Assembly (NCBI RefSeq): GCF_900474295.1
Contig: NZ_UCOB01000026.1
Location: 1-64,000, forward strand
DNA length: 64,000 bases
Origin: Synechococcus sp. UW140
GTDB taxonomy: Bacteria; Cyanobacteriota; Cyanobacteriia; PCC-6307; Cyanobiaceae
Direction: 5' to 3'
Part shown: piece after piece, positions 1-64,000 of the stretch
Position numbering within the stretch: the first letter of the stretch is position 1
How the letters are laid out: every line of letters begins with the position of its first letter
Made by a program: the position numbers and the translations under genes
Notes under the pieces: generated by a model
Database searches by the model: none
Seen by the model: the letters and a program-made list of their open reading frames with translations, nothing else
Told to the model about the DNA's origin: nothing

Positions 1-332
1 TGCGGGCTGGTGTGCCGCTTGAAACTCAAAGTGAGCTGATCACGCTCATGAGCCAAAACCCTCAGTTGATGTTTGAGCGGATTGTGGAGCTTGCGGCAGA
101 GAAGGGCATGACCACCAGCGTTGAGGAAGTCAAAGGGTTCCTGGCGCAAATGGATGAAGAGGAAGAATTTGATGACATCGAACTCGATGCCATCGCTCTG
201 GTCGCCATTGCTGGTGGTGGTGGCGGTGGTCGTCGCGGTTGCGGCTGCCAAGAGGAAGCACACGACGAACCTTGGGGGCGTTGCCCTGGCATGCGGCCGA
301 TGCGTAAGTGGTTGTTCGGGAGGAACGCCTGA
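1..332 (+). CDS. Nif11-type RiPP precursor peptide 1 (5' end outside window)
   Basis: Ribosomal peptide precursor: an acidic leader followed by a small core. The leader shows the Nif11-like pattern (an NP...IVELAAEKG helix, then an acidic stretch and ELDAIALVAIAGG), and the GG is the expected C39-peptidase cleavage site. The core is Gly-rich at first (GGGGRRGCGC), has three Cys and ends in a basic segment with Lys and Trp. The reading frame is open to the left edge. Ungapped alignment with the next gene suggests the N-terminus lies upstream of base 1, although GTG at 12 or ATG at 48 are possible starts. Its stop overlaps the next start as TGATG, so the two are probably translationally coupled. 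Family call is firm; the modification type is unknown. Confidence 0.75.
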   Translation, partial: RAGVPLETQSELITLMSQNPQLMFERIVELAAEKGMTTSVEEVKGFLAQMDEEEEFDDIELDAIALVAIAGGGGGGRRGCGCQEEAHDEPWGRCPGMRPMRKWLFGRNA

Positions 333-601
333 TGGACAAACTGGAACGGTTTAAGCAGCTTTCTGACGCCATGCCGATGGCGACAAAGCTGGAGCTCTAT
401 CAGCAGTTTGTTTCCAATCCAGAAGCAGGCATCAACAGCATCATTGCTCTAGCCGCCAAGGAAGGGCTGGAGCTCAATCAAGCTGAGGTCTCGGAACTGA
501 TTAAAACCATTGACGTCGATGAAGAGTTTGATGACGTTGAACTGGATGCCATCGCTCTGGTCGCCATTGCTGGTAGGAAAATGAGGAATAGTCGCTGCTG
601 A
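332..601 (+). CDS. Nif11-type RiPP precursor peptide 2 with very short core
   Basis: Second precursor, 89 residues, starting at ATG 332 after a GGGAGGA ribosome site. An in-frame upstream extension to 308 exists but lacks this signal. The leader contains a NPEAG...IALAAKEG helix and an acidic DVDEEFDDVELDAIALVAIAG end that nearly matches peptide 1 in DNA as well as protein. After it only RKMRNSRC remains, so the core is about eight residues with one Lys and one Cys. The canonical double glycine is reduced to a single Gly followed by Arg, so cleavage may be altered or the gene may be decaying. It overlaps peptide 1 by one base. Confidence 0.75.
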   Translation: MDKLERFKQLSDAMPMATKLELYQQFVSNPEAGINSIIALAAKEGLELNQAEVSELIKTIDVDEEFDDVELDAIALVAIAGRKMRNSRC

Positions 602-827
602 ACAATGACTAGGCCTGGCATGACAGGTGAATAGAAATAATGAGCGCCAGGTAGAGGTTGGTGAAACGCCAAGACAACGGCAGCCTGCTATGGCGCGTGG
701 CGGTGGAAACAGAGGCGTTTTCCCAGGATGCCACTCGCCTACAAAGGTGTTGTGCATTTTGTGAAAATTACCTGTTGCCGAGATTTTTTGGGTTATCAGT
801 GAATGGTCTTAGATGCTTGCCGGAGTT

Positions 828-1184
828 ATGACTGAATTAGAAAAGTCTCAAAAGGACGCCAAAACAGCACGTGTCAACCTCGTGCTAATGGGGATTCTTC
901 ACTTCTTCTTCGCATTTTTCGCTTCCCTTGGGTACGCGATTTATCTTGATTACTGGAAGCCATTTTTGGTGGCTACGCTGACCGCGATCGCCTCTATTGT
1001 CGCTGCCGGCATTGTTGGTGGGATTCTTGGGGCTGTTATTGGTGCGGCTGGTGGCACGGATGAAGCCGCAGGAGTGATTGGAATTATGGTGGGTGTTCTG
1101 TTCGGCTTCATCGCCCCTTTGGTTTCTTTTCTGATGTTTAGAGCCAGAGTTTTAGCCCTACGTGATCGCGTAAGGAGTGTGTGA
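828..1184 (+). CDS. small membrane protein with Gly/Ala-rich central segment
   Basis: About 118 residues from ATG 828, chosen because GGAG lies five bases upstream; ATG 813 is an in-frame alternative. After a charged N-terminus there are hydrophobic segments at about residues 17-40 and 46-75, the second very rich in Gly, Ala, Ile and Val, and a third at about 80-105, followed by a basic tail. I recognise no family. Being on the same strand between precursor genes and a GNAT, it could be an immunity or accessory membrane protein of the peptide locus, but that rests on position only. The 226 bases separating it from peptide 2 hold no convincing gene. Confidence 0.6.
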   Translation: MTELEKSQKDAKTARVNLVLMGILHFFFAFFASLGYAIYLDYWKPFLVATLTAIASIVAAGIVGGILGAVIGAAGGTDEAAGVIGIMVGVLFGFIAPLVSFLMFRARVLALRDRVRSV

Positions 1185-1239
1185 CTAGAAGTGATTCGAG
1201 TCTTGGCTTTTGGATTAAGAGGCTCAAGGCTTCCGCCTT

Positions 1240-1413
1240 GTGAGAGCCTGCAACCAGCAGGGCTTGGGAAAGGCGGTTCTACCTACCAACATTCCCAGCA
1301 TTCTCGATGCTCACAACATCCAGACAATTTATCAACTTGAAGCCTGGGCATCGAGACTGATGGATGAAATTGATATCAGCATCGGCTTAACATTGACAGA
1401 AGGGCAGATATGA
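1240..1413 (+). CDS. possible small ORF or gene remnant, unrecognised
   Basis: An open frame of 57 codons from GTG 1240 to TGA 1411-1413 encodes a peptide with a plausible composition, including an amphipathic stretch around QLEAWASRLMDEIDI. No ribosome site is obvious and no family is recognised. It could be a short remnant of a larger protein. It is recorded because the surrounding 1185-1711 region otherwise lacks a clear gene. Confidence 0.2.
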   Translation: MRACNQQGLGKAVLPTNIPSILDAHNIQTIYQLEAWASRLMDEIDISIGLTLTEGQI

Positions 1414-1514
1414 GCACAAGGCTTAGATGACTAGAACGTGACTTCAATAAAGGCCACTATTGAAGGGATAACTTACACCTCTACATCTTCAATCATCAAG
1501 AAGGAGATAAACTA

Positions 1515-1742
1515 GTGCAGAGCTGGTGGTCTGCTCCTCTCAACTATTCGCCAAGCAACAAACGCAAGACCAAGTCATCAACCCCGCAAAGGATCGCTGT
1601 TCAAGCTGCCTCCTATCAGTTTCTCAATACTGGTGACTGTGATAGCCCTAGAGAGCATGACCACTCCTGCAATGGGATCTACCATTGGCCTGGTCATTTA
1701 GATCTTGAGACGTGGGAGACAGAGAAACCAGTCAAAGATTGA
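1515..1742 (+). CDS. possible small protein with strong ribosome-binding site, unrecognised
   Basis: A 75-residue frame starts at GTG 1515, eight bases after a strong AAGGAG ribosome site at 1501-1506. The product is basic at first and then has a Cys/His-containing part (GDCDSPREHDHSCNGIYHW). It overlaps the start of the GNAT gene by about 31 bases in another frame. I recognise no family. The ribosome site favours translation, but the frame could also be a decayed gene or leader ORF for the GNAT. Confidence 0.3.
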   Translation: MQSWWSAPLNYSPSNKRKTKSSTPQRIAVQAASYQFLNTGDCDSPREHDHSCNGIYHWPGHLDLETWETEKPVKD

Positions 1743-2704
1743 ACTATCACCAACTAGATAGGCCTTCCCTTGAGGCTTGGCTTCACCTGTGTTCGCCTCT
1801 TTTGCGCAATTACGCCAAGAAAGCCATCAGCTCCGACAACGCGAAGCCTTCTACATTAATTGCATTGGGGGTTGAATGGATTGATGCTGAACTGGGCTCT
1901 CAGAAACCAGCGGCTCTCTTGCTAGCTGAGGCAAGCAGTGTCTCCACTGACAATCAAACCGACTCCAAAGAACTCTGCGTCCTTAGCCTTGTGGTGGCGA
2001 AGCCGTTACGACATCAGGGTATAGCGCGGGCCTTGTTAGCTCATGCTGTCCAGCGGGCCCAGAACGAAGGGTTCACCGTGGTGCGTTTCCCTATTCCGCT
2101 TCAATCCAAACATTCAACGGCTCTGCATAAGTTGACGCCACCGAGCCAAGGTTGGTCAACCACGCCCGGAGAAGTCATAGTCAATCTGTCGATAGGTGAG
2201 CCAGTAGAAACTCTTCTGCAGCGCCTAGAAAAAGTCGTTGCTCATCAAGCGCGCTCTGCAAGCTGGGAGATGAAACCATTTCCTGAGCAGCAAACCAGCT
2301 CTCTACGGCAGCGCATCAGCCTGGCGGAAGCAAGCCAGGGGGCTGGCCCATTGCAGACAGATCGTCAGAATGATCAATGGGCTCCAGCTGCTGATTACAG
2401 CCGATTATTAACAGATCAAAACGAAATCATTGGCTGGTTGATCACTCACTTTGTTTCGCCTAATTGCCTGCGATATGCCAGGTTTTGGGTGAATCCAGGC
2501 TGGGAAAAAACAAGCGCACCATTGGCCATGCTTGCCGATGTAATCAGATCAGCACACTTCAACCAACAGACTGCGGCGATACCCAAGGGTTGCTTCATCT
2601 CTCACCCCTCCAATCAGCTACTTCACCATTTAGTTGTGAAGCAATTTAAGCCAGTCTCTGACAGCTGGATGCAACTCGAACATCGAGTCTTAATGATCAC
2701 ATAA
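1712..2704 (+). CDS. double-length GNAT-family acyltransferase
   Basis: A 330-residue protein, about twice the length of a single GNAT domain. Motif A (acyl-CoA pyrophosphate binding) is clear at about residues 90-120 as LCVLSLVVAKPLRHQGIARALL. The C-terminal half (about 225-330) looks like a second, degenerate GNAT fold without a clear motif A. The GTG start at 1712 has only a weak ribosome site, so the exact start is uncertain. GNAT maturases that attach fatty acids to Lys or Orn of Nif11/NHLP-type precursors are known (selidamide-type lipopeptides). The position between precursors and exporter makes precursor acylation the best guess, though protein N-acetylation or self-resistance are alternatives. 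It converges on the exporter operon with one base between stops. Confidence 0.75.
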   Translation: MGDRETSQRLNYHQLDRPSLEAWLHLCSPLLRNYAKKAISSDNAKPSTLIALGVEWIDAELGSQKPAALLLAEASSVSTDNQTDSKELCVLSLVVAKPLRHQGIARALLAHAVQRAQNEGFTVVRFPIPLQSKHSTALHKLTPPSQGWSTTPGEVIVNLSIGEPVETLLQRLEKVVAHQARSASWEMKPFPEQQTSSLRQRISLAEASQGAGPLQTDRQNDQWAPAADYSRLLTDQNEIIGWLITHFVSPNCLRYARFWVNPGWEKTSAPLAMLADVIRSAHFNQQTAAIPKGCFISHPSNQLLHHLVVKQFKPVSDSWMQLEHRVLMIT

Positions 2705-2705
2705 T

Positions 2706-4922
2706 TCAGGCACTTTCTCGCAACAGCTGGGCATAAGGGCTCTCTTGATCAGCAATCATATCTTGATGTCGACCTCTTTGAACAACCTGACCTTTGTCCA
2801 TCACTAGAATCAAATCAGAATCGCGGATTGTGCTAAGCCGATGAGCAACAACAATTTGAGTACAACCACGTCGACTCAGATTTTCAATCACAAGGCGCTC
2901 AGTTTCAGCATCAAGGGCCGAGGTTGCTTCATCCATGATCAAGATGCTTGGATCACGCACCAAAGCCCGTGCCAACTCAAGGCGCTGACGTTGTCCGCCC
3001 GAAAGATTATGGGCTCCTTCACTCAAGACTGACTCAATTCCTTCTGGCAATCCCTGAATGACATCTTCAATTTCAGCATCACGACAAGCCTTCTGAAGAT
3101 CTAGGGGTGTAATCAAGGGATTCCAGAGCGTGAGATTCTCTCTCACAGAGCATCCATACAGCTGAATCTCTTGCTGAACCATGGCTAGGGAGTTTGTGGC
3201 GACAGCACGAGGTATGGCAACCAAAGGAAATCCGTCGAACAGAATTTCTCCAGACGTGGACTGATAGAGGCCAGCAATTAATTTTGCAAGCGTACTTTTA
3301 CCACTTCCGCTCCCCCCAACCAAAGCAATGCGTTGGCCAGGATAGATTGTCAGCGACAGTTCATTGATTAACGGATCCTTAATAGCAACAAAGCCAAAGC
3401 TTACATTCTCAAGCCGAATGGAACCAGTGAGCCGGCGATTCGCATTAGCGAAGGGAACAGCACGGTCTGCACTATTGAGCAAAGGGTCGCGCGACTGTTC
3501 GAGTACGTCCTCCAAACGCAACACCTCGGCTTCAAAAGTAGGCAGTTGCTGGACAAATATGATGATGTTGTCGATCTGGGTCTTAAGCGAAAGTGCGATT
3601 GTTTGGGATGCAAGAAGCATGCCCAGAGTGAGTTGACCTTTAATAACAAGGAAGAAACCCAACACGAAGATCACCACTTCGTTAAGTGTGGTCATGGCAT
3701 TGGGAATGACTCGAATCCGAGCATTTCTCAATTGCAAGTCCTGCAGAGTGTTGAGTAGACGACTTTGAAAACCTGAAAAGCGCCTAAACACATCCTGCTC
3801 AATCGCCGCAGCTTTGACAGTTTCAATATCGCGCATAGCGCTAACCACCACAGCATCGGCTTTGGCACCATCCTTCTGCAGGATCAGATTGGCATCTTTT
3901 TGAATGCGCAGATTAGCTTGAACAACAACCGCATTGACTCCTGTCGTCGCCATCACCAAAAAGCCCAGCCAAGGGCTATACAACATTGTCAAGACGAGAT
4001 AAAAGAGCAACAACACCAGTCCGGTTGCCATTGGGATCAGGCGGCTACCGATGAACTCGCCAATACTGGAATTCGCTTCCATTCGGCTAGCAATATCAGA
4101 GGCGTAGCGCTGGCTATAGAAACGCTCTGGGAGCGCAAGCATCTGATGTTCAAAGCCAACAGCAAAACGACGGGTCAATCGTTTTTCAAGCTTACGACTA
4201 CCGAGTAGCTGGAAGTATTGAAGGATTGCCTGCAAGCTAATGGTTAAAGCCATCGCCCAAAGCATCGGCTTAAGCCACTGATCCATACCATTACCAATCA
4301 CTTCATCGAGATAAATCTGCGCATAGATCGGCATGACGAGCTGAGGCAAAACCAGTAACAAGCCGCTGATCAAAATAAACAATGATCCCCATGGTTCACT
4401 GAATAAGCGTCGCCAAACAATGGGCCAAACGGAGGGAGATTTACCGTCACGCACAAAGCTTTCATCAGGCGTGAGCGTGAGAACGATTCCTGTATAACTC
4501 GTTTCAAATTCTTCACGGCTAACGGTACGTGGGCCAAGCGCCGGATCGTTGAGGGCAACACGGTCGCCGATGAATCCCTCAAAGACCAGAAAGTGATTAA
4601 ATTCCCAGAAAAGAATTGCTGGTGGAGTCATTGCCTCAAGGGCTCTGATACCTTTCTTAAAGCCCCTTGCTTTCAGCCCAAATTGAGCAGCAGCCAAAAC
4701 AAGATTGGCTGCATCACTACCATCCCTGGAGACTCCGCAACTCTCACGCAGTTGAGTAAGCGGCACATATTTTCCATAGTATTGAAGGATAATTCCTAAT
4801 GATGCCGCGCCGCATTCGGTATATTCCATTTGCAGCCGAGTTGGAGTTCGAACCCATCGTCCACGAGTCTTAGCTTGAAGTTCACGAAAACGTTGTTGAA
4901 TAAGTTGAATGAGCATCGACAT
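2706..4922 (-). CDS. NHLM-type peptidase/ABC exporter (C39 protease, permease, ATPase)
   Basis: A 738-residue bifunctional exporter that should cut leader peptides after the GG-type site and pump the core out. The N-terminal C39 peptidase has the catalytic triad Cys37 (TECGAAS), His110 (FNHFLVF) and Asp126 (LNDPALG). The transmembrane domain spans about residues 170-460. The ATPase follows with Walker A GGSGSGKST near 535, signature LSGGQRQR near 640 and Walker B ILIMDEATSALD near 660. Domain order and length fit the peptidase-containing NHLM bacteriocin transporter family. It is the last gene of the minus-strand export operon, ten bases after the HlyD gene. ATG 4914-4916 (third codon) is an alternative start. 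Confidence 0.9.
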   Translation of the reverse strand: MSMLIQLIQQRFRELQAKTRGRWVRTPTRLQMEYTECGAASLGIILQYYGKYVPLTQLRESCGVSRDGSDAANLVLAAAQFGLKARGFKKGIRALEAMTPPAILFWEFNHFLVFEGFIGDRVALNDPALGPRTVSREEFETSYTGIVLTLTPDESFVRDGKSPSVWPIVWRRLFSEPWGSLFILISGLLLVLPQLVMPIYAQIYLDEVIGNGMDQWLKPMLWAMALTISLQAILQYFQLLGSRKLEKRLTRRFAVGFEHQMLALPERFYSQRYASDIASRMEANSSIGEFIGSRLIPMATGLVLLLFYLVLTMLYSPWLGFLVMATTGVNAVVVQANLRIQKDANLILQKDGAKADAVVVSAMRDIETVKAAAIEQDVFRRFSGFQSRLLNTLQDLQLRNARIRVIPNAMTTLNEVVIFVLGFFLVIKGQLTLGMLLASQTIALSLKTQIDNIIIFVQQLPTFEAEVLRLEDVLEQSRDPLLNSADRAVPFANANRRLTGSIRLENVSFGFVAIKDPLINELSLTIYPGQRIALVGGSGSGKSTLAKLIAGLYQSTSGEILFDGFPLVAIPRAVATNSLAMVQQEIQLYGCSVRENLTLWNPLITPLDLQKACRDAEIEDVIQGLPEGIESVLSEGAHNLSGGQRQRLELARALVRDPSILIMDEATSALDAETERLVIENLSRRGCTQIVVAHRLSTIRDSDLILVMDKGQVVQRGRHQDMIADQESPYAQLLRESA

Positions 4923-4932
4923 TGCAGTGACT

Positions 4933-6054
4933 TCAGTAAATCCCTGTGAGATCTCGCAAGATCGGAATCACATAACTGATGGGTCGTCGTTCTTCTACCA
5001 ACACACGAACCTTGGTCGGCGTTCCTGCCGAAAGCTCTAGTGTTGGACCTGTTCCACCGCCCCAGTTGTACCCACTGGGTGTGTCTGAATCACGCTCCAA
5101 TGTAGTGGTAACTTCAATCAGTGGCTCATGAGGCTTGGCTCGAACAGACTCCAGTAGGGACTTGACACCAAGACGTTTGATCACGGCTGAATCGCGAACA
5201 GGCAACTGCCGAATGTTAATGATTTCACCCTGGATTCCCCCATGCCGCTGTTGTTTGGTGGTAGTGGGGCTGATGCGGACCCTTTGCCCTGTTCGCAGGC
5301 GTTTGCCATCTTTAGCGGGAAAAAAGACAAGACTTTCCAGGCCAGCGCGACCATCTCCAGCCTGAAGAGTATATAAAGTAGTGCCCGACTGAACAACCTC
5401 TCCTTGATGCACTCCCCGGTCAACCACACAACCACTAATCGGAGCACGAATTAAACTCGTACGTTCTATTTCTTCTAGACGTGAATGAATTTGGCTTTGT
5501 TCCGCCTTGATCTGTTGCTCACGTTGACTATTCTCAGACTCTATTAAATATTTCAACGCAGTGAGCTGACGTTGCCTTTTGTTCAGATCGTCTGTAGAGA
5601 TGGCTCCAACACTTGCCAAGTGCCTGACGCGATGAATATCTTTCTGCAACTGTTCCATACGCATAGCTCCAAGAAGATCTTGATTCTTGTCTTGCAATAA
5701 CATTTGCTCTAATCGTGACTGAGCTGCTTTCATCTCTACCTCCTGAGTCACCGGATCAATACGACCCATAAGAGATCCACTGGCTAGGCAATCACCAACT
5801 TTTGCCTGAAGCTCTGTGACGCGACCCGCCATTTCGCTCTGCACAACGGTGAGGCTGTTTGGCTTGATCAACACGCCACGTCCGCTGACGCGAACAGGGA
5901 TACGGCCGACAATCGACCAGGCCAAAATAGTAATGCTGAAAAAGCTCAGCGAAGCCAATAGGATCCATTGACTTGGCCGAAGCAGCTGTAGAGGTTGGTC
6001 GAGTTGTTCAGGACTGGAGAGTGCATCCAGTGCAGTCTTACGGAAAAGGCTCAT
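4933..6054 (-). CDS. HlyD-like membrane fusion protein of NHLM exporter
   Basis: A 373-residue periplasmic adaptor linking the ABC exporter to the outer membrane. It has one N-terminal membrane helix at about residues 30-50 (WILLASLSFFSITILAWSIV), then a biotinyl-lipoyl half (VSGRGVLI...VQSEMAGRVTELQAKVGD), a coiled-coil segment around 105-200, and the second lipoyl half (IRAPISGCVVDRGVHQGEVVQ). This architecture matches the NHLM secretion-protein family. Its ATG overlaps the stop of the upstream ABC gene as ATGA, so the two are translationally coupled. An adaptor between two ABC subunits is typical of NHLM systems. Confidence 0.88.
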   Translation of the reverse strand: MSLFRKTALDALSSPEQLDQPLQLLRPSQWILLASLSFFSITILAWSIVGRIPVRVSGRGVLIKPNSLTVVQSEMAGRVTELQAKVGDCLASGSLMGRIDPVTQEVEMKAAQSRLEQMLLQDKNQDLLGAMRMEQLQKDIHRVRHLASVGAISTDDLNKRQRQLTALKYLIESENSQREQQIKAEQSQIHSRLEEIERTSLIRAPISGCVVDRGVHQGEVVQSGTTLYTLQAGDGRAGLESLVFFPAKDGKRLRTGQRVRISPTTTKQQRHGGIQGEIINIRQLPVRDSAVIKRLGVKSLLESVRAKPHEPLIEVTTTLERDSDTPSGYNWGGGTGPTLELSAGTPTKVRVLVEERRPISYVIPILRDLTGIY

Positions 6055-8756
6055 TGGATTTGACGCTCCATCAATCGAGCAAACACTCCTTTGCTATTGA
6101 TCAGGGCGTCGTAATTACCTTGTTCCTGAACCTGTCCTTGATCTAAAACGACGATACGGTCTGCATGACGTATCGTGCTCAGACGGTGCGCAATCACCAA
6201 GCGAGTGATGGATAGTTTCTCAAGGCTATTGCTAACGATTGCTTGAGTATGGTTGTCGAGTGCACTGGTGGCCTCGTCAAAAATCAGTAAGCGAGGCTTT
6301 CTTACGAGTGCACGGGCAATACCGACACGCTGGCGCTGACCACCTGAAAGAGTGCCACCGCCATCAGGAATGACAGTTTGCATCCCCATTGGCATTTCGC
6401 GAATCTCATCGGCCAAGCCCGCCAATTCGGCTGCATGCCATGCCTCTTCTTCCTGGATCACAGCACCACCCGCAATAACCTCGATCAGAGAACCACTAAA
6501 CAGTGAGTTGGTTTGAAGCACAGTACCAATTTGGCGGCGAACACTACGCAATTCAAGGCCACTAAGAGGTTGGCCATCCAATCGAATCACGCCATCTTCT
6601 GGAGCAGCAAATCCAAGCAAGAGACGGACCAAGGTCGATTTACCTGAGCCTGAAGGACCGACAATTGCAACATATTCACCAGCCTTAGCCTCAAAGCTGA
6701 CGCTATCGAGCACCAGAGGTCGGTCTTCAGAATAACGGTAACTAACGCGATCAATTTGAATATCACCACGCAGGATACCGGCCTCTTGATGGTCATCATC
6801 AGATTCAACATTTGCATCAAGCATTGGCCTGAAACGTTCATAGATGATTGGCAAGTCAAAGGCGCCTGACAGCAAGCCAGCCAAACCAGCGATGCCACCA
6901 ATAAAAGTTCCAAATGCTGCCAAGAAACCAAGCTGTTGCCCTACATTTGGAGCATTCAAAATTGCAGAATTAGAAGCCTCTGAGATCAACTTAGTGATCA
7001 TTATATAAACAAGTAATGTGCCAAGGTTGGGCATTACTGCTTGCAATAGCTTTACAGTTGCCTGCTTGGCATCGAGAGAATTTTCAAGGGCAATCACTTG
7101 CTTAAATCGTCCCGCCCACCATTGGGCTGCAGCTGCTTCAGCACCCGCTATTCGAAGTTTGCTCACAGAGCTGATTAACTCAAGATTACGACTTTGAGCC
7201 GCAGCCTTAGCCGTCTCTTGGCGGCGTTGAAGAGATCGAGATTGTACTGCCATGATGGCGGTAGGTAGCACAATCAGACCTGACAGAACCACAGCCAACA
7301 CTGTTAGCTTGACGCTGATGCGTAGCATGAAGAGGAGATAAAGACTGGTGAGCAGAAACTTCACCAAGCCTCCCTCCATGAGCACTCTGATCTCTTTTCG
7401 AAGTTCCTCAAGCGCACCAAAGCGCAACTGCAACTCACCCACAGTACGTTGACGAAAAAAGTCAATTGGAAGACTTAAAACCCGTTGCATCCCTGCCAAT
7501 TGGATGCGTGCTGCACCGCTTTGCTGAGTTAGTAACACATCCCTGCTTTGCACCCACTCCAAACCAACTCTGGTGATGCCTCCGACAAACAACAACATGC
7601 TGATCTGCAATAGAAGCGAGAGGTCTCGATCTGGGAGCGCTTGATTGGCAATCGCGGTGTTGAATGCCGGCGTCAACATTGCTAAAAATGTTGCCAACAC
7701 CATGACGGCAACACCACTGCGAAAACCGCCACTCAAAAGGCCAAGGCAAGTGCCTAAGCCAGCACCGGATGCCGCCATACAGAAAACCCATCGAGCTGCC
7801 CCAACCTCACGGCCGATAGAGAGCAAAAAACCAAGTGCCAAGCCGAGAAGAAGGCCAATCACAATGAATTGAGTGATCTCTCTGGGCTTTCCAAATGCAA
7901 AGCGCAACAAACCAGGCGTAGTGAGATCTTGGCGCATTAAACCTGGGCTAATGGCCACCATGCGTGGGCTGAGCTTGCTCAGAATCGTCCGGCAATCAGC
8001 CACGGGGATTGGATGGGGCATGCTCTCAGGAGCCCAGAGCATATAACCATTTTTTTTAGATTGAAGCAGAGCAGGGGAATCGCGATCCTCTTCGAAAAAA
8101 GCAATGAGATCACCACAGTTTTGTTGTAATTGATGTTCGTTCATCACGACATCACGTCCAATCAATCCATTGCTCTCAAGTAAATGCTGCAAGTATCGAC
8201 GTGAATTTAAGCTATCACTCCCTACTGAGATAGCAGCATGAGCAGTTCGCCCCCTGATGAGGGCAATGCAACGCATTAATGCATCATCCTGATGCGATAC
8301 CCCAATCAAGCTGGAATTCAAAGTGTCATCAGATTCAAGGTGGCGAAATAATTCAGTTGCCGTCGATTGATCAAGCGCCAAATGGCTGGCCAACCTCTCA
8401 TCATGTCTATGAATTAGTTCAAAACTGAGCGCCTCAAATAGACCACAAATATTTCCAGATTGATCGTGCACAAGATTGGGATTTAGCTGCTTCAGAAGTG
8501 TGCATAGCTGGTCCTCTAACCATGCATTTCCACGTGATGCATCTGGAATTTCCTCTCCAAGGAAAGTAACATCTTGTGCAGTTCTGAGTTGAAGCGGTAG
8601 TGCAGTGACCGTCTCACGAGGCAAACCTGGCAGCACAATACCCACAGGTACTCGCAAAATCGTAAAGCCACTGATCACGACCATCAGACCATGACCATCT
8701 GCCTTGAATGGATGGTCAGGCCATGAAATCAACTCACCAGCAAAAACCTTCATCAC
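6051..8756 (-). CDS. NHLM-type ABC transporter without peptidase domain
   Basis: A 901-residue ABC half-transporter with a long N-terminal region (about 1-285) that has no C39 catalytic motif. A membrane domain follows at about 290-630, and the ATPase has Walker A GPSGSGKST near residue 700, LSGGQRQR near 805 and a DEATSALD Walker B near 828. Length and layout match the second, non-protease NHLM ABC family, presumed to pair with the C39-containing subunit. The start ATG overlaps the preceding cNMP-binding gene by four bases (ATGA). A second Met follows immediately, so the start could shift by one codon. Confidence 0.88.
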   Translation of the reverse strand: MMKVFAGELISWPDHPFKADGHGLMVVISGFTILRVPVGIVLPGLPRETVTALPLQLRTAQDVTFLGEEIPDASRGNAWLEDQLCTLLKQLNPNLVHDQSGNICGLFEALSFELIHRHDERLASHLALDQSTATELFRHLESDDTLNSSLIGVSHQDDALMRCIALIRGRTAHAAISVGSDSLNSRRYLQHLLESNGLIGRDVVMNEHQLQQNCGDLIAFFEEDRDSPALLQSKKNGYMLWAPESMPHPIPVADCRTILSKLSPRMVAISPGLMRQDLTTPGLLRFAFGKPREITQFIVIGLLLGLALGFLLSIGREVGAARWVFCMAASGAGLGTCLGLLSGGFRSGVAVMVLATFLAMLTPAFNTAIANQALPDRDLSLLLQISMLLFVGGITRVGLEWVQSRDVLLTQQSGAARIQLAGMQRVLSLPIDFFRQRTVGELQLRFGALEELRKEIRVLMEGGLVKFLLTSLYLLFMLRISVKLTVLAVVLSGLIVLPTAIMAVQSRSLQRRQETAKAAAQSRNLELISSVSKLRIAGAEAAAAQWWAGRFKQVIALENSLDAKQATVKLLQAVMPNLGTLLVYIMITKLISEASNSAILNAPNVGQQLGFLAAFGTFIGGIAGLAGLLSGAFDLPIIYERFRPMLDANVESDDDHQEAGILRGDIQIDRVSYRYSEDRPLVLDSVSFEAKAGEYVAIVGPSGSGKSTLVRLLLGFAAPEDGVIRLDGQPLSGLELRSVRRQIGTVLQTNSLFSGSLIEVIAGGAVIQEEEAWHAAELAGLADEIREMPMGMQTVIPDGGGTLSGGQRQRVGIARALVRKPRLLIFDEATSALDNHTQAIVSNSLEKLSITRLVIAHRLSTIRHADRIVVLDQGQVQEQGNYDALINSKGVFARLMERQIQ

Positions 8757-9775
8757 GGGCGCCCAGATGAACCTTGAAAATGTTCACATAGATTGCTAAA
8801 TCTCTGGCCAGCACGATTAATGATACCAAGCTGATTGAGATCGAGCTGATCATCATCATTGCCTTGCTCAGCGGCTCCACTTCGTGTTGCCAATTGCCGG
8901 CTTAGCAGTTGATCCCGACTACGTTGAGACAGCATACAACTCAAACTACGATAAAATCTTGCGGCAAAATCAGGTCGTTGATGAAATGCCAACTTCAGCT
9001 GTTGCTTATTGATCTCAAGAAGTTCCATTCCGTTGGAACTGATGACACTCGCCGTTGCGCCTTGAGAATCTGCAATGAGCAATGTAAGTTCTCCAAGTAG
9101 CTCACCACGGCGAGAGCTTCCCACCTGCTTATTGCCACCATTCAAGCTCACAAAAATCTCTGCCTCACCGGACAAGATTAGATAAATTGAAGACACTTTT
9201 TCTCCTTGCATTAAAAGCCGATCACCAGGCTTGATCCTTCGCAGCGAACCAAGTGTTGCAAGCAAGTTGATATCTCGATCATTGAGCTTAGAAAAAAGAA
9301 CAAAGACCTTTCGCAATGGTTCTATCTCGACACCAGCTTCACTATTCCGATGAATCCAAGCATTTTGCCGATTGATCTGGCTGGCAAGTTTCCTGGCAAT
9401 GATCCAATGCAAGTCCGCCGAAAGCTTGGGATCATCTTCAGCCAAGCGTTCCAAAACAGAGGGCTTTAGTGCAAGTAATTTGCATGGGCTCAGCGCAAGC
9501 ACAGTTGCCACTGCTGGACGATTTTCAAGCCAGCTCATTTCTCCTACAATCGCACCATGGCCTAAGATCGCCAATTGCTTTTGATTACCACTTGGATCGG
9601 TCGTTTGAACGGATAACTCACCATCCACTAGGACATACACAGAACTACTGAGATTTCCCTCGACGATCAAGGGCTGACTAGCATCAATTCTTGTCATTTG
9701 ACCAGATGCTTCCAGCCAGGCGATCAAATCATCGCCGGCTTGCTCGAATAAATTAAACTCGCCAGCGCTGCGCAT
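8753..9775 (-). CDS. tandem cyclic-nucleotide-binding domain protein
   Basis: A 340-residue protein with two cNMP-binding folds, at about residues 10-135 and 155-285. Each shows the jelly-roll pattern (SSVYVLVDGELSV...GHGAIVGEMSWLENRPAVATV, and SSIYLILSGEAEIFV...RRGELLGELTLL). No helix-turn-helix is visible, so it is not a standard CRP regulator. It is the first gene of the export operon and overlaps the ABC gene by ATGA. Cyanobacterial peptide exporters sometimes carry such a domain fused at their N-terminus; here it is separate. An adenylate cyclase 2 kb away makes cAMP gating of export an attractive inference. Confidence 0.85.
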   Translation of the reverse strand: MRSAGEFNLFEQAGDDLIAWLEASGQMTRIDASQPLIVEGNLSSSVYVLVDGELSVQTTDPSGNQKQLAILGHGAIVGEMSWLENRPAVATVLALSPCKLLALKPSVLERLAEDDPKLSADLHWIIARKLASQINRQNAWIHRNSEAGVEIEPLRKVFVLFSKLNDRDINLLATLGSLRRIKPGDRLLMQGEKVSSIYLILSGEAEIFVSLNGGNKQVGSSRRGELLGELTLLIADSQGATASVISSNGMELLEINKQQLKLAFHQRPDFAARFYRSLSCMLSQRSRDQLLSRQLATRSGAAEQGNDDDQLDLNQLGIINRAGQRFSNLCEHFQGSSGRP

Positions 9776-10204
9776 GCTGATGCTGATGCCGCGGACCCAT
9801 GTATTTAATCCTAGTTGAGTTTAGCCATTGCGGCAACAAATACACCACAGCCCAAGACAACTTTTTCAGCTCAAAAGCATATGATCTCGGCTCGCTTTTG
9901 CAACAGATCAGAAATCAAAAAAGCAAGCTAGAGAACAAGCCTTGATGGATGCATATTAGCAAGACGAGAGGAATACAGAAAGAGGTTTCTAGGGGGCGTT
10001 AGCGTAAATCCTTGAATTGATAATTTTCACTATCAGCAAAACATATTCAGCCAGGAAGTCTTTAGGTGGCACGATGCACGAGAATGATTAGTATTGGCAA
10101 GAGCCTATTGAAGCAATAGGCAGAGGCACAAATCAGGGAGATGCTGCCACGGCACTGATTCAATGCTTAATTAAAACTCCTGGTTTTTCACTTTAACTTG
10201 GTCA
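9776..10204. other. divergent intergenic region between export operon and amine oxidase
   Basis: About 430 AT-rich bases separate the outward-facing export operon (minus) and amine oxidase (plus). Promoters for both probably lie here, but I could not assign -35/-10 boxes with confidence. No open frame of note, tRNA or strong hairpin is visible. Confidence 0.4.
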
Positions 10205-10210
10205 TTGCTG

Positions 10211-11611
10211 ATGAAGGTTTCAAGGCGAACAGCATTGCGCGCAGCTGTGTACTTGGCGACACCATGGCTTTTGTTTGGGCCAAGCCAGTTACGTGCTCGT
10301 AATTCACGAGACGCACAGAATAGCGAGAAGCATGTTGTTGTTATTGGTGCAGGAATGGCTGGGATTAGCGCCGCCAAGCAGTTACTGGTCAATGGTTATA
10401 GGGTGACGGTGCTCGAGGCTCGAGATCGACCAGGAGGACGAATCTGGACGACTCAACGCTTAGGTGTACCAGTTGATTTAGGAGCAGCCTGGATTCATGG
10501 TGACTCTAGAAACAACCCTTTAATGAAGTTAGCTAGGGAGCACAGCTTAAGAACTCGAGCAACCGACTGGGATGAGACTTGGCTTTACAAAAAAGGGCAG
10601 GGCGTGATCGAAAATGATAGTGATTACGAGCTAATTGAAGAAAAAGCCCAGCAGATCATCAACCGCATCCATGACTTGCAGCGCACAGCATCAGACAACG
10701 AATCAATGGGGAATGCAATCAATTTACTGCTGGAATCCACCAGTGGTTCTTCTATTATTAAAGATGGAGTGAGATGGTGGCTATCAAGCGAGATCGAAGC
10801 TGTCATGGGAGTCAACTACAAGGACTTATCACTTAAATATTGGGATGAAGATGAAGAATTTGACGGTAGTGACTTACTGCTAGAGAAGGGGTACGGCAAT
10901 TTGATCGAAAAAATGGCTACAGGACTAGATATTCGCTACCAACACATTGTGGATAAAATACAATATTCTGAAGGTGGTACAAAAGTCTCTGGAGGATGGG
11001 GGTCAATGGAAGCAGATAGTGTCCTTATTACAGTGCCACTTGGGGTGCTAAAAGAAAGCTTCATTCAATTCACGCCTAAACTTCCCCGAGGCAAGCTAGA
11101 TAGTATTGAAAGACTAGGCATGGGGCTACTAAATAAAATCGTAATGCGCTTTAGAGAGCCATTTTGGCCATCAGATGCTCATCGCCTCGGATTACTGAGC
11201 AGCACAACATTAGAACGAGTGGAATTCTTTCCGATCCCCCCATTAGCAGACAGTACAGTTCTACTTGCACTGGTTTATGGAGACTTTGCTCGGAGGATAG
11301 AGGATTTACCGAAGCAACAAATTGTTCAACTTTTACTCTCGCAATTGAGGGATATGTTTGGTGAGACTGTTCCTTCAGATGTCTTAGACATTATGATTAC
11401 CGGTTGGGGAAATGATGAATTTGCTATGGGCTCTTATTCACATATTCCACCAGGCGCTTCACTGCAAGATTGTGAGGATCTCTCTAAACCGGTTGGCGCA
11501 AGTTTGTTCTTTGCAGGAGAAGCAACTAACCGCCTATATCCTGGCACGGTGCATGGTGCATATTTGTCGGGATTACGAGCAGCCAGACAGATAGAATTGG
11601 CCCATTCATGA
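10211..11611 (+). CDS. Tat-exported flavin-dependent amine oxidase
   Basis: A 466-residue FAD amine oxidase of the monoamine/polyamine oxidase (LSD1-like) fold. The N-terminus MKVSRRTALRAAVYLATPW is a twin-arginine-type signal, pointing to export of the folded flavoprotein. FAD binding is shown by VVVIGAGMAGISAAKQL, then LEARDRPGGRIWT, and at the C-terminus FAGEATNRLYPGTVHGAYLSG. ATG 10211 is preferred; an in-frame TTG lies two codons upstream. The substrate is unknown: polyamines, other primary amines, or an amine in the exported peptide are all possible. It sits alone, facing the adenylate cyclase gene, with low GC content. Confidence 0.85.
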   Translation: MKVSRRTALRAAVYLATPWLLFGPSQLRARNSRDAQNSEKHVVVIGAGMAGISAAKQLLVNGYRVTVLEARDRPGGRIWTTQRLGVPVDLGAAWIHGDSRNNPLMKLAREHSLRTRATDWDETWLYKKGQGVIENDSDYELIEEKAQQIINRIHDLQRTASDNESMGNAINLLLESTSGSSIIKDGVRWWLSSEIEAVMGVNYKDLSLKYWDEDEEFDGSDLLLEKGYGNLIEKMATGLDIRYQHIVDKIQYSEGGTKVSGGWGSMEADSVLITVPLGVLKESFIQFTPKLPRGKLDSIERLGMGLLNKIVMRFREPFWPSDAHRLGLLSSTTLERVEFFPIPPLADSTVLLALVYGDFARRIEDLPKQQIVQLLLSQLRDMFGETVPSDVLDIMITGWGNDEFAMGSYSHIPPGASLQDCEDLSKPVGASLFFAGEATNRLYPGTVHGAYLSGLRAARQIELAHS

Positions 11612-11699
11612 TCAATAAAATCATCACAATGAACAAAGCTATGCTGTTCATATTCACTGCTTGTTCATCGTTTAAGGCACACCTAGGATTTACTAATTA

Positions 11700-13466
11700 A
11701 TGAGATTTTCTCTGACCAGTATTCGTTTCGTTCTAACTGGAGGAGTGACACTCTGTATTGTTCTTGTTGGTGGATTAGTAGGCGGAATTTCAATATGGGG
11801 CGGAATGAGCTCAGCCATGAGCCTGACTCGAATGGCACAAGTGAAGCAAACCATGATGTTGTCAGAGGAGTTAACCTCATTCACTAATTCTCTTCGCCAG
11901 GAAGCCGCCACAATTTCGGAAGTAATTGGCCAATCTGCTTTTGGCTTAAACAACAAAGAGATAATTACTATTTTATCAGCCTATTCAGAGCACAAAAGCT
12001 CCCTAACAAGTATTACAATTGTTCGCAAGAATAGAACCAACGTATGGGTTGGTCGTTGGAAAGGAGAAGTCGTCCATGAAGTGAATACTGAGCTAGCTGA
12101 GGAAGCCTATGTCTATGCAATTGAAGGGAGACCAGGTGATGGGGGTGAAGGGTTTGAGGATATTTACATCGAACCATCAGAAGGTCGACCAGTAATTACA
12201 TATACAAAGCATTTTGCAGACCAGAGCAATCAACCTGCCGGCACTTTATATCTCGACTTGGGATTAAAGACACTTTCCAAGTCATTATCTGATATACCGG
12301 GTCCTGATCAAGAGAAAATATTTATCTTTGATGCCAATGGATCGGCCATTGCTCATCCCTCCCTCATCAAGATGGAAGCTTACAAAACTTTTAGAAAAGT
12401 CCCTCATATAGGGAATCTAGGTGATCCCGTCGCCAAGGCCATCTATCAGAAAATAAGTACAGGGAATTTCGATATGACGGACATCAAGGTAGGCAAGGAA
12501 GCCTGGCTTGTTTCTATTGCTCGGAACCAAGATGTTGGTGATTCTGATTGGTTCGCAGTGTCTGTAATCCCCCGCCAAGTTGTTTTGGGGCCAGTGTTAG
12601 ACAGAGCAAAATTAGTCACCTTTATTTCACTTGTGATTGTGGTGGCTGCAATTATTATTAGCCAGTTAGTTGGTCGTTCTATAGCTCGACCATTGGGCAA
12701 GCTTGCTTCCGCAGCCGCTGCGGTCCAGGAGTTGGATTTAAAGCTTGCAGTATCTGAGTTGAGTTATTTTGATGAGTTGAGAAAAACGGAGAAGGCATTT
12801 CGTGCAATGCTTCGAAGTTTAGATGTGTTTGCTAAATATGTGCCCAGCAGCTTAGTAAGGCGTTTAATGCAACTGCAGGCAAATGGATATTCAGTGATTG
12901 CTGAGGAAAGAAAAGTTACCATCCTTTTCACTGATGTTGTCGGATACACCTCAATCTCAGATGGCATGCCTCCTGCCGAGCTCGCTGCTCTTCTGAATGA
13001 GTACTTTGAGATACTTGTCGACAAAGTCATTGAACATGGCGGTACAGTGGATAAATTTATTGGTGATGCCTTGATGGTTTTTTGGAATGCTCCTGACCAT
13101 CAACCTGATCATGCTGACCGCGCCATTCAAGCTGGACTAGCGATTCAGGAAGCCGTCAGAGGATTTAATGCACTGAGGTCTGCCAAGGGTTTGATGCCTT
13201 TAGAAACAAGAATCGGAATGCATACTGGGTTAGTCCTTGCAGGTGAAATTGGCTCGACTGAGCGTATGAACTACACGATCGTCGGTGATGCAGTTAATAC
13301 TGCTGCTAGGCTTGAATCTTTAGGGAAAAGTGTTGGGCAAATGTTGTGCATTTCTAGCTCAACAAAGGATGAAGCTCACGGCATTTATCAATGGCAAGAG
13401 GTTGATCGAATCATCTTAAGGGGGAGGTCGGATCAAACATTAGTTTATACAATTAAAGACGCTTAA
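11700..13466 (+). CDS. membrane adenylate cyclase with extracytoplasmic sensor and HAMP
   Basis: A 588-residue class III nucleotide cyclase. A membrane helix at about 8-36 is followed by a large periplasmic cache-like sensor (about 40-295). A second helix (about 302-325), a HAMP linker ([19 protein letters not shown]) and the catalytic domain (about 400-585) follow. The first metal-binding Asp is in LFTDVVGYT and the second in [10 protein letters not shown]. Lys in VDKFIGD and Asp in [13 protein letters not shown] fit ATP rather than GTP specificity, and NTAAR supplies the transition-state Asn/Arg. The product should be cAMP made in response to an outside ligand. The cNMP-binding protein of the export operon is a candidate local receptor. 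Confidence 0.9.
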
Positions 13467-13521
13467 ACCTTCCCCACATAGGACTTAGAGCCATCAATGA
13501 TTCATCAAAAGCCCTTCTTAA

Positions 13522-13580
13522 ATGGATGGATGGATGGATGGATGGATGGATGGATGGATGGATGGATGGATGGATGGATG
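13522..13580. repeat. (ATGG)n tetranucleotide microsatellite
   Basis: Fourteen full ATGG units plus ATG run uninterrupted from 13522 to 13580. In one frame it reads as repeating Met-Asp-Gly-Trp and stops at once with TGA 13579-13581. A four-base unit shifts frame with every gain or loss, as in phase-variable loci. Here it lies between the cyclase stop and a decayed precursor, so any effect would be on a short ORF, spacing or transcription. Confidence 0.95.
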
Positions 13581-13657
13581 ATTTTTCCCTATTGTCGATT
13601 ACCTTAGATTGCCCCGAGGGCTCTTCAACTCAACGCTGCTAGATCTTGCTTAATAAG

Positions 13658-13850
13658 ATCGACAAGACGTCAACTTCATGGCACTTCGCTGAACTGCAGT
13701 TGCTAAATCCTGAAACACAAATCGGGCGTCACAACCTACTGACACAAGCCCCTAAGGTGATGTTCAGTCACATTGTGAGGGTAACTTGTGAGAAGGGGAA
13801 AGAGCGTCAAAGAGCCAAGGAGTTATCGACATTAATCCACACAACCTCCT
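13658..13850 (+). pseudogene. decayed Nif11-type precursor leader
   Basis: In the frame through 13709-13798 the translation runs PETQ...LLTQAPKVMFSHIVRVTCEKG. It aligns without gaps over 30 residues with precursor 1 (LETQ...LMSQNPQLMFERIVELAAEKG), with 13 identities including the P.MF..IV....EKG core. The DNA also matches codon for codon at several positions. An ATCGACAAG at 13658 may be the old ATGGACAAA start seen in precursor 2. No acidic ELDAIAL segment, GG site or core follows. The frame instead runs into the antisense of the dioxygenase gene, so the 3' half seems to have been lost. Confidence 0.55.
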
Positions 13851-13855
13851 CACTT

Positions 13856-14545
13856 TCAAAGACATCTAGCACGATACATGAGTCTGCTCATATCCGAGAA
13901 ATCAGTTCGTGCATGCAGAGCATGCCAGTTATCACACAACAGCACATCACCAGACTCCAACCTCACATGTTCGACAAATGAAGACTCCTGAATTGCCTTT
14001 TCAAATGCCTGAGCAAGGCTAAGGTCAGAATCATTTTTGCAAACGATGTTATCGCTCCGCCAGCGAATAGTTCCATCCTTAAGAAAGATCGGCGATGGGG
14101 GCGAAAAAGCCGGAGTGGATTTGGACCTAAACACCGCCGGAACAGCCCAACTCCAGACGCTCTGTTTCATCCGCTCGACTGCTTGACTGCCAAGTGCCTC
14201 TAGCGCAACTTGATAGGCATCCTTCATACTGATCAGAAGGTTGTCACCACCATCGGCTGCAGGGGTATTGCAGGCGAGAATGAACAGAGGTTCAGGATAT
14301 TGATGATATTGCGAATCGGTATGAAAGCCTGCGGGACCAGCAATTTCGGAATACGTTCCCGTGCTCTTACGGGGTTGTACTGGCCAGGAACCTGTCCCTC
14401 CATCACGAAGGGACAGGTCACCGAAGCCCTTAGCAAAATCCTCAACCGCGGCAGCAGTAACTGGTTTAGACAATACCTGTCTGAACACACGATACTTCGT
14501 CTGTTCAGAGAACAGCGACTTCAAATCGGCATCTGTTAGGGGCAT
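13856..14545 (-). CDS. TauD/TfdA-type Fe(II)/2-oxoglutarate dioxygenase
   Basis: A 229-residue protein with the 2-oxoglutarate-dependent dioxygenase iron triad: His75 and Asp77 in FHTDSQY, and the distal His211 in NWHALHARTDF. A 2-oxoglutarate-binding Arg near the C-terminus (MYRARCL) is also present. It is somewhat short for TauD (usually about 280) but keeps the catalytic set. The substrate cannot be told from sequence: such enzymes hydroxylate small metabolites, taurine or, in some clusters, peptides. It closes the AT-rich accessory region and is followed by 235 bases without a gene before moeB. Confidence 0.8.
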   Translation of the reverse strand: MPLTDADLKSLFSEQTKYRVFRQVLSKPVTAAAVEDFAKGFGDLSLRDGGTGSWPVQPRKSTGTYSEIAGPAGFHTDSQYHQYPEPLFILACNTPAADGGDNLLISMKDAYQVALEALGSQAVERMKQSVWSWAVPAVFRSKSTPAFSPPSPIFLKDGTIRWRSDNIVCKNDSDLSLAQAFEKAIQESSFVEHVRLESGDVLLCDNWHALHARTDFSDMSRLMYRARCL

Positions 14546-14780
14546 GCGAGCAACACCCTATAGAAGGGATCGTATATCACTTCATAGACCAGCAAAGAGT
14601 CAACAAGTCTATAGCTTTCTGCATACAAACCACCAACAGTCCCTTTTGATGATGTTGTGATTGACTTCGATTGTAGTGAATACAGCGTTCGAAATAGAGT
14701 GACCAAGCCACAACGGAATCGGCCGCCAATTAGGGATTGCTACTGAGCATCACAATCCATCTCAGATCGAACAACAGAAT

Positions 14781-15953
14781 TCAATAGCGAGGAACGCCAG
14801 GATCAATCTGCTGTGACCAGGCATCGATCCCACCTTCAACGTTGATTGCCCTAATGCCATGGCCAGCCAGAGCCTGGACCGCCTTGGCAGAGCGCCCACC
14901 CAGTTTGCAGTGCACGAAGAGCGGTTTGTCGGCGGAAAGAGCACGGATTCGTTCCACGGCTTCGCCGCTTTCGATCGTTGCCAGAGGAATCAATTCCGCA
15001 CCGGGGATCACGGCCACCTCCGCCTCCGGCGGATTACGCACATCCACCAACACCAAAGCCTCGCCTGCATCAAGTCGTTGCTTGAGCTCCTGAACGCTCA
15101 CGCTATCCATGCCTTCCATGTCCTCCGGGACCGATCCGACGCCACTGGCGCCGCAGAACGCTTCGTAGTCAATCAGCCGATCGATCACCGGCCTCTCAGG
15201 AATGGGCTGCAAACGGAATTCACGGAACCGCATCGCCAACCCATCCACCACGAGAAGCCTCCCGTCCAGAGGTTGACCGATGCCAGTGATCACCTTGATC
15301 GCTTCGGTGGCCTGCAGTAAACCGATCAACCCCGGCATCACCCCGAGAACACCCCCTTGCGCACATGAGGGCACAAGACCCGGCGGTGGGGGTTCGGGCA
15401 CCAAATCGCGGTAATCCGGACTGGAAGCGGTGAGGTTGAACACACTCACCTGACCTTCAAATCCCTGCACAGAGCCATAGATGCATGGCTTGCCCAACAA
15501 CACACAGGCGTCATTGATCAGATATCGACTCGGGAAGTTATCGGTGCCATCACAAATCAGGTCGTAGGGGCGAAACAGCTCCAGGGCATTGGTCGGCGTG
15601 ATCCTCGTGTTGTAGGTGTCCACCCTGCAAAAAGGGTTGAGATCGTTGATCCGGGCACGCGCGGATACAACCTTGTCCTCGCCCACGCTGGACGTGCCAT
15701 GGATCACCTGACGCTGAAGGTTGGAGTGATCCACCACATCGAAATCAACGATGCCAATACGCCCAACCCCTGCAGCCGCCAGGTAGAGCAGCAACGGTGA
15801 TCCGAGGCCACCGCTGCCGACACACAGCACCGATGCAGCCTTCAGGTGCCTCTGGCCTTCAATCCCAAGCTCAGGCAGGCTGAGATGACGGGCATAACGG
15901 GCCCGCTCTTCCTGACTGATGTCAGCGGTTTGATCCGCGGAATCGCCTGACAC
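14781..15953 (-). CDS. moeB: MoeB/ThiF-type adenylyltransferase fused to rhodanese
   Basis: A 390-residue E1-like enzyme that adenylates the C-terminus of small sulfur-carrier proteins (MoaD/ThiS type), with a rhodanese domain that can supply sulfur. The nucleotide site is VLCVGSGGLGSPLLLYLAAAG (about 40-60), then DFDVVDHSNLQRQ and CDGTDNF. The conserved Cys lies in PPPPGLVPSCAQGGVLG. The zinc CxxC pair of the E. coli enzyme is absent here. The C-terminal rhodanese (about 280-390) has its active-site Cys in FVHCKLGGRS near residue 348. It lies 24 bases downstream of a JAMM peptidase gene on the same strand. Confidence 0.88.
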   Translation of the reverse strand: MSGDSADQTADISQEERARYARHLSLPELGIEGQRHLKAASVLCVGSGGLGSPLLLYLAAAGVGRIGIVDFDVVDHSNLQRQVIHGTSSVGEDKVVSARARINDLNPFCRVDTYNTRITPTNALELFRPYDLICDGTDNFPSRYLINDACVLLGKPCIYGSVQGFEGQVSVFNLTASSPDYRDLVPEPPPPGLVPSCAQGGVLGVMPGLIGLLQATEAIKVITGIGQPLDGRLLVVDGLAMRFREFRLQPIPERPVIDRLIDYEAFCGASGVGSVPEDMEGMDSVSVQELKQRLDAGEALVLVDVRNPPEAEVAVIPGAELIPLATIESGEAVERIRALSADKPLFVHCKLGGRSAKAVQALAGHGIRAINVEGGIDAWSQQIDPGVPRY

Positions 15954-15977
15954 AGATGAACAAAGTGAACGACACCC

Positions 15978-16490
15978 TTAGTCAGTGTGTGCCACAGCGC
16001 CAGCCTCGGGCTCGAGCCACCAGGCGCGAAAGGAGTGATCTTTGGCCATGATCACCATCAACGAAGGTTCATAAAGCCAGCGGCGATCCGTGAGCGAAGG
16101 GATGGCCTCGCCGCCAGGGTGGGAGTGAGCGCTGCCAAGCACCTGACATCCGCAATGGCGCCCCCAGCGCTGGGCATGAAGCTGCTCCCGCGGATCGATT
16201 GCGAAACGGTTGTGAAGGCTGGGTGAAGTCTGTGTTGAGCGGTCTTCTGTGGCTCCATGCTGCTGATTTGCCAGCTCGGGCAATCCCTCCAAACCTGAAC
16301 GCCAGACGTTGCAGCAGGGCCACACCGCTCTGACGTTCCAAGCCTGGTGACTGCGGTCTCCTAGCAGCAGGGCACATCCCTCGCGAGGGAAAGCCGAGAC
16401 GAGCGTGCGGCGGAGAATGATCAGGACATCGGAATCGAATGCCAGAAGCCATGGCGTTTCGAGAGAATGACCGATACGCTCAACGAACAT
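15978..16490 (-). CDS. JAMM/MPN (M67 family) metallopeptidase
   Basis: A 170-residue zinc peptidase of the MPN/JAB fold. The JAMM signature is present: a Glu in REGCALLLGD, then HSHPGGEAIPSLTD giving the two His and the Asp that bind zinc. Bacterial members release amino acids such as cysteine from thiocarboxylated sulfur-carrier proteins. Its position directly upstream of the MoeB-rhodanese gene supports that role, although no carrier protein is encoded alongside. The start at 16490 overlaps the divergent CAAD frame, so a shorter N-terminus is possible. Confidence 0.8.
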   Translation of the reverse strand: MFVERIGHSLETPWLLAFDSDVLIILRRTLVSAFPREGCALLLGDRSHQAWNVRAVWPCCNVWRSGLEGLPELANQQHGATEDRSTQTSPSLHNRFAIDPREQLHAQRWGRHCGCQVLGSAHSHPGGEAIPSLTDRRWLYEPSLMVIMAKDHSFRAWWLEPEAGAVAHTD

Positions 16491-16510
16491 TTTGCAGCTG
16501 CCCCGGGCTC

Positions 16511-16900
16511 ATGAGTGAGGACACCACTGCGGTCAAGGACCCCACGTCAACCGAAACCATGCCTGACAGCGACTCCAACCCCACCACTGAAACGATCAAC
16601 TTCACCGAGCGCTACAGCGAAGTGCTGGGCAAGGTGAATGAAACCCTCGACCAAGTGGATTGGAGTCAAGTCGGCCGAATTGGCAAGGTGGTCGGCATCT
16701 TGGCAGCTGTGATTGTTGCGCAAATTCTGATCAAAGGAATCTTAGACACGATCAACTTGCTGCCAGTGGTGCCAGGTCTTCTCGAGCTCTTGGGTGTCGT
16801 CGTCGTCGGCCAATGGAGCTGGAACAACCTCACAACCAGCGACAAGCGTTCCGCTTTGGTGAATCGTGTTCAAACGCTTCGCCAGGAATACCTCGGCTGA
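16511..16900 (+). CDS. CAAD-domain thylakoid-associated membrane protein
   Basis: About 129 residues from ATG 16511 (a longer frame opens at 16439, another Met at 16559). An acidic low-complexity N-terminus is followed by an amphipathic segment (ERYSEVLGKVNETLDQVDWSQ) and two hydrophobic helices (VGILAAVIVAQILIKGI and LLPVVPGLLELLGVVVVGQW), ending in a basic tail (RVQTLRQEYLG). This is the cyanobacterial CAAD pattern, also found appended to some aminoacyl-tRNA synthetases and involved in membrane anchoring. It is divergent from the JAMM gene and convergent with the kinase gene. Confidence 0.8.
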   Translation: MSEDTTAVKDPTSTETMPDSDSNPTTETINFTERYSEVLGKVNETLDQVDWSQVGRIGKVVGILAAVIVAQILIKGILDTINLLPVVPGLLELLGVVVVGQWSWNNLTTSDKRSALVNRVQTLRQEYLG

Positions 16901-16901
16901 T

Positions 16902-17813
16902 TCAATCGAATCGCTGTTTCAACAGGCGGATGGATTGGCGGCACTGCTGCCGATAACCACCGCCAAAAAGATTGGCGTGATTGAGCAGGTGATACAGGTT
17001 GTAGACCTCGATCCGGTCTGAGGCCCCGAACGCCAGGGGCCATTCCTCCTCATAAGCCGTATAAAAGCCCTGGCTGAACCCTCCGAAGAGATGGGTCATC
17101 GCCAGATCCACCTCACGATCGGCCCACCAGCTGGCCGGATCAATCAAGGCACCTCGGCCATCAGCCAAGACGCCGGCATTTCCACCCCAGAGGTCGCCAT
17201 GGACAAGCGATGGGGCTGGGCTGTGCTCTTCCAGCACCTGCGTGAGCACCTCCAGCCATGCCTTGGAAGGAAGCTCCAGGCCCCAGGCTTGGGCGAGCCG
17301 GAGCTGGGGGCACAATCGCAGCTGCACGTATGCCTCCCCCCAGCTGTCGCGCCAGCCTCCTGGTTGCGGACCCAAGCCGATATATCCATCGCTAGACCAG
17401 CCATAACGGCCAGGACCCCGCTGCATCGAATGCCGATGCAGCTTGGCCAGCCCCCGACCAAGGGCTGCCTGATCGCCACCCGTCTGGTCCAGCCAAGGCA
17501 CCACCAACAGCGCCTGACTGGATTCGGCACGAAGCAGGGCCAGGGGCTTCGGCACCATCAAATCGCGAGGATCTGCAGCGGCATTCAAGGCCTGAAGGCC
17601 CAGCCTTTCGGCCTCCAACATGGCCTCTGTGCCCTGCTTGGCAAAGAGCACCCTGCCGTCCGAGAACTGAAGCTGCCAGGCGGACTGGCTGCAACCACCA
17701 CCGAGTGAACGGCAATCCTCGAGGCGTGCTCCGCCCATGAGAGAGGAGTTCTGACGGAGAATCTGTTCCAGTTCTGCCCGCATCCACGGCACCAGGCCCT
17801 GCACTGCCAGCAT
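16902..17813 (-). CDS. fructosamine/ketosamine-3-kinase family protein
   Basis: A 303-residue kinase of the aminoglycoside-phosphotransferase-like fold. Catalytic and metal motifs are LVHGDLWGGNAG (catalytic Asp) and ALIDPASWWADREVDLAM (metal Asp), and LFAKQG in the N-lobe supplies the ATP-binding Lys. Family members phosphorylate sugar adducts on protein lysines so that they fall off (deglycation). Met11 is a possible later start. It is divergent from the carotenoid gene with six bases between starts, so the two promoters must overlap the opposite coding sequences. Confidence 0.85.
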   Translation of the reverse strand: MLAVQGLVPWMRAELEQILRQNSSLMGGARLEDCRSLGGGCSQSAWQLQFSDGRVLFAKQGTEAMLEAERLGLQALNAAADPRDLMVPKPLALLRAESSQALLVVPWLDQTGGDQAALGRGLAKLHRHSMQRGPGRYGWSSDGYIGLGPQPGGWRDSWGEAYVQLRLCPQLRLAQAWGLELPSKAWLEVLTQVLEEHSPAPSLVHGDLWGGNAGVLADGRGALIDPASWWADREVDLAMTHLFGGFSQGFYTAYEEEWPLAFGASDRIEVYNLYHLLNHANLFGGGYRQQCRQSIRLLKQRFD

Positions 17814-17819
17814 GGCCTG

Positions 17820-19340
17820 ATGGAGCCTGAACAGGACGTCATCGTGATTGGCGGTGGCATCGCCGGACTGACTGCAGCCGCACTACTCGCCCACGACAAC
17901 ATCAACGTGACCCTGCTGGAGGCCCATCACCAGCTCGGGGGATGCGCTGGCACATTCCGGCGAGGGCCGTATACGTTTGATGTTGGCGCCACCCAGGTCG
18001 CAGGCTTGGAACCGGGCGGAAGCCATGCCCGCATCTTTCGGCACCTCGGACTTGTCCCACCGGCTGCCGAGCAACTCGATCCCGGCTGTGTTGTGGATCT
18101 GGCCGATGGCAGTAAGCCGGTCCACCTCTGGCATGACCCAACCCGTTGGCATCAAGAACGTGCCCATCAATTCCCAGGTTCCGAGAGGTTCTGGGCTCTC
18201 TGCTCCTGGCTGCATCAACGGAACTGGGCCTTTGCCGGGCATGACCCCGTGCTGCCAGTGCGCAACGGCTGGGATTTTCAACGCACCCTCAAGGCGATCG
18301 GACTCGGCACCTTGGCCAGCAGCCCATTCAGTCTGATGAGCGTCGCAGACCTGCTCCGTCTCTGCGGCTGCGCAGACCAGCCGCGGCTGCGACGTTTTCT
18401 AGATTTACAGCTGCGGCTTTACTCCCAGGAGCCCAGCGAGCGAACGGCCGCTCTCTATGGCGCCACCGTGCTGCAAATGGTGCAGGCACCGCTGGGGCTC
18501 TGGCATCTCCATGGCTCGATGCAGGTGCTGAGCGAACTGCTCGCGAGCGCCATTCGCCGCGATGGAGGAGAGGTCAGCCTGAAGCGTCGTGTGACCCGAC
18601 TGGAACGAACCGAGACCCATCAATGGATTGTGCACGGACAAGATCGCAATGGCACCAGTCACCAGTGGCGCTGCCAAGAGCTGATCTGCAGCCTGCCTCC
18701 CCAGTGCCTGCCCGCGCTCTTCCCCCAAGGTGACGGCCAGAGATCGCCACTGCCCGCGCACTACAGAAACCGACTGCAGAGACTGGAAGCCCCAAGCGGA
18801 GCACTGGTGCTTTACGGAGCCCTGGATCGCAGTCTGCTGCCGCAAGATTGCCCTCTCCATCTCCAGCGCGATGGAGAGGATCCTGGTTCCTTGTTCGTCT
18901 CTGTCAGCCGCGACGGAGATGGGCGAGCCCCCAGCGGACAAGCCACCCTGATCGCCAGCGTGTTCACCGATCCACGCCAGTGGGCTGAGCTCACGGAACC
19001 AGAGCACCAGAAACGCAAGCGCAAGACGTTAGACACCATGCGCAGCAGCCTGGAGAGCTGGCTCGGCATTCCCACACAGGGATGGAATCACCTCGAGCTC
19101 TCGACGCCAAGAGCCTTTGCCCACTGGACCGGACGGCCTCAGGGCATCGTGGGAGGCCTGGGCCAGCACCCCCACCATTTCGGCCCGTTCGGGCTGGCCA
19201 GCCGCACACCAGTTCCAGGTCTATGGCTTTGCGGGGACTCCATCTATCCCGGGGAAGGGACCGCCGGCGTCAGCCTCTCAGCCCTGATGGCATGCCAGCA
19301 ACTGATGGCCCGCCGCGGCAGCTCACTCACGGTTGAATAA
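17820..19340 (+). CDS. CrtD/CrtH-like carotenoid desaturase or isomerase
   Basis: A 506-residue FAD-dependent oxidoreductase of the phytoene desaturase superfamily. The N-terminal dinucleotide site is DVIVIGGGIAGLTAAALLA, followed by LEAHHQLGGCAGTFRRGPYTFDVGATQVAG. The C-terminus has PGLWLCGDSIYPGEGTAGVSLSALMA. Pattern and length fit the cyanobacterial C-3',4' desaturase CrtD group, with carotenoid isomerase as the close alternative. It acts on carotenoids in the membrane. It is convergent with tyrA, with 43 bases between stops. Confidence 0.75.
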   Translation: MEPEQDVIVIGGGIAGLTAAALLAHDNINVTLLEAHHQLGGCAGTFRRGPYTFDVGATQVAGLEPGGSHARIFRHLGLVPPAAEQLDPGCVVDLADGSKPVHLWHDPTRWHQERAHQFPGSERFWALCSWLHQRNWAFAGHDPVLPVRNGWDFQRTLKAIGLGTLASSPFSLMSVADLLRLCGCADQPRLRRFLDLQLRLYSQEPSERTAALYGATVLQMVQAPLGLWHLHGSMQVLSELLASAIRRDGGEVSLKRRVTRLERTETHQWIVHGQDRNGTSHQWRCQELICSLPPQCLPALFPQGDGQRSPLPAHYRNRLQRLEAPSGALVLYGALDRSLLPQDCPLHLQRDGEDPGSLFVSVSRDGDGRAPSGQATLIASVFTDPRQWAELTEPEHQKRKRKTLDTMRSSLESWLGIPTQGWNHLELSTPRAFAHWTGRPQGIVGGLGQHPHHFGPFGLASRTPVPGLWLCGDSIYPGEGTAGVSLSALMACQQLMARRGSSLTVE

Positions 19341-19383
19341 CCAGAATCGACAAGCCCACAGCGACAACCAGCCTCTCCAACAG

Positions 19384-20280
19384 CTAGAGGAAATCGGGTC
19401 GTTGGCTCTGCGTCTGCCTGAGCACACTCTCAAGCTGATCCCAGTTCCCTTCCAGGATCGTCTCTTCCAGCTGCTCCAAGCTCCAGCGATAAGCGGCCAG
19501 TCCCCGTAGGACTGCCGCCGTGTTGCTGGCCGCCATCGCCGTACCTAACTGCGGATTACCACCACCGACCCGGGTGGTGTCGGCAAAACCGCTGGAGGCC
19601 AGCTGGCGAGCTAACGCCAACACCGCTGGATCCCGCTCAGATCCGACGGCCTGCAAGAGAGCGGCACTCACCAGCACAGGCACATGGGAGATCAGCGCCA
19701 CAGCCTGGTCGTGGCGGTCTGCCTCCGTGACCAAACAATGACTACCCACCGCCGTGGCCAAAGCCTCCACCATTGCCAGTGCTTGGGGATCGGTAGCAGC
19801 CTCAGGGGTGACCACCCATGGACGCCCTCGAAACAAATCCCGCAGACCTGCTTCCACGCCAGCCTCCGCGGTACCAGCCATGGGATGACTAGCGACGAAA
19901 CGCGGGTGCAGCGAGCGCCAAGTCGCCAGCACCGCTCCCTTCACAGACCCCACATCCGTCACCACCGCCTCCCGGGGCAAAGCCGAGATCAAAGCGGCAT
20001 CAGGATCGAGAAGCCGGTTCAACGGCATCGCCAGAATCACCAATTCAGAGCCCGCAAGCGCTTGAGGATCCGTACTGACCTCGTGCACAAGGCCACGTTC
20101 GAGAGCCCGATCAGCGGTGCATTGACGATGGGTAATCCCCCTCACTCGACAACCAAGAGCCTGAAGATCTAGGCCAAGCGAGCCACCGATCAACCCAAGC
20201 CCCACCACTCCCACCGTCGTGGGCAATCCAGTCAGGGCGACCTTCTCGCGCTGCATTACCACCCGATCGACTCGCCCCAT
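19384..20280 (-). CDS. tyrA: prephenate/arogenate dehydrogenase
   Basis: A 298-residue NADP-dependent enzyme of tyrosine biosynthesis, oxidatively decarboxylating prephenate or arogenate. The Rossmann motif is VGVVGLGLIGGSLGLDL. Family hallmarks are VTDVGSVKG, FVASHPMAGTAEAGVEAG, RHDQAVALISHVPVLVSAAL and GFADTTRVGGGNPQLG. Cyanobacterial enzymes generally prefer arogenate, which I cannot confirm by eye. The start at 20280 leaves a longer-than-usual leader; Met9 is an alternative. It is divergent from the helicase-like gene. Confidence 0.9.
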   Translation of the reverse strand: MGRVDRVVMQREKVALTGLPTTVGVVGLGLIGGSLGLDLQALGCRVRGITHRQCTADRALERGLVHEVSTDPQALAGSELVILAMPLNRLLDPDAALISALPREAVVTDVGSVKGAVLATWRSLHPRFVASHPMAGTAEAGVEAGLRDLFRGRPWVVTPEAATDPQALAMVEALATAVGSHCLVTEADRHDQAVALISHVPVLVSAALLQAVGSERDPAVLALARQLASSGFADTTRVGGGNPQLGTAMAASNTAAVLRGLAAYRWSLEQLEETILEGNWDQLESVLRQTQSQRPDFL

Positions 20281-20338
20281 GTTGATCGACGGTCAAGCGC
20301 ACACCAACACCCTTGAGGGGTCCAATTAGGCTCAGCAG

Positions 20339-21787
20339 ATGCTGGAAGCGCGTGCCCATCAGCAGCTCAAGCACCTGCTCCAGCAGGAGCGCTCCTCCTG
20401 GCCCCATCACCTCACCCTCAGCCGCCTGATGGCACGGGGACTGCGACGCAGGGATTCGGCCTTGTTTCAACTTGCTCCAAGCAGCCAGGAGCACTGGTGG
20501 CTCGGTGTTCTCGTACCTCTATGCCTGCAGAGCCGCCGTGCGGTGTTGGTCCTCGAAGAGCCCCAGAAACGACGGCTCCTGCAGGTAGAACGGCCACGCC
20601 TGCTGGAGGCTGGCCTCAAACTCGCCTGTTGGACAGCCGAGACGCCACCGCCAGGAGATCAAGTCTGGGTTCTTTCCACAGCTGGTTTGGTGCGCGCCCA
20701 CCAGCAAGGACTGCTGATGCCTGACCACCAACTGGTCGTGCCAGAAGGACAACACTTCAGCCAGCGTCTACGCAACGCACTCGCAACGGAGATCGGCCCC
20801 AGTGACTGGGAACGGCTACGCCAGGCCCACCCTTGCGCGGATGCCGCTCTGCTTGAGCTGCACGAACGCCTCAGTCGCCGCGTGTTCGCGCAGGCCACCC
20901 GCAACGATGCTCAGGTGCGCCTCGATGGCAGCGCACTGTTGGCCCTGCGGGATCTTGTAGGCCTGCTGGGCCCCTTACCCGACCCCTGGACGGACCTCAT
21001 CCGCGCCAGAGAAGACCAGTGGGTGAGTTGGGCCTCTTTGGACCATCGCCTGCTGCAGTGGCGCTGGCATCTGGACGTGCTCGAACCGTTGCAAGAGCTC
21101 CGTGAGCTAATTGAGCACCAACCAGCGCTGTTGATCAGTGGAAATGGCCAGGCAGACCCACTCGAGCAAGAATTAACGACCGCCGGACTCAATCTTGATG
21201 TGGTCGTGCATCTGCGCGAACCCTCACTGTTGGACCCATTGCCTCTGTTTGCCCCACGTCGCCAACCGCTGCCCAATACCGAAGTGTTCTCAGAGCACTT
21301 GCTGGATCAGGCGCGTCGATTAATCCTCGGTCGATCCGGACTGACCGTGGTGCTGCTCAACGACGACGGGATGCGCCAGCGGCTGACCAGCGAACTGGCG
21401 GGTGAATTTGGCAGTCGGGTGATCCACGAGGCCACAAGCCCCGAAAGCAACGGCGTGATCTGCTGCCGCTGGGACTGGTGGTTGCAGCACCAGGATCAAC
21501 TGCCGCTTCCTGAGCAGCTGATTGTGGCCCTACTCCCCCTGGCCAGCTTGGAGTCACCACTCACCGCTGCGCGCGTGGAAGCCCTGAAACGCCAGGGACG
21601 CGACTGGTTCCGCGAACTTCTACTGCCAGAAGCCCTCCTGCAAATCGCACCAGCCGTGGCTCCTCTTCGCCGCAACGGTGGCCGCCTGGCCATCCTTGAT
21701 GGACGGGTGAGGGGCCGGAGCTGGGGGGAACAGGTGCTGACAACCCTTCAACCCTGGACCCCTCTGCAGCGCCTGCTCCCCCAATGA
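20339..21787 (+). CDS. DinG/Rad3-like helicase with degenerate ATPase motifs
   Basis: A 482-residue protein with the layout of a DinG-type superfamily 2 helicase but without its catalytic residues. Where Walker A (APTGTGKT) should stand there is LAPSSQEHW; the DEAH position reads VVPEGQHF; the arginine-finger motif near the end is LRRNGG. The C-terminal ILDGRVRGRSWGEQVLTTL still matches the family. It therefore probably binds DNA or a partner without unwinding. It is intact over its whole length, so it looks maintained rather than a pseudogene. Annotators would likely still call it an ATP-dependent helicase. Confidence 0.7.
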   Translation: MLEARAHQQLKHLLQQERSSWPHHLTLSRLMARGLRRRDSALFQLAPSSQEHWWLGVLVPLCLQSRRAVLVLEEPQKRRLLQVERPRLLEAGLKLACWTAETPPPGDQVWVLSTAGLVRAHQQGLLMPDHQLVVPEGQHFSQRLRNALATEIGPSDWERLRQAHPCADAALLELHERLSRRVFAQATRNDAQVRLDGSALLALRDLVGLLGPLPDPWTDLIRAREDQWVSWASLDHRLLQWRWHLDVLEPLQELRELIEHQPALLISGNGQADPLEQELTTAGLNLDVVVHLREPSLLDPLPLFAPRRQPLPNTEVFSEHLLDQARRLILGRSGLTVVLLNDDGMRQRLTSELAGEFGSRVIHEATSPESNGVICCRWDWWLQHQDQLPLPEQLIVALLPLASLESPLTAARVEALKRQGRDWFRELLLPEALLQIAPAVAPLRRNGGRLAILDGRVRGRSWGEQVLTTLQPWTPLQRLLPQ

Positions 21788-21851
21788 GCCCATCCGAGAA
21801 CAAACCACAATCACACCCCTAGGCTGCTGCCTATCCAGAGCACTGCTCCGC

Positions 21852-22091
21852 ATGGGAGAAGCCCGCCGTCGCGCCAGCCAGGGGATGCCACCCCGAAAGC
21901 CGAAACCCGCCAACGGGTCATCGGAACGGGTCGTCTCCTGGCTCCCCCTCACCAAGCAACAAACCAGTCAGTTCATGGCCATCACAACCCGTGGGGCCTG
22001 GATCGGCATCGGCTCTTTGGTGGTGCTCTGGGTCGTCGTGCGTTTCATCGGTCCAGCCGCAGGTTGGTGGAGCCTGGCTGATACACGTTGA
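21852..22091 (+). CDS. DUF2839 small membrane protein
   Basis: A 79-residue cyanobacterial protein. The N-terminus MGEARRRASQGMPPRK and the segment LPLTKQQTSQF lead into a single membrane helix (TTRGAWIGIGSLVVLWVVVRFIGPAAGWW), the DUF2839 signature. Function is unknown. It is short, single-copy in appearance and free-standing. Confidence 0.8.
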   Translation: MGEARRRASQGMPPRKPKPANGSSERVVSWLPLTKQQTSQFMAITTRGAWIGIGSLVVLWVVVRFIGPAAGWWSLADTR

Positions 22092-22186
22092 TTGAAGCCG
22101 CAACGACGACGGCGCCCCCTGCAGAGACATCAGGCCTGTCTGCAGGCCCACACATCCGCCGCGAATCTAAAGGAAACATTTAAAAT

Positions 22187-22210
22187 GCTTGAGGTCACGT
22201 GGCCTCAAGC
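22187..22210. promoter_or_regulatory. 8-bp perfect inverted repeat just before DUF1815 start
   Basis: GCTTGAGG at 22187-22194 and CCTCAAGC at 22203-22210 form a perfect inverted repeat with an eight-base spacer, ending three bases before ATG 22213. It overlaps a 23-codon upstream ORF beginning at ATG 22185 that has an AAGGA ribosome site. It could be an operator or an mRNA hairpin hiding the start. Confidence 0.45.
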
Positions 22211-22212
22211 GC

Positions 22213-22587
22213 ATGTTTCATCGTCTGGCCCAGCAGTACCGCTCTGTCGTGCATGACCTGGTGATGAGCCTTCAGGCTCTTGCCAGCAGTCTGAAGACAT
22301 GCGGCATGACCGCCTCCTGCTACGTCTGCGATGACGGAAGCGAAGACCATGGCGCCTCATTCGTGGCCGATCTGGGTGATCAACACATGGTCAGGTTCCT
22401 GGTATCCGATTACGGCATCAGCTGGGTTGAATCCCGCAATGGGCGCGAACTCGTGAAACTCGAAGGCGCCGAAGCCATTCAAGAACTGGAGCGTCTATCG
22501 CAGTTCCTACAGGGACTCAGCAAGGGCAGCAATGAACTTGCTGCCAAAGCCGAGACCAACAAACAAGCAGCTCTGCCCCCTGACTGA
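22213..22587 (+). CDS. DUF1815 family protein
   Basis: About 124 residues beginning MFHRLAQQYRSVVHDLVMSL. The family hallmarks MVRFLVSDYGISWVESRNGRELVKLEGAEAI and ASCYVCDDG are present. This family is confined to cyanobacteria and of unknown role. ATG 22213 is chosen because homologues begin with M-F-x-R-L; the frame itself opens at 22189. There is no ribosome site directly before this ATG, whereas a short upstream ORF at 22185 has one, which hints at coupled translation. It is convergent with recA. Confidence 0.8.
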   Translation: MFHRLAQQYRSVVHDLVMSLQALASSLKTCGMTASCYVCDDGSEDHGASFVADLGDQHMVRFLVSDYGISWVESRNGRELVKLEGAEAIQELERLSQFLQGLSKGSNELAAKAETNKQAALPPD

Positions 22588-22604
22588 CCCCCACATCGAT
22601 CAGC

Positions 22605-22625
22605 TTGCTGCGACATCAGCGCAGC
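22605..22625. terminator. short hairpin between convergent DUF1815 and recA
   Basis: TGCTGCG (22605-22611) pairs perfectly with CGCAGCA (22619-22625) around a seven-base loop in the 43-base gap separating the two stops. There is no clear T-tract on either side, so it is only a weak terminator candidate for both genes. Confidence 0.4.
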
Positions 22626-22630
22626 ATCCC

Positions 22631-23791
22631 TTAGGCCGCAGCTGACGCAGCCTTTGGATCGTCGGCCTTTTTATCAGCGCTAGCTGCAGCTGCATTGCCC
22701 TTGGCCGCCGCAGTGCGCGCAGCCGCCGCAAGAGGACGCATCGAGTTGGAGGTCACCTCTGAGCCATCGGTGAGCTTCTGACGCACCAACACCTCAATCG
22801 TCTCCTTGGCTTCGGGGTTCTGCTCGAGCCAGCCGATGGTGTTGTCGCGACCCTGACCGATGTTGTCGCCTTCGTAGCTGTACCAGGCCCCTTTGCGGAT
22901 CACCACACCGGTTTCCTCAGCGAGATCCAACAAGCAGCCAAGGGTGCTGATGCCACGGCCGAACAGGATGTCAAATTCTGCGATCCGGAACGGGGGGGCC
23001 ACCTTGTTTTTGGCCACCTTGACCTTGGCCCTGATTCCGTATTCCTCAGTTCCGCGCTTCAGGGTCTGAATGCGACGAATATCAAGCCGCACTGACGCAT
23101 AGAACTTGAGAGCGTTACCACCCGTCGTGGTCTCCGGATTGCCATAGGTGACCCCAATCTTCAGGCGCAACTGATTGAGGAAAATCACCGTGCAACCAGA
23201 CTTGCCAATGTTGCCAGTGATTTTGCGCATCGCCTGGCTCATTAAACGAGCCTGACTCCCCACCGCCAAATCACCCATTTCCCCTTCGATCTCAGCGCGG
23301 GGCGTCAGAGCAGCCACAGAGTCGACCACGACGATATCCACCGCGGCCGAACGCACCAGCTGATCTACGATCTCCAACGCCATCTCACCGGTGTCGGGCT
23401 GGGAGACGAGAAGATTCTCGATATCGACGCCTAGCGACGCGGCATACACCGGATCGAGGGCGTGCTCGGCATCCACAAAGGCAGCCACACCACCCCGACG
23501 CTGCACTTCAGCGATCGCATGCAACGTCAGCGTGGTCTTACCAGAACTCTCCGGGCCGTAAACCTCAACCACACGCCCTTTGGGATAACCGCCACCCAAA
23601 GCGAGATCGAGGGTGAGGGCACCGGTCGAGATGGTTTCAACCCGCATGCGGGAGGCATCCCCAAGGCGCATGATCGATCCCTTGCCAAAATTGCGCTCGA
23701 TCTGACCAAGCACAAGGTTCAGGGCTTTATCGCGCTCACCGGGGCGAGCATCGGATCCGGAGGACTGGGCGGCTTTCACGTCAACTGGCAT
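22631..23791 (-). CDS. recA: RecA recombinase
   Basis: A 386-residue recombinase for homologous recombination and SOS induction. Walker A is GPESSGKT, followed by the DAEHALDP and [18 protein letters not shown] motifs and the L2-loop region [13 protein letters not shown]...[10 protein letters not shown]. The Ala/Lys-rich tail is variable in this family. I choose ATG 23791 (MPVDVKAAQ); the frame is open to 23899, but the extra 36 residues are unlike RecA. A LexA-type SOS box lies about 130 bases upstream, so it should be DNA-damage inducible. Confidence 0.97.
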
Positions 23792-23921
23792 GGCAGAAAA
23801 AACTAAGGGGTGGAAGGGCGTTACAGGCCGCAGACCAGGACGGCGCAAAAAGCGCTGCGACTGAACCACTAGGCACTGAACAGACCATCCAGTGCCCAAG
23901 ACGCAGTCGATCGTCCCATGT

Positions 23922-23935
23922 AGTACAGATGTACG
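23922..23935 (-). promoter_or_regulatory. LexA (SOS) box upstream of recA
   Basis: AGTACAGATGTACG matches the cyanobacterial LexA consensus RGTACNNNDGTWCB at every defined position. It lies in the gap between the HAD gene stop and recA, about 130 bases before the recA ATG, where it can control recA without affecting the HAD gene. Confidence 0.8.
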
Positions 23936-23943
23936 TTAACGAA

Positions 23944-24720
23944 TCAAGTCCAGTCCGCCAAGGGGGCAGCGAACTGCGTCAGTTCCAACAGCTGCACGCC
24001 TTGGGGCAGGGCGTGACGATCAGACGGACGCAAATAGCCCCACTCGGCAAGGAAACAGGGAAGAGACCTCAGCCCCGGAGTCGCCAGCACGGTCTCGAGC
24101 GTGGCCAGGCGATCCTCGACAAAACCACACAGCGATTGCTCAGCGATCAATCGCAGCAATACATCAGGCTTTGAACCGGCTTCATGGCCGAACAGCAGCG
24201 CAGGCTGGAGATCAAATGCATCCAACAACTCGGAGGTAAAGGCCCGCCCCTTGGTGGTGAGAACAGCCCAGTCGACGCCCTCAGCAGCGAGGGATCGCAA
24301 GCGTTGGGGTACGCCGGCAAAGGGCCGATGACGATTGAGCCAGGTGGAACGATCCTCCGCCATAGCCGAGTGCCTGACTTGCTCGAGAGCCTCCTGCAAT
24401 TGCTGAGGCGACCAGTCCCTGGCCTCGAGAGCCTGACGACAGTGCTCCGAATAGGCAGCAACAAATGCATCCACACCGAGGCGCTGCAGCAGACCGTCGT
24501 TCTCCTGCAGCAGCGACGCCATCAGCACCATCTCCCAACCATGGTGAATCCAGGGGCGAAGCTGTCGGAAGCCATCAGGGATCCGATTCGGGACCTGGTG
24601 CCGCATGCCGCCAGCAGCGCTCAAGCTCAGGCAGGCCAGACAAGCACTCCACCAGTACTCCTCCATACCGTCGACGATTACACCGTCGAAGTCGAAGACC
24701 AACAAAGGACGGTTGGACAC
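23944..24720 (-). CDS. HAD-superfamily hydrolase
   Basis: A 258-residue phosphatase-like protein. Motif I is LLVFDFDGVIVDG (nucleophile Asp), motif II WAVLTTKG, and motif III and IV are likely GSKPDVLL and FVEDRLATLE. The layout fits cyanobacterial phosphoglycolate-phosphatase-like HAD proteins, but the substrate is not evident. It lies between tRNA-Gln and recA on the same strand. The recA SOS box begins nine bases beyond its stop. Confidence 0.8.
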   Translation of the reverse strand: MSNRPLLVFDFDGVIVDGMEEYWWSACLACLSLSAAGGMRHQVPNRIPDGFRQLRPWIHHGWEMVLMASLLQENDGLLQRLGVDAFVAAYSEHCRQALEARDWSPQQLQEALEQVRHSAMAEDRSTWLNRHRPFAGVPQRLRSLAAEGVDWAVLTTKGRAFTSELLDAFDLQPALLFGHEAGSKPDVLLRLIAEQSLCGFVEDRLATLETVLATPGLRSLPCFLAEWGYLRPSDRHALPQGVQLLELTQFAAPLADWT

Positions 24721-24736
24721 CGAAAAGAACTGAAAA

Positions 24737-24808
24737 CTGGGCCGCTAGGATTCGAACCTAGGAATGGCGAGACCAAAACCCGCTGCCTTACCACTTGGCG
24801 ACGGCCCA
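24737..24808 (-). tRNA. tRNA-Gln (anticodon TTG)
   Basis: A 72-base cloverleaf on the minus strand. The acceptor stem is TGGGCCG/CGGCCCA with discriminator G. The anticodon stem GCGGG/CTCGC encloses the loop TTTTGGT, giving anticodon TTG, and the T arm reads CCTAGGTTCGAATCCTAG. No CCA is encoded. It lies directly upstream of the HAD gene. Confidence 0.95.
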
Positions 24809-24912
24809 ACGCGCGCAATCTGCGTTCCCGAAGGTCTGCTGACTGGTGCCTGAATAGTTACCCACATTGGAGTGGCCTTCGTCAATCCATTGTTCCGGAG
24901 GTCAACAGTGGC

Positions 24913-26565
24913 TCAGGGCGGGAAGACTCGGAGCCGCCTCTGTTCCGCCTGACCGAAGACGTCGCTACGCAAGCGATAACGCTCCACTAAATCCGCCTGC
25001 ATCCGGCGGACCTCCTCCGTACGGGGGAGAAGCTCCACGGGTCGACCCAACGGCACCACCACCTGCTCGACAGCGAGACGGCATTCCTCTAGAGCAGCAA
25101 AGGCATCCGCACGATCATCACTGGAAGCAGGCAGAGCCTCTTCCGTTCGGCGTGCCAGCAGACGCTCCAGTGCACGCTCCACCTGCGGCAGGGTATCGGC
25201 CTTAATCACAAGGATGGGCACCCGAGCCTCGCGGGCCTGACGACGCAAGCCGGGTTGCCGCCCTAACCCCTGGCGAATACTGAGCACCACATCGGCCTCG
25301 ACGAGGTCCTCCACCAGCCGAACAGGCCAGTCGTGACGTCGCGTGGCCTCCTCGATCAGACGAGGATTCAACCCGCAACAGAGCACCTGCAGTCCATCCC
25401 AGCCATCACTCGGCCCACCCTGAGGCCCCTCGGCCTGAGCCTCGCCTACCGCACGGATGGGATCGGGCAGCGGCACCACAGCCAGCGGTGGCTTCACCCC
25501 TGACCACCGCGAGGGCGATCGCTGCGGATCGCGGGGGCGACGCGGCCCGTCGCCGACAGGCGCTGCCTCAACAAGCCGAACAGTGCCATCAGGCTCCAGC
25601 TCGCGCAGCTGAGCCCTGGGTTGATGCCCCCTCAGCAGAAGATCCACCGTGGCGCCCACATCAGGATGCACCGCCCAGCGATGACGCTGATGCATTTCCA
25701 CCGCCAGCGGAAACGTTGGCTCAGCGGCACGTTCCAACACCGTTTTCTGGCTGCGCCGCCGCCGTGCCTCATCATCACCAAGAGTGACCGACTCAATACC
25801 ACCGACCAGATCACAAAGGGTGGGGTTCTTGATCAGGTTGGCCAATGCGTTGCCATGCGCCGTAGCCACCAGCATCACGCCACGCTCAGCAATCGTGCGT
25901 GCCGCCTGGGCCTCGAGTTCCGTGCCGATCTCATCGATCACAATCACCTCGGGCATGTGGTTCTCCACCGCCTCGATCATCACCTGATGCTGAAGCTCGG
26001 GGCGGGCCACCTGCATGCGCCGAGCCCGGCCAATCGCCGGATGGGGGATGTCACCGTCGCCGGCGATCTCATTGCTGGTGTCGATCACCACCACCCGCTT
26101 ACCGAATTCATCAGCAAGAACCCTGGCGATCTCACGCAGAGCTGTGGTCTTGCCCACCCCCGGGCGACCCATCAGCAGAAGCGACTCACCGCTATCGAGC
26201 AGATCGCGCACCATCGCGACAGTGCCGAACACAGCACGGCCGACGCGGCAAGTGAGGCCCACCACATCACCGCAACGGCTTCGGATCGCACTGATGCGAT
26301 GGAGGGTTCGTTCAATGCCAGCACGATTATCGGCACCGAACTGTCCCAGCCGTTCAACGGTGGCCTGAAGCGCATCTCGACTGAGACAAGCATCGCCCAG
26401 GGGCATCGAACGGCCTGGGTAGCGGGCTTCCGGTACACGACCAAGATCCAAGACCACTTCCAGCAGCTCATCCCTGCACTCGGCCGACGCCAATGCTTGC
26501 TGCACATCTGCTGGCAACAGCATCAGCAAACGATCGAGGTCGTCAGTGATGTGCTCGGTGGTCAT
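24913..26565 (-). CDS. Ycf45-like AAA ATPase with R3H domain
   Basis: A 550-residue protein like plastid/cyanobacterial Ycf45. The N-terminal part carries a SpoIIIAA-like ATPase: Walker [18 protein letters not shown] (about 135-150) and Walker [17 protein letters not shown], followed by [10 protein letters not shown] Pro/Arg-rich linker and a small Rossmann-like region ([14 protein letters not shown]) lead to a C-terminal R3H-type nucleic-acid-binding segment ([28 protein letters not shown]). Role unknown; single-stranded nucleic acid binding is expected. It is 36 bases downstream of ldpA on the same strand. Confidence 0.8.
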
Positions 26566-26601
26566 CTGCCAACCCTTCGACCCAGAGGCGTTGACCGCCT
26601 T

Positions 26602-27636
26602 CTAGCAGGGAGAACGGCCATAACGGGTCTGCAACCAGGGATTGACCAGTGTTTTGGCCTTACTGAGGGCCTGAGCCCAGCCCTCTGGCCAATCGACCAG
26701 ATGCTGGCCCCGCTCCAACGCCGCCTGAAGCCAAGGCTGAACCAAGGCCCTGGCTTGGCCTCCGAACGCAACGCCAGCGGGACGAAAGGTCTGAGCTGAC
26801 GAAGAATCCAGCAACAGGTCCAGCGTGCTGGCATTGGTTCCACCAGCCAGCTGAAGAGGGCCGGGAGGCGCAAGCGGACGTATGTGCTGCCAAAGCTGAA
26901 TAGCGGCACGGGCAGTGCCCCTCCCCACATCACCGCTCATCGGCCTGCCATCAAGCTGCCAAAGCGGACGCAGACCATGGCGACGCACCACTCCAAAACG
27001 CTGCCAGAGCTCCCTCGCAAGATCAGGCGCCGTCAGCCCGTGTCCCTCCAGTCCGCAACTCACTGCCAGACGCTGTAGAGGGACCTGGGCATTGACCAGC
27101 GCCTGGACGGCATCGGAGAAGGTCTTGCCTCGACCAGGTGCTGTATGCACCTCGACGGCATCGGGATGAAGCGCCCTTAAGAGCGGCACAAGATCCTCAA
27201 GACGCTGACGATGCTCAGAGGCTTGGATCAAGCCAAGTGGACAGGCCGGAAGGCAGCGACCACAGCCATAGCAGCGAGACGCTTCGACCCCTCCACAACC
27301 AGCCTCCAAACATTGTGGCGCAGCAGGGATGGCATCAGCGGGGCAGACGCGAGCACAGGGTCTAGGGCAGTCGCTCGGACAGAGCTTGGGGTCGAATTGA
27401 GCCTTGCGGAAATGGGCGTCACTGCCGTCACTGATGCTCACCATCAACCAGACCGGTGGAGCGCCATGGTCGCGAGCCCAGGCCAGACCGGAACGGGCGG
27501 CGCGTACAACAGCTGCATCGGCCGCCACATCCACACAATGCACCCCTGCACAGGCATAAAGAGCGCAGAGGTCGGCGATACCAGGCAAATCCTGATTACT
27601 GGCACCGCAAATGAGCTTCACCCAATGCCCTGACAT
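26602..27636 (-). CDS. ldpA: LdpA, iron-sulfur circadian input protein
   Basis: A 344-residue protein starting MSGHWVKLICGASNQD (ATG 27636; the frame opens 13 codons earlier). It carries Cys clusters for two iron-sulfur centres: CPSDCPRPCARVCPADAI and CYGCGRCLPACPLGLI. This is the arrangement of LdpA, which in Synechococcus elongatus senses redox state and adjusts clock period with light. The rest is a TIM-barrel-like region with GGTNASTLDLLL. It lies 48 bases downstream of ndhN on the same strand. Confidence 0.85.
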   Translation of the reverse strand: MSGHWVKLICGASNQDLPGIADLCALYACAGVHCVDVAADAAVVRAARSGLAWARDHGAPPVWLMVSISDGSDAHFRKAQFDPKLCPSDCPRPCARVCPADAIPAAPQCLEAGCGGVEASRCYGCGRCLPACPLGLIQASEHRQRLEDLVPLLRALHPDAVEVHTAPGRGKTFSDAVQALVNAQVPLQRLAVSCGLEGHGLTAPDLARELWQRFGVVRRHGLRPLWQLDGRPMSGDVGRGTARAAIQLWQHIRPLAPPGPLQLAGGTNASTLDLLLDSSSAQTFRPAGVAFGGQARALVQPWLQAALERGQHLVDWPEGWAQALSKAKTLVNPWLQTRYGRSPC

Positions 27637-27684
27637 CAAGGCCGTTTCAGCGCGAGAGCGCGGCTGGGGGTGCACTGGAAAGGC

Positions 27685-28146
27685 TCAGGCCTCCAGATAG
27701 CTGGCCATGGACTGCCAACGCAGGCTGCGGGCCCCACCCATTTCGACAACGACCTTCAACCTGGGCTCACGACGGCAGAGCTCACAGAGCGATAGCAACT
27801 CTGATCGGCAGAGCACCTGCCCCTCGAGAAGCCACAAAGCCAAAGGTTTTGCCCCGAGAAGCCGTTCGCCAAGAATCGGCATCACCTCCTGCACCTCGCC
27901 AACGGCAGCACCTCGTCCGACGCTCTGATGGCCGAGGTGGGGAGGACGAATACCGTGCTTCTCAAACAGGAAGACTTCAACATCACCTAGACCGCGTGCG
28001 GAGGTCATATAGGTGTTGTATCCAGCCCCTCGAAGACGGCGAAGCAACCGTGTTTCCGCCCCGCCTTCCAAAGGAACGTGAATGGCCATGCATCCTGCAG
28101 CCTCCAGCTCACGGCGGAAACCCCGTCCTGAGAGGAGCAGCGGCAT
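27685..28146 (-). CDS. ndhN: NDH-1 complex subunit N
   Basis: About 153 residues from [15 protein letters not shown] (ATG 28146; an upstream in-frame ATG at 28191 is less likely). The NdhN hallmarks are visible: [40 protein letters not shown] and [10 protein letters not shown]. NdhN is a peripheral subunit of the cyanobacterial NAD(P)H dehydrogenase-like complex, working in respiration and cyclic electron flow. It is divergent from the ribosomal operon. Confidence 0.9.
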
Positions 28147-28527
28147 GGAACGAACACGGCTGAAACGGAGTCTGGCAGTCGAAGGGCCCATTGGAGAGGG
28201 GGGTGGGCTGTGGTGTAGTGTTTTTGTTTGCTCCGTGACTCTGTGCCCGTCCGCTAGCCGGGCCTCCAGATCGCGAAGCAGATTCAGCGATTGCGCTGGA
28301 TCTCTAGGCCAGAGCAGCGGAGGGTTTCACCCAAAGCTGCCGGGAAACTGACCGACCTCGTCGGACAAGTCCCAGCCCGCTGATTCGCTCGCTAGCTCCA
28401 TTCCGGATTCTTCGCCTCAACTTGAGGTGTCACGGCATCCGGCCATGACTGCGTTATCACGATCAGCACCCAAACCCCCGTTCATTTCATGAATGGAGGG
28501 CGTCCACGCTGGCGTTCTTACCTCCCC
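28147..28527. promoter_or_regulatory. ribosomal operon leader/promoter region with a palindrome
   Basis: This 381-base divergent gap separates ndhN from rplC and must hold the main promoter of the ribosomal cluster. A 13-base palindrome CCTCAACTTGAGG at 28415-28427 is the clearest element. A GCCCG...CGGGC hairpin lies near 28245-28265. I cannot place promoter boxes reliably. Confidence 0.4.
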
Positions 28528-29184
28528 ATGTCCATCGGCATCCTTGGGAAGAAGCTGGGTATGTCCCAGTTCTTCGACGAGCAAGGTAAATCCGTCCCGG
28601 TCACCCTGATCGAGGCTGGTCCTTGCCGCATCACCCAACTCAAATCATCTGAAACCGACGGCTATTCCGCCGTACAGATCGGCTTCGGCGACACTCGCGA
28701 GAAGTTGATCAACAGGCCAGAAAAAGGCCATCTCGCCAAATCTGGCGAGGGGCTTCTACGCCACCTCAGCGAATACCGCGTCGACGACTTGAGCGGTTTC
28801 GAACTGGGCCACAAAGTCACCGTTGGTGATTTCGAAGCCGGTCAGAAGGTCGACGTGAGCGGCGACACCATGGGTCGCGGCTTCTCTGGCTACCAGAAGC
28901 GTCACGGCTTCAGCCGCGGTCCGATGACCCACGGTTCTAAGAACCACCGCGAACCGGGCTCAACCGGCGCAGGTACCACGCCTGGCCGTATTTATCCCGG
29001 CAAGCGCATGGCTGGTCGCTACGGCGGCAAGAAAATCACCACCCGCGGTCTCACCATCCTCAAGGTGGACAGCGACCGCAACCTTCTGGTGGTGAAGGGA
29101 TCGGTTCCCGGAAAGCCGGGCTCCCTACTCAACATCCGCCCCGCGAACCGGGTGGGTGCCAAGCCTTCCAAAGGAGGTAAGTGA
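28528..29184 (+). CDS. rplC: ribosomal protein L3 (uL3)
   Basis: A 218-residue large-subunit protein that helps start 50S assembly. It begins [16 protein letters not shown] at ATG 28528; the frame opens earlier at 28489 without family support. The signature [30 protein letters not shown] is intact. The position of the Gln methylated in E. coli L3 is Ala in GAGTTPGR here. It is the first gene of the cluster: S10 (rpsJ) is not upstream, as is usual in cyanobacteria. Its stop overlaps the rplD start as TGATG. Confidence 0.97.
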
Positions 29185-29819
29185 TGGCTAACTGTGTAGT
29201 CCGCGACTGGCAGGGCAAAGAAGCTGGCAGTGCCAGCCTTGACCTGAAGGTGGCGAAGGAAGCCACGGCAAACGACCTGATGCATCGCGCTGTCCTGCGC
29301 CAGCAGGCCCACAGCCGTCAAGGCACCGCCAGCACCCTGACCCGAGCAGAGGTTCGCGGTGGTGGCCGCAAGCCCTACAAACAAAAAGGAACGGGTCGGG
29401 CCCGTCAGGGTTCGATTCGCACACCACTGCGTCCTGGTGGCGGCATCGTCTTCGGACCGAAGCCCCGCTCCTACAACCTGGCGATGAACCGCAAGGAGCG
29501 TCGTCTCGCCCTTCGCACAGCCCTCATGGCCCGTGTGGAAGATCTGGTGGTGGTGAAGGACTTCGGCACCAACCTCGAAGCTCCCAAGACCCGAGAAATC
29601 ACCGATGCTCTGGGGCGCCTCGGCATCGCTGCCGACACCAAGATCCTGATCATCCTCACCAACCCCTCTGAGGTCGTGCGCCGTTCGGTACGCAATCTCG
29701 AGAAGGTGAAGCTGATCTCCGCTGATCAACTCAACGTCTTCGATCTGCTGAACGCCAACAGCCTCGTGGTCGGGGAGACCGCACTCGCAACGATTCAGGA
29801 GGTCTATAGCGATGACTGA
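29184..29819 (+). CDS. rplD: ribosomal protein L4 (uL4)
   Basis: A 211-residue protein lining the exit tunnel. It starts [16 protein letters not shown] at ATG 29184, following an AAGGAGG ribosome site in the end of rplC; a GTG one codon earlier is in frame. The conserved tunnel loop [24 protein letters not shown] is present. E. coli L4 represses its own operon, but no matching leader can be identified here. Its stop overlaps rplW by eight bases. Confidence 0.97.
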
Positions 29820-30114
29820 GCGCTTCACTGGACGACTGGCCGATGTGATCCGCAGACCGTTGATCACTGAGAAAGCCACCCGTGCACTGGAACTGAACCA
29901 GTACACCTTTGAGGTCGATCACCGAGCTGCCAAACCCGACATCAAGGCCGCCATTGAGCAGCTGTTCGATGTCAAGGTCACAGGCATCAGCACCATGAAC
30001 CCGCCCCGACGCTCCCGTCGCGTTGGTCGCTTCGCCGGCAAGCGTGCCCAGGTGAAGAAGGCAGTGGTGCGTCTTGCCGAAGGCAGCTCCATCCAACTCT
30101 TCCCTGAGTCCTGA
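29812..30114 (+). CDS. rplW: ribosomal protein L23 (uL23)
   Basis: A 100-residue protein at the tunnel exit, the docking site for trigger factor and SRP. It begins [33 protein letters not shown], with [13 protein letters not shown]-like basic loop residues ([18 protein letters not shown]). A GGAGGT ribosome site lies in the end of rplD, which it overlaps by eight bases, so translation is probably coupled. Confidence 0.96.
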
Positions 30115-30129
30115 GGGGTCTGAAACGTC

Positions 30130-30993
30130 ATGGCAATCCGTACATTCCGCCCCTACACCCCCGGAACCCGCACCCGGGTGGTCACCGACTTCAGTGAAGT
30201 CACCGGCCGCAAGCCGGAACGCTCCCTGGTGGTGGCCAAACACCGCCGCAAGGGTCGTAACAACCGCGGTGTGATCACCTGCCGTCATCGCGGCGGTGGC
30301 CACAAGCGCCTCTATCGACTGGTGGATTTCCGCCGCAACAAACACGGCGTCACCGCCAAGGTTGCAGCAATCCACTACGACCCCCACCGCAACGCCCGTC
30401 TCGCCCTTCTGTTCTATGCAGACGGCGAAAAGCGCTACATCCTTGCTCCTGCTGGTATCACCGTCGGCCAGACCGTGGTCTCCGGCCCAGAGTCTCCGAT
30501 TGAGACCGGCAATGCTCTGCCTCTGTCTTCGATCCCATTGGGCTCGAGCGTTCATTGCGTTGAGCTCTATGCCGGCCGTGGTGGCCAGATGGTGCGTACC
30601 GCTGGTGCGAGTGCCCAAGTGATGGCGAAGGAGGGTGACTATGTCGCTCTCAAGCTTCCCTCCACTGAGGTGCGTCTCATCCGCCGCGAGTGCTACGCCA
30701 CCCTCGGTGAAGTCGGCAACTCCGAGATCCGCAACACCAGCCTGGGTAAAGCCGGCCGTCGCCGCTGGCTTGGACGTCGTCCTCAGGTCCGAGGCAGTGT
30801 GATGAACCCTTGTGATCACCCCCACGGTGGTGGTGAGGGTCGCGCACCGATCGGCCGATCAGGTCCCGTCACCCCATGGGGTAAACCCGCCCTCGGTCTG
30901 AAGACCCGCAAGCGGAACAAGCCCAGCAACAAGTTCGTCCTCCGCAAGCGTCGCAAGACCTCCAAGCGGAGCCGTGGCGGACGCGATTCCTGA
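30130..30993 (+). CDS. rplB: ribosomal protein L2 (uL2)
   Basis: A 287-residue core protein next to the peptidyl-transferase centre. It begins [16 protein letters not shown] and contains the conserved C-terminal [19 protein letters not shown] with the key His residues. It also has [18 protein letters not shown]. Length is slightly above the bacterial norm. It follows rplW by 15 bases. Confidence 0.97.
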
Positions 30994-31028
30994 TGCAACT
31001 CACCGTTCTGCCGTTCGCTTAATCCGCC

Positions 31029-31304
31029 ATGGGACGTTCACTCAAAAAAGGCCCGTTTATTGCAGACAGCCTGCTTCGCAAGGTTGAAAAGCAAAACGCC
31101 GCTGATGACAAATCCGTCATCAAGACCTGGTCAAGGGCCTCCACCATCCTGCCGATGATGATCGGCCACACCATTGCCGTTCACAACGGCAAAAGCCACG
31201 TGCCGGTCTTTGTGACCGAGCAAATGGTGGGTCACAAACTGGGCGAATTCGCCCCCACCCGCACCTTCAAGGGCCACATCAAAGACAAGAAAGGAGGCCG
31301 CTGA
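31029..31304 (+). CDS. rpsS: ribosomal protein S19 (uS19)
   Basis: A 91-residue 30S head protein contacting S13. It starts [20 protein letters not shown] and contains [51 protein letters not shown]-type family sequence. The stop lies four bases before rplV, and a GGAGG ribosome site for rplV is embedded in its end. Confidence 0.97.
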
Positions 31305-31308
31305 GACC

Positions 31309-31674
31309 ATGACCACGTCATCCCCGACAGCCCCCATCGCCCAGGCCCACGGTCGCTTCATCCGCGGCTCAGTGTCCAAAGTGCGGCGGGTTCTCGATCA
31401 GATCAGAGGTCGCACCTATCGCGACGCCTTGATCATGCTCGAGTTCATGCCCTACCGCTCCACCGGCCCGATCACCAAAGTGCTCCGGTCTGCTGTCGCC
31501 AATGCCGAGCACAACCTGGGGATGGATCCGTCCTCCCTGGTGATCACGAACGCCACAGCGGACATGGGTCCTTCCATGAAGCGGTATCGGCCCCGCGCCC
31601 AAGGTCGCGCCTTCGCGATCAAAAAACAGACCTGCCACATCAGCATCGCTGTGGCAGCCCAGACCGACTCCTGA
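31309..31674 (+). CDS. rplV: ribosomal protein L22 (uL22)
   Basis: A 121-residue protein whose beta-hairpin reaches into the exit tunnel. After a Thr/Ser/Pro-rich start it has [22 protein letters not shown], and the hairpin end is [23 protein letters not shown]. It starts four bases after rpsS with GGAGG upstream. Confidence 0.96.
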
Positions 31675-31693
31675 CCCCCGAGCACACCGACTG

Positions 31694-32425
31694 ATGGGAC
31701 ACAAAATCCATCCAACCGGCTTACGCCTGGGGATCACCCAGGAGCACCGGTCCCGCTGGTATGCCTCCAGCAAGAACTATCCGTCTCTTCTTCAAGAAGA
31801 TGACCGGATCCGCAAATTCATCCACAAGAAATACGGCTCCGCCGGCATCAGCGATGTGCTGATCGCCCGCAAAGCTGATCAACTTGAGGTTGAACTCAAA
31901 ACCGCACGTCCCGGCGTGCTGGTTGGTCGCCAGGGCAGCGGCATTGAGGAGCTGCGCAGCGGCATCCAGAAAACCGTCGGAGATTCGAGCCGTCAGGTCA
32001 GGATCAATGTCGTTGAAGTCGAGCGGGTTGACGCCGATGCATTTCTGCTTGCTGAGTACATCGCTCAGCAATTGGAAAAGCGAGTGGCGTTCCGCCGCAC
32101 GATCCGCATGGCCGTCCAACGGGCCCAGCGCGCTGGCGTGCTCGGCCTGAAGATCCAGGTGAGCGGCCGTCTCAACGGTGCTGAAATCGCCCGCACCGAG
32201 TGGACCCGTGAAGGTCGTGTTCCATTGCATACCCTTCGCGCAGACATCGATTACGCCACCAAGGTGGCCAGCACCACCTACGGGGTGCTGGGCATCAAGG
32301 TCTGGGTGTTCAAAGGCGAAGTGCTGGGTGATGAAGCCCCGCAACAACTGCCAGTGGGGGCAACCCCACGGCGCCGGGCCGGTCGCAGGCCCCAACAGTT
32401 CGAAGACCGCTCCAACGAGGGTTGA
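31694..32425 (+). CDS. rpsC: ribosomal protein S3 (uS3)
   Basis: A 243-residue 30S protein at the mRNA entry site with helicase-like activity. It begins [18 protein letters not shown]. The KH domain is visible as [23 protein letters not shown], and the C-terminal domain as [37 protein letters not shown]. The tail is Arg/Pro-rich. Confidence 0.97.
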
Positions 32426-32441
32426 ACAGGAGGCCTGAACC

Positions 32442-32918
32442 ATGCTGAGTCCAAAACGCGTCAAATTCCGTAAGCAGCAGCGCGGCCGCATGCGCGGCGT
32501 CGCTACCCGTGGCAACACCATTGCCTTCGGTCAATTCGCACTGCAAGCCCAGGAGTGCGGCTGGATCACCTCGCGTCAGATCGAGGCCAGCCGTCGTGCC
32601 ATGACCCGCTATGTCAAGCGGGGCGGCAAAATCTGGATCCGGATCTTCCCGGACAAACCGGTCACCATGCGTCCTGCTGAAACCCGTATGGGTTCCGGTA
32701 AGGGCAACCCAGAATTCTGGGTGGCGGTGATCAAGCCGGGACGGGTTCTGTTCGAGATGGGCGGTGAGGAAATCACTCCCGAAATCGCACGGGAGGCCAT
32801 GCGCCTTGCGCAGTACAAGCTTCCTGTGAAGACCAAGTTCATCACCCTGGAAGACCAGGAGACAGCCGCACAAGGCAGCGATGCCAAGGCTGCGTCCACC
32901 GCAACTGTGGAGGCCTGA
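32442..32918 (+). CDS. rplP: ribosomal protein L16 (uL16)
   Basis: A 158-residue protein near the A-site tRNA. It begins [30 protein letters not shown] and has the conserved [43 protein letters not shown]-type block. A short Ala/Gln-rich tail makes it longer than the roughly 136-residue norm. An AGGAGG ribosome site precedes it. Confidence 0.97.
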
Positions 32919-32920
32919 CC

Positions 32921-33130
32921 ATGGCACGCCCCAATGCTTCCGAAATGCGTCAGCTCTCTGACGCAGAGATCAACGAACAGATCGACGGTCTCCGCCGCGA
33001 GCTGTTCGACCTGCGCTTCCAGCAGGCCACACGGCAACTCGCCAACACGCACCGCTTCAAGGAAAGCCGCATCAAGCTGGCCCAACTGCTGACGGTGCAA
33101 TCGGAGCGTCAAAGCTCCACTGCTTCCTGA
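32921..33130 (+). CDS. rpmC: ribosomal protein L29 (uL29)
   Basis: A 69-residue two-helix protein at the tunnel exit. It shows [42 protein letters not shown], the family pattern. It starts two bases after the rplP stop, with GGAGG in the end of rplP. Confidence 0.95.
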
Positions 33131-33150
33131 TCCCCTAAGGAGAACCAACC

Positions 33151-33417
33151 ATGGCACTCAAGGAAAGGGTCGGCACCGTCGTCAGCGACAAGATGGACAA
33201 AACGGTGGTTGTCGCGGTGGAGAACCGCTTCCCCCACCCCATCTATCAAAAGACGGTGAGCCGTACCACCCGTTACAAGGCTCACGATGAAGACAACAAC
33301 TGCCGGGTCGGCGACCGCGTTCGCATCACCGAAACCCGGCCGATGAGCCGCCACAAGCGCTGGGCAATCGCCGAAGTGCTCAGCCACAGCCCTAAAGCTG
33401 ACGAGGCCGCCAAATGA
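33151..33417 (+). CDS. rpsQ: ribosomal protein S17 (uS17)
   Basis: An 88-residue OB-fold 16S rRNA-binding protein. It begins [24 protein letters not shown] and includes [23 protein letters not shown]. An AAGGAGA ribosome site precedes it. Its last codons overlap rplN by four bases (ATGA). Confidence 0.96.
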
Positions 33418-33779
33418 TTCAGCAAGAATCTTTCCTCACCGTCGCTGACAACAGCGGCGCCAAGCGGATCCAGTGCATCCGTGTGCTGGGCAGCAATCGT
33501 CGCTACGCCCACGTGGGCGATGTGATCGTGGCCGCCGTCAAGGACGCCATGCCCAACATGGGCGTGAAAAAGTCCGATGTCGTGAAGGCCGTTGTGGTGC
33601 GCACGCGAGCAACTCTGCGTCGCGACACCGGCAACTCAATCCGCTTCGACGACAACGCAGCGGTGATCATCAACGACGACAAGAACCCCAAGGGCACCCG
33701 CGTCTTCGGTCCTGTGGCCCGTGAACTGCGCGACCGCAACTTCACCAAAATCGTCTCCCTCGCTCCGGAGGTGATCTGA
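33414..33779 (+). CDS. rplN: ribosomal protein L14 (uL14)
   Basis: A 121-residue interface protein of the 50S subunit. It starts [26 protein letters not shown] and ends [19 protein letters not shown], typical of L14. Its start overlaps rpsQ (ATGA) and its stop is one base from rplX. Confidence 0.97.
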
Positions 33780-33780
33780 G

Positions 33781-34137
33781 ATGGCAACTGCAACTCCGAA
33801 ATCCAACACCACTCAGCGCATCAAGATGCGTCTGCGCAAAGGTGACACCGTTCAGGTGATCACTGGTAAGGACAAGGGCAAGACCGGTGAAGTGCTTCGC
33901 ACCCTGCCCAATGAGAACCGTGTGATCGTGCAGGGCATCAACCTGCGCACTAGACACGTCAAGCCCACCCAGGAAGGTGAATCTGGTCGGATCGTCACCG
34001 AGGAAGCATCACTGCATGCCTCCAACGTGATGCTCTATTCGACCTCAAAGAAGGTCGCCAGCCGCGTTGAGCTCGTCACTGAACAGGACGGCACCAAGAA
34101 ACGTCGCCTCAAGAAAACCGGCGAAGTGATCGATTGA
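33781..34137 (+). CDS. rplX: ribosomal protein L24 (uL24)
   Basis: A 118-residue assembly-initiating 50S protein with a KOW motif ([45 protein letters not shown]). A GGAGGTG ribosome site lies in the end of rplN. Confidence 0.96.
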
Positions 34138-34184
34138 TCCTCGACCCTCTCTTCTGACCAAGTCCAGAAGTCCATTCCCCAGCC

Positions 34185-34724
34185 ATGTCACTCAAACAGC
34201 GCTACAGGGAGACCATTCAGCCCAAATTGCTGAAAGACCTCAGTCTCTCCAATGTCCACGAAGTCCCCAAGGTGGTGAAAGTCACCGTCAACCGGGGCCT
34301 CGGTGAAGCAGCCCAGAACGCCAAGTCCCTAGAGGCCTCGGTGAATGAACTGGCACAGATCACCGGCCAGAAGGTGTTGGTTACCCGCGCCAAGAAGGCC
34401 ATCGCCGGCTTCAAAATTCGCCAGGGCATGCCGATCGGCTGCGCAGTCACCCTTCGCGGCGACCGCATGTATGCCTTCCTGGAGCGTCTGATCAACCTCG
34501 CACTGCCGCGCATCCGCGACTTCCGCGGCGTCAGCCCTAAGAGCTTCGACGGTCGAGGGAATTACACCCTGGGGGTGAGGGAACAGATCATCTTTCCTGA
34601 AATCTCGTTCGACCAGATCGACGCCATTAGGGGCATGGACATCACCATCGTGACCACTGCCCGCACGGATGAAGAGGGCCGGGCCCTCCTCAGCGAGATG
34701 GGAATGCCATTCCGCAGCAACTGA
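34185..34724 (+). CDS. rplE: ribosomal protein L5 (uL5)
   Basis: A 179-residue protein that binds 5S rRNA and contacts P-site tRNA. It begins [32 protein letters not shown], with [17 protein letters not shown] and [15 protein letters not shown] further on. It lies 47 bases after rplX. Confidence 0.97.
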
Positions 34725-34744
34725 GCCCCCCTCGGAAACCCACT

Positions 34745-35146
34745 ATGGCCAACCACGACCCTATTTCCGACATGCTCACCCGCATTCGCAATGCGAGTGA
34801 GAAACGTCATCAGTCCACAAAAGTTCCCGCCTCGCGTATGTCGCGCAGCATCGCAAAGGTGCTGCAGCAGGAGGGTTTCATCGCTGAAATCAGCGAAGAA
34901 GGTGAAGGGATTCACACCAGCCTGGTCCTGGAACTGAAGTACAGCGGCAAGCACCGCCAGCCCACCATCCGCTCAATGCAGCGGGTCAGCAAACCGGGCT
35001 TGCGCATCTACAAGAACACCCGTGGCCTACCCAAAGTCCTCGGCGGATTGGGGGTGGCAATCATCTCCACCTCCAAGGGTGTGATGAGCGACCGCGATGC
35101 CCGAAAAGAGGGCGTCGGTGGTGAAGTGCTCTGCTACGTGTACTGA
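34745..35146 (+). CDS. rpsH: ribosomal protein S8 (uS8)
   Basis: A 133-residue 16S rRNA-binding protein, the spc-operon repressor in E. coli. It starts [19 protein letters not shown] and ends [22 protein letters not shown], the conserved C-terminus. No S14 gene precedes it, as is normal in cyanobacteria where rpsN lies elsewhere. Confidence 0.97.
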
Positions 35147-35161
35147 CCAGGAGCCAAAACT

Positions 35162-35701
35162 ATGTCTCGTATTGGTAAATCTCCAATCCCCATCCCCGAG
35201 AAGGTCAACATCACCCTCGACGGCCTTGCCGTGACGGTGAAGGGCCCCAAGGGTGAACTCAAACGAACCCTGCCTGATGGCGTCACCATCAGCCAGGTCG
35301 ATAACACCATCGTTGTGGCCCCTAGCAATGACAAGCGGCGCTCTCGTGAGCGCCATGGTCTTTGCCGCACCCTGGTGGCAAACATGGTTGAGGGCGTCAG
35401 CCACGGCTTCAGCAAAAAGCTTGAGATCGTGGGCGTGGGTAACCGCGCTCAGGTCAAAGGCAAAACCCTGATCGTCAGCGCCGGCTACAGCCACCCCGTG
35501 GAAGTGGTTCCCCCAGAAGGCATCACCTTCGCAGTGGAGAACAACACCAACGTCACCGTCTCCGGCACCGACAAAGAACTGGTCGGCAACGAAGCCGCCA
35601 AGATCCGCGCCATCCGTCCGCCTGAGCCCTACAAAGGCAAAGGCATCAAATATGCGGGCGAGCGCATCCTGCGCAAGGCAGGCAAGTCGGGCAAAAAGTA
35701 A
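35162..35701 (+). CDS. rplF: ribosomal protein L6 (uL6)
   Basis: A 179-residue protein near the GTPase-associated centre. It begins [21 protein letters not shown] and ends [28 protein letters not shown], the family signature. AGGAG precedes the ATG. Confidence 0.97.
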
Positions 35702-35734
35702 TCCCCTGCCAGGCAACCCTCCGTTTCCCCCACC

Positions 35735-36103
35735 ATGTCGACCCTTTCCCGCAAACAGCAGACCCAGAAGCGCCACCGGCGCCTGCGTCGCCATCTCAAC
35801 GGTTCCGCCACGCGTCCGCGCCTGGCCGTGTTCCGTTCCAACAACCACATCTACGCCCAAGTCATCGACGACGATGCCCAGAGCACCCTCTGCTCAGCAT
35901 CAACCGTTGACAAGGAACTGCGCACCAACCTCAAGGCTGACGGCAGCAGCTGTGATGCCTCCGTCGCGGTGGGCTCACTGCTAGCCAAGCGCGCCATCGC
36001 CAAGGGCATCCAACAGGTGGTCTTCGATCGCGGCGGCAACCTGTACCACGGCCGGGTGCAAGCCCTCGCCGATGCCGCCCGGGAAGCGGGCCTTCAATTC
36101 TGA
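35735..36103 (+). CDS. rplR: ribosomal protein L18 (uL18)
   Basis: A 122-residue 5S rRNA-binding protein. It has [29 protein letters not shown] and ends [26 protein letters not shown]. The next gene, rpsE, starts 13 bases after its stop. Confidence 0.97.
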
Positions 36104-36116
36104 TCCTGCTCTCAAC

Positions 36117-36758
36117 ATGACCGAACCAAACACTCAGACCCCCGCCAACGACGTCCCGGCAGCGTCCAATGTTCCTGCAGCAGCTGAAGGCCAGCAGCAG
36201 GAACAGCGTCGTGGTGGACGCGACCGCGGCGACCGTCGTGGTGGACGCCGCGGTGATCGCCGCGGCCAGGAGCGTGATTCCGAATGGCAGGAACGCGTCG
36301 TGCAAATCCGCCGTGTCTCCAAAACCGTCAAGGGAGGCAAAAAGATGAGCTTCCGGGCCATCGTCGTGGTCGGTAACGAGCGCGGCCAGGTCGGCGTCGG
36401 CGTCGGCAAAGCGGGCGATGTCATCGGTGCCGTGCGTAAAGGGGTTGCCGACGGCAAAAAGCACCTTGTGAAGGTGCCGCTGACGCGTCACAACTCCATC
36501 CCCACACTGTCCAATGGACGTGACGGTGCCGCCAGCGTTCTGATTCGTCCTGCCGCACCGGGTACCGGTGTGATCGCGGGTGGTTCCATCCGCACCGTGT
36601 TGGAACTAGCTGGCATCAAGAACGTGCTGGCGAAACGCCTCGGCAGCAAGACGCCTCTAAACAACGCCCGGGCTGCGATGGTGGCCCTGGCCGAGCTCCG
36701 CACCCACAAGGACACCGCCAAGGAACGGGGGATCTCCCTCGAGCAGATCTACTCCTGA
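36117..36758 (+). CDS. rpsE: ribosomal protein S5 (uS5) with Arg/Gly-rich N-terminal extension
   Basis: A 213-residue 30S accuracy protein. The core starts near residue 58 ([43 protein letters not shown]). Before it lies a low-complexity extension of about 55 residues with an Ala/Gln part and [20 protein letters not shown]-like repeats, longer than in E. coli S5. ATG 36117 is chosen; the frame is open to 36072 but that overlaps rplR. No L30 gene follows, as usual in cyanobacteria. Confidence 0.96.
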
Positions 36759-36764
36759 TTCCCC

Positions 36765-37217
36765 ATGACCCTTCGTCTCGATTCCCTCAAACCCAACAAA
36801 GGCGCCCGTCGCCGCAAACTGCGTAAGGGCCGCGGCATCGCCGCAGGCCAAGGCGCCAGCTGTGGCTTCGGTATGCGTGGCCAAAAATCCCGCTCAGGCC
36901 GTCCGACCCGCCCCGGTTTCGAGGGTGGTCAAATGCCGCTGTACCGCCGGGTGCCCAAGCTCAAGCACTTCCCGCTGGTGAACCCCAAGTTCTTCACCGT
37001 CTTGAATGTGTCAGCTCTCAATGAGCTCAAGGCCGGCAGCACCGTCAATCTCGACTCACTCGTCAAGGACGGGGTGGTGACGAGCCCTAAGCACCCACTC
37101 AAAGTGCTTGGCAACGGTGAACTGAAGGTGAAACTCACCGTTCAGGCAGCAGCATTCACCGCCTCTGCCCGCAGCAAGATCGAAGCCGCAGGTGGCAGCT
37201 GCGAAGTGCTCGACTAG
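36765..37217 (+). CDS. rplO: ribosomal protein L15 (uL15)
   Basis: A 150-residue protein, [45 protein letters not shown] at its start, then [20 protein letters not shown]. It starts six bases after rpsE. A terminator-like hairpin follows its stop, before secY. Confidence 0.97.
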
Positions 37218-37251
37218 TCACCCCGATTGTCGCAGGCACTTCTAAGGTCTG

Positions 37252-37288
37252 AGCCGTCTGCATGACTTCGGTCATCGGACGGCTTTTT
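37252..37288 (+). terminator. terminator-like hairpin with cUUCGg loop between rplO and secY
   Basis: AGCCGTC (37252-37258) pairs with GACGGCT (37278-37284). Inside, ATGAC (37262-37266) pairs with GTCAT (37271-37275) around a TTCG loop closed by C-G, and four T residues follow at 37285-37288. It has the form of an intrinsic terminator or attenuator within the ribosomal cluster, 32 bases before the secY start. Confidence 0.7.
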
Positions 37289-37319
37289 GGCATCACGCCC
37301 CACTTACCCCATCTCATTC

Positions 37320-38627
37320 ATGCTCGTCAGTCGGGGACGAAACCCCAGCGCCGGAGAAGTGATCACCCAGGCGGTGAGCAATCCCGAACTGCGTGGTCGA
37401 ATTCTGACCACCATCGGACTGCTTCTGCTGGTCCGCGTTGGCATCTACATCCCGATGCCGGGGATCGACCGTGTGGCCTTCCAGCAGTTCCTGGAAGGTG
37501 GGGGACAGCTGATCGGATTCCTCGACATCTTCACCGGTGGTGGTGTGTCGAGCCTGGGCATCTTTGCCCTCGGGATCCTTCCCTTTATCAACGCTTCCAT
37601 CATCCTGCAGCTGCTCACTGCAGCCCTGCCGCAGCTCGAGGATCTACAGAAGAACGAAGGCGAAGCCGGACGGCGCAAGATCGCTCAGATCACGCGCTAT
37701 GTGGCCCTTGGCTGGGGTCTCGTGCAGAGCGTTGTGTTTTCGCTCATCCTGCGTCAATACGCAACTGAGGGCTTGAGCGATCTGGTCTTCGTTGTGCAGA
37801 CATCGCTGGCACTGGTGACCGGATCGATGGTGGTGATGTGGCTCAGTGAAGTGATCACCGAGCGGGGGATCGGCCAGGGTGCCTCCCTGGTGATCTTCCT
37901 GAACATCGTGGCCACGCTGCCGCAAACAGTGGGTGGCGCTGTGACCCAGGCACAGACAGGTGATCGGGGCACCGTGCTCGATCTGATCAAGATCACGCTT
38001 GTGTTTCTGGCCACGATTGTCGGGATCGTGTTCGTCCAGGAAGCCTCCAGACGCCTGCCGATCGTGAGTGCGAAACGCCAGGTGGGTGGAACGGGCACCC
38101 TGCCCAATCGCCAGAGCTACCTCCCGATGAAGCTGAATGCAGGGGGGGTGATGCCCATCATCTTCGCTTCGGCCATGCTGTTTCTTCCCGTCACGCTGGC
38201 CCAGTTCGCCAAGCAGGAGTGGTTATCGAGGGCTGTCGGTGCGATTCAGCCCGGTAACTGGCCCTACTACTTGCTCTACTTCGCTCTAATCCTGGCCTTT
38301 GCCTACTTCTACGCGTCACTCACCCTCAATCCAACCGACATTGCCAGCAACCTCAAGCGAGGGGGCGTGGCCATTCCTGGAGTGCGCCCGGGAACGGCCA
38401 CAGCCAACTACATCTCCGGAGTGCAAGCGCGCCTCACCTTGCTGGGCGGCCTGTTCCTAGGGGCCGTCGTGATCATCCCGTCGCTGATCGAAACCACCAG
38501 CCAGGTGAAGCTGGGAGGGCTCGGCTCAACGTCTCTCCTAATTCTGGTGGGCGTCGCAATCGACACCGCCAAGCAGGTTCAGACCTACGTGGTCTCTCAG
38601 CGCTATGAGGGCCTCGTCCGCCAGTAG
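37320..38627 (+). CDS. secY: SecY protein translocase subunit
   Basis: A 435-residue channel subunit of the Sec translocon with ten membrane helices. It begins MLVSRGRNPSAGEVITQAVSNPELRGRIL (ATG 37320; the frame opens at 37287). Family motifs include IPMPGIDRVAFQQF, GIFALGILPFINASIILQLL and the C-terminal SQRYEGLVRQ. It follows the rplO hairpin, so its transcription may be set separately from the upstream ribosomal genes. Confidence 0.97.
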   Translation: MLVSRGRNPSAGEVITQAVSNPELRGRILTTIGLLLLVRVGIYIPMPGIDRVAFQQFLEGGGQLIGFLDIFTGGGVSSLGIFALGILPFINASIILQLLTAALPQLEDLQKNEGEAGRRKIAQITRYVALGWGLVQSVVFSLILRQYATEGLSDLVFVVQTSLALVTGSMVVMWLSEVITERGIGQGASLVIFLNIVATLPQTVGGAVTQAQTGDRGTVLDLIKITLVFLATIVGIVFVQEASRRLPIVSAKRQVGGTGTLPNRQSYLPMKLNAGGVMPIIFASAMLFLPVTLAQFAKQEWLSRAVGAIQPGNWPYYLLYFALILAFAYFYASLTLNPTDIASNLKRGGVAIPGVRPGTATANYISGVQARLTLLGGLFLGAVVIIPSLIETTSQVKLGGLGSTSLLILVGVAIDTAKQVQTYVVSQRYEGLVRQ

Positions 38628-38700
38628 GTCAACAGCAAAGCGCAGTCAACCTTCCATTGGCTCGCAATCGTGCCAATCACACCCCATTGCCATCGAAGCC

Positions 38701-39258
38701 ATGAAAAAACGTCTCCTCTTTCTCGGCCCACCAGGTGCCGGGAAAGGTACCCAGGCGGCCCGATTGTGTAGTCAGCATGGGATGAAGCACCTCTCGACCG
38801 GCGACCTGCTGCGGGCCGAGGTGGCAGCAGGAAGCGATCTCGGCAAAGAAGCCGAAGCCGTGATGAACCGCGGAGAACTGGTGAGTGATGCCCTGGTCCT
38901 GGCGATCGTGAAGGGGCAGCTCGGGGCACTGGGAGACGGGGGCTGGCTTCTGGATGGCTTCCCTCGCAATGTTGCTCAAGCTGAAGCCCTGGAACCGCTT
39001 CTGCAGGAGATCAGCCAGCCATTAGAAGCCGTTGTGCTGCTCGAACTCGACGACGCTGTCCTGATGGCACGCATGCTTGCCCGCGGTCGAGATGACGACA
39101 ACGAAGAGGTCATCCGCCATCGTCTCGAGGTCTATCGCGAACAAACAGCACCTCTGATTCACCATTACCGCCAACAGAACCTGTTGATCTCAGTGGAAGC
39201 GCAAGGCAGCATCGAATCGATCACCGAGCGGATCGAAGAAGCCTTGAGAAAGGGGTGA
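38701..39258 (+). CDS. adk: adenylate kinase (short type)
   Basis: A 185-residue enzyme converting AMP + ATP to 2 ADP. The P-loop is FLGPPGAGKGTQAARLC; the AMP-binding part is STGDLLRAEV and DGFPRNVAQAEAL. The LID is the short form, going straight from ARGRDDDNEEVIRHRLEVY. ATG 38701 fits the family start (MKKRLLFLG). It follows secY as in most bacteria. Confidence 0.95.
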   Translation: MKKRLLFLGPPGAGKGTQAARLCSQHGMKHLSTGDLLRAEVAAGSDLGKEAEAVMNRGELVSDALVLAIVKGQLGALGDGGWLLDGFPRNVAQAEALEPLLQEISQPLEAVVLLELDDAVLMARMLARGRDDDNEEVIRHRLEVYREQTAPLIHHYRQQNLLISVEAQGSIESITERIEEALRKG

Positions 39259-39309
39259 CAACCGCCCTGTGGTAAGTTAGCTGTTTGGAATTTTGGAGAG
39301 CCACACCCC

Positions 39310-39423
39310 ATGAAGGTGCGCGCCTCGGTCAAGAAAATGTGCGAAAAGTGCCGCGTGATTCGTCGTCACGGCCGGGTCATGGTGATCTGCACCAACCCAA
39401 AGCACAAGCAGCGCCAGGGTTGA
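39310..39423 (+). CDS. rpmJ: ribosomal protein L36 (bL36), zinc type
   Basis: Only 37 residues, starting [37 protein letters not shown] in outline. Cys11, Cys14, Cys27 and His32 form the zinc ribbon. GGAGAG lies upstream. Too short for many gene callers but unmistakable, and in the usual place between adk and rpsM. Confidence 0.95.
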
Positions 39424-39435
39424 GCCCTAGCTGCC

Positions 39436-39447
39436 GGTCAGCTGACC
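39436..39447. promoter_or_regulatory. 12-base palindrome between rpmJ and rpsM
   Basis: GGTCAGCTGACC is a perfect 12-base palindrome 13 bases after the rpmJ stop, followed by a further GCTGACC. A small CCACC-GTTA-GGTGG hairpin lies at 39468-39481, before the rpsM start. It could be an operator or RNA structure; function unknown. Confidence 0.3.
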
Positions 39448-39509
39448 GCTGACCACCGCCTCAATTGCCACCGTTAGGTGGTACCTGTCCCCCCTCGATT
39501 GTTTGCTCA

Positions 39510-39875
39510 GTGGCAAGGATTGCTGGTGTCGACATTCCCCGCGATAAGCGGGTTGAAGTCGCCCTCACCTACATCTACGGAATCGGTCCCACCCGGGCCC
39601 GCACCATCCTGTCCAAGACCGGTGTCAACCCAGACACCAGAGTCAAGGATCTGGAAGATGGTGATGTGCAAAAGCTGCGCGGAGCCACTGAAGCCTTCAC
39701 CATCGAAGGTGACCTACGTCGTCAGGAGGGCATGGCCCTCAAGCGTCTGCAGGACATTGGTTGCCTGCGTGGTCGTCGGCACCGCATGAGCCTTCCAGTT
39801 CGCGGCCAACGCACCCGCACGAACGCCCGCACCCGTCGCGGCGCCCGCAAAACCGTGGCCGGCAAGAAGAAGTAA
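39510..39875 (+). CDS. rpsM: ribosomal protein S13 (uS13)
   Basis: A 121-residue 30S head protein contacting P-site tRNA. I choose GTG 39510, since homologues start (M)[25 protein letters not shown]; the frame is open to 39465. The tail [24 protein letters not shown] is typical. Confidence 0.95.
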
Positions 39876-39952
39876 GGCGTGCCACATCGCCCTAGAGGCG
39901 AGCCAGCGTCAGCTTCGATCGTCCCCTTTTCACTGCCTTAAGGCCCCCGTTC

Positions 39953-40345
39953 ATGGCCAAGACCGCTAAAAAATCTGGCCCCAAAAAGGCCAAACGCAAC
40001 GTTCCCAACGGCGTTGCCCACATTCAGAGCACGTTCAACAACACGATCGTCTCAATCACCGATACCACTGGAGAAGTGATCTCCTGGTCGTCCGCCGGTG
40101 CCAGCGGCTTCAAAGGTGCTCGCAAAGGCACCCCCTTTGCTGCTCAAACAGCTGCAGAAGCAGCCGCCCGCCGTGCGCTTGAGCAAGGCATGCGCCAGAT
40201 TGAAGTGCTTGTCCGTGGTCCGGGCTCCGGCCGTGAAACCGCAATCCGTGCTCTCCAAGTCGCAGGCCTGGAAATCACCCTGATTCGCGACGTCACGCCA
40301 CTGCCCCACAACGGCTGCCGCCGCTCCAAGCGCCGTCGCGTCTAA
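39953..40345 (+). CDS. rpsK: ribosomal protein S11 (uS11)
   Basis: A 130-residue 30S platform protein. It starts [16 protein letters not shown], continues [46 protein letters not shown], and ends [18 protein letters not shown]. rpsD (S4) does not follow; rpoA does, as in other cyanobacteria. Confidence 0.97.
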
Positions 40346-40391
40346 TTCGCAACGGCCCACTGGATTCTCCCCCTTAACCCCGCTTCAGATC

Positions 40392-41330
40392 GTGCTGCAA
40401 TACCAGATCGACCGTATCGAGCATCAGATCGCTGATGATCGCGCCCAAACCGGCGTGTTCCTCATCGGTCCGCTGGAGCGCGGTCAAGCCACCACGTTGG
40501 GGAACTCCCTACGTCGTGTGCTCATGGGTGGCCTTGAAGGCAGTGCCGTGACCGCCGTGCGAATCGCCGGCGTCAATCACGAGTACGCCACTGTGCCTGG
40601 AGTGCGTGAAGACGTTCTCGACATCCTGCTCAACTGCAAGCAGGTGAGCGTCAATAGCCGCTCAGCTGAACTCGAAATCGGACGCCTGGTCGTTGCTGGT
40701 CCCTCTGAGGTCAAGGCTCGCGATCTGCAGTTCTCCTCTCAAGTGCAGGTGGTTGATCCCGACCGCACCATCGCCACGGTGAGCGACGGCCATAGCCTCG
40801 AGCTTGAGGTCCATGTCGAGCGCGGCATTGGTTATCGCCCGGTCGATCGACACAGTGAAGACACCAGCGCCATTGATCTTCTTCAGATCGATGCTGTGTT
40901 CATGCCCGTGCATCGAGTGAATTTCACCATCGATGAAACGGCTGTTGCCGAGGGTGGCTCTGCTCGTGAACGCTTGCGCATGGAGGTGGTGACCGACGGC
41001 TCGATCACACCCGATGACGCCATCGCTGAGGCAGCCAATCAGCTGATTGAGCTCTTCCAGCCTCTTGCCACTGTCACGATGGTGGAAGAGCCCGGCCTGG
41101 AACCCGAGCCTTCGGCGGAAGCCCAGATTCCCCTTGAAGAGCTCAACCTGTCCGTTCGTGCCTACAACTGCCTGAAGCGTGCACAGGTCAATTCCGTCTC
41201 CGATCTGATGGGCTTCAGCTATGAGGACTTGCTGGAGATCAAGAACTTCGGTTCCAAGTCAGCCGATGAGGTAATCGAAGCCCTCGAGCGCATCGGCATC
41301 TCGATTCCCCAGAGCCGCACGAGCGCCTGA
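40392..41330 (+). CDS. rpoA: RNA polymerase alpha subunit
   Basis: A 312-residue subunit that dimerises to start polymerase assembly. It begins [44 protein letters not shown] (GTG start at 40392). The C-terminal domain with helix-hairpin-helix motifs is [48 protein letters not shown], which binds UP elements and activators. Confidence 0.97.
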
Positions 41331-41365
41331 TTTTTCGTTCTTTACACCCCGCGTCTGCCAGAACC

Positions 41366-41716
41366 ATGCGTCACCAATGTCGAGTTCCTCAGCTAGGCCG
41401 TCCGGCTGACCAACGCAAGGCCATGCTTCGCGGCCTGACGACCCAGTTGATCCGCGAAGGTCGTGTGACCACCACCAAAGCTCGTGCCAAGGCGCTGCGT
41501 GACGAAGCCGAGCGGATGATCACCCTGGCCAAGGACGGCAGCTTGGCCGCCCGGCGCCGGGCTATCGGCTACATCTACGACAAGCAGCTGGTTCACACCC
41601 TGTTTGACAAGGCTCAAGACCGCTACGGCGATCGCAAAGGTGGATACACCCGCATCACACGCACGGTGCCCCGTCGTGGCGACAACGCCGAAATGGCCAT
41701 TATTGAATTGGTCTGA
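41366..41716 (+). CDS. rplQ: ribosomal protein L17 (bL17)
   Basis: A 116-residue 50S protein. It starts [45 protein letters not shown] and ends in the conserved acidic/hydrophobic [12 protein letters not shown]. It lies 35 bases after rpoA. Confidence 0.97.
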
Positions 41717-41739
41717 ATCGGGCCTGAGTCCTGATCAGT

Positions 41740-42618
41740 ATGGAGCCCTCGTCTGCAGCTGAGGCGCCGTCACTTCGACGGATTGCCCTCAGCCTGCAGT
41801 ACGAGGGTTCCGCATTTTGTGGCTGGCAGCGACAACGGCAGGGCAACAGCGTGCAGGCCGTTTTGGAAGATGCCATCTGCCAATTAGACCCCCATCGTCC
41901 CGTGCAGACGTTTGCCGCCGGGCGCACCGACGCTGGCGTTCACGCAGCCGGGCAAGTGGTGCATTTTGATTGTTGCGGTCCAATTCCAGCCTGGCGTTGG
42001 GCGCCAGCCCTGAATGGTCGTCTACCAGGAAGCATCCGGGTACGCGAGGCAGTGGAACGGCCTCTCTCCTGGCATGCCTGTTATTCAGCCACGTATAGGC
42101 GCTACCGCTACACCGTGTACAACGGCCGACGGCCGAATCTGTTCCTGGCCCCGTGGAGCTGGCATCGCTATCAGAGGAAGCTGAACGATGGCTTAATGAC
42201 CGAGGCGCTTGAGGGCCTGCTGGGACTCCATGATTTCAGCGCCTTTATGCGCGCCGGCAGCCGACGAGCCCATGCGCGCACCACCATTCAGGAGGTGAGC
42301 CTGGAGCGCCAAGGAGACCTCGTGAACGTCGAGATCCAGGCCAGTGGATTTCTCTACGGCATGGTGCGTCTGCTCATGGGGCAACTCGTGGCTTTAGGCG
42401 AGCAGCGGCTCACCTTGGAGACCTTCGAAAGGCGCTGGCGAGAGCGGCGGCGCAATGAAGTGAAGGATGCCGCCCCTGCGCAAGGTCTCTGCCTTCTTCG
42501 CGCTGGTTATGGGGAGTCCATCTTTACGAAAGGCGGGTGGTACGATTGCCAGCCGCGGTATTTTCTGGCATCGCAGGATCCCCCACCGGATCCGCCAGCG
42601 TTGCCGAAAACAGACTGA
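41740..42618 (+). CDS. truA: tRNA pseudouridine(38-40) synthase
   Basis: A 292-residue enzyme that makes pseudouridine in the anticodon arm of tRNA. The catalytic Asp is in [20 protein letters not shown]. Other motifs are [36 protein letters not shown] and [14 protein letters not shown]. It follows rplQ by 23 bases, the usual cyanobacterial placement inside the alpha operon. Confidence 0.95.
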
Positions 42619-42816
42619 CACCATGCCGGATGCAGTCATGCGCCGGCCAGATCGGCCCGTTCCGCTCCCTCCAGAGTCTTATTTCCCACCAGGGTGAGAC
42701 CCACGACGAGGTAAGCTCATCCATTGAGCTTTGATCAGGACGCACTCTGCGGCCGATCCTTTTTGCCCAGCTCCGCCAGCTCAGGTGGGGCATACCCGAA
42801 CCGGCATGCCGGCGCG

Positions 42817-43269
42817 ATGAACAAGACATCCGTTCCCTCAATCGATTCAATCGAACGCCAGTGGTATCTGGTGGACGCTGAGAATCAGACCCTTGGCCGT
42901 TTGGCCACCGAGGTCGCTTCTGTGTTGCGTGGCAAGAACAAGGCCAGCTTCACCCCCCACCTCGACACCGGCGATTTCGTCATCGTGGTGAACGCTGACA
43001 AAATTCGCGTCAGCGGCAACAAGCCCCAGCAAAAGCTGTACCGCCGCCATTCCGGTCGCCCGGGCGGAATGAAGGTTGAAACCTTCGAGCATCTGCAGGA
43101 GCGTCTGCCCGAGCGGATCGTGGAAAAAGCCATCAAAGGCATGCTTCCTCATAACGCCCTAGGACGCCAGCTGTTCCGCAAGCTCAAGGTCTACAAGGGC
43201 AGCGAGCATCCTCATGCCGCCCAGCAGCCCCAGCCCCTCCAGCTCGATCCCGCCGCTTCCGCCAAATGA
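42817..43269 (+). CDS. rplM: ribosomal protein L13 (uL13)
   Basis: A 150-residue protein. It starts [42 protein letters not shown] at ATG 42817; the frame is open to 42724 without family support. [22 protein letters not shown] and [19 protein letters not shown] confirm the call. About 200 bases after truA hold no gene. It overlaps rpsI by four bases. Confidence 0.96.
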
Positions 43270-43670
43270 GCACCAACAATTCCGTCGTCTACTGGGGCAC
43301 TGGTCGCCGTAAGACCTCTGTCGCGCGTGTTCGCCTCGTGCCCGGCAATGGCACGATCACCATCAACGGGCGCCCTGGTGACAATTACCTGAACTACAAC
43401 CCCGCCTACATCGCAGCTGTCAAAGCTCCTCTTCAGACTCTGGGCCTGATTACCGAGTACGACGTCCTGGTCAATGTGCGTGGTGGCGGTCTCACCGGCC
43501 AGGCGGATGCCATCAAGCAGGGCGCAGCCCGTGCGCTTTGTGAGCTGTCTGCCGACAACCGCAAGCCCTTGAAAACCGAAGGCCACCTCAGCCGCGACCC
43601 GCGCGCCAAGGAACGCCGCAAGTACGGCCTCAAGAAAGCCCGCAAAGCTCCTCAGTTCTCCAAGCGCTGA
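43266..43670 (+). CDS. rpsI: ribosomal protein S9 (uS9)
   Basis: A 134-residue 30S protein whose C-terminal Lys/Arg tail touches P-site tRNA. It has [29 protein letters not shown] and ends [17 protein letters not shown]. The ATGA overlap with rplM indicates coupled translation. Confidence 0.97.
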
Positions 43671-43679
43671 TCTTCTGTC

Positions 43680-43949
43680 ATGCCTAAGCCCGACATTCAC
43701 CCCACCTGGTATCCCGATGCCAAGGTCATTTGCAACGGAGAGGTGGTGATGACCACTGGCTCCACCCAGCCCGAGATCCATGTCGACGTCTGGAGCGGGA
43801 ACCACCCCTTCTTCACCGGCACCCAGAAGATCCTCGACACCGAGGGACGTGTGGACCGTTTCATGCGCAAGTACGGCATGGGCGGTGCAGGTGAAGCCGC
43901 AGGCGAGAAGAAAGCCGCCAAGAGTGACGCCGCAAAGACCGAAGCCTGA
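43680..43949 (+). CDS. rpmE: ribosomal protein L31 (bL31), low-Cys type
   Basis: An 89-residue protein bridging the subunits. It starts MPKPDIHPTWYPDAKVICNGEVVMTTGS and keeps HPFFTGTQKILDTEGRVDRFMRKYGM. Only one Cys remains, so it is the zinc-independent form. A Lys/Ala-rich tail extends the C-terminus. It is the last gene before the cluster terminator. Confidence 0.96.
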   Translation: MPKPDIHPTWYPDAKVICNGEVVMTTGSTQPEIHVDVWSGNHPFFTGTQKILDTEGRVDRFMRKYGMGGAGEAAGEKKAAKSDAAKTEA

Positions 43950-43994
43950 AATTGCTCCAAGCAACGGTCTGACTCGCTTGTCTGACCCTCTTGC

Positions 43995-44036
43995 CCCCAG
44001 TCGCGGAGACCACTCTGCGACTGGGGTTGTTTTTTG
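43995..44036 (+). terminator. intrinsic terminator ending the ribosomal cluster
   Basis: CCCCAGTCGC (43995-44004) pairs perfectly with GCGACTGGGG (44017-44026) around a 12-base loop, followed by a TTGTTTTTT tract. It lies about 45 bases after rpmE and 21 bases before the prfA start. Confidence 0.88.
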
Positions 44037-44056
44037 ATCACTGCGTGCCGAAGGGG

Positions 44057-45151
44057 ATGGAGATCGCAACCCTGATCAGCCGGCTGGAAGCAGCCACGAC
44101 GAGTTTTCACACTCTGGAACGGCAACTGGCGGATCCAGACGTGGCCTCCGATCCCAAGAGACTCCAGGCGATTGCCCGCGAACGCTCCAGATTGGAACCC
44201 CTCGTGCAGGACTACCAGAGCCTGCAGCAGGTGGACGAAGAACTCCAACAGGCGGAAGCGTTGCTGAGAGAAAGCCGAGGGGATGAGGCCATGGAGGAGC
44301 TGGTCCGACAGGAGATCCAGGAACTGACGCTGACGCAAGACGCCCTCGTTCGGAAGGTGACACTGGCACTGCTCCCTAGTGATCCCCGCGACGAACGCAG
44401 CGTCATGCTCGAGATCAGAGCCGGAGCAGGAGGTGATGAAGCCTGCCTTTGGGCCGGTCATCTGGCGCGCATGTATGAACGCTATGGCAGCCGCCAGGGA
44501 TGGAACGTGCAGCCTGTCAGCGCCAGTGCGGCGGATCTCGGTGGTTACCGCGAACTGATTCTCTCCGTGAAGGGCGACGCGGTGTTCAGCCAATTGAAAT
44601 TTGAAGCGGGAGTACACCGCGTGCAGAGGGTACCGGCCACCGAATCCCAGGGCCGTGTTCACACCTCAACGGCCACCGTGGCAGTGATGCCAGAAGCGGA
44701 TCCTGTCGAGGTGCAGATCGATCCAACTGATCTAGAGATCAGCACCGCCCGATCCGGCGGCGCAGGTGGCCAGAACGTCAACAAGGTGGAAACAGCCGTA
44801 GACCTTCTGCACAAACCCAGCGGCATCCGCGTGTTCTGTACCCAGGAGCGCTCTCAACTGCAAAACCGCGAGCGTGCCTTGGAGATTCTGCGCGCCAAGC
44901 TTTATGAAAGGCAGCTGGCGGAAGCCAACGCCAAGGAGAGTTCAGCCCGTCGCGCCCAGGTCGGCACTGGTGACCGCAGTGAGAAGATCCGCACTTACAA
45001 CGCCAAGGACAATCGGGTGACCGATCACCGACTCGGCCGCAACTTCAGCCTTGACCCCGTACTCGAGGGTCAAATGGACGATGTGATTGGAGCCTGTATC
45101 GCCGAGGAACAGCGGGCAAAACTCGAATCGCTCAGCGACGATGTCGACTGA
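44057..45151 (+). CDS. prfA: peptide chain release factor 1
   Basis: A 364-residue factor reading UAA and UAG. It begins [21 protein letters not shown] (ATG 44057; the frame is open to 43991, but that crosses the terminator). The codon-reading PAT tripeptide is in [14 protein letters not shown], and the GGQ hydrolysis motif in [27 protein letters not shown]. It lies after the ribosomal terminator, so it may have its own promoter or rely on read-through. Confidence 0.95.
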
Positions 45152-45178
45152 GTCAGCCGTCGACGGAGTCAGCCAGGG

Positions 45179-45679
45179 TTATGCCCCAATCACATATTTG
45201 GCCCAGTCGGCCCGTTGGCCTGAATCAATCTGGCGTCTGGCTTCAAAGCTGAGGTGCCCCATGGGTCGATGCGGCTCACGCCGCAGCGGCATGTTGGCCT
45301 CCTGTGGAGTGCGGTTGCCCTTGCGAACATTGCAGCGAAGGCAGGCAGTGGTCACGTTTTCCCAGAGGTCGCCACCGCCGCGGCTGCGAGGCAGCACATG
45401 GTCAATCGAGAGCTGACCACCTCGACAACCGCAGTACTGACAACAGTGATTGTCGCGGTGGAAGAGGTTCCGGCGGGTGAGAGCGAGCTGGCGGAAGGGC
45501 ACATGCACGTACTGGCGCAGACGGATCACCGTTGGCACATGGAAATCTCCGCGGAGGCAATGGTTGGGGTCATGCTCGAGCCCCTCTGCCTTTCCCTTCA
45601 ACATCATCACGGTGGCACGGCGCCAGGTGGTGATATTGAGCGGCTCATAGGACGCATTGAGAACGAGAACCTGGACCAT
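45179..45679 (-). CDS. HNH endonuclease-family protein
   Basis: A 166-residue protein from MVQVLVLNASYEPLNITTWRRATVMMLKGKAEGLE (ATG 45679; the frame is open to 45754, but that overlaps alr). The HNH zinc site is visible: CQYCGCRGGQLSIDHVLPRSRGGGDLWENVTTACLRCNVRKGNRT, with two CxxC pairs around the catalytic His. Such stand-alone HNH proteins are common in cyanobacteria and their target is unknown. It is divergent from alr. Confidence 0.85.
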   Translation of the reverse strand: MVQVLVLNASYEPLNITTWRRATVMMLKGKAEGLEHDPNHCLRGDFHVPTVIRLRQYVHVPFRQLALTRRNLFHRDNHCCQYCGCRGGQLSIDHVLPRSRGGGDLWENVTTACLRCNVRKGNRTPQEANMPLRREPHRPMGHLSFEARRQIDSGQRADWAKYVIGA

Positions 45680-45752
45680 GCCAGCCCGCTGATTCCAAGG
45701 CATGCTACGGGCAATCCACGGATTGTTCCGTGCCCAGCGCGACCTTGGCTCC

Positions 45753-46934
45753 ATGCGTGATCTGATCAGCAGCGGTCAGGAGGCATCAGGCCTGGATGAC
45801 CAGAGGCAGCTGGACCCGCGACAGCGAGCCTGGCTGGAGGTCTCCCCGACTGCAATCGAGAGCAACGCGCGGGCGCTGCGGCGACTGCTTGATCCAAAGT
45901 GCGCGCTGATGGCCGTGGTGAAGGCGGACGGCTACGGCCATGGGGCCTCCACCGTGGCCAGAGCTGCGGTGGAGGGAGGTGCGGAACAGTTCGGAGTGGC
46001 CACACTTCAGGAGGGCATCGAGCTGCGTCGAGCAGGGCTTGATCAACCCATCCTGGTGTTGGGCAATCTTCATCAGGCTGACGAGCTAAGGGCCTGCCTC
46101 CACTGGCAATTGATGCCCACCCTGAGCAGCATGCGAGAGGCCTTGCTCTGCCAGAACCTCGCCGATGGCAGTGGTCGTCGCTTCCCCGTGCAGCTCAAGC
46201 TCGACACGGGCATGAGCAGGCTTGGCTGTGCCTGGGAGGATGCACCCCGTCTAACCGAGGCGATCACCCAGCTAGACCAACTGACATTGAACGGCATCTA
46301 TAGCCACCTGGCCATGGCCGATGGTGGCAGCGATGGAGAGGGAGATCGGGTCACCCGCCTACAGCAGCAACGTTTCGAGCAGGTGCTTCGGGCCCTGCCT
46401 GCCTCAGGCGCCTTGCTTCATCTCGCCAATTCGGCTGGCACCCTGCGCGATCCGAGCCTGCATCACGATCTAGTACGTGTCGGGCTGGCTCTGTACGGCC
46501 ACAGTCCCAGCGACCATTTGGAGTCAGTCGTGTCTCTTGAGCCAGCGATGGGAGTGAAAGCGCGCGTCACCTTGATCCGGGATGTTCAAGCAGGAGTTGG
46601 GGTGAGCTACGGGCATCGCTTCGTCACGGCACGACCGAGCCGATTGGCCGTGGTGGGCATCGGCTATGCCGATGGGGTGAGTCGCTGCCTGTCTGGGAAG
46701 ATCACCGCCCTCTCCAACGGCAAGCCCTTGCCTCAAGTTGGGGCCATCACCATGGATCAACTGATCCTTGATGCCACCGATCAACCCAATCTGGAGGCCG
46801 GTGATGTGGTGACCCTGCTCGGTCGCGATGGTGATCAGTGCATCAGCCCCAGACTCTGGAGCAGCCTCAGCGATTCCATCCCCTGGGAAGTGCTGTGCAG
46901 CTTCAAGCATCGCCTACCTAGGGTGACGGTCTGA
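45753..46934 (+). CDS. alr: alanine racemase
   Basis: A 393-residue PLP enzyme making D-alanine for peptidoglycan. The PLP Lys57 is in MAVVKADGYGHGA; other motifs are FGVATLQEGIELR, LKLDTGMSRLGC and the region GVGVSYGHRFVTARPSRLAVVGIGYADG with the catalytic Tyr. ATG 45753 is chosen; the frame is open to 45702 but overlaps the HNH promoter side. A hairpin downstream precedes tRNA-Ser. Confidence 0.95.
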   Translation: MRDLISSGQEASGLDDQRQLDPRQRAWLEVSPTAIESNARALRRLLDPKCALMAVVKADGYGHGASTVARAAVEGGAEQFGVATLQEGIELRRAGLDQPILVLGNLHQADELRACLHWQLMPTLSSMREALLCQNLADGSGRRFPVQLKLDTGMSRLGCAWEDAPRLTEAITQLDQLTLNGIYSHLAMADGGSDGEGDRVTRLQQQRFEQVLRALPASGALLHLANSAGTLRDPSLHHDLVRVGLALYGHSPSDHLESVVSLEPAMGVKARVTLIRDVQAGVGVSYGHRFVTARPSRLAVVGIGYADGVSRCLSGKITALSNGKPLPQVGAITMDQLILDATDQPNLEAGDVVTLLGRDGDQCISPRLWSSLSDSIPWEVLCSFKHRLPRVTV

Positions 46935-46952
46935 GCGCAGGCCCTGTTTGGC

Positions 46953-46985
46953 CCAAGCAGCTGCCGAGAATGGGCAACTGCTTGG
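46953..46985. terminator. hairpin downstream of alr
   Basis: CCAAGCAGCTGCC (46953-46965) pairs with GGCAACTGCTTGG (46973-46985) with a single mismatch around a seven-base loop. No T-tract follows, so it is a weak intrinsic terminator or a processing structure before tRNA-Ser. Confidence 0.5.
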
Positions 46986-47003
46986 TAAGGTGTGCAGGCC
47001 GCT

Positions 47004-47092
47004 GGAGAGGTGGCTGAGTGGTTGAAAGCGGCTCCCTGCTAAGGAGTTACAGGAGGCAACTTCTGTCGAGGGTTCGAATCCCTCCCTCTCCG
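47004..47092 (+). tRNA. tRNA-Ser (anticodon GCT)
   Basis: An 89-base class II tRNA with the long variable arm of tRNA-Ser. The acceptor stem is GGAGAGG/CCTCTCC with discriminator G. The anticodon loop CTGCTAA gives anticodon GCT, read within GCTCC...GGAGT, and the T arm is GAGGGTTCGAATCCCTC. No CCA is encoded. Confidence 0.95.
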
Positions 47093-47177
47093 TTGCACTG
47101 AGGGTTGTGGAGGTCATCCGACCTCCAAATCCGTTGATGCCTTTCTCTCAGAGCTGGCTCAGCGTCACTGCCCAAAC

Positions 47178-47558
47178 GTGCGGTGCCCCTGTCCATCTGT
47201 TCCCTCTCGGGGATTCTCCCAATCCCGCAGATCGTTGTTCCAGTCTCCATCCCGCAAGCGTTTCAAGACTCTCTGCCGCGAGCAGGGGTTGCAGTCTCAA
47301 CAGGTTCTCGACCAGCTCGTTGATCTTTACGTGGCCAGCCAAGGTGCCGTGCTGCATGGGCCCGGACACTCGATGCCGCCATCCCCGGTTCCTCTGCCAG
47401 AGGAAACCACAAGCGAGCTGATCGAACGCATTGAGCGGCTCGAATGCGACGACCGGGAATTCGTGCATGCCTTTGAGGTGCTCATTCACCGGGTGGAAGC
47501 TCTTGAGAGCCGGATTGGGCCACCGAGCGACGAACCCAAACACAAGCCCAAGCCTTGA
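47178..47558 (+). CDS. unknown small protein with possible ribbon-helix-helix-like segment
   Basis: A frame of up to 126 residues. The convincing part is SRKRFKTLCREQGLQSQQVLDQLVDLYVASQGAV, which resembles a small helical DNA-binding or RHH-like domain. An acidic coiled-coil stretch (LPEETTSELIERIERLECDDREFVHAFEVLIHRVEALESRI) and a Lys/Pro tail follow. The N-terminal 25 residues look unconserved, so the true start may be later. I recognise no named family. It ends just before a strong hairpin. Confidence 0.5.
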   Translation: MRCPCPSVPSRGFSQSRRSLFQSPSRKRFKTLCREQGLQSQQVLDQLVDLYVASQGAVLHGPGHSMPPSPVPLPEETTSELIERIERLECDDREFVHAFEVLIHRVEALESRIGPPSDEPKHKPKP

Positions 47559-47566
47559 AATGAAGA

Positions 47567-47590
47567 AGGGGTGGTTGCGACCACCCCTTG
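47567..47590. terminator. strong 10-bp hairpin with TGCG loop
   Basis: AAGGGGTGGT (47567-47576) and ACCACCCCTT (47581-47590) pair perfectly across TGCG, nine bases after the small unknown gene. A T-tract appears only about 15 bases further on. Probably a terminator for that gene. Confidence 0.6.
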
Positions 47591-47728
47591 CCCTTGAGAC
47601 CTCTTTTTGCGATCCGAGGGTGGCGGCCTCCTTGGGGATCACTTAGTTCTAAGCAGCGTGCAGATGCTTCCGCATGAGTGAGAGCACCTGTTTGGATGGA
47701 TTGGACGCCAAACGAGAGCAACGATTGC

Positions 47729-48622
47729 TCAGCACCGAAATGCAGCCAGCTGTTGGGCCAGCTCCGGGAGCAGATCTTCATCACGGGCGCAATCAGCACC
47801 TTCGGTGAACACCACCAACAGTGTGGGCTCGCCTTCGGGAGGGATCCACCACGCCGCATCATGGCGGGCCTGACTCATCCAACCGGCCTTACTCCACAAG
47901 CAGCTGCCTTCTGGTAACCCTGCCCCCAGGAAGCCATCCACCTGATTCTCAGGGTCACGAGACCGCTCCTGCAAGTCGAGAGAGCGCAGCAGCAGATCGC
48001 GCAGCCGCTTGCAAGCCGGAGGGGACAACACCCCATCGGTCATCACCGCCTCGAGCATTCTGGCGGTGGCTGATGTGCTGAGGGCATTGCGATTGTCGAG
48101 GCTGGGGCCGTAAGAATCACGGTCCCGGCCGTAGGGTCCGTCCCCCCAAGTTTTCTGACAACAATTGACGTGCTCCAGTTCCGGCCAGCCGAACTTCAGC
48201 AACCAATCATTCACCAACCGGCGCTGACGTTGCCAGAGACGCCAGGCCTCCCCATGCAGGGATGGACCACTGGTCGTGCCAGTGAGCAGATCCACAAGCA
48301 GCCCTGTGGCGTCATTGCTTGAGTCAGCAATCATGTCGCGCATGGCTCGGCGCAACTCCGGCTCTTCTGGTATCAGATCCTGCTGAAGCCAGGCCTCAAC
48401 GGCCATGGCGTAAACCAGCTTGACCACACTGGCGGGATAGATCAGTCGTTGATCTCCCCACGCCGCCCCGTAGCCACTCCCTGTGGTCGGATCCGATCGG
48501 TCGTAACGCACCCAGGTCAGAGCAAGCTGCTCAAGAAGGCCGTCACAACCATGGGACGCCAAGCGCTTGAGCTGAGCCGCCAGGTACTCCTGCATAACCT
48601 GGTCGGGACGGTAGAACGCCAT
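47729..48622 (-). CDS. serine hydrolase of the beta-lactamase/PBP superfamily
   Basis: A 297-residue protein from MAFYRPDQVMQEYL (ATG 48622; the frame is open to 48742 across the divergent gene). The SxxK motif is Ser65-Lys68 in YPASVVKLVYA. The position of the class A SDN motif reads DSSNDA, and the KTG position reads KAGW. The catalytic Ser and Lys are kept while the second and third motifs are altered. It could be a peptidoglycan- or amide-active hydrolase rather than a true beta-lactamase. It shares a 17-base divergent promoter gap with the NlpC/P60 gene. Confidence 0.75.
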   Translation of the reverse strand: MAFYRPDQVMQEYLAAQLKRLASHGCDGLLEQLALTWVRYDRSDPTTGSGYGAAWGDQRLIYPASVVKLVYAMAVEAWLQQDLIPEEPELRRAMRDMIADSSNDATGLLVDLLTGTTSGPSLHGEAWRLWQRQRRLVNDWLLKFGWPELEHVNCCQKTWGDGPYGRDRDSYGPSLDNRNALSTSATARMLEAVMTDGVLSPPACKRLRDLLLRSLDLQERSRDPENQVDGFLGAGLPEGSCLWSKAGWMSQARHDAAWWIPPEGEPTLLVVFTEGADCARDEDLLPELAQQLAAFRC

Positions 48623-48639
48623 GGCACTGGCATCTGACA

Positions 48640-49371
48640 ATGCCGACCCTAGGCACCCCTCTGGCTCCTGAACTTCTCCATCCCGGAAGTCTCTGGGTCC
48701 TCGACTCCGGCGTGAACGGCTATGCCCGTTTTGCAGGGTCAAACCTGACGACGCAAGCTGCAGCAGGCCGATGCTTCCAGGTCCTCAACTGGCCGGATCA
48801 CGGCCGCGTGCGAGTGCGTCTACTGGAAGACGGCTATCCCTGCTGGCTGGCAGTGGTCGACCTGATGGGGCAGGCCACAGCCACCCGTTTTTGGCGCCCG
48901 ATTCTTTTCGACAGTCGCACCATCGCGGCCCGTCTTCCCGCAGTTCTGGACTGGGTCGCCATGGCTGCCGGGAGACACAACAGCTACCTCTGGGGGGGGA
49001 CCCTCGGCCCAGACCTGGACTGTTCGGGTCTTGTGCAGAGCGCTTTCGCGAGCCAGGGAATCTGGTTGCCACGCGACGCCTATCAGCAAGAGCGCTTCTG
49101 CACCCCCATTGCCGTACAACCTGGACAAAGCCACCTCCTTCGTCCGGGGGATTTGCTCTTCTTTGGCACAGCCAAGCGCTGCACCCATGTGGCCATCCAT
49201 CAGGGGGGAGGGCGCTACTGGCACAGCTCCGGCCGGGACCACGGCAGGAACGGCATCGGCAGAGACAGCATCGACCCCCGTGATCAACACCCAGTGGCCT
49301 GTCACTACCGCAACGAACTAAGAGGTGCGGGCCGAGTGGAACGCTGCCATGACGGCAGCACGCTGCCTTAG
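48640..49371 (+). CDS. NlpC/P60 (C40) cell-wall endopeptidase
   Basis: A 243-residue peptidoglycan peptidase. An N-terminal SH3-like part (to about 100) is followed by the C40 domain with catalytic Cys128 in DLDCSGLVQSAF and His183 in CTHVAIHQGGGRYWHSSG. PGDLLFFG lies between them. No signal peptide is obvious at this start. It is divergent from a serine hydrolase, so both probably act on the cell wall and share regulation. Confidence 0.85.
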   Translation: MPTLGTPLAPELLHPGSLWVLDSGVNGYARFAGSNLTTQAAAGRCFQVLNWPDHGRVRVRLLEDGYPCWLAVVDLMGQATATRFWRPILFDSRTIAARLPAVLDWVAMAAGRHNSYLWGGTLGPDLDCSGLVQSAFASQGIWLPRDAYQQERFCTPIAVQPGQSHLLRPGDLLFFGTAKRCTHVAIHQGGGRYWHSSGRDHGRNGIGRDSIDPRDQHPVACHYRNELRGAGRVERCHDGSTLP

Positions 49372-49386
49372 CGAACACACAGCAAG

Positions 49387-50172
49387 ATGGTTGGCAGGAC
49401 AAGCCGACGCACCATGGATCCGCTCTCCCTGCTTGCAAGCAGCCTTCTCGCCCAGTCGAGCTTTAGCCCACCAGGCGGATCTGCCCAGAGCATCGATTTA
49501 GCAGGAAAGTACATCCCTGGTGGCGTCCCAGCCCAGGGGCTTCCACCGGCTGGCTATCCACCGACTGGCTATCCAGCTCAGAGCCTTCCCAGCAGTGGAT
49601 ACGCTGCCAGCGGCCACTTTCTGCAGCACAGTCAGCCGATCCAGCAGCTGACTCTTGTGAGAACCATCTTTCAGGGAGATTGTCCTGGGGAAAGCGTGAA
49701 TCCAGTCAAGGGAATCAGCTTCCTGGCATCCACTCCCCCGGCAAGTAAGCAGCGGATCGTGATCCGCAACAGCCGCACCGGCGGATACACCGATCGTGAA
49801 TACGACGGTGGTCGCAGCAAGTCAGAGCGCTTCTGGATCAGCCTCGGCTCCAAACAGCATGGCAGCTTCCTCTCAGTGCAACCCGGAGCGAACCAGTTCC
49901 GCTGGAGAGTGACTCGGGCAGCCAACGCAGCCCTCCCCAAAGAGGGCTCCGCCATGCTCTACGTGACGACTGAAGACCGCGTGAGATATCGCGATTTCCG
50001 TTCGATCAATGAAGACGCCTATTGCCCAGGGGAGAAATACTCCAGTTCACGCACACCACTGAGCCAATGCAACCACGGGTACTACAAAGTTGAACGGGAA
50101 GGGGTCTGTCCTAACGGCACAAAGAGGATGCTGGGCACGCAAACCATCTACCGGCGCAACAGCACTTGGTGA
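49387..50172 (+). CDS. unknown protein with Gly-Tyr-Pro repeats
   Basis: About 250 to 261 residues; ATG 49414 (MDPLSLLASSLLAQ) is as plausible as the frame start. A short hydrophobic N-terminus is followed by repeats of the type PAGYPPTGYPAQSLPSSGY. A beta-rich C-terminal half (about 100-261) has four Cys (DCPGES, AYCPGE, QCNHGY, VCPNGT) that could form disulfides, which suggests export. I recognise no named family. It follows the NlpC/P60 gene on the same strand by 15 bases, so it may be co-transcribed with it. Confidence 0.65.
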   Translation: MVGRTSRRTMDPLSLLASSLLAQSSFSPPGGSAQSIDLAGKYIPGGVPAQGLPPAGYPPTGYPAQSLPSSGYAASGHFLQHSQPIQQLTLVRTIFQGDCPGESVNPVKGISFLASTPPASKQRIVIRNSRTGGYTDREYDGGRSKSERFWISLGSKQHGSFLSVQPGANQFRWRVTRAANAALPKEGSAMLYVTTEDRVRYRDFRSINEDAYCPGEKYSSSRTPLSQCNHGYYKVEREGVCPNGTKRMLGTQTIYRRNSTW

Positions 50173-50239
50173 GAAGCTCCAATGCATCCTTGAGCTCTGC
50201 CCCGTGGGCCTAGGTTGCTGTGACTGATCCAACAATGGG

Positions 50240-51205
50240 ATGGCCCCCACCCCTGCGACCACACTCAATCTCTCCGTGGTGGTGCCTCTCTATAACGAGG
50301 AGGAGAGTCTGCCGGAACTGGTGGAACAGCTTCTGAAGGCTCTGCACCCAACCGGCGAAAGCTTTGAACTGGTGCTGGTGAACGATGGCTCCAGCGATCG
50401 AACTGCTGAGGTACTTGAACGCCTCAGCGCTGAGGTGCCCGAGCTCGTGGGCGTGCTTCTGCGCAAGAACTATGGACAAACAGCCGCCATGGCCGCTGGT
50501 TTTGACGTCGCCCGTGGCGAGATCATCGTCAGCCTCGATGGCGATCTGCAGAACGACCCCGCCGACATTCCCAAGTTGCTGGCCACATTGCGAGAGGGCT
50601 ACGACCTCGTCAGCGGCTGGCGCCATCAACGCCAAGATGCAGCCCTGCAGCGGAAGCTTCCATCCAAGATCGCCAACCGGCTCATTGGTCGGGTGACGGG
50701 TGTACGACTCCACGACTACGGCTGCTCGCTCAAGGCCTACCGACGTGAAGTGCTCTCCGACATGCGCCTGTATGGCGAGCTTCATCGATTCCTTCCTGCA
50801 CTGGCCTTCATCGAAGGCGCCAGGATTACGGAGGTGAAAGTCAATCACCGTGCCCGTCAGTACGGAAGCAGCAAATACGGCATCGACCGCACATTCCGCG
50901 TGCTGATGGACCTCCTCACCGTTTGGTTCATGAAGCGATTCCTGACCCGGCCGATGTACGTGTTCGGCTTCGCAGGTCTCGTGGCAATTGCCACAAGCCT
51001 GATCGCCAGCACCTATCTGCTCGTGATCAAGCTGATGGGAGATGACATTGGCCATCGTCCACTGATGACCCTGGCAGTCGTGCTCGGCTTGGCGGGGATT
51101 CAACTGTTCTGCTTCGGACTGTTAGCCGAGCTGTTGATCCGCACCTATCACGAAAGTCAGGATCGGCCGATTTACCGCATCCGCGAAACATTGCGAGGCG
51201 ATTGA
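50240..51205 (+). CDS. GT2 glycosyltransferase (DPM1/GtrB-like)
   Basis: A 321-residue membrane glycosyltransferase. The N-terminal catalytic domain has LSVVVPLYNEEESLPELV, LVNDGSSDRTAEV and the DxD-type VSLDGDLQNDPADIP. Then QYGSSKYGIDRTFRVLMDLL leads to two C-terminal membrane helices (about residues 235-260 and 272-300). Such enzymes load a sugar onto a polyprenyl phosphate for later transfer. The sugar is not evident. Confidence 0.88.
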   Translation: MAPTPATTLNLSVVVPLYNEEESLPELVEQLLKALHPTGESFELVLVNDGSSDRTAEVLERLSAEVPELVGVLLRKNYGQTAAMAAGFDVARGEIIVSLDGDLQNDPADIPKLLATLREGYDLVSGWRHQRQDAALQRKLPSKIANRLIGRVTGVRLHDYGCSLKAYRREVLSDMRLYGELHRFLPALAFIEGARITEVKVNHRARQYGSSKYGIDRTFRVLMDLLTVWFMKRFLTRPMYVFGFAGLVAIATSLIASTYLLVIKLMGDDIGHRPLMTLAVVLGLAGIQLFCFGLLAELLIRTYHESQDRPIYRIRETLRGD

Positions 51206-51225
51206 GTCGCCTCAGGCAGACTCCG

Positions 51226-51708
51226 CTACTCATCAGAGGGAATCTGCTTGATCGCCAGGTTGGTGAACACCACAGGCAAGTAAATCTCCATTGACCAGAG
51301 GGCCAGAAGCACTGCAAAGAGATTGCAGACCCAGCCGATTGCAAACAGAACTGGCAGCAAGGATGCGTAGCTGCCAGCACTCACCAGAGAAGCGATAAAA
51401 ACATCTTGCGCGGCATCACCAACCGCCATCAGGGAAGCAAGAAACATCCAATTGGACGCATGAGCACAGGTCAATGCAACATCTTTTCTTCTGATCGCAA
51501 AAAACCAACGACTCGTGCTCTGCTGATAGCTGGCCAGCGCAAACAACAATGCAAAGACAGCCAAATTAGTGATCTGTCGTGTCGCGACAACCTCACGGGC
51601 CTCCATCCACAAATAACCGAAGCCAATCAACCAAATCCCACAACGAAGAACCACAAAGAGAAAACGCTCTCTGTGGTTCGGGCACCACTTAACAGGTCGA
51701 CTTGGCAT
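51226..51708 (-). CDS. unknown four-helix membrane protein
   Basis: A 160-residue protein with hydrophobic segments at about 17-35, 46-62, 85-105 and 115-147. I recognise no family. It is convergent with the glycosyltransferase and lies on the same strand as the next gene upstream. The call rests on length, hydrophobicity pattern and codon use. Confidence 0.5.
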   Translation of the reverse strand: MPSRPVKWCPNHRERFLFVVLRCGIWLIGFGYLWMEAREVVATRQITNLAVFALLFALASYQQSTSRWFFAIRRKDVALTCAHASNWMFLASLMAVGDAAQDVFIASLVSAGSYASLLPVLFAIGWVCNLFAVLLALWSMEIYLPVVFTNLAIKQIPSDE

Positions 51709-51798
51709 CAGGTTCAGTCCAGGAGCGCAACGTCTGAGCGAACAACCTCAATGGAGCTTGATGGGCCCATGCGCAGCACTCATCAGCGAGGAAGGGAC

Positions 51799-52269
51799 CT
51801 AGAGAGTCTTTGAAGCGTTAGGAGGAAGAGAGATCGCTGGAGAGGGCGCCACACGGGTGGCACCACGCTGATGAGCCATTGCAACAGCAGCAGCCTCCAT
51901 CACACGACTGTCAGCATCCCTGAGGCCTCGCCGCAGCAAGGGAAGAATCGACTGATCGCCCCAGCGACCCGCAAGGACCACAGCCTCAAGGCGCTCATCC
52001 GGGCCACCGTTCATCGCCTTGTGCAGTTGCTGCTTAAGGCCGAGGGCCTGGCCTGTGGTCATGGGTAGCTGCCATGCCAACTCAGCTGATGAAGCCTCTG
52101 CCTCTGCCTCTGCCACTGCCGCCTGAACAAGCTCCACCTGAGCACGGTTGAGGGCCGCGACGCTCGACACATCCGTACTACGCAGAAACGGTTTGCTTGG
52201 ACGCCTTCCGAGGGAGTAGAGGACGAAAGCAAGAATGAAGGCAACGCCACCGACGAAGAACTGAGACAT
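51799..52269 (-). CDS. membrane-anchored protein with HEAT-like segment
   Basis: A 156-residue protein. The N-terminal helix FFVGGVAFILAFVLYSLGR is a likely anchor. An Ala/Glu-rich helical stretch follows, then a single HEAT-like repeat (RLEAVVLAGRWGDQSILPLLRRGLRDADSRVMEAAAVAMAHQ), as in phycobilisome-lyase and adaptor proteins. Probably a scaffold or adaptor. It is divergent from psaI. Confidence 0.6.
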   Translation of the reverse strand: MSQFFVGGVAFILAFVLYSLGRRPSKPFLRSTDVSSVAALNRAQVELVQAAVAEAEAEASSAELAWQLPMTTGQALGLKQQLHKAMNGGPDERLEAVVLAGRWGDQSILPLLRRGLRDADSRVMEAAAVAMAHQRGATRVAPSPAISLPPNASKTL

Positions 52270-52399
52270 CAGACCAAACGGGAAGGGGCAACCCCGACCA
52301 ACGTGAAACGGGGATTGAACTTTTATGTCGCCGGGAAAGCCTCAGGGAGGCCCATTGACTCTAGGACTCTAAAATCGTATCGATGCTTTGGGCCTGATC

Positions 52400-52516
52400 A
52401 TGACTGGAGACTTTGCAGCAGCGTGGCTGCCTGTGGTGTTCGTGCCAATCATCGGAATTGTTTTCCCAGCTGTTTTCATCGTCCTCGTCGGTCGGGTTAT
52501 TACCGCAGCCGAATAA
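52400..52516 (+). CDS. psaI: Photosystem I subunit VIII (PsaI)
   Basis: A 38-residue single-helix thylakoid protein, MTGDFAAAWLPVVFVPIIGIVFPAVFIVLVGRVI in outline. It is too short for many gene callers. PsaI stabilises PsaL and the trimer contact in PSI. The gene lies 42 bases upstream of psaL, the usual psaI-psaL pairing, so both are almost certainly one transcript. Confidence 0.92.
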   Translation: MTGDFAAAWLPVVFVPIIGIVFPAVFIVLVGRVITAAE

Positions 52517-52558
52517 GGACAACTCGTCAGAAGTTCCTTAACCAGCCACCAATCTCCA

Positions 52559-53050
52559 ATGACCGTCACTCCCGCTGCCGACCCTTGCGTCGGCGACCTT
52601 TCAACACCTGTCAACAGCGGCTACTTCATGAAGTGGCTCATCAATAACCTGCCGCTGTATCGCCAAGGGATTACTCCCAACTTCCGCGGAATCGAAACCG
52701 GCGCAGCCTTTGGCTATTTGCTGTATGGCCCCTACACAATTTGTGGCCCCCTGCGCAATACCGACTACGCACAAACAGCCGGCCTCCTTGCTGCCATTGG
52801 TGCTGTTCACCTACTTACCCTGCTGTTTCTTCTCTACAACCAGCCAGGCAAGCATCCCAACATTCCTCCTTCAGATGTCACGGTAGAGAATCCTCCTGCC
52901 GACCTTTTCACCAGAAATGGCTGGGCTGAATTCACCAGTGGCTTCTGGCTTGGCGGATGTGGCGGCGCAGTCTTCGCTTGGCTGCTGTGCGACACCCTGC
53001 ATGTCCAAGATTTGGTGAAAATTGCAGCTGGCGTTTGGAGCGTCGGCTGA
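52559..53050 (+). CDS. psaL: Photosystem I subunit XI (PsaL)
   Basis: A 163-residue thylakoid protein forming the centre of PSI trimers. Characteristic parts are [49 protein letters not shown] near the N-terminus and [19 protein letters not shown] in the last helix. It ends before a strong terminator. Confidence 0.96.
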
Positions 53051-53104
53051 ATCAGCCAACAAGAGGGGCAGAGCGTCCCTACCATTTGAGCAATCAAACA
53101 AACA

Positions 53105-53140
53105 AAAGCCTGGGGCATTCTCTTTTGCCCCAGGCTTTTT
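53105..53140 (+). terminator. intrinsic terminator after psaI-psaL
   Basis: AAAGCCTGGGGCA (53105-53117) pairs perfectly with TGCCCCAGGCTTT (53126-53138), and the T-tract runs on. The stem of 13 pairs, 55 bases after psaL, is a convincing terminator. The 150 bases after it are AT-rich and hold no gene. Confidence 0.88.
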
Positions 53141-53290
53141 CTTTGCAATCCTCCAATCATTCCAATCAACAAAGTTCGCCAATATAAGCAGACTAATCAA
53201 TAAAAAAAGTCAAGACATCTCCAACTAAATCCAGGCAAGGCAGCTCGGAAACCCACTCCATCGACACAGCTCCTCTGCCAGGATCTGGTC

Positions 53291-56200
53291 TTGTTTCTAC
53301 CGTTTGCCGGTCACTTGAGATCCGTATCCCAACCATTTCTCAAGAGACCTGTCCTGACAGTGGTGTGCACGCTGCTTGTGTTGCTCACCGGTCTGGTGTC
53401 TCTCGTCGGTCTTGGCCTGGAAGATCTACCCGAACTCGCACCCACCCAGGTGAGCGTGAGAGCGAGGTTCCCATCTGCCTCTCCAGAAGTTGTTGAACAG
53501 AGCGTTACCACCGTTCTGGAACAGCAGCTCAACGGCCTCGATGGACTCGACAGCATCCAGTCCACAAGCAGCCAAGGTCAGTCAAGGATCAGCTTGCGCT
53601 TCAAAGAGGGCGATCCACAGCTCAACGCGATCAAAGTCCAGAACGAAGTCAATCTGGCGATACGACGTTTGCCTCAGGCAGTGACACGCCAAGGGCTGAG
53701 CGTGAACAGGTCCTCCAATGATCTACTGATGATCATTGGATTTAGCCATCCAGGCGATCAGTACGTCTCCACATTTCTACCCGGTTGGGTTGAGAAATCC
53801 CTGCGTGAGTCGCTGCGCACGCTTCCTGGCATTGGAGAAGTGCGCGTGTTCGGGAGTAGCGAGCTGGCCTATCGCCTCTGGCTTGATCCCCAGAAACTCG
53901 AGCAGGCCCATCTCACCGTGACCGACGTGAGTCGAGCTTTAGCGGAGCAAAACGTTCTGGCGGCCATTGGATCAATCGGCAGTGCACCGGCTCCAGCTGG
54001 TCAGCTGCTGTCTCTTCCCGTGGATGCCGATGGGCGACTGCGCAGCCAGTGGGAACTCGAAGCGATGGTGATTCAGAGATTGCCGAATGGGGGGCTGATG
54101 CGTCTCCGCGATGTCGGACGGGTCGCGCTTGGACAACGCAGTTATGGACGAGCGGCGATAAACCTCCAGGGGGAGAGGTCTATCGCCGTTGGCATCTGGC
54201 AACGTGATGGTGCCAATGCCTTGCAGCTCAGTCGCGCCATACAGACGACCCTCGAACGCCTGGAAAAGGGTTTTCCACCAGGGATCACGATGCAGATGAT
54301 CGTGGATCGAGCCGACACGATTCAGGCCAATCTTGACCGCACGCTTGGGACCCTTCGCGATGCGGTGATCCTGGTGTTGATCGTGCTGGTGTTGTTTCTC
54401 GGTCGATGGCGTCTGGCCATGGTCCCAGGGATCACCGTACCGATCTCCTTGATGGGCAGCATTCTTCTGGTTCGACTGAGCGGGTCCAACATCAACAGCC
54501 TGATCTTGTTTGGGTTGGTGCTAGCCACAGGGATCGTGGTCGATGACGCGATCGTGGTGAGTGAAGAGATCGCCGATCGCATTGAAAAGGGAGATCCACC
54601 GCTCGAGGCAGCGGAACAAGCGATGGAGGAGTTATCCGGGGCGGTTGTAGCCACGTCGCTTGTGCTGGCCGCAGTGTTTGTCCCGATTTGGCTGATACCT
54701 GGTTCCATCGGACGTCTCTATCAGCCAATCGCCATTGCCGTCACCGGGGCGATCCTGTTCTCAACCCTGAACGCTCTGACCTTCACGCCGATGGCCTCGG
54801 CAAGGGTGCTCCGTTCTGGACGCGGACGGCTCCCAGGGCCAATCCAAAGCGTGAGCAATCGTCTGCGCACCTGGATGAAGAAGACCGAATTGCAATATTC
54901 CAAGAGTCTTCGTCGCGTACTGGCTCGGCCCCAGGTAATGGGGGCTGTGTTGCTCGTTTGCCTAGTGATCACAGCGATCAGCTTGAAAACGATGCCTACT
55001 GCATTCATCCCGAATGAAGATCAAGGCCAGATTCGTGGTTATTTCAGCCTGCCTGAAGGAGCAAGTCTGGAACGAAGTATTTCCACAATGAACGAAATTC
55101 GAGAAGTGATTAGCAAAGAACCATTGATTCGTTCAGGTAATTTCTATGCCGGAAGTTCCTTTGGCCAAAGCGGTGAAGACAAAGGCTCCTTTTTCCTAAG
55201 GCTGCGATCACTCGATCGGAGGAATGGTGAAAGCCAGAGCGATCAGGCCATCAAAAGACGATTGCAATCAGCCCTCAATCAGAGCATCAAAGCGGCGAGG
55301 GTGGTGCTGTTCACACCACCAACAGTGGGAGGATTCAGCGGGGATTCAGCACTGACGGTTCAACTGCTGGATCGCAGCGGGGGACAACTGAGCCTTCCCC
55401 AATTCGAACAAGTCGCTGATCAGTTCATCCGCATCGCACGAGACAGTGGAAAGTTTGAGCGCGTGGGAACTCGTTTTGATGCGAGCTCCTCGCGCTGGAT
55501 TCTCGAACTGGATCGGGACCAGATGGCGGCGCTCAATCTTCCTTACAGAGAAACATTGAATGCGATCGGCACTGCCATCGGAGGGCGATATCTCGACGAT
55601 ACGTTCGCCGATGGGGAAATCCGCAGCATTTGGCTGCAACTGGAAGGCCGAGACCGCAGTAATCCGGAAGACATCCGATCCCTAATGCTGCGCACGAATG
55701 ACGGCAAGCTGGTCAGCGCGTCAAACGTCGCAGCCTTGAGACTGGGCGAAGCGACTGCATCGATCGATCACTTCGCCTTGAATCGGTCCATCTCTGTGAG
55801 TGCAGTTCCAGCCAGCGGGATCAGCAGCGGTCAGGCGATCACCCTGCTCGAAGAAGCAGGCGAACAGCTCGGCGGCGGCAACATTGGGCTGGCCTTTACA
55901 GGACTGGCAGCAGAGGAGCGGAATGCCGAGGGGATGACATGGGCCTTCTTCGGCCTCAGTGTTGTGGTGGTCTATCTGCTGCTCGCGGGCCTATACGAAA
56001 GCTTTCTTGATCCACTGGTGATTTTGCTCACGGTGCCGATCGCATTGATGGGGGCCCTAGCCGGCCTCAGTGTGCGGGGCCTTCCTCTGGATGTATTCGC
56101 GCAGATGGGGCTGCTCGTGCTGATTAGCCTTGCAGCCAAAAACGGCATCCTGATTATTGAATTTGCCAATCAGAGGCTGCGCGCGGGACGCCCCCTCCTT

Positions 56201-56464
56201 GAAGCGATTACTGACGCCGCAGAGGAACGCATGCGTCCGATCCTCCTGACAGCCATCACCTCTCTTGCTGGCTTTGTGCCTCTGCTTCTGGCCAGCGGCA
56301 GTGGATCCGCCAGTCGTATCAGTATCGGTACGGTTGTCTTCAGTGGCTTGTTGGTGTCCACGCTGCTATCGCTGTTTGTGGTGCCGTCGATGTATCTGCT
56401 CCTGAAGCAACGGGATGGATTGGGCCTTCAGGGCTGGATCAGAGGCACGGGGGAAAGCCCTTGA
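53291..56464 (+). CDS. RND-family (HAE1/AcrB-like) multidrug efflux pump
   Basis: A 1057-residue inner-membrane transporter with the usual duplicated RND layout: one helix, a large periplasmic loop, six helices, then the same again. The proton-relay aspartates are in GLVLATGIVVDDAIVVSEEI. Later motifs include MPTAFIPNEDQGQIRGYFSLPEGASLERS and AAKNGILIIEFANQ. The TTG start at 53291 opens the family's N-terminal helix (FLKRPVLTVVCTLLVLL); a later start would remove part of it. No membrane-fusion or TolC gene is adjacent, so those partners must be elsewhere. Confidence 0.88.
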   Translation: MFLPFAGHLRSVSQPFLKRPVLTVVCTLLVLLTGLVSLVGLGLEDLPELAPTQVSVRARFPSASPEVVEQSVTTVLEQQLNGLDGLDSIQSTSSQGQSRISLRFKEGDPQLNAIKVQNEVNLAIRRLPQAVTRQGLSVNRSSNDLLMIIGFSHPGDQYVSTFLPGWVEKSLRESLRTLPGIGEVRVFGSSELAYRLWLDPQKLEQAHLTVTDVSRALAEQNVLAAIGSIGSAPAPAGQLLSLPVDADGRLRSQWELEAMVIQRLPNGGLMRLRDVGRVALGQRSYGRAAINLQGERSIAVGIWQRDGANALQLSRAIQTTLERLEKGFPPGITMQMIVDRADTIQANLDRTLGTLRDAVILVLIVLVLFLGRWRLAMVPGITVPISLMGSILLVRLSGSNINSLILFGLVLATGIVVDDAIVVSEEIADRIEKGDPPLEAAEQAMEELSGAVVATSLVLAAVFVPIWLIPGSIGRLYQPIAIAVTGAILFSTLNALTFTPMASARVLRSGRGRLPGPIQSVSNRLRTWMKKTELQYSKSLRRVLARPQVMGAVLLVCLVITAISLKTMPTAFIPNEDQGQIRGYFSLPEGASLERSISTMNEIREVISKEPLIRSGNFYAGSSFGQSGEDKGSFFLRLRSLDRRNGESQSDQAIKRRLQSALNQSIKAARVVLFTPPTVGGFSGDSALTVQLLDRSGGQLSLPQFEQVADQFIRIARDSGKFERVGTRFDASSSRWILELDRDQMAALNLPYRETLNAIGTAIGGRYLDDTFADGEIRSIWLQLEGRDRSNPEDIRSLMLRTNDGKLVSASNVAALRLGEATASIDHFALNRSISVSAVPASGISSGQAITLLEEAGEQLGGGNIGLAFTGLAAEERNAEGMTWAFFGLSVVVVYLLLAGLYESFLDPLVILLTVPIALMGALAGLSVRGLPLDVFAQMGLLVLISLAAKNGILIIEFANQRLRAGRPLLEAITDAAEERMRPILLTAITSLAGFVPLLLASGSGSASRISIGTVVFSGLLVSTLLSLFVVPSMYLLLKQRDGLGLQGWIRGTGESP

Positions 56465-56942
56465 AGACTGGAACTGCACGCAACCGACCATCCCAGGCTG
56501 AAACGACGAGCAGTAAGCAGGATCGGCAGGCATCACCGATCGAGTGAGCCACCAGCGACAGCAGCTTCCCAGGCTGCTGCGAAGTGTTTCGCAGGCAAGG
56601 AGACCACATGATGGGAATCTCTTCTGGGAGAGCAGCCCATGTTCCAGCCCATTGAGGCGCTCCGCAGGTGGCATCCACTCATGCCCTCAGCCTGCACAAG
56701 CAAGACGACAAACCAGCGAGGCCAGGGGGTCTGAGACAACCCCAAAACCAACTGTGATGGTTTGGGGTTGGAAGGCTCCATCCACACCCAAGCGATCCAT
56801 CGCCACTCCAATCAACCGGCTGATCAGCAAAAGCAGCTTTCATCAGTCGGACTCGGGCCAAAAAGATTCGACGTATCACGACCAAGCCGAATAGATTCAC
56901 GGGCCGTGTCCGTAGAGGCACCAGTATTGAGGCGAGAACCGC
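56465..56942. other. gene-free spacer with a hairpin, between RND pump and desaturase
   Basis: About 480 bases without a convincing gene; the open frames on both strands look like chance. A 13-bp inverted repeat, CAACCCCAAAACCA / TGGTTTGGGGTTG with one bulge at 56736-56769, is the main structure and could be a distant terminator for the pump or an RNA element. No T-tract follows it. Confidence 0.4.
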
Positions 56943-58067
56943 TTGACGACGACTAGCTCGCAACCTTCGATATCGACAGCTCCAAGGCGGATCGACTTCG
57001 ATCTCACCCCCTATATGGCGAGCGACGATCGCATTGCTCTCTGGCAAATTTTCAGCACCGTGGCACCAATCATCGCGGTGGCCATGGCAATTGGGTCCGT
57101 CACCCAGTCTTTCAACATGCAGGCATTGGTGCTGACACCAGTTCTTGTGATCCTTCTGGTTCTGCTATTGAGCAGAAGCTTTTCGCTCATGCATGACTGC
57201 GGCCATCAGAGCTTATTTCGCTCCAAACAAGCCAACCGCATCGCAGCCTTTGGCCTGAGCCTGATCCACGGCATGCCTCAACACCCCTGGTCACGAGGGC
57301 ACGCATTTCACCACCAACACAATGGCAATTGGGATCGCTACCGCGGCCCATCGGCACTGATCACACGCCAAGAATACGAAGCGAAATCAAACCGAGCCAA
57401 ATTCATCTACAGAATTCTCCGCCACCCTCTATTACTATTTCCTGGTGGATTTTTCTATCTGATCATCAAACCAAGAATGGCACTTCTGCTCGGCTTTGCC
57501 GAGTTTGTGCTGCATGCAATCAAAAGCATTTATACGATGGCCACAAGCGGCAGGTGGGTCTCTCCTGAGAAGATCATCAGAAATCATCAATCAAGCTTTT
57601 TCTATACACGTGGGGAGGTGATCGATACGATTGCAAATACATTATGCGTAGCGTTGCTCTGGTGGTGGATCGGCAGCAGCATTGGCCATTGGCACTTCTG
57701 GGCCCTCTATGCCCCCGTCATGGCATGCAGTGCAGCACTGATGATTGCGGTATTCTTCATCCAGCATAATTTCCCTGATTCATACACCAGCGGAGAAGAG
57801 AACTGGAGCTATTTCAAGGGCGCAATTGAAGGATCTTCCTTCCTCCAACTCCCTGCTGTGTTGAATTGGTTCACCGCTGACATTGCTTACCACCATATTC
57901 ACCACCTCTCTGAGCGGATACCGAACTATCGCTTAAAGCAGTGCCATCTGGCCAACCTTCATTTATTGGATAGCGTCCGGTACCTGTACCTGGAAGAGAT
58001 TGGAACGTGTTTTTCATTGATCCTTTGGGATCGCAACCAACTCGAACTCACTTCACCAACACACTGA
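56943..58067 (+). CDS. membrane fatty-acid desaturase-family protein
   Basis: A 374-residue di-iron membrane enzyme. The three His boxes are HDCGHQS, HAFHHQHNG and HHIHHLSE, with hydrophobic pairs around residues 40-75 and 220-265. It introduces double bonds into, or hydroxylates, fatty acyl chains or related lipids; the exact substrate is not clear and beta-carotene hydroxylase-like relatives exist. It starts at TTG 56943 or, less likely, ATG 57015. Codon use and base content are more AT-rich in the middle than in neighbouring core genes. Confidence 0.85.
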   Translation: MTTTSSQPSISTAPRRIDFDLTPYMASDDRIALWQIFSTVAPIIAVAMAIGSVTQSFNMQALVLTPVLVILLVLLLSRSFSLMHDCGHQSLFRSKQANRIAAFGLSLIHGMPQHPWSRGHAFHHQHNGNWDRYRGPSALITRQEYEAKSNRAKFIYRILRHPLLLFPGGFFYLIIKPRMALLLGFAEFVLHAIKSIYTMATSGRWVSPEKIIRNHQSSFFYTRGEVIDTIANTLCVALLWWWIGSSIGHWHFWALYAPVMACSAALMIAVFFIQHNFPDSYTSGEENWSYFKGAIEGSSFLQLPAVLNWFTADIAYHHIHHLSERIPNYRLKQCHLANLHLLDSVRYLYLEEIGTCFSLILWDRNQLELTSPTH

Positions 58068-58641
58068 CCAGAGCCATTTGGGTGAGTCCTATCGGCTGAA
58101 AGGCAGCGTCAACACGACGAGGCTCGATCATCAGCCATAGGACTGCATGCTGATGACATTCTTGGCATCAGCCATACCAGCGTGACTGAGTGAATGCATC
58201 GCAGTTCAGGGCTGAACAACCAACAGAATGAAGTGCTCAAGTCGGATGCAGCCTTATTGAATGCCTTGAACGCGTGGATTCATCCCTGAGCACCCAGGGC
58301 CTGAGAGCAGAGCAGCAAGCCTCCCCGAGTTGAACGAGCCGGTCCAAGGCAGGCATTGAACAGTTCAGCACGAGTCGCAGCAAAGAAGAACGATGGCAGC
58401 GACAACGAAACGCTGCCCAGACGGACTGCAGGAGCCCAGCCCTCAACTGCCGATGCAGACGCACAAACAGAACTGAGGGTGCGATCGAGGCTGCAGCGGA
58501 TCGCGCAGGCTTCGCCAGTGCCCGACCTCCTACGCACCAGGCAAGGGGAATCAGATCGCCAAACTTGCGCGCCCTTATCTCATCAACCCTTGCAGGGTGA
58601 GTGCCAAGCAATCAGACAAAGAGGTCATAGAGACATCAATG
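58068..58641. other. gene-free spacer between desaturase and psaB
   Basis: About 570 bases with no gene I can support. Left arm GTCCTATCGGCTGA (58086-58099) pairs with TCAGCCATAGGAC (58131-58143) with a single bulged base around a 31-base loop just after the desaturase stop. The motif CATCAGCCATA recurs about 40 bases further on. Short frames on both strands look like chance. Confidence 0.4.
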
Positions 58642-58670
58642 AAAAACCCCGCCCGGAAAACCGGACGGGG
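58642..58670 (-). terminator. intrinsic terminator of the psaA-psaB operon
   Basis: On the minus strand the RNA reads CCCCGUCCGG-UUUU-CCGGGCGGGG then UUUUU: a ten-pair stem including a G-U pair that forms only in this orientation. It lies about 42 bases beyond the psaB stop. Confidence 0.88.
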
Positions 58671-58712
58671 CCAAGGAACGACTCTTGAAGAATCGAGCAG
58701 GTGGCTAACGAA

Positions 58713-60929
58713 TCAGCCGAACTTGCCAGATGTTGAGGCGATCAGGAATGCGGCGTACGTGAGTACGTAGCCAACAGTGAAGTGGGAGAGTCCCACAACA
58801 CGGGCCTGAACGATGGACAGAGCGACAGGCTTGTCGCGCCAGCCCATCATGTTGGCGATGGGGCTGCGCTGATGAGCCCAGACGATGGTCTCAATCAGCT
58901 CCTGCCAGTAACCACGCCAGGAGATCAGGAACATGAATCCTGTCGCCCACACAAGGTGACCGAACAGGAACATCCAAGACCAAACAGCGAGGTTGTTGCT
59001 GCCGAAGGGGTTGTAACCGTTGATCAGCTGTGAGCTGTTCAGCCACAGATAATCGCGGAACCAGCCCATCAGATAAGTGCTGGACTCATTGAACTGAGCA
59101 ACGTTGCCCTGCCAAATGGCGAGGTGCTTCCAATGCCAGTAGAAGGTGAGCCAACCGGCTGTATTCAAGGCCCAGAAGACGGCCAGGTAGAAGGCGTCCC
59201 AGGCAGAGATGTCGCAGGTGCCGCCACGGCCAGGGCCGTCGCAAGGGAAGGAGTAACCGAAGTCCTTCTTATCGGGCATCAGCTTGGAGCCACGGGCATC
59301 AAGCGCGCCCTTCACCAGGATGAGGGTGGTGGTGTGCAGACCCAGTGCGATCGCATGATGCACCAGGAAGTCACCAGGACCGATCTGCAGGAACAGATCG
59401 TTCGCACCGCCATTGATGGCGTCCATCCAATAGTGCTCTCCAGGGATGTTCTGCGACGCCAGGGTTGCAGAGCTGGAGGCATTGGCGAGGAACACATCAA
59501 AGCCATAGATCATCTTGCCGGAAGCGGCTTGGACGAACTGGGCGAAGACGGGCTCAACAAGGATCTGCTTCTCAGGAGTACCGAAGGCAACAACCACGTC
59601 GTTATGGACGTAGAGGCCCAGGGTGTGGAAACCGAGGAACAGGGTGACCCAACTCAGATGGCTGATGATCGCTTCCTTGTGCTCGAGCATCCGAGCCAGG
59701 ACGTTGTCCTTGTTGGCTTCGGGGTCGTAGTCACGGATGAAGAAGATCGCGCCGTGAGCGAAGGCACCGCACATCAGGAAGATGGCGATGTACTGGTGGT
59801 GGGTGTACAGCGCTGCCTGGGTTGTGTAGTCCTTCGCGATGAAGGCATACGAGGGCATCGAGTACATGTGCTGCGCCACCAAGCTGGTGACAACGCCAAG
59901 GGAGGCCAAGGCGAGGCCAAGCTGGAAGTGCAGGCTGTTGTTCAGGGTGTCGTACAGACCCTTGTGGCCAGCGCCCAGGTCACCAGGGGTTCCCTTGGGT
60001 GGGTTGTGCGCTTCGTGGATTTCGCGGATGGAATGACCGATACCAAAATTGGTGCGGTACATGTGACCTGCGATCACGAAAATGCAACCGATGGCCAGAT
60101 GGTGATGCGCGATGTCTGTGAGCCAGAGGGCTTCCGTCTGGGGGTGGAAACCACCCAGGAAGGTGAGAATCGCAGTTCCAGAACCTTCGGCGGTGCCGAA
60201 AATCTGACCTGTGGAGTCAGGGTTCTGGGCATACACACCCCAGTTGCCGGTGAAGAACGGCTGAAGACCTGCCGGGTGAGGCAGAACATTCAGGAAGTTG
60301 TCCCAACCAACGTGCTGACCGCGTGACTCAGGGATGGCCACGTGAACCAGGTGACCGGTCCAGGCAATCGAGCTGAAGCCGAAGAGAACGGCGAGGTGAT
60401 GGTTGAGGCGTGATTCAGCGTTCTTGAACCAAGCCAGGGATGGACGGAACTTGGGCTGCAAATGCAACCAGCCGGCAAAGAGTGCCCATGCCGACAGGAT
60501 CATCATGAAGATGGATCCCTGATACAACTCGGCATTGGTGGTCATGCCGATTGTGTAGAACCAGTGATACAGGCCTGAGTAGGCAATGTTCACTGGGGAG
60601 GAAGCACCCGCCTGAGTGAAGGCGTCAATGGCGCCTTGACCGAAGTGGGGATCCCAAATTGCGTGAGCGATGGGGCGCACGTGCAGCGGGTCGGCGACCC
60701 ACTGCTCGAAGTTGCCCTGCCAGGCGATATGGAACAGGTTTCCCGAAACCCAGAGGCCAATGATGGCGAGATGCCCGAAATGGGTGGAGAAGAGCTTTTG
60801 ATAAAGCTTCTCCTCCGTCATTCCGTCATGGCTCTCGAAATCGTGAGCCGTGGCGATCCCGTACCAAATGCGGCGGGTTGTCGGGTCCTGTGCCAGACCC
60901 TGGCTAAACGAAGGAAATTTCGTTGCCAT
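58713..60929 (-). CDS. psaB: Photosystem I P700 apoprotein A2 (PsaB)
   Basis: A 738-residue reaction-centre protein with eleven membrane helices binding chlorophylls, quinone and half of P700. It starts [32 protein letters not shown]. The FX iron-sulfur loop [23 protein letters not shown] supplies two Cys ligands. It follows psaA by 22 bases and is transcribed with it. Confidence 0.98.
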
Positions 60930-60951
60930 TAGAGGGAAAGGTCAGGAGAGG

Positions 60952-63255
60952 TCAGCCGACCACAAGGATGTGGGCGTGGAAGAAGGCCCACGTGGTCGCG
61001 ATGCCGCCCAGAAGATAGTGAGCGACACCCACAGCACGGCCCTGGGTGATGGACAGCGCACGGGGCTGGATGGCCGGAGCCACTTTCAGCTTGTTGTGAG
61101 CCCAAACAATGGACTCAATAAGCTCTTGCCAGTAGCCGCGGCCGCTGAACAGGAACATCAGGCTGAAGGCCCAGACGAAGTGAGCTCCAAGGAACATCAG
61201 GCCATAGGCGCTGGTGTTGGAGCCATAGCTGTTGATCACCTGTGCGGCCTGAGCCCACAGGAAGTCACGCAGCCAGCCATTAATCGTGATGGCGCTGTTG
61301 GCAAAATTGCCGTTGGTGATGTGTTGGACAGAGCCATCAGCATTCACCGTGCCCCACACATCGCTTTGCATCTTCCAAGAGAAGTGGAAGATCACGACGG
61401 AGAGGGAGTTGTACATCCAGAACAGACCCAGGAACACGTGGTCCCAAGCAGACACCTGACAGGTGCCGCCACGACCAGGACCATCGCAAGGGAAGCGGAA
61501 GCCCAGGTTCGCCTTATCGGGAACCAGACGTGAATTACGGGCGTACAGGACACCCTTCAGCAGGATCAGAACCGTCACGTGAATCGTGAAGGCATGGATG
61601 TGGTGGACCATGAAGTCAGCGGTGCCCAGAGGAATCGGGGCAGCGGCGACCTTGCCACCAATGGCCACAACGGAACCGTCGAACACTTCACTGACGCCAG
61701 CAAGAGCGTTAGGAGCGGTGCTTCCGGCTGCAGCGCCATGAAGGCCCTGGATCCATTGAGCAAAGACAGGCCTCAGCTGGATTGCGGAGTCACTGAACAT
61801 GTCCTGGGGGCGACCCAGAGCACGCATGGTGTCGTTGTGGACATACAGGCCGAAGCTGTGAGCGCCGAGCCAGATGCACACCCAGTTGAGGTGGCTGATG
61901 ATGGCATCGCGAGCCTTGAGCACCCGGTCAAGCACGTTGTCCACATGCTGTGCGGGGTCGTAGTCACGAACCATGGCGATTGCAGCGTGAGCTGCACCAC
62001 CAACGATCAGAAAGCCACCAATCCACATGTGATGGGTGAACAGACCGATCTGAGTCGGGTAATCGATACCGATGTACGGATACGGAGGCATCGCGTACAT
62101 GTGCTGGGCAACAACGATGCAAACCGAGCCACCCATTGCAAGGTTCACAGCCAGCTGGGCATGCCAGGAGTTCGTCATGAACTCGTAGATACCTTTATGG
62201 CCGTTGCTTGCAGGGAAGAGCAGAGGATCTCCCTGATGCGCTTCGTGGATCTCCTTAATGGAGTGCCCGATGCCGTAGTTGTTGCGGTACATGTGACCAG
62301 CAACGATGAACATCACGGCAATCGCCAAATGGTGATGCGCGATGTCGGTCATCCACAGGCTTCCAGTCACAGGGTTGAGACCACCCTTGAAGGTGAGGAA
62401 GTCGCCGTAGGCAGCCCAGTTACCGCTAAAGAAGGCACCGATGCCGGAGCCGATTCCTGGATAAAGCTGAGCCAGGAGATCCTGGTTGAAAAATTCGTGA
62501 GGCAGAGGGATGTCCGCCACAGAGGCGATGGTCTTGCCATTCAGGACCAGCGGTTGGCCGGCATCAATGGCATCCATCAGCTTGGTGGTGGGAGCCGAGA
62601 CATGGATCAGGTGACCCGCCCATGACAAGGAACCCAGACCGAACAGAACCGCCAGGTGGTGGTTCAGCATGGCCTCGGCATCTTGGAACCACTCCAGCTT
62701 TGGAGCTGCCTTGTGGTAGTGGAAGACGCCTGCATTCAGCATGAGGCCAGCCATCACCAGAGCGCCGATTGCCAGGGCCATCAACTGAGTTTCAGTCGTG
62801 ATGCCCCAGGCACGCCACATCTGGAAGAGGCCTGAGGTGATCTGGATGCCTTGATGCCCGGCACCCATGTCACCGTTGAGAATTTCCTGACCGAACACCG
62901 GCCACACCACCTGAGCACTGGGCTTCACGTGAGTGGGGTCGGCAAGCCAGCCGGAATAGTTGGAGAAGCGGGCCCCATGGAAGAAGGCGCCGCTCAGCCA
63001 AATGAACACCACGGCCAGATGGCCGAAGTGTGCACTGAAGATTCTGCGAGAAACCTCTTGGAGGTCGCTCGTGTGTGAGTCGAAATCGTGAGCGTTGGCG
63101 TGGAGGTTCCAAACCCAGGTGGTGGTTTTGGGACCTTTCGCAAGAGATCTGTCGAAATGTCCGGGCTTACCGAACAGTTCAAAGGTCGCAGGGTTGTCGA
63201 CCTTGACAAATTTGCTCTTGCGAGTGCTCCCACGCTCTGGTGGGCTTTTGGTCAT
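60952..63255 (-). CDS. psaA: Photosystem I P700 apoprotein A1 (PsaA)
   Basis: A 767-residue partner of PsaB that forms the PSI core heterodimer. It starts [34 protein letters not shown] at ATG 63255; the frame runs on to 63354 without family support. The FX loop [23 protein letters not shown] supplies the other two Cys ligands. First gene of the psaA-psaB operon. Confidence 0.98.
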
Positions 63256-63674
63256 CGAGTCGTTCCTCGAGGGACGGGATCGAGGTGGTGGGCCACCCCT
63301 CCGATAAACCGGAAGGCTCATCGGGGCCCCGGATGTAGCTCGGCAAAGCCTCACAGCATCCGGGCGCCAGTGGTTTTCGGGAGAAAGGCCTCCCGACTCT
63401 CACTGGAGCATTGGGCCCCAAAGAGGGGACCGCTGGCGGAAGCATAGAGGCGAATGTCGACCCTCTGGCCAGGGGAGTTACAAAGGTTCAATCCGTCAGC
63501 GCCCCAGTGGGGACAGGGGGTCTGCCAGAGAGCGACTAACAGCCCAGTGCAGACATTTTGGAGGAATCAATAACAATTAAGAACTGCTTTTTTGAATCCC
63601 ATTAACACAAAACTTGAGGCGCGCTGGGTCAGCGGATGGATTGTTCAGAATGCTTCTGAACTGCTGCAGCCTCC
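63256..63674. promoter_or_regulatory. divergent promoter region of psaA and a secreted protein
   Basis: About 420 bases between outward-facing genes. The most AT-rich part, near 63560-63620 (TCAATAACAATTAAGAACTGC and flanks), probably carries the promoters, which suggests a psaA leader of some 300 bases. I could not assign -10 elements or light-responsive boxes with confidence. Confidence 0.35.
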
Positions 63675-64000
63675 ATGGGCACGTTGGCACGCCGCCATGC
63701 CATCGCAATCCTGCTCACCGCGCTGATCATTTTGATCGGTGTGGCACCTGCATCCGCCCTTGATATTCCAGCCATCGCCTGGGGGGATCGCACCGTCAAC
63801 AATCGCCCCAGGCGAGTCGTAACACCCGAGGGACCTAAAGGCGGGCTGCAGGAAGTCACAGCACCAGGTGGCGTCCAGCAGCTGCGCAGCCGTCTGGACG
63901 GTCATCACCCCAGGCTGACGCTCAAAAACCCGCAGGACGGTGCCGTTCTGAGCAGCAAGGAACTGGAACTGGTTGTGGAGGTCGAGGACTGGCCACTGGT
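63675..64000 (+). CDS. secreted protein of unknown function (3' end outside window)
   Basis: An open frame from ATG 63675 to the window edge, 108 codons so far. The N-terminus is a clear signal peptide (basic MGTLARRHAI, hydrophobic ILLTALIILIGVA, cleavage near PASALD). The mature part has TPEGPKGGLQEVTAPGGVQQL and HHPRLTLKNPQDGAVLSSKELELVVEVEDWPL, which resembles a beta-sandwich domain. It is divergent from psaA. No named family recognised. Confidence 0.65.
   Translation, partial: MGTLARRHAIAILLTALIILIGVAPASALDIPAIAWGDRTVNNRPRRVVTPEGPKGGLQEVTAPGGVQQLRSRLDGHHPRLTLKNPQDGAVLSSKELELVVEVEDWPL

Follow-up and report, generated by a model that had tools for sequence, protein, structure and literature searches.

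The window analysed here, a stretch of 64 kb forming the beginning of contig C24 in a genome of 2.7 Mb on 35 contigs, carries two precursor genes of one family at its very start, then genes predicted to encode NHLP-type peptide export and, further along, oxidase, cyclase and dioxygenase genes (Table 1). C24 and C10 each start within or beside a precursor copy (C24:12 and C10:63); the assembly therefore probably broke at the precursor repeat, and copies may be missing.

Table 1. Genes and other features in the first part of the window.
Feature	Position	Strand	Remarks
Precursor 1	12..332	+	5′ end cut by the contig edge; leader, GG, variable core and conserved tail
Precursor 2	308..601	+	Same family as precursor 1; GG cleavage site reads GR
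NHLP-type export ABC transporter with peptidase	2706..4922	-	TIGR03796, above cut-off
NHLP HlyD-like secretion protein	4933..6054	-	TIGR03794, above cut-off
ABC transporter	6051..8756	-	Best match TIGR03797 (NHLP export subunit), 621.5 bits; cut-off of 709.4 not reached
Bacteriocin-type transport-associated protein	8753..9775	-	TIGR03896, above cut-off
Flavin amine oxidase	10205..11611	+	PF01593
Adenylate/guanylate-cyclase protein, left neighbour of the block	11700..13466	+	PF00211; weaker Cache and HAMP matches
Intergenic stretch between the convergent cyclase and dioxygenase genes	13467..13855		389 bases
(ATGG)14.8 perfect tandem array	13522..13580		Upstream of the block; a neighbour, outside the remnant
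Open frame holding the block	13643..13978	+	Stop to stop; first start codon TTG at 13646
Block similar to the precursor 1 leader (ETQ...EKG)	13712..13798	+	Probable truncated precursor remnant
TauD-type dioxygenase, right neighbour of the block	13856..14545	-	PF02668; 3′ end matches that of relatives

No promoter-like sequence (in a simple scan), terminator-like sequence or credible Rfam match was found in the intergenic stretch between cyclase and dioxygenase. A PYLIS_1 match, considered as a sign of an RNA function, reached 18.2 of 70 bits (E 0.28) and was taken as chance, and the inverted repeats near the site are weak (10-22 bases). The ATGG array, which lies between the same two convergent genes, is the sole place in the genome with its 20-base pattern.

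The initial annotation had described 13658-13850 as a fossil third Nif11 precursor, on the strength of a short frame aligning ungapped with precursor 1 at 13 of 30 positions. That alignment is correct: bases 13712-13798, set against precursor bases 21-107, share 13 of 29 residues without a gap, in the pattern ETQ.......L..Q.P..MF..IV....EKG, and 53 of 87 bases (19, 18 and 16 at the three codon positions) with precursor 1 copies in the window and on contigs C2, C14, C23 and C29, all in the same register. The interval first given does contain the similarity but is wider than it, 87 of its 193 bases being involved. The surrounding frame is open for 112 codons, 111 of them from the TTG, and its last 41 codons, from 13856 on, run antisense to the dioxygenase gene.

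On either side of the block the likeness falls to chance level. Compared ungapped with the four precursor 1 copies that have the whole gene, the 5′ flank matches at 12-13 of 48 bases and the 3′ flank at 10-11 of 57, after which the dioxygenase gene follows; gapped extension toward the start and the N-terminal leader part adds about one score unit (23 vs 22). The similarity is thereby limited to 29 of about 82 leader codons. The block has neither the start codon nor the N-terminal portion of a precursor 1 leader, and after it the acidic leader end (EFDD.ELDA.AL in the family), the GG cleavage site and the core are absent, as the initial annotation had said of these last three. Unlike the precursor 1 copies, the block thus has no start, first leader part, acidic end (EFDDIELDAIAL), GG, core or tail.

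Among 39 family rows compared, the block scores highest with precursor 1 of its own genome (61 with each of the five copies), followed by the closest copies of other genomes (52, 51 and 47), by five more G004 copies (37-38) and by all other rows (32 or less); with precursor 2 the score is 29. A G025 precursor aligns in the same register as the block at 51 of 89 bases, with an E of only 2.9. The label Nif11 did not hold up. PF07862 (cut-off 23.8 bits) matches neither the frame nor precursor 1 or 2, and TIGR03798 (cut-off 32.3 bits) matches neither the frame nor precursor 2 and gives precursor 1 only 14.7 bits, so the search of the frame with curated Nif11 models that had been suggested as a check returned nothing. 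Since the living precursors do not pass a curated Nif11 profile either, such a profile is unsuited as a test here. The same genome has 18 PF07862 matches, 13 of them above the cut-off and none on C24, and when the family was aligned by hhalign with twelve PF07862 proteins of this genome, a probability of 86% was obtained over 23 columns, about half of which are covered by the block. As judged from these profiles, the precursor 1 family is only remotely related to Nif11; the term "Nif11-like" suits its living members as an expression of resemblance, not of membership. A leucyl aminopeptidase match of the frame (E 0.01 for the whole frame and 0.097 for the stretch first reported, at 14.5 and 11.2 of 826 bits) was set aside as meaningless.

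With precursor 1 as query, 9 of 201 genomes gave matches, the own genome among them with 11 places. Precursor 1 itself is present as five near-identical copies on five contigs, in the window and on C2 (L060), C14 (L061), C23 (L058) and C29 (L059), with 0-11 differences over 207 leader bases and full identity within the block region, while their cores of 9-10 residues vary. The tail of 27 residues (QEEAHDEPWGRCPGMRPMRKWLFGRNA) is identical in protein among the five copies, with 12 of 81 base columns varying, and about 20% of random changes would be silent there; this looks like gene conversion of the leader combined with selection on a translated tail. Damaged members of the family exist as well: two precursor 2 copies, on C23 (L058 7672-7914) and C2 (L060 6644-6925), share an internal leader deletion, and the one on C23 additionally lacks the usual GG end. 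In the window, precursor 2 reads AIAGR-KMRNSRC where the C2 and C6 copies read AIAGG-KGRNSHC, and its double-glycine cleavage site is lost. Although the precursor 1 family is dispersed over the genome, its proposed former spread across the whole accessory region was not borne out, since three precursor queries, run with the threshold set to 42, brought up no other place in the window scoring above 42, and the two places at 42 with precursor 2 as query are at chance level.

No relative with the same site was encountered. The 1.2 kb around it was carried by none of 30 same-genus genomes, some of which are incomplete, and in a search of 99 genomes (own included) it was matched by the own genome and, solely through the ATGG array, by two distant genomes. 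Relatives of the dioxygenase at E up to 1e-30 were found in two of 399 other genomes (G356 and G327), and a separate dioxygenase search of genome contigs gave one locus, ARS1019, from a Synechococcus metagenome bin of the same family as the window's genome and with the same sequence as G356; the gene directly after that dioxygenase is, from reading by eye, presumably an AAA ATPase. The cyclase was found at E up to 1e-80 in one of 299 other genomes, again G327, where it is paired with the oxidase; in the stretch downstream of the pair, no precursor match reaches 44. The dioxygenase in ARS1019 and the cyclase in G327 lie in other contexts, not at the same site. A precursor at this site was accordingly seen in no relative searched, and none of those relatives has the site.

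The serious rival to descent from a precursor is chance, with non-coding DNA matching the precursor 1 leader at 13 residues by coincidence; we regard this as unlikely though well worth weighing. At the scale of the window, the block is extreme against simulated, real and reversed decoys. Its ungapped BLOSUM62 score with the precursor 1 leader is 61, while elsewhere in the window no unrelated place exceeds 37. A score of 61 was reached by none of 400 order-2 Markov windows (maximum 54) and by none of 40 decoys of 20 kb, 20 real ones from the same genome and 20 reversed, together 400 kb of real and 400 kb of reversed DNA (maximum 44 and 52, respectively). Gumbel fits, both of them extrapolations, put this score at 1.3e-4 per window for the Markov windows and at 8e-5 per 20 kb for the decoys; simply multiplied up to the whole genome, the latter gives about 0.01. 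The excess at the level of bases is a second, separate signal against chance: given the residues, the 53 identical bases compare with 45.5-46.2 expected from random recoding (P 0.002-0.003), and an excess as extreme occurred in one of 200 decoy matches, one of the 144 real ones among them (P up to 0.007). Moreover, a DNA search with the precursor 1 gene returned the block as the best match outside the true precursors in 864 kb (E 0.002-0.010). Against descent by decay, the 13 matching residues slightly exceed what unconstrained decay to 61% base identity would leave (mean 9.2; P 0.03-0.04).

On the other hand, several observations speak for chance. The sharp edges of the block are typical of chance local matches, and a stretch of the amine oxidase gene (10843-10865) gives a presumed chance DNA match to precursor 1 at a similar E (0.006-0.027). 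By phmmer, the frame was found at E 0.027 among 3,691 frames. Three family profiles were built from 39 collected rows: "core" (27 rows), which omits both broken G006 rows, the deletion copies on C2 and C23, five G246 rows and the distant L032, L033 and L034; "broad" (35 rows), which has the omissions of "core" with the distant rows restored; and "full" (27 rows), which covers the full leader and omits the same rows as "core". Among the window's 1,795 frames, the frame scored 9.6 bits with "full" (E 0.12), 8.7 bits with "core" (E 0.18) and, worse than with "core", 5.8 bits with "broad" (E 1.4). The profile score proposed at the outset as a check therefore comes out on both sides: the 9.6 bits exceed the best of 23,856 decoy frames with the "full" profile (7.8 bits), but correspond to an E of 0.12 in the window. 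Used as a query genome-wide in HMMER, the frame found the five own precursor 1 copies at E 0.081-0.11, which is not significant. Against 300 genomes (own included), it gave matches at E up to 1 in 30 genomes, 38 rows in all. Besides the frame itself, these rows include a precursor from G025 (E 0.123) and the five copies of precursor 1 from the own genome; five others have a lower E than these precursor rows and, to the extent checked, are not precursors. The best of the non-precursor rows, in G296 (E 0.034), and its like in G155 have no DNA similarity with the block, and a check of that search's rows with the family profile, covering nine loci (L064-L072), recognised precursors in L070 alone. 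At the scale of the window, leader similarity beyond chance is found in the 29-codon block only.

Much less probable is that the frame is a live small gene, translated over 111 codons from its TTG. It is open throughout, but an open 29-codon block would be expected in 39% of unconstrained cases; the simple scan found no promoter-like site and the family searches no credible match, the last 41 codons oppose the dioxygenase gene, and the DNA is missing from the 30 same-genus genomes searched, incomplete ones among them. Slightest of all is the chance that the block comes from another leader-peptide family, of typical Nif11 or nitrile-hydratase type, for which the 13 PF07862 matches above cut-off elsewhere in the genome could speak. 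Against it stand the failure of the frame to match either curated model and a similarity that, across the 39 rows of the family, is highest with precursor 1.

Taken together, the block is probably a dead, truncated and unconstrained leader fragment of the precursor 1 family, lying between two convergent genes. The reading as a fossil precursor is in this sense retained, as the best-supported one for a decayed precursor 1-like leader piece, and stripped of the Nif11 name and of the wider spread; of the "third precursor", the leader similarity over 29 codons stands, while a whole gene here would have to be extrapolated from 29 of about 82 codons. Beyond what is seen directly, namely the similarity, its register, its margin over the decoys and the missing flanking parts, we infer common descent, a former whole gene and the way of its loss. 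Most likely, a precursor copy of the precursor 1 lineage was once situated between the cyclase gene and the present place of the dioxygenase. It would then have been cut on both sides, losing its start, acidic leader end, cleavage site and core, by deletion, by rearrangement or through arrival of the dioxygenase gene, three routes that would look alike now, and the remaining block would have drifted without constraint. At 61% base identity, against living copies that are near-identical, the block is therefore either far older than these or released from whatever keeps them alike. With no start, cleavage site or core of the living type, neither a present function nor a product is apparent from its sequence.

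A more far-reaching version, which we consider rather doubtful, is that the block is an escaped old copy of a family whose leaders are kept alike across dispersed loci by gene conversion. Loss of the tail and core would have ended conversion and so preserved unconverted drift, and the island would represent a former longer precursor array from which core-bearing copies moved out over the genome.

As a probable truncated fragment of the precursor 1 family, the block is an ordinary observation. Pseudogenised copies of bacteriocin or RiPP precursors occur as truncated, unconstrained fragments in genomes with living paralogues, and the block resembles them in these respects; it differs in that its homology rests on one 29-codon block, weaker than what usually underlies a named pseudogene. 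Nif11-type precursors in cyanobacteria are described as multicopy and in many cases located beside NHLP-type export genes (PMC2887384, PMC10783134). The Nif11-like leader peptides (TIGR03798/N11P; Haft et al. 2010, PMC2887384) and the prochlorosins (PMC10783134) likewise form families of numerous precursor copies, many of them adjoining NHLP-type export genes, an arrangement also seen in this window. Unlike these, the block and precursors 1 and 2 stay below the curated cut-offs and show remote profile kinship only. On its own, the block, probably a short remnant close to a bacteriocin-type export locus, has little significance. Should it be real, it indicates that the region once held another precursor, and it could serve as an unconverted reference for the near-identical living leaders.

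The precursor 1 tail was also followed beyond this genome. It was matched at E up to 0.01 in 6 of 300 genomes (own included), G158 only weakly, and a literature text search of limited coverage found no paper for HDEPWGRCPGM, a piece of it. The tail also follows precursors in G004 (L027, L036, L041, L046 and L053), G025 (L070 and L101) and G246 (L029), in the last of which the leader before it is much diverged. It is in frame in L101 and L029, comes after a stop in L027, L036 and L070, and lies in another frame in L041, L046 and L053. One possibility is that the tail is a mobile module for a mature peptide, now undergoing decay in G004.
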